A DNA stretch of 27,245 nucleotides from a virus, in the IMG/VR virus record IMGVR_UViG_3300030107_003361, positions 1 through 27,245 of that record. One strand, written 5' to 3'. Each line of letters opens with the position of its first letter. Position 1 is the first letter of the stretch. Positions 1 through 27,245 of this stretch are shown piece by piece. The notes under the pieces are model-generated. The model did not search any database, was not told the DNA's origin, and saw only the letters and a list, made by a program, of their open reading frames with translations. The position numbers and the translations under genes are program-made.

Positions 1-33
1 TTTTAAATAGTTTATGGGTATTAGACATAAACA

Positions 34-55
34 AAAAGTAGTCCAGACTACTTTT
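34..55. repeat. 22-bp palindrome, copy 1 of 8
   Basis: Perfect inverted repeat: arm AAAAGTAGTC, centre CA, arm GACTACTTTT. It lies just upstream of the ribosome-binding site of the first gene. It could act as a dimeric-protein operator in DNA, or as a 9-bp hairpin with a CCAG loop in RNA. Identical to the seven other copies apart from orientation of the central two bases. Confidence 0.95.
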
Positions 56-75
56 AATTATTGGAGGAAATACAA

Positions 76-279
76 ATGGCACAAATTAAAACATTATTCG
101 GAAGTATATACCCGGTATCTAACAAAATATTTGACGTATTTTGGGGAGATGGTTGGGACAACTGTGTGCGTGTTATGCGTAATAAAAAGAACAAATTAGA
201 CGTTCTTAAATATTATAAGAAACCGCCACAACATCTGTTGGAACAAGTAACTGAAATTATTTGCAACAACAAAAAGTAG
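76..279 (+). CDS. Small hypothetical protein (67 aa)
   Basis: I do not recognise this protein. The ATG at 76 is preferred over an in-frame TTG at 61 because GGAGG (63-67) sits 8 bases upstream of it. The product is basic and mixed in composition, with an aromatic stretch near residues 19-27 (FDVFWGDGW) and a Lys-rich end. It has no signal peptide or membrane segment. Its stop codon, TAG at 277-279, is part of the second palindrome copy, so the repeat forms the gene end. It lies first in the run of + strand genes leading into the amidoligase cluster. Function unknown; the gene call rests on the strong ribosome-binding site. Confidence 0.65.
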   Translation: MAQIKTLFGSIYPVSNKIFDVFWGDGWDNCVRVMRNKKNKLDVLKYYKKPPQHLLEQVTEIICNNKK

Positions 280-293
280 TCCAGACTACTTTT
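272..293. repeat. 22-bp palindrome, copy 2 of 8
   Basis: Same sequence and orientation as copy 1 (CA centre). It overlaps the 3' end of the 67-aa gene and supplies its stop codon TAG. The T-rich right arm follows the stem, so it also resembles a short intrinsic terminator. Confidence 0.95.
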
Positions 294-297
294 CTAT

Positions 298-312
298 GGG
301 TACTATCACCCC
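298..312. repeat. Short repeat GGGTACTATCACCCC, intergenic copy
   Basis: This 15-mer recurs exactly at 5506-5520 inside the ATP-grasp gene. Its 3' 13 bases recur at 7008-7020 inside the primase gene, and the core CTATCACCCC recurs at 1020-1029. GGGT and ACCC can pair around an ACTATC loop. This copy lies in the leader of the 106-aa gene, just after palindrome copy 2. Confidence 0.7.
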
Positions 313-330
313 CTTATAGGAGAAATTAAT

Positions 331-651
331 ATGAACTTTTTTGATAAATTTAAAAAGAAACCTAAACAAGAAAATAGCCTTGCTGAACTTGATGAACACG
401 CTAGTGATTTCACTCCTGACTGCCCGGCTATAACATCACTAAAGGAGACACAAGAGTTACAAGAAGAAGTAAAAATCGAATGGTATGATTTATATGACTT
501 CTGCAATAAGATAGGCATTGAGAAAAATGACAAGCCTAAGAAGTTTGAAGTATCTGTTGTAATAAAAGATGATAAAGTACACATAAGATTCGATGATAAG
601 CATAATACCGCTTTATTTATTGATGACCAACTAACTGTTGATTGGGAGTAA
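331..651 (+). CDS. Hypothetical protein (106 aa)
   Basis: Not recognised. AGGAG (318-322) precedes the ATG with good spacing. The N-terminus is short and basic (MNFFDKFKKKPKQ). A polar acidic linker spans about residues 17-45. The C-terminal half (about 68-106) alternates charged and hydrophobic residues as a small beta-rich domain would (EVSVVIKDDKVHIRF). No membrane segment or catalytic motif is visible. The basic amphipathic N-terminus could touch a membrane or nucleic acid, but that is only a guess. The stop is followed 6 bases later by the next small gene, which suggests co-transcription. Confidence 0.7.
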   Translation: MNFFDKFKKKPKQENSLAELDEHASDFTPDCPAITSLKETQELQEEVKIEWYDLYDFCNKIGIEKNDKPKKFEVSVVIKDDKVHIRFDDKHNTALFIDDQLTVDWE

Positions 652-657
652 ATAACA

Positions 658-780
658 ATGACTGAAAAAGAATATAATTTATTGAGAAATAAAAACGGCA
701 AAGTTACTAGTCCACTTCCTAGACCAAAGGGGTGGAAATATAATCGTATGATGTTTAACTTAAAACGTAGAGGTAAATAA
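658..780 (+). CDS. Very small basic protein (40 aa)
   Basis: Short reading frame starting at ATG 658, with GGAG (645-648) upstream, and ending at TAA 778-780, two bases before the amidoligase start. The product begins MTEKEYNLLRNKNGK and ends in a basic tail (FNLKRRGK). About a third of the residues are Lys or Arg. It has no Cys and no membrane segment. The tight packing between neighbours and the upstream GGAG support translation. Function unknown; a small nucleic-acid-binding or regulatory peptide is possible but not shown. Confidence 0.6.
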   Translation: MTEKEYNLLRNKNGKVTSPLPRPKGWKYNRMMFNLKRRGK

Positions 781-782
781 CA

Positions 783-1613
783 ATGAGTAGAATAACTTTT
801 ACAGTAGGTCATGACGCTGAAGTGTTTGTGTATAATGAAAATGATGAGGCTACACCAGGCATTGGTATAATAGACGGAAGTAAACGTAATCCAAGAAGTG
901 TTCCGGGTGGTGCTTTGCAAGAGGATAATGTTATGGCTGAACTTAACATTAACCCGGCAAAGACCTCTGATGAGTTTGTAACTAATACATTATCAGTTAT
1001 GGACGAATTAAATGGACTTCTATCACCCCACAACCTAAAGTTTAAAGTAAAAGCATTTCAAACATTTGAACCAGAATTTTTGAAATCTAAACAAGCAAGA
1101 GAATTTGGTTGTGAACCTGATTCCAACATATACACTTTGTCGGAAAATAAAATAGATGTTAGCAATTTAGTTTCTAAACACGCACGAACAGCAGGTGGTC
1201 ATATACACCTGGGGTTAAGTGATGCTAACTTTCACCCATCAGCCAGAATGTCTCTGGTTAAGGCATGTGATGTATTCATTGGACTTCCTCTGGCAACAGT
1301 TGATGACACAATGAGAAAACGATTCTATGGTAGAGCAGGTTCGTATAGACATAAGGAGTATGGTATAGAGTATAGAACTCCTAGTAATATATGGTTGAAC
1401 AGTTCTGATACTATGGAATGGATGTTTAAACAATGTAGTTATGTCTGTAATAATGTCATAAGGCGGTTAGGAATAGATGATATACCTGAAGCTGAATCTA
1501 TTATAAATGATATAGGTGAAGACTTTTTGCAGGATATAATAAATCAGGGGTTTGTAGATGACGCATATGATATATGTGAACGATTTCAAATCCAACTTCC
1601 ACAAGGACTATAA
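783..1613 (+). CDS. phiEco32-like COOH-NH2 ligase, type 2
   Basis: Predicted ATP-dependent amide-bond-forming enzyme of the glutamine-synthetase-like fold, matching the phage family first noted in phiEco32 (Pfam family of COOH.NH2 ligase-type 2). Recognisable motifs are an acidic metal/ATP motif GHDAEVF (residues 9-15), AGGHIHLG (about 137-144) and the Arg/Tyr-rich segment ending YGIEYRTPSN (about 194-203). The length of 276 aa is normal for the family. The family joins a carboxyl to an amine; the natural substrates are not known. It starts two bases after the 40-aa gene and ends one base before palindrome copy 3. The ACTATCACCCC-type repeat core lies inside the gene at 1020-1029. It is the first enzyme of a cluster with a second amidoligase, GATase, ATP-grasp and GGCT. 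Confidence 0.88.
   Translation: MSRITFTVGHDAEVFVYNENDEATPGIGIIDGSKRNPRSVPGGALQEDNVMAELNINPAKTSDEFVTNTLSVMDELNGLLSPHNLKFKVKAFQTFEPEFLKSKQAREFGCEPDSNIYTLSENKIDVSNLVSKHARTAGGHIHLGLSDANFHPSARMSLVKACDVFIGLPLATVDDTMRKRFYGRAGSYRHKEYGIEYRTPSNIWLNSSDTMEWMFKQCSYVCNNVIRRLGIDDIPEAESIINDIGEDFLQDIINQGFVDDAYDICERFQIQLPQGL
1020..1029. repeat. Short repeat core CTATCACCCC, coding copy
   Basis: Ten-base match to the repeat at 298-312, here read as Leu-Ser-Pro in the type 2 ligase. The bases upstream of the core differ from the other copies, so this one is the weakest member. Confidence 0.4.
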
Positions 1614-1633
1614 AAGTAGTCTGGACTACTTTT
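1612..1633. repeat. 22-bp palindrome, copy 3 of 8
   Basis: Same arms, with a TG centre (inverted orientation). It overlaps the stop codon of the type 2 ligase (TAA 1611-1613) and lies upstream of the 221-aa gene. The right arm runs into six T residues, giving a terminator-like profile. Confidence 0.95.
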
Positions 1634-1652
1634 TTAAATGAGGTAACTTATT

Positions 1653-2318
1653 ATGTATATAGAAGAATCAAGACATGATTTTAGAATGAGGTATAGAACT
1701 TGTTGCATAATAGCAAGTCATGTAGATTATGATGATGAAAAATTAATTTTCTATGTGGACGATATTGATGATGCAAGGGAATGGATTACAGGTTCTATTG
1801 TAAAAGAAAATGATTGGCACCCGGTTAGGTGGCACGTTGACGATTGTGATTTGGATTTTAGATTTCCTAAATTGGCATTATTAAATGCTAAGAAAGGTGT
1901 TGTCAGATTAACTAGGCAATTAGTTAAACAATACAGACAATCTTTTTCTCCTAATCTTGTCAGAATAATTAACGTAAACCAGGAGATAGCAAGTATATTT
2001 AACTTAGCACCTCTATCACATGAGGACTTAAAGCGACCATTATTTTTAAAGGATATATTTTTTCCTAGTTACTTCTCAGTTAGTGGTGCTATGAGTAGGA
2101 TTTTATCAGGAGATAGATACGCAGGTGCTATATCATGTGATTTTTATTTAACAGCACATTGGGTTGCACCCGGAATATACTTAGGATATAAAGATGTGTT
2201 GGTTGGTAAGATGAGGCAAGACAGAATTTATAATCCAACAGTAGACTTGTTCAGCGGTAATGATGATTTAGTTGAACTTATTCAATCAAATAATATTACA
2301 TTAGGAGGTATTCTCTAA
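1653..2318 (+). CDS. Hypothetical protein of the amidoligase cluster (221 aa)
   Basis: Not assigned to a family I can name. GAGG (1640-1643) lies upstream of the ATG. The sequence is soluble and mixed alpha/beta. The N-terminal 60 residues are rich in Asp, His and Trp (for example HVDYDDEK and WHPVRWHVDDCDLDF), which could bind metal, and a hydrophobic Gly/Tyr-rich stretch lies near residues 165-185. It has no signal peptide. Its stop overlaps the start of the next amidoligase (TAATG at 2316-2320), so translation is probably coupled. Being sandwiched between two amide ligases suggests a partner, substrate carrier or third enzyme of that pathway; this is inference from position only. Confidence 0.8.
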   Translation: MYIEESRHDFRMRYRTCCIIASHVDYDDEKLIFYVDDIDDAREWITGSIVKENDWHPVRWHVDDCDLDFRFPKLALLNAKKGVVRLTRQLVKQYRQSFSPNLVRIINVNQEIASIFNLAPLSHEDLKRPLFLKDIFFPSYFSVSGAMSRILSGDRYAGAISCDFYLTAHWVAPGIYLGYKDVLVGKMRQDRIYNPTVDLFSGNDDLVELIQSNNITLGGIL

Positions 2319-3505
2319 TGGAAAAAGATAACATGGGAAGTTTATTCTCTAATCCAGAAAACGTGCTAACTCATGAACCCTCAGATGAGTTTGTACTTCC
2401 TAGTTGTATTATAGGAGTTGAGGTTGAGGCTGAGGAATTAAAAGAAATAGCTAGTAGAGTTAGGTATGGATTTAGAGATGGCGAAACACACCATCTACTG
2501 AGTAGTACTAGAGCATCCAATGCACTTTCTCCAATAATATTTGGGAAAGGATATTGGTATGTAAAGTATGATGGGAGTTTGAGAAATGACGGAGTTGAGT
2601 TCGTAACTGATAAACTATGCGGAAAAGATTTATCATTAGCTTTACATGAATTGAACGACTACTTCAAAACATTATCACATAATCCTACTGAATCAGATAG
2701 GTGTAGTGTTCATGTGCATTTAGATATTAGGGATTTAAGTAAGACAGAGTTTATACGTTTGTTAATTGACTACGCTGTATTTGAAACTGTATTATTCAAT
2801 TACTGTGGTAAGCATAGACTAGAAAACTTGTACTGTCTACCTTTCGCCCGGTCAGATATGTTTAAAAAGACATTGGCTGATATGTATACATCATTTGAGG
2901 AACGAACTAAGTTTACTCATATGATTCGGGGGTTTCCTAAGTATAGTGCATTGAATGTAGGTGCATCATCTAGATATTGTAGTTTAGAGTTTAGGCAATA
3001 TGGTGGAACTACTGATATGATGAAAATTAAAGAATGGATAAATATAATTATGTGTTTGAAAAAGAATTGCAAAGGCAATTCCGCAGATAATTTACATAAT
3101 GATATATCCAGGTACGGGTATAGCAATTACCTTGAAAGGGTATTTGGTAAATACTCAAAAGTATTAGACTATAATGATTGTGAGGCGGATATAATAGAGG
3201 GAGTACGACTTGCTCAAGATATATTAAATCACAACAGAATGGTAAAAAGTAGTCTGGACTACTTTTATAATCTTAGTCCATTTAATACTGAATCTATTAC
3301 TGAGTGTATAGAGAAGTGGGAAATACCTTCCCCACTACTATCCTATGTGCATAGAGTAGATAAATTTTATAACTCACCCGGTCTCAGAGGTGTAATCAAT
3401 ACCTTTTTGTTTAGAGATAATCCTATGGATTCTACTGATGAAAACTACGATGAGTTAAATGAGGACTATGATGAGGAACGTGATTATGATGAGGAGGACG
3501 AGTAA
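2318..3505 (+). CDS. Putative amidoligase, glutamine-synthetase-like fold
   Basis: Matches the 'putative amidoligase' family (Amidoligase_2). Motifs are IIGVEVEAEE (residues 31-40), DGSLRNDGVEFV (about 85-96), CSVHVHLD (about 129-136) and the Arg-bearing SRYCSLEFRQYGG (about 219-231). These correspond to the acidic and basic residues that bind metal-ATP and the carboxylate in the fold. GGAGG lies 7 bases before the ATG and the gene overlaps its upstream neighbour by one base. Two oddities: palindrome copy 4 lies in frame, encoding KSSLDYF at 310-316, and the C-terminus (about 372-395) is an acidic Asp/Glu/Tyr tail that also encodes the ribosome-binding site of the next gene. Substrates unknown; context suggests peptide-like compounds. 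Confidence 0.87.
   Translation: MEKDNMGSLFSNPENVLTHEPSDEFVLPSCIIGVEVEAEELKEIASRVRYGFRDGETHHLLSSTRASNALSPIIFGKGYWYVKYDGSLRNDGVEFVTDKLCGKDLSLALHELNDYFKTLSHNPTESDRCSVHVHLDIRDLSKTEFIRLLIDYAVFETVLFNYCGKHRLENLYCLPFARSDMFKKTLADMYTSFEERTKFTHMIRGFPKYSALNVGASSRYCSLEFRQYGGTTDMMKIKEWINIIMCLKKNCKGNSADNLHNDISRYGYSNYLERVFGKYSKVLDYNDCEADIIEGVRLAQDILNHNRMVKSSLDYFYNLSPFNTESITECIEKWEIPSPLLSYVHRVDKFYNSPGLRGVINTFLFRDNPMDSTDENYDELNEDYDEERDYDEEDE
3245..3266. repeat. 22-bp palindrome, copy 4 of 8 (inside a gene)
   Basis: Same arms with a TG centre. It lies wholly within the amidoligase gene and is translated as Lys-Ser-Ser-Leu-Asp-Tyr-Phe without breaking the frame. Its presence in coding DNA argues against a simple obligatory terminator. 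Confidence 0.95.
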
Positions 3506-4906
3506 ATGTGCGGATTAACAGGAATAATAAACTTAGAAATATCACATACATGGAACTCTGATGTAGACAAAAAAGTTTTCAAAGAACTGCTAGAAGTTAC
3601 TTCTTTGAGAGGTAGACATTCGACAGGTGTATTCACAGTTCCTCATGATGATAAGGAAAAGTGTGATGTACTTAAAAGGGCTGTTACTGCATCTGAGTTC
3701 ATACAACTAGATGTATATGAAAAGTTGATGAAAGACTTCAATGAGTTTCGTTACCTAGTAGGTCATGCCCGGTATGCTACTGATGGAGTTGTGAGTGATG
3801 CTACTGCTCACCCATTTATCCATGAAAATATTATCTTAGTTCATAATGGCTCAGTTCAAAATAAACATGAACTTTGTCAATTATCAGATATGAAAGGCAC
3901 GGATTGTTCGGTGGATTCTCAGTCATTGGCTTTTGCTCTACATAAAAATCCAATTGAAGACTTTGTAGAAAAGATACAGGGTGCTTTTACCATTGTATGG
4001 TATGACACATCTAGTAAAAAATTACATTTTATACGAAACACGGAAAGACCACTACACTTCGGAATAGTTGAAGGAAGTGAAAATAATATAATATTTGCGT
4101 CAGAGGCAGAGGCATTATATTTTGTGGCTAAACGAAATAAGTTGACGTTATCTCGTATCTTTTCATTAGACGTAGGAACTTTACTGACATTCAATCATGA
4201 TTACTCTTTTGATTTAAAGAAACTTTATGATGGCAAGAAAGTTTCTCCCACTTATGCTAATCAAGGGTATGCTTGGAATAGAAGGCATGGTGGATATTAT
4301 CATGGTTATGATTATCGTAGAGTAGAACCAACTAGAAGGGTAGATGATTTGTTCCCTAATGAACTAGAAAAGGACTTTCCAGACCTAGACATGTCTAAAG
4401 GAGAGAGTATATCTTTTAAAGCGGTAGGATTTCAGCAGTACGCAAAGTCTGACAGAGGTACTTTGACCGGGCAATGTGTAGGTAATCCTGCGTATACAGT
4501 TAAGGTGTATAATATCTCTAAAGATTCTGTTCCTTTAGAGGGTGACTACTTACAAGGTACATTAACAGGAGTGTCAACCAACAAAACATCTAAATCATCA
4601 TATACTGAGGAAATCTATACGCTAGTGTTGGATTCAACTTCCATTAAAAGTAGTCCAGACTACTTTTTTGATGATGATGAACTTGAATTTGAAGACATAG
4701 GTTTGCAGTATATGATTGGTGATGAGATGGTGAGTTTGGAAAAGTGGTATGAAAAAACGCAGTATGGTTGTGACGCTTGTCAGCGTTCTATAAGTCCTCA
4801 TGAAGATTATCTTACTTCTTGGACAAACGCAGGTAAGCCAATTTGTAATGAGTGTAAAGATACAGGGGAATTTGATTCCCACATTAAAGTAGGTAACAAC
4901 GCATAG
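3506..4906 (+). CDS. Class II glutamine amidotransferase with C-terminal zinc ribbon
   Basis: N-terminal nucleophile (Ntn) glutaminase domain. The start MCGLTGIINL places catalytic Cys2 after Met removal. RGRHSTGV (35-42), GHARYATDG (about 86-94) and HNGSVQN (about 113-119) match the conserved glutamine-binding and oxyanion motifs of the GlmS/PurF type. The usual role is to release ammonia from glutamine for transfer. The C-terminal half is not a sugar-isomerase or PRTase domain. It has a Tyr/His/Arg-rich linker (about 250-275), an unassigned domain, and a four-Cys zinc ribbon (CDACQ and CNEC, about 423-450). Palindrome copy 5 encodes KSSPDYF at 381-387. The start follows the previous stop directly, with GAGGAGG upstream. 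Probably the ammonia or gamma-glutamyl donor for the neighbouring ligases. Confidence 0.88.
   Translation: MCGLTGIINLEISHTWNSDVDKKVFKELLEVTSLRGRHSTGVFTVPHDDKEKCDVLKRAVTASEFIQLDVYEKLMKDFNEFRYLVGHARYATDGVVSDATAHPFIHENIILVHNGSVQNKHELCQLSDMKGTDCSVDSQSLAFALHKNPIEDFVEKIQGAFTIVWYDTSSKKLHFIRNTERPLHFGIVEGSENNIIFASEAEALYFVAKRNKLTLSRIFSLDVGTLLTFNHDYSFDLKKLYDGKKVSPTYANQGYAWNRRHGGYYHGYDYRRVEPTRRVDDLFPNELEKDFPDLDMSKGESISFKAVGFQQYAKSDRGTLTGQCVGNPAYTVKVYNISKDSVPLEGDYLQGTLTGVSTNKTSKSSYTEEIYTLVLDSTSIKSSPDYFFDDDELEFEDIGLQYMIGDEMVSLEKWYEKTQYGCDACQRSISPHEDYLTSWTNAGKPICNECKDTGEFDSHIKVGNNA
4646..4667. repeat. 22-bp palindrome, copy 5 of 8 (inside a gene)
   Basis: CA-centred copy inside the amidotransferase gene, in the same frame as copy 4 (Lys-Ser-Ser-Pro-Asp-Tyr-Phe). 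It sits between the central domain and an acidic linker before the zinc ribbon, a likely permissive site. Confidence 0.95.
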
Positions 4907-4916
4907 GAGAAATACA

Positions 4917-5411
4917 ATGCAAGACAAAGTATATTTTGAATATAAAGAAGATAAATATTGTGTCTCTTACGAGTACACAAAAGCAGGTAGTTGCTGTGGT
5001 GCGGAAGTTCTGTCGGATATTTGGATAGGATATTGGGTAGGTGATGATGATGGCGGAAGGTATCGTATGCTATCCAGGTCTAGTAATAACTTTTCTAAAG
5101 AAGTTAAGCTAGGTGCATTTAAAGCATTAAATGATTACATAAATAATGGCGACTTTAAAAGAAGTTGGAGTGCAGGTCTGCTGTTGATGATTGATTATGT
5201 TAAGATGCGAGGCAACAATAGACAAGGATATTTTACTAGGGAGTTCTGCGAGTGGGCTGATTGGAATACAGACGGCATAGCTGTTAAAAATCCCAATTCA
5301 GCATATCACGTTCAACTATGGACTAAGTATGTAACTAAGCAAAAGGTAAATCCGCACTATGCTGTTTGCGAAGTTAATGATGTTACTAACGAGTCATTAT
5401 CTAATGCTTAG
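4917..5411 (+). CDS. Hypothetical protein of the amidoligase cluster (164 aa)
   Basis: Not recognised. A strong TAGGAG (4903-4908) precedes the ATG. The product is soluble and rich in Tyr and Trp, with an early CC pair (AGSCCGAEV, about residues 23-31) and Gly/Asp-rich turns (WVGDDDGGRY). It has no signal sequence or obvious fold motif. The 3' end overlaps the ATP-grasp gene by 8 bases, so the two are probably translated together. It may be a substrate-recognition partner of the ATP-grasp enzyme, but only the neighbourhood supports that. Confidence 0.75.
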   Translation: MQDKVYFEYKEDKYCVSYEYTKAGSCCGAEVLSDIWIGYWVGDDDGGRYRMLSRSSNNFSKEVKLGAFKALNDYINNGDFKRSWSAGLLLMIDYVKMRGNNRQGYFTREFCEWADWNTDGIAVKNPNSAYHVQLWTKYVTKQKVNPHYAVCEVNDVTNESLSNA

Positions 5412-6162
5412 ACCAATAGTATACCCATATAAAATGTGGTCTACTTCTGCACGAATGCTCTCTGCATCACTTAGTGATGTAGGGAGTAAACGTGTTCGTG
5501 AGAGGGGGTACTATCACCCCAAACAAAACGACTTCATTATTAATTGGGGAAATCCTAGAATGCCTAAGTGGGCAAATGATGATGTACTCATATTAAACAA
5601 TCCAAAAGTAGTCCAGACTACTTTTAATAAATTGTTGTCATTAGAAAAGATGAAAGGAACTGTAAGGATTCCCAAATTCACTACGCTAATGGAAGATGCA
5701 ATAGAGTGGATAAGGAATGGCAGAGTGGCAGTCGCCCGGACAATACTAAGTGGACATGGTGGTAAGGGAATCTTATTAGTTAGTGATGAAGATGAACTTC
5801 CTGACTGTGCCTTGTACACCAGGTATGTAAAAAAATCAGATGAATTTAGAGTTCATATTTTTAAAAATTCTGTGATATTTTTACAAAAGAAATTATTACG
5901 AAATGGAAGTGAAGGTAATAATTTTCAGATAAGAAATTATGCGAATGGTTGGGTATTTGGTAGTAAAGACATATCCGTTCCACAAGATGTTGTGGAACAG
6001 GCACTACTCGCTATACAGGCATTAGAATTGGACTTTGGTGCAGTTGATGTCGGTTGGAATGACAGATACCAAAAGGCGTTTGTCTACGAAGTTAATACTG
6101 CTCCAGCATTAGAGGGAACTACTTTACATTTATATAGTCAATACTTACGGAGGTTATTATGA
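5404..6162 (+). CDS. ATP-grasp amide ligase
   Basis: ATP-grasp family carboxylate-amine ligase (252 aa) with the expected order: a phosphate-binding loop SGHGGKGI (about 116-123), the segment YTRYVKKSDEFRVHIF (about 138-153), then VDVGW (about 215-219) and the metal-binding YEVNTAPALEG (about 228-238). The start is taken at 5404 rather than an in-frame ATG at 5359, because 5404 gives a short 8-base overlap and the family core follows it. Palindrome copy 6 is read in a different frame from copies 4 and 5, giving KVVQTTF at residues 68-74. A copy of the GGGTACTATCACCCC repeat encodes a Tyr-Tyr-His-Pro stretch at 5506-5520. Members of this fold add amino acids to peptides or small molecules; the substrate here is unknown. 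Confidence 0.85.
   Translation: MLRPIVYPYKMWSTSARMLSASLSDVGSKRVRERGYYHPKQNDFIINWGNPRMPKWANDDVLILNNPKVVQTTFNKLLSLEKMKGTVRIPKFTTLMEDAIEWIRNGRVAVARTILSGHGGKGILLVSDEDELPDCALYTRYVKKSDEFRVHIFKNSVIFLQKKLLRNGSEGNNFQIRNYANGWVFGSKDISVPQDVVEQALLAIQALELDFGAVDVGWNDRYQKAFVYEVNTAPALEGTTLHLYSQYLRRLL
5506..5520. repeat. Short repeat GGGTACTATCACCCC, coding copy
   Basis: Exact 15-base match to 298-312, inside the ATP-grasp gene. Flanking G residues extend the possible GGGGT/ACCCC stem to five pairs. Confidence 0.7.
5604..5625. repeat. 22-bp palindrome, copy 6 of 8 (inside a gene)
   Basis: CA-centred copy inside the ATP-grasp gene, translated as Lys-Val-Val-Gln-Thr-Thr-Phe. This reading frame differs from copies 4 and 5, so DNA or RNA sequence rather than peptide sequence is what is conserved. 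Confidence 0.95.
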
Positions 6163-6593
6163 CTAAAATATTCGTTTATGGTACGTTAAAAAAACAACAC
6201 TCAAACTCTGGTATAATTAAGTCTGGCATATTTTGTGGTGCCGGGCAGTTGCCTAAATCTAGTAATTTTAGAATGGTTAGTTTGGGTGCTTTCCCTGCAT
6301 TAATATCTGCGGATGCAAAATCGTCTCAAGACATAACAGGAGAAATTTGGGACGTTGATGATGCAACATTTAAAAATGTAGATTATTTGGAGGGATACCC
6401 TACGTTTTACGATAGGGATAAACACATGGTATTAGATTCTGATGGAAATGAACATTGGTGTTGGACTTACTTTCTACCTGACAGAGATAATACCGACCAA
6501 CTAAAGAGTGTCCAGGGTGGAGTATGGTTAGGAAGATTAGATTCTTCCTACGGCTCTGGAGATTATATAGATGGTATAAGGAATGCAATATAA
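6159..6593 (+). CDS. Gamma-glutamylcyclotransferase-like protein
   Basis: GGCT/AIG2-fold enzyme (144 aa). The N-terminal FVYGTLKKQHSN (residues 5-16) is the hallmark substrate-binding loop. GEIWDVDDATF (about 65-75) and LEGYPTFYDR (about 77-86) follow, with the Glu of LEGYP at the catalytic acid/base position of the family. The usual reaction cyclises an N-terminal gamma-glutamyl group to 5-oxoproline, freeing the attached amine. It starts in an ATGA overlap with the ATP-grasp gene and has GGAGG upstream, so the two should be co-translated. Pairing a ligase with a cyclotransferase suggests that gamma-glutamyl amides are made and trimmed in this pathway. Palindrome copy 7 overlaps its stop codon. 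Confidence 0.88.
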   Translation: MTKIFVYGTLKKQHSNSGIIKSGIFCGAGQLPKSSNFRMVSLGAFPALISADAKSSQDITGEIWDVDDATFKNVDYLEGYPTFYDRDKHMVLDSDGNEHWCWTYFLPDRDNTDQLKSVQGGVWLGRLDSSYGSGDYIDGIRNAI

Positions 6594-6613
6594 AAGTAGT
6601 CCAGACTACTTTT
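6592..6613. repeat. 22-bp palindrome, copy 7 of 8
   Basis: CA-centred copy overlapping the GGCT stop codon (TAA 6591-6593). It ends four bases before the primase ATG, occupying the place where a Shine-Dalgarno site would be. Confidence 0.95.
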
Positions 6614-6617
6614 TGTT

Positions 6618-13356: not shown

Positions 13357-14131
13357 CGCCCATGATGGACCTGAGCATAATAAGGACAGGTTTGAAGCTC
13401 TTGGAAATTTCATTGTTGAAAATAAACCTGACAATATAGTTCAGATAGGAGACTTTATGAACTTAGATTCTATAAACTTTTTTGATAACAATAAACCTTT
13501 AATGAAGGAAGGTAAAAGATTAAAAGATGATATAGATTCAGGTATAGAAGCTTATGAAAAGATAATGAAACCTTTACGTAATTTGTGGACGAAACAAACC
13601 AGGTGGAAAACTAAAAAGTATAATCCTAATAGATACTGGTTATTAGGAAACCATGAGCTTAGGACTTGGAGATATACTTTAGATAAACCAGAACTTAGTG
13701 GATTTATACCTGAGACAGATTTTGTTGGGGCAGGTAAAGACAAGTGGGATATAGTAGAATATAGACATTACGTGTACATTGATGGCACAGCGTTCACACA
13801 CGCACCTATGAATAGAAGAGTTAATCAACCCATAAGTGGGGAGTACGTTGCTAAAAGAGCTACTGAAACTCACGATACTTCAATAGTATTTGGACACACT
13901 CATAGATTTGGTGTTCATACTATGAAAAGAATTAATGGTGATGATACTGTAGCTCCATTAATACAATCTTGTAATGTCGGATGGTATGCTGATTATATGC
14001 CTGAGTACATGGAAGGAAATGAAGCTACTTGTGATTGGTGGGCAGGATTAGTTATGCTGACTCACACAGGTCATGGAACTATTGATATAACTCAGCACTC
14101 TATAGATAGAGTAAAGGAAGATTATTTATAA
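13322..14131 (+). CDS. Calcineurin-like metallophosphoesterase
   Basis: Two-metal phosphoesterase (269 aa) with the family motifs in order: PDAHDGP (D12, H14), IGDFMN (about 42-47), LLGNHELR (about 107-114) and FGHTHRFG (about 190-197). Such phage enzymes hydrolyse phosphodiesters, nucleotides or phosphoproteins; the substrate cannot be read from sequence. ATG 13322 is preferred to ATG 13316, because GGAG (13311-13314) is 7 bases from the former but only 1 from the latter. It overlaps the zinc-ribbon gene by 35 bases. The stop codon lies in the left arm of a stem-loop that leads into the next gene. Confidence 0.88.
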   Translation: MRKYATTLVIPDAHDGPEHNKDRFEALGNFIVENKPDNIVQIGDFMNLDSINFFDNNKPLMKEGKRLKDDIDSGIEAYEKIMKPLRNLWTKQTRWKTKKYNPNRYWLLGNHELRTWRYTLDKPELSGFIPETDFVGAGKDKWDIVEYRHYVYIDGTAFTHAPMNRRVNQPISGEYVAKRATETHDTSIVFGHTHRFGVHTMKRINGDDTVAPLIQSCNVGWYADYMPEYMEGNEATCDWWAGLVMLTHTGHGTIDITQHSIDRVKEDYL

Positions 14132-14188
14132 GGCAAGGTCGTAGTTTCGGAAATTGCTATATATTGCTATGTGCTACGACTGAGCCTT
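14130..14188 (+). promoter_or_regulatory. Long imperfect stem-loop in the leader of the reductase operon
   Basis: Two stacked helices can form: AAGGC (14130-14134) with GCCTT (14184-14188), and GTCGTAG (14138-14144) with CTACGAC (14174-14180), separated by a 3x3 internal loop (AAG/TGA). The 29-base apical region holds a direct repeat ATTGCTAT (14153 and 14163). A ribosome-binding site (AGGGGA) follows the stem by a few bases. It is too short for a tRNA and does not match a riboswitch I can name. It may control translation or RNA stability of the downstream small gene and ribonucleotide reductase. Confidence 0.55.
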
Positions 14189-14206
14189 CCTAACAGGGGA
14201 AATAAA

Positions 14207-14392
14207 ATGGGAGAAATTGATTATACTTTTACGGGAAGAAGAAAGACACAATTGTACGCTGAAAAAGTACACAAGGAAGGACCAATAGAAGCATCTAAAT
14301 GGTTAGAAGAAAATGCATCACTAGAAGAACTTGAAATAATAGGAAAACATATACAAAAGGAGATAGATAAATATGACTTCACTACCGAGTGA
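14207..14392 (+). CDS. Small hypothetical protein (61 aa) before the reductase
   Basis: Not recognised. ATG 14207 with AGGGGA upstream is preferred to the in-frame GTG 14171, which lies inside the stem-loop. The sequence is mostly helical and charged (YAEKVHKEGPIEASKWLEE, then a second helix EELEIIGKHIQKEIDKY), as in small helical-hairpin proteins. It overlaps the reductase start by 20 bases, and its C-terminus encodes the reductase ribosome-binding site (AAAGGAGAT). Co-expression with the reductase is therefore likely; role unknown. Confidence 0.7.
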   Translation: MGEIDYTFTGRRKTQLYAEKVHKEGPIEASKWLEENASLEELEIIGKHIQKEIDKYDFTTE

Positions 14393-16244
14393 ATACCAAC
14401 AGTTCATTCATCTTAGCAGATATGCTAGACATTTACCTGATAAACAGAGAAGAGAAACTTGGGTAGAAACTGTAGATAGATACGTAAATTTTTTTACTGA
14501 GAGATTTGATAACGAATTTGATTTATCTGAAGTAAAAAAAGCTATATTAAATTTAGAAGTTATGCCCTCTATGAGGTGTTTAATGACAGCAGGCAAAGCT
14601 TTAGATAGAGATAATGTAGCTGGGTTTAACTGTAGTTATTTACCAATAGATACTCCCCGAGCATTTGATGAGATAATGTATGTTTTAATGTGTGGTACTG
14701 GAGTTGGGTTTAGCGTGGAAAGACAGTTTATCAATCAGTTACCTCAGGTATCTGAAGAATTCCATGACACTAATACTGTGGTTCACGTAACTGATTCAAA
14801 AATGGGATGGGCTAGCGCTTACAGAGAGCTTATATCCCTGCTTTATTCTGGCAGGATACCATCATGGGACGTTTCAAAAGTTCGTCCAGCAGGAGCGAGA
14901 TTAAAGACCTTTGGAGGGCGTTCCTCAGGGCCAGAGCCGTTAGAAGAATTGTTTAAATTTACAGTAGATACTTTTATATCTGCTAAAGGAAGAAAACTTA
15001 CAAGCATAGAATGCCATGACATATGTTGTAAGGTAGGAGATATAGTTGTAGTAGGTGGAGTACGTAGGTCAGCATTAATATCTTTATCTAATCTTAGTGA
15101 CGATAGAATGAGAATAGCTAAGTCTGGTAATTGGTGGGAATTACATGGCCACAGAGCTCTAGCTAACAATTCTGCGTGTTATACCGAAACCCCGGACATG
15201 GCTCAGTTTATGTCAGAATGGCAAGCATTATATATGAGTCACTCAGGGGAGCGTGGTATATTTAATAGAACTGCAGCTAAGAAATTCTCTCCTGAACGTA
15301 GGGATACTGAATGGGAGTTTGGCACTAATCCATGTTCTGAAATTGTGTTAAGACCTAATCAATTTTGTAATTTATCTGAGGTTATAATAAGACCTAAAGA
15401 TACTCTTAAAGACCTTAAAAAGAAAGTAGAAATTGCTACTATAATAGGTACTATGCAGGCTACGTTAACTGACTTCAGATATTTGAGGTCAACTTGGAAA
15501 AAGAATACAGAAGAAGAAGCATTACTAGGAGTATCATTGACAGGTATAATGGACCATCAAACTCTTAGCACATGTAAAGACACAACTAAAAAATGGCTGA
15601 AGGAGATGAAAAATGTGGCAGTCGATACGAATGAAACTTGGGCTAATAAGCTCGGAATTAACCCTAGCAGTGCAATCACTTGCGTCAAGCCTAGTGGTAC
15701 TGTTAGTCAGCTTACTAATACTGCTAGTGGGATACATCCTCGTCATAATGATTACTATATACGAACGGTGCGTCAAGACAACAAAGACCCACTAACTACT
15801 TTTATGAAAGAGTTTGGATTTCCTAATGAGCCCGCATTTGGTAAAGAAAATTCTACTACTATATTTTCTTTTGGATGTAAAAGTCCTAAAGGAGCAGTTA
15901 CTAGAGATGAAAAAACAGCCATAGAACAACTAGAACATTGGTTAGTGTATCAAGAAAATTGGTGTGAGCATAAACCTTCTATTACTGTTTACGTAAGAGA
16001 GCACGAATGGATGGAAGTAGGTGCTTGGGTATATAAACATTTTGATATTGTAAGTGGAATATCTTTTTTACCTTACGATGGAGGTACCTACAAACAAGCT
16101 CCGTACACAGATTGCACTAAAGAAGAGTATGAAGAGGCTGTAAAGAATACACCTAAAGCTGATTGGTCTTTTCTTGTTGAAGAAACTGATAACACAAGTA
16201 GTTCACAGCAACTAGCTTGTACTGGTAACGCCTGTGAGCTTTAG
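14373..16244 (+). CDS. Class II (B12-dependent) ribonucleotide reductase
   Basis: Monomeric adenosylcobalamin-dependent ribonucleoside-triphosphate reductase type, 623 aa, supplying deoxynucleotides for phage replication. Visible are the active-site Cys of GFNCSYLP (about C88), the radical Cys and Glu of NPCSEIVL (C321, E323), the second redox Cys of NQFCNLSE (C332), and a C-terminal shuttle pair CTGNAC (C616, C621) with the same four-residue spacing as L. leichmannii (C731, C736). It is shorter than that enzyme (739 aa), as common in phages. No intein, split or partner small subunit is seen. The requirement for cobalamin means the host must make or import B12. AAAGGAG sits upstream of the ATG. 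Confidence 0.93.
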   Translation: MTSLPSEYQQFIHLSRYARHLPDKQRRETWVETVDRYVNFFTERFDNEFDLSEVKKAILNLEVMPSMRCLMTAGKALDRDNVAGFNCSYLPIDTPRAFDEIMYVLMCGTGVGFSVERQFINQLPQVSEEFHDTNTVVHVTDSKMGWASAYRELISLLYSGRIPSWDVSKVRPAGARLKTFGGRSSGPEPLEELFKFTVDTFISAKGRKLTSIECHDICCKVGDIVVVGGVRRSALISLSNLSDDRMRIAKSGNWWELHGHRALANNSACYTETPDMAQFMSEWQALYMSHSGERGIFNRTAAKKFSPERRDTEWEFGTNPCSEIVLRPNQFCNLSEVIIRPKDTLKDLKKKVEIATIIGTMQATLTDFRYLRSTWKKNTEEEALLGVSLTGIMDHQTLSTCKDTTKKWLKEMKNVAVDTNETWANKLGINPSSAITCVKPSGTVSQLTNTASGIHPRHNDYYIRTVRQDNKDPLTTFMKEFGFPNEPAFGKENSTTIFSFGCKSPKGAVTRDEKTAIEQLEHWLVYQENWCEHKPSITVYVREHEWMEVGAWVYKHFDIVSGISFLPYDGGTYKQAPYTDCTKEEYEEAVKNTPKADWSFLVEETDNTSSSQQLACTGNACEL

Positions 16245-16309
16245 TCCATGTAAAAGAGTATATTTAGAAATACTTAAAAGAATATTTAACTCTATGAGGA
16301 TGACTAATA

Positions 16310-16525
16310 ATGAACCCAGACAACATTAAAGACCCAAAGCATTACGCTAGATGGAAAATAGAACCAGTTCAATTTATGATTGAAAATGAGATACCTTACG
16401 CTGAAGGCAACGTAATAAAATATATTATGCGTTGGAGATATAAAGGTGGTCTTGAAGATTTACATAAAGCTCAAGAGTATATAAAAATTCTAATAGATCA
16501 TGAATTAAAATGTTCAAAGTCTTAG
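16310..16525 (+). CDS. DUF3310 family protein (71 aa)
   Basis: Matches the small phage DUF3310 family, often loosely annotated as nucleotide kinase or SaV-like. The features are an early KDPKHYARW segment (about 7-15), PVQFMIEN (about 18-25), and the helix YAEGNVIKYIMRWRYKGG (about 29-46), which leads into DLHKAQEYI. Function is experimentally unclear. GAGG precedes the ATG. It ends 16 bases inside the methyltransferase gene, so both are likely in the same transcript. Position between reductase and methyltransferase is consistent with a nucleotide or DNA modification role. Confidence 0.82.
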   Translation: MNPDNIKDPKHYARWKIEPVQFMIENEIPYAEGNVIKYIMRWRYKGGLEDLHKAQEYIKILIDHELKCSKS

Positions 16526-17325
16526 ACCTATTCTCAGGCATAGGAGGATTTAGTCTAGGACTAGAGTCTACGGGATATTTTGAAACAATTGCTTTTTGTG
16601 AAATAGAAAAATATCCACAAAAAGTCTTAAAAAAGCATTGGCCAGGAGTACCAATATATGAAGACATCAGAGAAATGGATACAACAGGACTTGCTCCAGA
16701 CATCATCACAGGAGGATACCCCTGTCAACCTTTTAGTAACGCGGGTAAACAGAGAGGTGAAAAAGACCCAAGACACCTCTGGCCAGAAATGTTTAGAATT
16801 ATCAAAGAAACTAAACCAAGATGGATCCTTTGTGAAAATGTTTATGGACACATACGACTCGGATTGGACACCGTGCTCGATGACTTGGAGAGTGAAGGAT
16901 ACACAACGTGGTCGTTTATTATTCCAGCTTGCTCGGTTGGCGCCCCGCACGAAAGAAAAAGAGTCTTCATTGTGGCCCACTCCAAGACTATCGGAGTACA
17001 AGGATTGCGGACCAGTAGGGAGCAAGAGCCACACTCACATGTACAAAAGGAAATATCTTTGTGCAACAGTAAAGATGTGGCCGACACCAACCGCAAACGA
17101 GGACGCTTGTGGAAACCCCGGAACGAAGATGCAAAAAATGTTGGGCAACCATCCAGAAGTTCGAAATTCGGGGTCTGGAACTTTGAACCCAACGTGGGTA
17201 GAGTGGCTAATGGGATACCCTCTAGGGTGGACAGACTTAAAGGATTAGGTAATTCTATAGTACCACAAATAGCACAGACATTAGGAGATACAATTATTAG
17301 TTATGAAAACGTTATTAAGCATTGA
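16510..17325 (+). CDS. DNA (cytosine-5) methyltransferase
   Basis: 271-aa C5-cytosine methyltransferase of the Dcm class. Motifs are I (DLFSGIGGFS, 6-15, AdoMet binding), IV (PCQPFS, 71-76, catalytic Cys72), VI (CENV, 108-111), VIII (GAPHERKRV, 144-152), a target-recognition region (about 160-235) and X (GLGNSIVPQIA, 245-255). All core motifs are intact, so activity is likely: it transfers a methyl group to C5 of cytosine in a short target, probably protecting phage DNA from host restriction. The target site is not predictable. The gene is unusual in that 591 bases (16658-17248) also encode a second conserved-looking protein in the +1 frame. It overlaps DUF3310 upstream and a membrane gene downstream. 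Confidence 0.92.
   Translation: MFKVLDLFSGIGGFSLGLESTGYFETIAFCEIEKYPQKVLKKHWPGVPIYEDIREMDTTGLAPDIITGGYPCQPFSNAGKQRGEKDPRHLWPEMFRIIKETKPRWILCENVYGHIRLGLDTVLDDLESEGYTTWSFIIPACSVGAPHERKRVFIVAHSKTIGVQGLRTSREQEPHSHVQKEISLCNSKDVADTNRKRGRLWKPRNEDAKNVGQPSRSSKFGVWNFEPNVGRVANGIPSRVDRLKGLGNSIVPQIAQTLGDTIISYENVIKH
16658..17248 (+). CDS. Overprinted methyltransferase-associated protein (196 aa)
   Basis: A complete second frame inside the methyltransferase gene. It has its own Shine-Dalgarno sequence AGGAG (16644-16648), 9 bases before ATG 16658. The product is not shadow-like. It has CSMTWRVKDTQRGRLLFQLA (73-92), two WPTP motifs (106-109, 141-144) and LNPTWVEWLMGYPLGWTDL (176-194). From memory, these motifs match a recurrent phage family usually labelled 'DNA cytosine methyltransferase' or its neighbour. 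Such proteins lack the AdoMet and PCQ motifs, so catalysis is not expected; a specificity or inhibitor partner of the methyltransferase is possible. An internal start at 16838 exists but has no ribosome-binding site. Gene real: likely; function: unknown. Confidence 0.72.
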   Translation: MKTSEKWIQQDLLQTSSQEDTPVNLLVTRVNREVKKTQDTSGQKCLELSKKLNQDGSFVKMFMDTYDSDWTPCSMTWRVKDTQRGRLLFQLARLAPRTKEKESSLWPTPRLSEYKDCGPVGSKSHTHMYKRKYLCATVKMWPTPTANEDACGNPGTKMQKMLGNHPEVRNSGSGTLNPTWVEWLMGYPLGWTDLKD

Positions 17326-17533
17326 AAAATTTTATGAAATATTAGGTACTATCACAACAGTTATTGGCGTATTCCTAATTTCTGAAGGATACTATGTGCA
17401 AGGATTTTTAATAAATGGCTTTAGCGATATAGTATGGGCTTGGTGGGGCTTTCTAAAGAAAGCATACTATTTAATTGGGCTGCAAGTTTTATTATTTATA
17501 CTTATGATGAATGGAGTATATAATAATTTATGA
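17303..17533 (+). CDS. Small membrane protein (76 aa), two predicted TM helices
   Basis: Hydrophobic segments at about residues 11-30 (LGTITTVIGVFLISEGYYV) and 54-72 (YLIGLQVLLFILMMNG) suggest two membrane helices joined by a loop containing VWAWWGF. Phages often carry such proteins of unknown role next to nucleotide genes. Its ATG lies 23 bases inside the methyltransferase gene; AGGAG (17283-17287) is somewhat far upstream. It ends in an ATGA overlap with the next gene. Not a recognised transporter: the WW motif alone is not enough for PnuC. Confidence 0.7.
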   Translation: MKTLLSIEKFYEILGTITTVIGVFLISEGYYVQGFLINGFSDIVWAWWGFLKKAYYLIGLQVLLFILMMNGVYNNL

Positions 17534-17790
17534 AAAAAGACAGAAAATTTAAAAAGTATCCATTAGTATTGATTGAATGGTACGACCACGCTGGCGAGGG
17601 TGGTTGGGTTGATATGAAAGATCTTGAAGAAGAACCTATACTTGCTAAAACTGTTGGATGGTTAGTAAAAGAAGATAAGTTGAGGTATCACGTTATGAAT
17701 ACTCTTACTAATGATGATGGGCAGGGTGGTAATTCAGAAATTATAAAAGGCACTGTGAAAAGTGCTAAGATACTTAGAAAATCCTTTTAA
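17530..17790 (+). CDS. Hypothetical phage protein (86 aa)
   Basis: Small soluble protein resembling a common uncharacterised phage family: a Trp-rich start (VLIEWYDHAGEGGWVDMKDLEE), then TVGWLVKEDKLRYHVM (about 38-53), and a beta-rich end. The pattern 'VGWLVKED' followed by a strand and a Gly-rich turn is typical of that group, which has no assigned function. It starts in an ATGA overlap with the upstream membrane gene. It is the last + strand gene: its stop codon overlaps by three bases with the stop codon of the convergent gene. Confidence 0.75.
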   Translation: MKKDRKFKKYPLVLIEWYDHAGEGGWVDMKDLEEEPILAKTVGWLVKEDKLRYHVMNTLTNDDGQGGNSEIIKGTVKSAKILRKSF

Positions 17791-18395
17791 TAAAACTCAC
17801 GTTTTTCATCTTCTACAAAAGGATGTATAACTCCAGGTGTAGGAAACATCCTGGCTTTTAGCTGTTGTAATTTATCTTTAAATGCACCTGAGTAAGGCAT
17901 GTCATAAGCATTCCAATCTTCCATAGTTGGAAAGTCTGGGTCTCCAGCAAATATAAATCCTCCAACTATTTGATCGAATCTTGATTCTACTTCCCATTGG
18001 TCTAAGTCTCTTGTTTCTCCTCCGGGCTTTGCGTGATTATTATAGGAGTTTGTAACCCACTCACGATATTGAGGATTACTTAAAGCTGCTACTCTTAAAT
18101 CATAATAAGTTTCAGGCTCTACATTTTTTAAATTATGTAAAGATTCACTAAGAGCATATTTTCTCATTTGCTGAGAAGTTACTTTTCTTCCTAAAGCCTG
18201 TTCAAATTTCTTTTTATTAATATGAACTACTGGTTGGTTTCTAGTGCTTTGAGTGCCTTTAAGATGTGATACAGTTTCTCCCCAGTACTGGTTATTGTCT
18301 TTACCAAAAGGTTTAGCCAATTTAGTCTCAGCTGGGGAGGCAACATGTACACTTTCTAATAGTCTAGTTGACAAATTTTTAATTTGGTCAGCCAT
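17787..18395 (-). CDS. Hypothetical protein (202 aa), last gene of the late strand
   Basis: Not recognised. Soluble, with no membrane segment. The N-terminal part is polar (DQIKNLSTRLLESVHVASP). The centre is helical with basic patches (HINKKKFEQALGRKVTSQQM). The C-terminal half is acidic and aromatic (WEVESRFDQIVGGFIFAGD), ending with a Pro-rich segment and EDEKREFY. It is read from the minus strand and starts one base after the stop of the 41-aa membrane gene. It may be a structural or packaging-related late protein because it is at the end of the late operon; that is inference. Its stop overlaps that of the convergent early gene. Confidence 0.75.
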   Translation of the reverse strand: MADQIKNLSTRLLESVHVASPAETKLAKPFGKDNNQYWGETVSHLKGTQSTRNQPVVHINKKKFEQALGRKVTSQQMRKYALSESLHNLKNVEPETYYDLRVAALSNPQYREWVTNSYNNHAKPGGETRDLDQWEVESRFDQIVGGFIFAGDPDFPTMEDWNAYDMPYSGAFKDKLQQLKARMFPTPGVIHPFVEDEKREFY

Positions 18396-18396
18396 T

Positions 18397-18522
18397 TTAC
18401 CAAGAACCGATTACAAATCCAATAAAAAACCATCCAGCATACCAGATAATGTTAGGCAATGATTCTACCACATCCATTATAGTATCTTTAATAAGCATCC
18501 ATTGTAGTTTATCAAATTTCAT
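18397..18522 (-). CDS. Very small membrane protein (41 aa) in the lysis region
   Basis: Short minus-strand frame preceded by AGGAG seven bases before its ATG. The N-terminus is amphipathic (MKFDKLQWMLIKDTIMD). The C-terminal third is hydrophobic with aromatic residues (IIWYAGWFFIGFVIGSW, about 25-41). Position between the unknown 202-aa gene and the 3-TM holin suggests a lysis accessory such as an antiholin or small holin-like peptide. No lipobox is present, so it is not an o-spanin. Supported by ribosome-binding site, strand and tight packing. Confidence 0.6.
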   Translation of the reverse strand: MKFDKLQWMLIKDTIMDVVESLPNIIWYAGWFFIGFVIGSW

Positions 18523-18534
18523 TTTATACTCCTT

Positions 18535-18906
18535 TTATTTTCCAACTTTTTTAACACGTTCAAAACTTCTAGCACCAGCTAATCCAAGCATACCTAATAG
18601 CACAGGCATCATTGTACCTATATCAGCTTGTGGTACTACTATCCCAAATGGTTCAGCTAATGGACTTACTAAAAAATTAACTGCAAATCCAGATACACAT
18701 ACCCAAGCACATGCAGGACGCCAACCAGCTTGAAACCAATTACCTTTTGCTTCTTCTTTATTTACTTCTATTTGCGCTAGTGCAACTTCATGAGCTTGCT
18801 TTTCTGCTAAAGTTGCTATCTCATGTGCTAATTTATTTTTAGTATCCGCATCAGGGATAAATTTATCCAGTAGTGAGGCTACTGGTCCTATTAATGCTTG
18901 CAACAT
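18535..18906 (-). CDS. Holin family protein (3-TM, GTA-holin type)
   Basis: 123-aa protein matching the phage/GTA 3-TM holin family. It has an amphipathic N-terminal helix (LIGPVASLLDKFIPDADTK), a charged helical region (about 24-55), the conserved WFQAGWRPACAWVC segment (about 57-70) starting membrane helix 1, a second helix around VNFLVSPLAEPFG, and a third (MMPVLLGMLGLAGARSFERV, about 99-118). Holins form membrane lesions that time lysis and release the lytic enzyme. It overlaps the DUF5675 gene by 16 bases. The ribosome-binding site is weak, so coupling to that gene is likely. Confidence 0.85.
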   Translation of the reverse strand: MLQALIGPVASLLDKFIPDADTKNKLAHEIATLAEKQAHEVALAQIEVNKEEAKGNWFQAGWRPACAWVCVSGFAVNFLVSPLAEPFGIVVPQADIGTMMPVLLGMLGLAGARSFERVKKVGK

Positions 18907-19304
18907 TGATGGTTATCCTCTATAATTAAATCAAACTCATCTATTTCTTTTAAAATAGACATAAACTCAGCAAACCCTCTACCGCTGGCAAGCACTGCAG
19001 CCTTACCATTTAGTTTACCAAATTCTTCAGCAATAAGTACACATCCCTGTGTGTTACGTTCACTATTCCCTTTGTGAAACAATATATGTGTTCTTTCTGC
19101 TACATCTAATATCTCAAATGTATCTCCAAATTTAGGAGACTTAATTCTTTTACAATTATATGGTCCTGAAGGAATACAACTTATACCTTTCTTATTATTT
19201 TCCCAAGCTGGTTCAAGAGTTACTGCAAATGGAATATCTTCATTTATTAACACACCAAATGTAGCATCTTTATTATTAGCTACTCTTTTTAATATCAGTT
19301 CCAT
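18891..19304 (-). CDS. DUF5675 family protein, possible peptidoglycan enzyme
   Basis: 137-aa DUF5675-type protein: LEPAWENNKKGISCIPSGPY (30-49), then HILFHKGNSERNTQGCVLI (73-91). The His...(S/T)xGC arrangement (H77, T85, G87, C88) resembles the YkuD L,D-transpeptidase active-site pattern. The family is recurrent next to phage holins, and no other lytic enzyme is visible in this window. This makes it the best candidate for cell-wall cutting or modification at lysis, though activity of DUF5675 proteins is not, as far as I know, established. GAGG precedes the ATG. It overlaps the upstream membrane gene by 29 bases and the holin by 16. Confidence 0.8.
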   Translation of the reverse strand: MELILKRVANNKDATFGVLINEDIPFAVTLEPAWENNKKGISCIPSGPYNCKRIKSPKFGDTFEILDVAERTHILFHKGNSERNTQGCVLIAEEFGKLNGKAAVLASGRGFAEFMSILKEIDEFDLIIEDNHQCCKH

Positions 19305-19506
19305 GTACTACCTCTAATTTTTTTTCTTCTAATTTATATGTTTTATGTTTAAAATAAACACTAACAATTAAAGAACAAAAGGCTATTCCCAAAGCAAATA
19401 AAGTTGAATGGTGGTCTATATAAGCAGCTACACACGCCCATCCTGAACAACTATACAATATAAAATCTATTCCTTTAACTACAGGGTCGGGGTATTTATA
19501 TATCAT
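19276..19506 (-). CDS. Small two-TM membrane protein (76 aa), holin-like
   Basis: Two hydrophobic segments, about 11-29 (GIDFILYSCSGWACVAAYI) and 35-51 (TLFALGIAFCSLIVSVY), are followed by a basic, charged C-terminal tail (KHKTYKLEEKKLEVVHG). Two helices plus a charged cytoplasmic tail is the shape of a class II holin. It lies directly before the DUF5675 and 3-TM holin genes, so it may be a second holin, antiholin or pinholin. It overlaps the 1429-aa gene by 4 bases and the DUF5675 gene by 29. Confidence 0.75.
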   Translation of the reverse strand: MIYKYPDPVVKGIDFILYSCSGWACVAAYIDHHSTLFALGIAFCSLIVSVYFKHKTYKLEEKKLEVVHGTDIKKSS

Positions 19507-22500
19507 CTTTCTGTCCTTGCTGTTCTTGCTCTTCTTCCTCTTGAGTCTTTAATCTCAAGTCCCATATTATCATTTATAAATTGTGTGTACATATCAGATA
19601 AACCCTCTCTCCATTCATCTCTTATATTTCCTACTGGGGTTATTCTAGCTAATTCTCTGCCTAGAGTACGAGCATTGCCTGATAAAGCAGCAGATGCAAA
19701 TCTTTCAGCTTTATTAAAGCCTGGGCCCAAGAAAACACCTAATTTACCTGTTCCGTGAGAATGGAATAAAGCGTCTAAACCAAATTGAGCTGGACCCATA
19801 ATTCCCCATCTTTCAGCAGCTCTAATTGCCCATCTGTATTTGTCATTTGGAAATTGTTGTATATAAAATGGATTTTCTTCTCCGTATCTAATTTGGTCAG
19901 TAATTACATTAGATAAGTGAGCTAATATCATCATCATCATTCCAGTACTTACAGCGTATGTAGCATTTCTACCCTGTAAAGGTATTCCGTTTTCATGTAA
20001 TGCTTTAAAAGTATCAGCACCCCATCTTCTTAATACTGTGTTTCCGATAAGAGTTGGAAATGCTTTTAAATGTTTTATCACAGCAAGTCCCGGATGAGCA
20101 TGCCACAAAGGCACAATAGCTGGATTAGGGGTTAATACAGAATCTTCAGCAAAAATTAAAGCTGCTTTTTTAAATTTTTCAAAGAAAGGTCCTTCTAACT
20201 TAGCACCATCTTTTACCCATTGTATTCCTTCTTTTGTTGGTAGGTCATAATAATCCATTAGTTTGTCCATTCTGAGTTCTTCTTCAGGACGTAATCCAGT
20301 TTTTTTACCTTGAGCTTTACGAGTAAAATAATCTTGCGCCATAAAATCAAAAGTACTGACTGCTAAATGATTCATCCATTTAGTCCAATAGAAAAGACCG
20401 TTAGCTCTAAACAGAATATTATTTCCTATTGTAAAGTCTCCAGCAAATAGTTGATTTGCTCTTTCCATTGCTGCAATATCTCCAGCTTTATTTATAGCTT
20501 CTACCACTAACATAGATCTGGTTTTGTCTTGTTCTCGTCCTTTCCAATCTCTGTTTATAGCTCTTGCTATTTGTTTAGGTAAAGTGACAAACAATTCTTG
20601 TGGTAAAGCTTTACTATATGCCTTTATTCCACCATGATAATATGGCAACGCTGATTCAGGTATAGAAGCAACAGTTGCTAATGGTAATAAAGCCATATTT
20701 AAAAGAGTTATATATCCTTTTTGAGTTTTAACCCACCACTTAGCTGTGTTAGATTTATAAATACCTTGAAAAGCTGACCATAAATTTACTAAATGTTCAA
20801 CTTCCTGCTGTCTTAATGGTCTTCCAGCAGCCTCTAATTCTTCAGCTGCCCTATGAATTCTATTATATAATAGTTCACTATTTGGACCATTAATACGAGC
20901 GTATTCTACCCTAGCAGTACCGTCTTCAATGTATCTTTGTACTCTTTTAAATACACTTGGGTCTAGTAACCTTCCAAATTCTAAATCAGGAACATCTTTA
21001 AATACTCTCTCAAAGTCCAAAGAACCAGCTTTTTTCGCAACAAGTTTAGCTTCATTAACGTCTCTAAATCTTCCCTCAGCCATAATTTCTTTTGCTGATA
21101 AAAGCTCAGGACTAATTTGAATTGAACCTTTGTTAATTATTATATGATCTACAAAGGATATTGCTGCTTCTCTGGCAGCATTTACGTCTCCAAAATTTTC
21201 TTTTGCTCTGGCTAAAGAATCAGGATATTTTTGAAAAATATTTGTAAAAATATCTTCAGCTGCTGTTCTGTGTCTTTCTGCCCATTTCCAATCCATAGTT
21301 CTTGGTAGCCAATTTTTATGATATTCTAAGTCTGGAAATACTTTTTTAGCATAAATATGAAAATCATCAAGTATTTTTCTTATAACATCTCCTTGTTTTT
21401 TTATAAGAGGAGATATTTTCATTTTTGTATTAGGGTTAGTTAAATGTTCAATTAAAGGTATATTTACTTTAGGATTTCCTTTAAATGCTTTAAAAGTTTC
21501 TTGTACGTGAGGAAACCACTTTCCTCTTAAAGGATACCATGCATTTAATAACCGTTGTTGAAATTCTCCTGAACGAGTATGCCTAGAAGAATGATAACTG
21601 TCCATAACTTTTTTAATATCGGAGAATGCTTCAGGTCTCCACAAACTATCCATTATTTCTCTAAAAGCTGGACTTATATCTCTTAAAAATACAGAAGGTC
21701 CTGGAACTCTCAAACGAGCACCAACACCCGTGTAGTCACCTGGAAGAACATCTCTGAGTGTATTATCAGTTTTCCAAAAAGAAACAGCTCTTCCTCCAGC
21801 TATATGTATAAGATGACGCCACATTGGCATTTGTTCATTAACTAGAGCCGAAGGTTTACCTTTAGCAATTATGGTACTAGGATGCGTATTAGTTGCTTCT
21901 TGCCAAGCCTCTGCAGGTAACTTACCAGCATTATCAACTGCTTTGGTAACTTGCTCAGGCATAGATTTTTTTGGTGTAAAAATTTCTTCCACATTTAATC
22001 CTGATTCTCTATAAATTTCTTTTATAGTTTTAAGGTATGGACTTATAGCATCTTCTCCAGTATTAGGAGGAGTCTTTTGTTTTTTATAACCTTCCACTAT
22101 TCCCTTCGCACCTCTGGCTAGCATGGTTTTAGGAAATACTGTTTCTTTAACTTGTTTTTTTGCAGCTTTAGCTATATCAGTTTTATATATTTCATTATTT
22201 TCTACGAGATTTTTTAAATATTTTATATCATTAGTTTCAGCTATACTTTTTCCTCTGGCAGCTATTTCTTGAAATACCATTACTTCTGCTTCAGAATAAA
22301 ATGTTGGTTTACCATCTTTATTTTTTATAAAATACCCTCTGGTAAATATTTCTTCTCCATTACTTAACGCATCTCTAGCAGCATCATACATAGAAGGTTT
22401 TTTAGGATTAGAAGTATATAATCTATTAGATTTTCCTACTACAGCTGGTTGTATAAGAGACATAATTTCGCTAGCAACTTCTTTAGGAAGATTAGAAGGT

Positions 22501-23792
22501 ATTCTTGCTTGTGCAGCTTTTACAAGTCTTCCAATTTTCTTTGCTTCAGCAATAGCATCTAATGCTAAAACAGCTTCATCAACATTCTTAAGTATAACTC
22601 TTCTTCCTGAACCTTCATACCATTTTTTATATTCTTTATTTGCATATTGTACAAACTTTTTATCTATGGTACTTTTAGCGTAGTCTTTACCAGTTTTTGG
22701 ATTAACTCCTTCTCTGGCTCTAAACTCTCCATACCTTAAAACAGATAATGCTTGTATTTCAGCCAAAGTAGCTAAATCTGGTGGTTTCCCTTCAGCAGCA
22801 CTTTCTGACATTCTATCCCATTTTGTATGAACTTCTGTTCCTGTTTCAAGAGCTACAGGTTTATCAGCTTCCTGTTGTCTTTTTTCACGTTCTAAATAAT
22901 CACGTATTACTTCATGTGATTGTCTATATTGAACATCAATAGCTTCCAAACTCATTTTAGGATGTTCTGCTAATACTTTTTGTTTGAAGGATTCAAAACT
23001 AATAACTAGACCAGGAGTTTTATTATTTTCAAACCAAGGCGTTTCCCACTTAGTCCATTTAAACTCCGCACCAGCTCCTAATGGAGGTAATCTTAATTTT
23101 GTTTTTGGAATACCATATCTTTTTCCGGGAAATTGTTTAGATATTTTATAAGCTATTCCTTCTTCAATACCAAAGGTTTTAGCTTTTTCCCATTTTGTTA
23201 ATGGTTTTGCTCCTTTTGGGCGAGGACGAGCAGCGATGGCTCGTGTACCGATGATGGGAGTTAATAATCCTATACCTTCTGTAGCTGTTCTGGCAAACGT
23301 AGCTAAGGCTGGACTATTAGTTTCTTGGAAAGTTTTTTCTCCAAGAGCTTCTCCCCATTTATGAATTCTTTGAAATACTTCTTTATCCAACATGGTTAAA
23401 ACTCTTTCTCCAGATTCAGTTTGAGCCTGAGTAAGTTTTACACCAAGTATTTTTGGAAACTTCATTATGGTGTCATTATATATGTGGTCAAATACTGGTT
23501 TAAATTCGTCCCAGTTACCAGTTCTTAAACCATGATAAGTTGCTGTAACAGTTGCTGTTGAGCCTCCAAAAGCAAACCCAATGGCACCTTTAACTAATCC
23601 TTCAATAGTTCCTGGTATTGATGTTACTACATTTGAAATAGTACGACCACCTTTAGGACCAGTGTATCCACCAATCTCACCAGGAGTAGTTAAAGTAGAG
23701 CCATGAAATTTAAACCCTGAAGAAGTTTTTCCTTTTTTTAAAAAAGAAAAATCACCACTCGCTTTGTTAGGATCCGATCCATGAAATTGCAT
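19503..23792 (-). CDS. Giant internal virion / DNA-ejection protein (1429 aa)
   Basis: Largest gene of the window. The N-terminal 130 residues include a Gly/Thr-rich hydrophobic stretch (GTIEGLVKGAIGFAFGGSTA, about 54-73) that could enter a membrane. The middle (about 300-900) is charged and helical. The C-terminal 500 residues have several hydrophobic segments (ITLLNMALLPLATVASI; STGMMMMILAHLSNVI) and the pattern NPAIVPLWHAHPGLAVIKH. This architecture resembles the large polyvalent or internal-virion proteins of podovirus-like phages that are ejected ahead of DNA. No lytic transglycosylase motif was seen. It starts in a TAATG overlap with the upstream gene. Function inferred from size, composition and neighbours. 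Confidence 0.8.
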   Translation of the reverse strand: MQFHGSDPNKASGDFSFLKKGKTSSGFKFHGSTLTTPGEIGGYTGPKGGRTISNVVTSIPGTIEGLVKGAIGFAFGGSTATVTATYHGLRTGNWDEFKPVFDHIYNDTIMKFPKILGVKLTQAQTESGERVLTMLDKEVFQRIHKWGEALGEKTFQETNSPALATFARTATEGIGLLTPIIGTRAIAARPRPKGAKPLTKWEKAKTFGIEEGIAYKISKQFPGKRYGIPKTKLRLPPLGAGAEFKWTKWETPWFENNKTPGLVISFESFKQKVLAEHPKMSLEAIDVQYRQSHEVIRDYLEREKRQQEADKPVALETGTEVHTKWDRMSESAAEGKPPDLATLAEIQALSVLRYGEFRAREGVNPKTGKDYAKSTIDKKFVQYANKEYKKWYEGSGRRVILKNVDEAVLALDAIAEAKKIGRLVKAAQARIPSNLPKEVASEIMSLIQPAVVGKSNRLYTSNPKKPSMYDAARDALSNGEEIFTRGYFIKNKDGKPTFYSEAEVMVFQEIAARGKSIAETNDIKYLKNLVENNEIYKTDIAKAAKKQVKETVFPKTMLARGAKGIVEGYKKQKTPPNTGEDAISPYLKTIKEIYRESGLNVEEIFTPKKSMPEQVTKAVDNAGKLPAEAWQEATNTHPSTIIAKGKPSALVNEQMPMWRHLIHIAGGRAVSFWKTDNTLRDVLPGDYTGVGARLRVPGPSVFLRDISPAFREIMDSLWRPEAFSDIKKVMDSYHSSRHTRSGEFQQRLLNAWYPLRGKWFPHVQETFKAFKGNPKVNIPLIEHLTNPNTKMKISPLIKKQGDVIRKILDDFHIYAKKVFPDLEYHKNWLPRTMDWKWAERHRTAAEDIFTNIFQKYPDSLARAKENFGDVNAAREAAISFVDHIIINKGSIQISPELLSAKEIMAEGRFRDVNEAKLVAKKAGSLDFERVFKDVPDLEFGRLLDPSVFKRVQRYIEDGTARVEYARINGPNSELLYNRIHRAAEELEAAGRPLRQQEVEHLVNLWSAFQGIYKSNTAKWWVKTQKGYITLLNMALLPLATVASIPESALPYYHGGIKAYSKALPQELFVTLPKQIARAINRDWKGREQDKTRSMLVVEAINKAGDIAAMERANQLFAGDFTIGNNILFRANGLFYWTKWMNHLAVSTFDFMAQDYFTRKAQGKKTGLRPEEELRMDKLMDYYDLPTKEGIQWVKDGAKLEGPFFEKFKKAALIFAEDSVLTPNPAIVPLWHAHPGLAVIKHLKAFPTLIGNTVLRRWGADTFKALHENGIPLQGRNATYAVSTGMMMMILAHLSNVITDQIRYGEENPFYIQQFPNDKYRWAIRAAERWGIMGPAQFGLDALFHSHGTGKLGVFLGPGFNKAERFASAALSGNARTLGRELARITPVGNIRDEWREGLSDMYTQFINDNMGLEIKDSRGRRARTARTER

Positions 23793-24892
23793 TATTTTTG
23801 CTCTGTAGATGTAACCATATTTACAAAGGTATCTATATTCTCAGCAACTAATGTATCCGCTGCTGCTTGATTAGTAACGCCATTTTGTTCTGCGTAGTCT
23901 ATAACTGCTTGTTCAAATAATTCTTTGTCAAAACCCATACCTTTAGCTAATTCACCTACTGGATGTATATAATTAAAATTGCTTCCCATAACGCCTTGTG
24001 AATCAGATTCAACTTGCCACATGTCTCCCATATTGCCTGCTACATCAGATGCATATCCTCCAAGAGGAGTTATTTTTTGTATTGCAGCAACTAGTTTTTG
24101 TAGTTGAGCTTCACTTCTTTTGTTTTCATGACCCTCAGCTACTTGCACATGTCCTTGAGATGTTATTGTTATACCTGCACCAAGATTTCCAGTAGCTGCT
24201 ATAATAGCATTTCCAGCGTTAGCTCTTTGAGTATTTTGTATGTCTAAAGTATCTTTAACATTACCTAATATATCACTTTCACTAAGTTGATTTTCCGCAA
24301 ATAACGCTTCTCTTTCTCTTGCATATGGTCCCATATGTGCAGCTACACGATTCATTTCTCTTATAAAAGGTAAATGTTGTAAAGTTAATCCTTGAAATTC
24401 ACCAGAATCCATATCAATTCCTATATCAAAAGGTTCTCCAGTAGTACTTTGATACTCTTCTCGTAATGCTTGAAGATGAAAATTTGCTCTTTCTATAGCA
24501 TCAGAATCCCCACTTTCTAAAGCTCTTTGAATTTCCTGACCTCTAGCAAATTGCATATCATATATTCTAGCTAATTGTTTATCTTCTAATTCCCATTTTT
24601 TAGCATCTAATTCTACTTGCATTTTAGCTGAGAAATAATGAGGATTATCTATTAAATGTTGATGCATTTGTTGTGCTGTAGTTACTTGTAAAGCGTTTAA
24701 TGCATCTCTGGTAGGTCTGTTTGCTTTTAACTCATCAAATTGATACTCAGACTGTTCTAGAGTTAATTCAGCTGCACGTTTCCTAGTCCCAAACGTTTCT
24801 TTCATCTCAAAAGTTTGTTGTTTAGTTTGCTCAGTAGATGCTCTAGTAGCTTGTAAATTAGCTAATGATTCTAAACCTGTTTGAATTGCCAT
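23792..24892 (-). CDS. Internal virion protein, coiled-coil rich (366 aa)
   Basis: Ala/Glu/Gln-rich helical protein with long coiled-coil tendency over residues 1-190 (for example KETFGTRKRAAELTLEQSEY). A less regular Gly/Asn-rich region spans about 215-320. No catalytic motif or membrane segment. It sits between the Gly-rich protein and the giant ejection-type protein, the layout of internal core proteins in T7-like and other podoviruses. GGAG precedes the ATG. Likely one of three ejected core proteins; sequence alone does not prove it. Confidence 0.78.
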   Translation of the reverse strand: MAIQTGLESLANLQATRASTEQTKQQTFEMKETFGTRKRAAELTLEQSEYQFDELKANRPTRDALNALQVTTAQQMHQHLIDNPHYFSAKMQVELDAKKWELEDKQLARIYDMQFARGQEIQRALESGDSDAIERANFHLQALREEYQSTTGEPFDIGIDMDSGEFQGLTLQHLPFIREMNRVAAHMGPYAREREALFAENQLSESDILGNVKDTLDIQNTQRANAGNAIIAATGNLGAGITITSQGHVQVAEGHENKRSEAQLQKLVAAIQKITPLGGYASDVAGNMGDMWQVESDSQGVMGSNFNYIHPVGELAKGMGFDKELFEQAVIDYAEQNGVTNQAAADTLVAENIDTFVNMVTSTEQK

Positions 24893-24902
24893 AATTAATC
24901 TC

Positions 24903-25952
24903 CTAGACTATTGTGTCTAATATGTTGCCTATTGCTTGAGTTGTAGAACGAGCACCAATATTTCTTTCTGCTAACTGCCCTTCAAGAGTAGCAATATTTG
25001 CAGTCATTGTATCCGCACCACCAGCAACAGATGTCCAATAAGATCTTTCTGCACCAATAAATTTACTTTCAAGATCCATTAAACCTCGTTTAAATTGATC
25101 TCTACCAAATCCTGATTCAGCTGGATTATGTCCTTGCGCCACAAGAAGTCTTTTTAATCTTTCAGCTTCTCTGTCTAACGCAGCATTGTAAGTTTCAGGC
25201 AGTTCTCCTCTGGCTAATTTTTCTTGATGTTTTTTAGCCTCACTAGCATAGTATTCACCATATTCACTTCTGTACTGACCTAAATTCTTTCTAAGAGCAT
25301 CTAATTGTTGTTGTTGTATATTTCCTTCATACGCTGAATATCCAGAAGTAATAGCTTCTTTTAAGAATTCTCTGTCAAGTTTCATTCCAGTTCCAGAAGG
25401 ACCTATAGCTTGTCTTGGACTAAGCTGAGGTGTTCTTACTCCCTGTGAAGTAGTATGTCCAACAATATTTTTTCCTAATGTTACTGGGCTGCTACCTAAA
25501 GTACTAAGTTGAGGTGTGTATCCTCCTTTAGAAGCAAGCGAAGATGCTAAGAAACTTTGGGGTCCTTTAATTGCTGAAGTTACTGGGGATAATGTAGCAA
25601 GTCTTGCAGCAGTAGCACTTGATCCTAACGCTCCAGAAGCTAAGCCTAAATTTGTTGCTGTTCCAGCTCCATACTGTCCCATTAAACCAGCCATTTTTCC
25701 GCCAGCTTGTCCTAAACCTGTAGAAGCTCCACCAAAGAAATTACCAAAGCCACCAGTACCACCTAGGCCCTTCATAATTCCTCCACCAATACCACCCATA
25801 GCGCCTCCTATTAAGGCACCTTTAAGACCTCCTCCAGATACTATTCCACCCAAAGCTCCGCCAACCATTCCTCCAACAACTGGCCCGAGAGGTGTCATCA
25901 TACCAATAACTGGTAAGGCAATTCCTGCTATTTTCTTTACCGTAGACCCCAT
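24903..25952 (-). CDS. Gly-rich internal virion / DNA transfer protein (349 aa)
   Basis: The first 110 residues are a glycine-zipper region (GMVGGALGGIVSGG; GGAMGGIGGGIMKGLGG) typical of membrane-inserting phage ejection proteins. A Ser/Thr-rich linker follows. The C-terminal half is helical and charged (YRSEYGEYYASEAKKHQEKL; ESKFIGAERSYW). Proteins with this N-terminus are common just upstream of large ejection proteins in podovirus-like genomes and are thought to form part of the periplasm- or membrane-spanning conduit. GGAG lies 8 bases before the ATG. Confidence 0.8.
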   Translation of the reverse strand: MGSTVKKIAGIALPVIGMMTPLGPVVGGMVGGALGGIVSGGGLKGALIGGAMGGIGGGIMKGLGGTGGFGNFFGGASTGLGQAGGKMAGLMGQYGAGTATNLGLASGALGSSATAARLATLSPVTSAIKGPQSFLASSLASKGGYTPQLSTLGSSPVTLGKNIVGHTTSQGVRTPQLSPRQAIGPSGTGMKLDREFLKEAITSGYSAYEGNIQQQQLDALRKNLGQYRSEYGEYYASEAKKHQEKLARGELPETYNAALDREAERLKRLLVAQGHNPAESGFGRDQFKRGLMDLESKFIGAERSYWTSVAGGADTMTANIATLEGQLAERNIGARSTTQAIGNILDTIV

Positions 25953-25965
25953 ACTAATTCTCCAT

Positions 25966-26415
25966 TTAATGATTTGGGTTCAATAATCCAAACATATATT
26001 CATTTTTAAATTTCATATCATTATTTTTATATTCTAAATAAGATTCTTTTTTAACTCCTTCTGGAATACATCCATATCTTGAAGCTAAAGAAACTACCTT
26101 TTTATTACTTGTAATCATTTCTAGTCTGTGTACTTTAGGATGAGTTTCCCAAAACCACTTTTCCATTCTCTTTAAATTTTTGTACAATTTTAACATTCCT
26201 TTACAGTCTGCTATAACATCAATTTCTGCAACCCAATTACTAGTGGGTCTTAAGAGAACAACTATTTGATTTTTTTCACTTCCAACTATTAATAATTGTT
26301 GATTTTTTTGGCTATCTTCTAAAATTTTTATTGCTTGATCTGTTGTAATTTCTGGTCTTTGAAACTTTTCTAAGTCTAGTTTCTTACGGAGTAATTTCTT
26401 TACCCATAAGTCCAT
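25966..26415 (-). CDS. GNAT-like internal virion protein (149 aa)
   Basis: Acetyltransferase-fold protein resembling T7 gp13-type internal virion protein A. A strand pair (LLIVGSEKNQIVVLLRPTSN) is followed by AEIDVIADCKGMLKLYKNL (about 62-80), then KVHRLEMITSNKKVVSLASRYG (about 94-115), with SLASRYGCIPEGVKKE like the GNAT C-terminal 'N-x-x-a-x-x-l-y-x-x-G-F' region. The acetyl-CoA loop (Q/RxxGxG/A) is not evident, so it may be catalytically inactive and structural, as thought for gp13. It is 13 bases upstream of the Gly-rich protein and has GAGGAG before the ATG. Confidence 0.7.
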   Translation of the reverse strand: MDLWVKKLLRKKLDLEKFQRPEITTDQAIKILEDSQKNQQLLIVGSEKNQIVVLLRPTSNWVAEIDVIADCKGMLKLYKNLKRMEKWFWETHPKVHRLEMITSNKKVVSLASRYGCIPEGVKKESYLEYKNNDMKFKNEYMFGLLNPNH

Positions 26416-26446
26416 ATCTATTCTCCTCTAATTAATTATATTTCTC

Positions 26447-27022
26447 CTACGCTGTAAACCAATTAGTTGCATCTACAGCTATATATCTTCTTGACGTTCC
26501 TTCACCCAGTACATTAGAGTCTACTGCGTTAGCTGAACCACCATCTATTGCATCACTTGTGTTAGGCCATATTTTTATATCTTGACCTGCATCATCATTT
26601 ATAATTAAAATTTCTAACCCAGCTACTGCTGTTGGTAACTTAACTCCATCTCCATCACTACCTACTGTAGTTACTCTATTTATATCTGCAGTTAAAGCCG
26701 TTGCTCCAGCTTGTGTTTGTGTAGATCCCGCAGTTATAGAATTAGTAACTGATTTAACAAAATTTCCACCTGCTGTAACTCCAGTATGTTGCGCCTCTGT
26801 TAAATGATATTTTTCTCCACTACTTCCACCTTGAGTATTCTGTGTATCATTATGATTACGAGTAGTTATTGATGTAAGGTTAGAACTTGTAAAATTTAAT
26901 CCATTATAATATCCAACACCACCTTCTGAAGTTCCGCCTAATTGATTACTTAGTCTTTCAAAGTATCTTTTCCATAAATTAGAAGTAATAGGGGTATGTA
27001 ATGGAGGAGGTCCTAAAGCCAT
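26447..27022 (-). CDS. Phage tail/decoration structural protein (191 aa)
   Basis: Ser/Thr/Gly/Asn-rich virion protein. The segment TQNTQGGSSGEKYHLTEAQH (60-79) matches the '(L)QGG..GE.YHLT' motif frequent in tail fibres and other phage surface proteins. The C-terminal part (about 105-191) looks like a beta-rich domain (RVTTVGSDGDGVKLPTAVAG; RRYIAVDATNWFTA) seen in small capsid or tail accessory proteins. AAGGAGAT precedes the ATG. It starts inside the last codon of the upstream gene region. Tail fibre, tail tip or head decoration are all possible. Confidence 0.72.
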   Translation of the reverse strand: MALGPPPLHTPITSNLWKRYFERLSNQLGGTSEGGVGYYNGLNFTSSNLTSITTRNHNDTQNTQGGSSGEKYHLTEAQHTGVTAGGNFVKSVTNSITAGSTQTQAGATALTADINRVTTVGSDGDGVKLPTAVAGLEILIINDDAGQDIKIWPNTSDAIDGGSANAVDSNVLGEGTSRRYIAVDATNWFTA

Positions 27023-27245
27023 TAGTTATCTCCTTCAGCATATCTACCTTGCTCTACTCCAAATTCAAGAGATTCTAATCTTAATGGTGTATTAGCAGTG
27101 TGTCTTAATCTAAATGCTCGTCTATGAAATCTTCCTAAAGATACTAATCTTGGAAAAGTATCTTTCATATCTACAGTCCTAGAGGTTGAATAATTATTAT
27201 AGTCATCATCAGACCAATCTATAGTTATTGGAGAAGAGGAAGCTT
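27022..27245 (-). CDS. C-terminal part of a DNA-stabilisation/tail protein
   Basis: Open minus-strand frame entering from the right edge and ending at TAA 27022-27024. The visible 73 residues include ITIDWSDDDYNNYSTSR, then RLVSLGRFHRRAFRLRHT, and end GVEQGRYAEGDN. A 'W-S-D-D' turn followed by 'LGRFhrRaFrLr' is typical of the C-terminal beta-propeller repeat of phage packaged-DNA stabilisation proteins (P22 gp10-like) and related tail hub proteins. The gene continues beyond the window. The stop overlaps the ATG of the next gene by one base. Confidence 0.6.
   Translation of the reverse strand, partial: ASSSPITIDWSDDDYNNYSTSRTVDMKDTFPRLVSLGRFHRRAFRLRHTANTPLRLESLEFGVEQGRYAEGDN

Follow-up and report, generated by a model that had tools for sequence, protein, structure and literature searches.

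The window analysed here, a virus record of 27,245 bases, holds two genes, A and B, which are read from the same DNA in two frames and which probably encode the two subunits of a single phage C5-cytosine DNA methyltransferase (C5-MTase). An earlier sequence-only reading of this DNA had noticed a 591-base ORF (16658–17248, our gene B) inside the methyltransferase gene (our gene A), and the position it gave is correct. It is already known that an overlap of this kind is annotated in some phages and that two-chain C5-MTases exist. The features on which our interpretation is built are collected in Table 1, where frame 1 is that of A and frame 2, at +1, that of B.

Table 1. Features of the overlapping A and B genes in the window
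Feature	Position	Strand	Description and basis
Gene A	16510–17325	+	271-aa ORF; probable large (catalytic) polypeptide of a C5-MTase, motifs I–VIII and X
AGGAG, predicted ribosome-binding site of B	16644–16648	+	Sequence; nine bases 5′ of the ATG
Gene B	16658–17248	+	196 aa, ATG start, +1 frame, wholly within A; probable small polypeptide; phrog_1008, 2.4e-32; dual-frame constraint
A, presumed motif IV GGYPCQPFSNAG with the catalytic PC	16711–16746	+	Translation
B residues 75–93, predicted beta hairpin MTWRVKDTQRGRLLFQLAR	16880–16936	+	Best-scoring part of a poor model of B
A, motif VIII APHERKRVFIVA	16942–16977	+	Translation; near the end of the M.HhaI profile match
B residues 106–172, proposed target-recognition region	16973–17173	+	omega_B 0.45; two WPTP modules, from residues 106 and 141
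A residues 157–229, near-neutral linker	16978–17196	+	omega_A 0.84 (0.76–0.94); reads the B recognition region out of frame
B residues 176–194, motif IX LNPTWVEWLMGYPLGWTDL	17183–17239	+	hhalign to single-chain C5-MTases
A residues 245–259, motif X GLGNSIVPQIAQTLG	17242–17286	+	Confident AF2 helices at residues 239–248 and 252–270

Gene A and its motifs

The sequence-only reading took frame 1 for a cytosine methyltransferase complete with its target-recognition region, and the first part of that claim stands: A matches PF00145 (Pfam) with an E value of 2.9e-48, the match covering only positions 1–194 of the 324 in the profile, and phrog_363 at 2e-80. The catalytic-domain motifs I–VIII that characterize the PF00145 class, with their PC and ENV signatures, are all present in A; the segment at 16711–16746 is one that we take to be motif IV. 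Motif X is present as well. It gives a weak, collinear second match to M.HhaI residues 297–319 (0.5 bits), and the structural alignment with M.HhaI extends to model residue 271. Motif IX is absent from A by profile in the M.HhaI comparison, and to that extent A does not carry it in the same chain as the catalytic motifs.

In the AlphaFold (AF2) model of A the catalytic domain and the C-terminal helices are predicted with confidence, and the model aligns with M.HhaI with a Z score of 24.5 over 207 residues (rmsd 2.7), with a fit at both ends. Residues 165–224 have a pLDDT under 50, which is consistent with disorder. The target-recognition region that had been placed in frame 1 is apparently not a working one: the stretch in question is near neutral in A and is not modelled with confidence, and it is frame 2 in which the recognition region and motif IX are read. 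We also note that A residues 230–243 (17197–17238; GRVANGIPSRVDRL) are strongly conserved in the family. The same bases encode motif IX of B and the two frames are about equally constrained there, and the conserved segment may have a role of its own in A or may be forced by B.

Gene B and its relatives

B looks like a genuine gene. Frame 2 has its own AGGAG and ATG, as had been pointed out, and most relatives have a comparable start. An A gene is present at 166 loci and complete at 153 of them, and 105 were left once near-copies had been taken out; in 89 of these 105 genes a start codon with a Shine-Dalgarno (SD)-like site is present for B, whereas 30 shuffles averaged 43.8 and never exceeded 53. 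The suggestion that the frame 2 product belongs to a phage protein family found with C5-MTases proved accurate, since B matches phrog_1008, a family labelled ‘DNA methyltransferase’ (Table 1), and this profile is matched by all 77 members of the set of B proteins that we assembled. B had no significant match in Pfam or NCBIfam, a Pfam search with all 77 members returned nothing significant, the B profile, when compared with solved structures, matched nothing but Csf1, at chance level (E 0.83 and 0.91), and phrog_1008 was not found in 14 control genomes. By tblastn, 93 phage records contain B or a relative with an E value no higher than 1e-5. In Escherichia phage K1ind1 the nested gene is annotated as ‘Mte8-like protein’ inside a ‘C-specific methylase’, and in Paenibacillus phage Shelly, where the pair is gp55/gp56, as ‘g55 internal gene’; in Zerg, C72C1 and R9.1 one gene only is annotated at the corresponding place. 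No description of the role of the nested product was found in the literature searched, which lay mostly outside subscription journals.

The two genes keep close company. A profile built from the 77 B proteins fetched 80 viral loci and another 80 from bacterial genomes that span many phyla, and in all 160 of them (80/80 and 80/80) B lies in the +1 frame of an overlapping A; B without A was not found among these 160. Likewise, at least 600 viral stretches code for a relative of B, and A is in the frame preceding B in all 80 of the best loci picked from them. Since sets selected on B are biased to an intact B, a fair test calls for the set picked with A. There, 80 loci were kept of 263 stretches found with an A query, and all 80 have an open +1 frame that matches the B profile, although the A-picked and B-picked sets have some contigs in common. 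Frame 2 is thus not broken by stops in any of these A-picked relatives; such stops were one outcome by which the sequence-only reading would have been refuted. In one Roseovarius assembly (OX638333.1) the A/B pair is present in five chromosomal copies (L215–L219) with equal match statistics, perhaps in repeated prophages.

These counts also bear on whether B might be a separate protein, such as a regulator, an anti-restriction protein or an accessory factor, that is not part of the enzyme. The first 90 or so residues of B have no profile match in single-chain C5-MTases, as might be expected of such a protein. We nevertheless consider this unlikely, as no B without A occurs at the 160 loci examined, and as motif IX, which A lacks along with a recognition region, forms the end of B.

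Coding constraint in the two frames

Selection in each frame was assessed from 49 independent gene pairs, 70–98.5% identical, by simple counts of changes, uncorrected for multiple hits, according to their effect in that frame. Over the whole overlap omega_A is 0.48 (0.41–0.54) and omega_B is 0.42 (0.34–0.51), and change that is synonymous in A occurs at 0.43 of its rate in the A-only parts of the gene. Both frames are under purifying selection over the overlap, and the dual-frame constraint that the sequence-only reading had named as a check is there. A B-type ratio calculated in A-only DNA, where it is meaningless, is 0.64 (0.55–0.74), so the B ratios have to be judged against 0.64 as a baseline.

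The dominant frame differs from part to part. Over motifs IV–VIII omega_A is 0.19 and omega_B 0.36; from motif VIII to the GRVANG sequence, the linker of A, they are 0.84 (0.76–0.94) and 0.45 (0.35–0.57); and from GRVANG to the stop of B they are 0.25 and 0.21. Within the linker the rates of change at A codon positions 1, 2 and 3 are 0.272, 0.154 and 0.173, which makes the fastest-changing position the third position of B codons. In agreement with this, one relative (L009) shares, over the same DNA, 86% identity with the window in frame 2 and 50% in frame 1.

Conservation of A might by itself drag along a spurious ORF in the other frame, and shuffled A genes do retain a median B-profile score of 83 bits. 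The real genes, however, have a median B-HMM score of 260 bits, and likeness to B is therefore partly, but far from wholly, a passive consequence of A. Synonymous-codon shuffles of the 105 non-redundant A genes attained the observed open length in the +1 frame in only 28 of 21,000 trials. When we add that the constrained frame in the linker is that of B and not that of A, the comparison with L009, and the lack of any stop in B in the 80 A-picked relatives, a spurious frame 2 is extremely improbable, and B as a by-product of A was rejected on the shuffles and the omega analysis together. The long dual coding that had been proposed from the window is thus supported.

Frame 1 also stays open where its residues matter little. 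The linker of A is open in 102 of 102 tested genes, compared with 5.2 expected under synonymous shuffles that preserve B; the other three of the 105 were filtered out, because the stretch could not be placed, was shorter than 20 residues or had a stop in frame 2, and, as A genes were picked as open frames, a broken A would appear as a shortened gene and not as a failure in this test. The residues of A here are thus near neutral and yet its frame is free of stops, which fits a single A chain that runs on to motif X.

The sequence-only reading had offered a frameshift-made hybrid as its alternative, in which a +1 shift after motif VIII would give one chain with motifs I–VIII, the recognition region and motif IX. 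Single-chain relatives with just this order exist, and a +1 shift would restore it. Motif X, however, is back in the frame of A, around and after the stop of B, and a second shift would be required to reach it. An open frame 1 through the linker would be superfluous for an enzyme made only by shifting, and 89 of the 105 genes have a start and SD-like site for B. Finally, frame 2 is constrained upstream of the region of the shift, over motifs IV–VIII, where A-synonymous change is 0.43 of control. We therefore regard a hybrid as quite unlikely, chiefly because frame 2 is constrained well upstream and frame 1 is open through the spacer, and favour two separately translated chains.

Motif IX and the single-chain relatives

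Some phage C5-MTases bear an FVEWMMG motif, and a search on this motif found at least 120 stretches, from which 80 loci were taken among the matches listed. In 25 of these 80 listed loci FVEWMMG shares an ORF with the catalytic motifs, in 45 it has A in the preceding frame, and 10 have neither layout. In four of the last group (L364, L378, L386 and L405) A stops after motif VIII, and a B-like region, motif IX and motif X are borne by a +1 ORF that overlaps it by about 200–300 bases. Of the remaining six, L350 and L403 are more fragmented and four are at contig ends.

A profile of 18 single-chain enzymes aligns with A over 169 columns (hhalign, probability 100) and with B over 21 columns, LNPTWVEWLMGYPLGWTD, with a probability of 95.6 and an E value of 1.1e-8; the latter match is to motif IX only, and the N-terminal 90 or so residues of B found no profile match in the single-chain enzymes. 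The FVEWMMG of the single-chain enzymes and the LGNGVV that follows it align in turn, weakly (4.7 bits), with M.HhaI residues 271–307. From the single-chain profile match and this alignment we conclude that B ends in motif IX. AlphaFold gave a poor model of B alone (pLDDT 60.6, pTM 0.26) except for the hairpin, where the block means for residues 71–90 are 75 and 93, and the motif IX helix. The predicted structure therefore does not establish a small-domain fold for B.

The proposed recognition region and its WPTP modules

The two WPTP motifs (B residues 106 and 141) and the LNPTWVEWLMGYPLGWTDL signature (residues 176–194) that were noted in the frame 2 product are indeed present. We propose, from sequence, that the WPTP stretch sits where the target-recognition region of a C5-MTase belongs, and it is assigned as such because of its position, its variable length and its modularity. 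Among relatives it varies from 36 to 293 residues, and the number of PTP units climbs with the length of B. The first WPTP module of the window was found in 27 and the second in 36 of 298 recognition regions, at varying positions; the 298 include repeated contigs, and 249 are distinct.

Similarity of the catalytic parts and similarity of the recognition regions do not always go together. Among 140 pairs of distinct loci whose catalytic parts are at least 90% identical, the recognition regions are without any match in 6, match only partially in 27, match in full at under 40% identity in 5, and are at least 70% identical in 56, the pairs not being independent of one another. L088 and L091, for example, carry different modules beside catalytic parts that are almost identical. 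Conversely, L015 and L284 have catalytic parts that are 41% identical and recognition regions that are 77% identical.

A lack of homologues of the frame 2 product outside the overlap was the other outcome by which the sequence-only reading would have been refuted. Whole B proteins outside the overlap are nearly absent, but the single-chain enzymes carry the motif IX end of B in frame and WPTP modules lie past A in a few relatives. In particular, 14 of the 105 loci were listed with B extending beyond the stop of A; nine of these were judged to be the next gene and five to be B itself (L035, L078, L079, L089 and L113). Extra WPTP modules beyond the A stop, outside the overlap, are clear in L035, L078 and L079, with E values that refer to five sequences only. 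In these three the extra modules come after motif IX, an odd site for recognition modules.

A probable two-frame methyltransferase

Both frames match protein families, as the sequence-only reading had it; rather than two family proteins in their own right, they are most likely two domains of one enzyme. We infer that B is translated from its own ribosome-binding site inside A. The A chain would fold as the catalytic domain with motifs I–VIII and with the C-terminal motif X helices, and the roughly 70 residues between would form a floppy linker, which is the B recognition region read out of frame. The C-terminal half of B would provide the missing small domain, with the WPTP target-recognition modules and motif IX. 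A and B would then assemble into a heterodimer, and the active enzyme would methylate cytosine at a site chosen by B; such methylation would most likely shield the phage DNA from host restriction. A likely origin would start from a single chain, pass through an AquI-like split with partial overlap, and end with motif X taken back into the catalytic frame.

A broader reading, which we credit and doubt in equal measure, is that a large phage family holds its C5-methylase specificity domain in an overlapping frame. Exchange, duplication or shortening of WPTP cassettes could then leave the catalytic chain largely unaffected as long as both frames stay open, and that chain would read the cassettes as disordered linker; the steps from a single chain to an AquI-like split and the recapture of motif X belong to this reading too. 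The earlier suggestion of a tie between the specificity domain and a partner protein is supported.

If this is right, many phage methylase genes that are annotated as one protein make two, and the specificity of such methylases would be sought in the wrong frame. The family is also a natural test of the way in which two proteins share a long same-strand overlap, with a dominant frame that differs by part, and a source of naturally split methylases whose target-choosing half could be studied by itself.

Genes around the A/B pair

Just upstream of the methylase is a ribonucleotide reductase gene (14373–16244, + strand) that matches B12-dependent (class II) models, and a DUF3310 gene (16310–16525) adjoins it. 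Farther to the left is a run of amidoligase-type genes (783–1613, 2318–3505 and 3506–4906, + strand), whose members are a COOH.NH2 ligase (phrog_3815), an amidoligase (PF12224, phrog_7469) and a glutamine amidotransferase-like gene (PF13522, phrog_4736); it is possibly a small peptide- or wall-modifying cassette. On the − strand, a 1,429-aa ORF (19503–23792) has no Pfam match at E 0.001, and its neighbours at 23792–24892 and 24903–25952 have no PHROG match.

Comparison with known systems

The nearest annotated relatives, phrog_1008, the ‘Mte8-like’ protein and the ‘g55 internal gene’, have the same family and layout as B, and their labels give no role. Single-chain phage C5-MTases with the LSPxFVEWMMG motif share the catalytic domain and motif IX with the A/B pair; unlike the pair, they have all motifs in one frame. 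ShiLan resembles the pair in that a phage methylase gene also contains another gene out of frame, there an HNH endonuclease (PMC11855218). The HNH gene is an inserted homing element of patchy distribution, whereas B is present in every A-picked locus and ends in a methylase motif.

Two-polypeptide C5-MTases are closer. In M.AquI (CYCGRG), according to PMC3404938, the split is in the variable region, and the large chain has motifs I–VIII and the small chain the distal variable region and motif IX. Motif X of M.AquI is in the small subunit and that of the phage pair is in the large one: in an AquI-type enzyme the small chain holds IX as well as X, and B stops at 17248 with the motif X helices in A. 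The four phage loci with a B-like +1 ORF that runs on through motif X (L364, L378, L386 and L405) look AquI-like. For permuted enzymes, a split between motif VIII and the target-recognition domain (TRD) is described as one whose two polypeptides correspond roughly to the two domains.

M.EcoHK31I is a two-polypeptide C5-MTase acting on YGGCCR whose small ORF, too, is contained in the large one and read in a different frame. PMC3404938 places motifs I–VIII and X in its larger polypeptide and motif IX in its smaller one, and the phage pair has the same division. By its layout we therefore class the pair with the M.EcoHK31I type, since motifs I–VIII and X are in A and motif IX is in B. The TRD of M.EcoHK31I is predicted in the large subunit (PMC3404938), in contrast to the phage pair, where the proposed one reads in the small subunit; that placement is itself a prediction, and we do not treat it as defining. 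M.EcoHK31I is named after a restriction-modification system, and no endonuclease was seen among the neighbours of the phage pair that were scanned; a plasmid search gave nine records, none of which was recognised as the M.EcoHK31I system. In the present loci an M.EcoHK31I-like layout takes the form of a widespread phage family that reuses WPTP modules.
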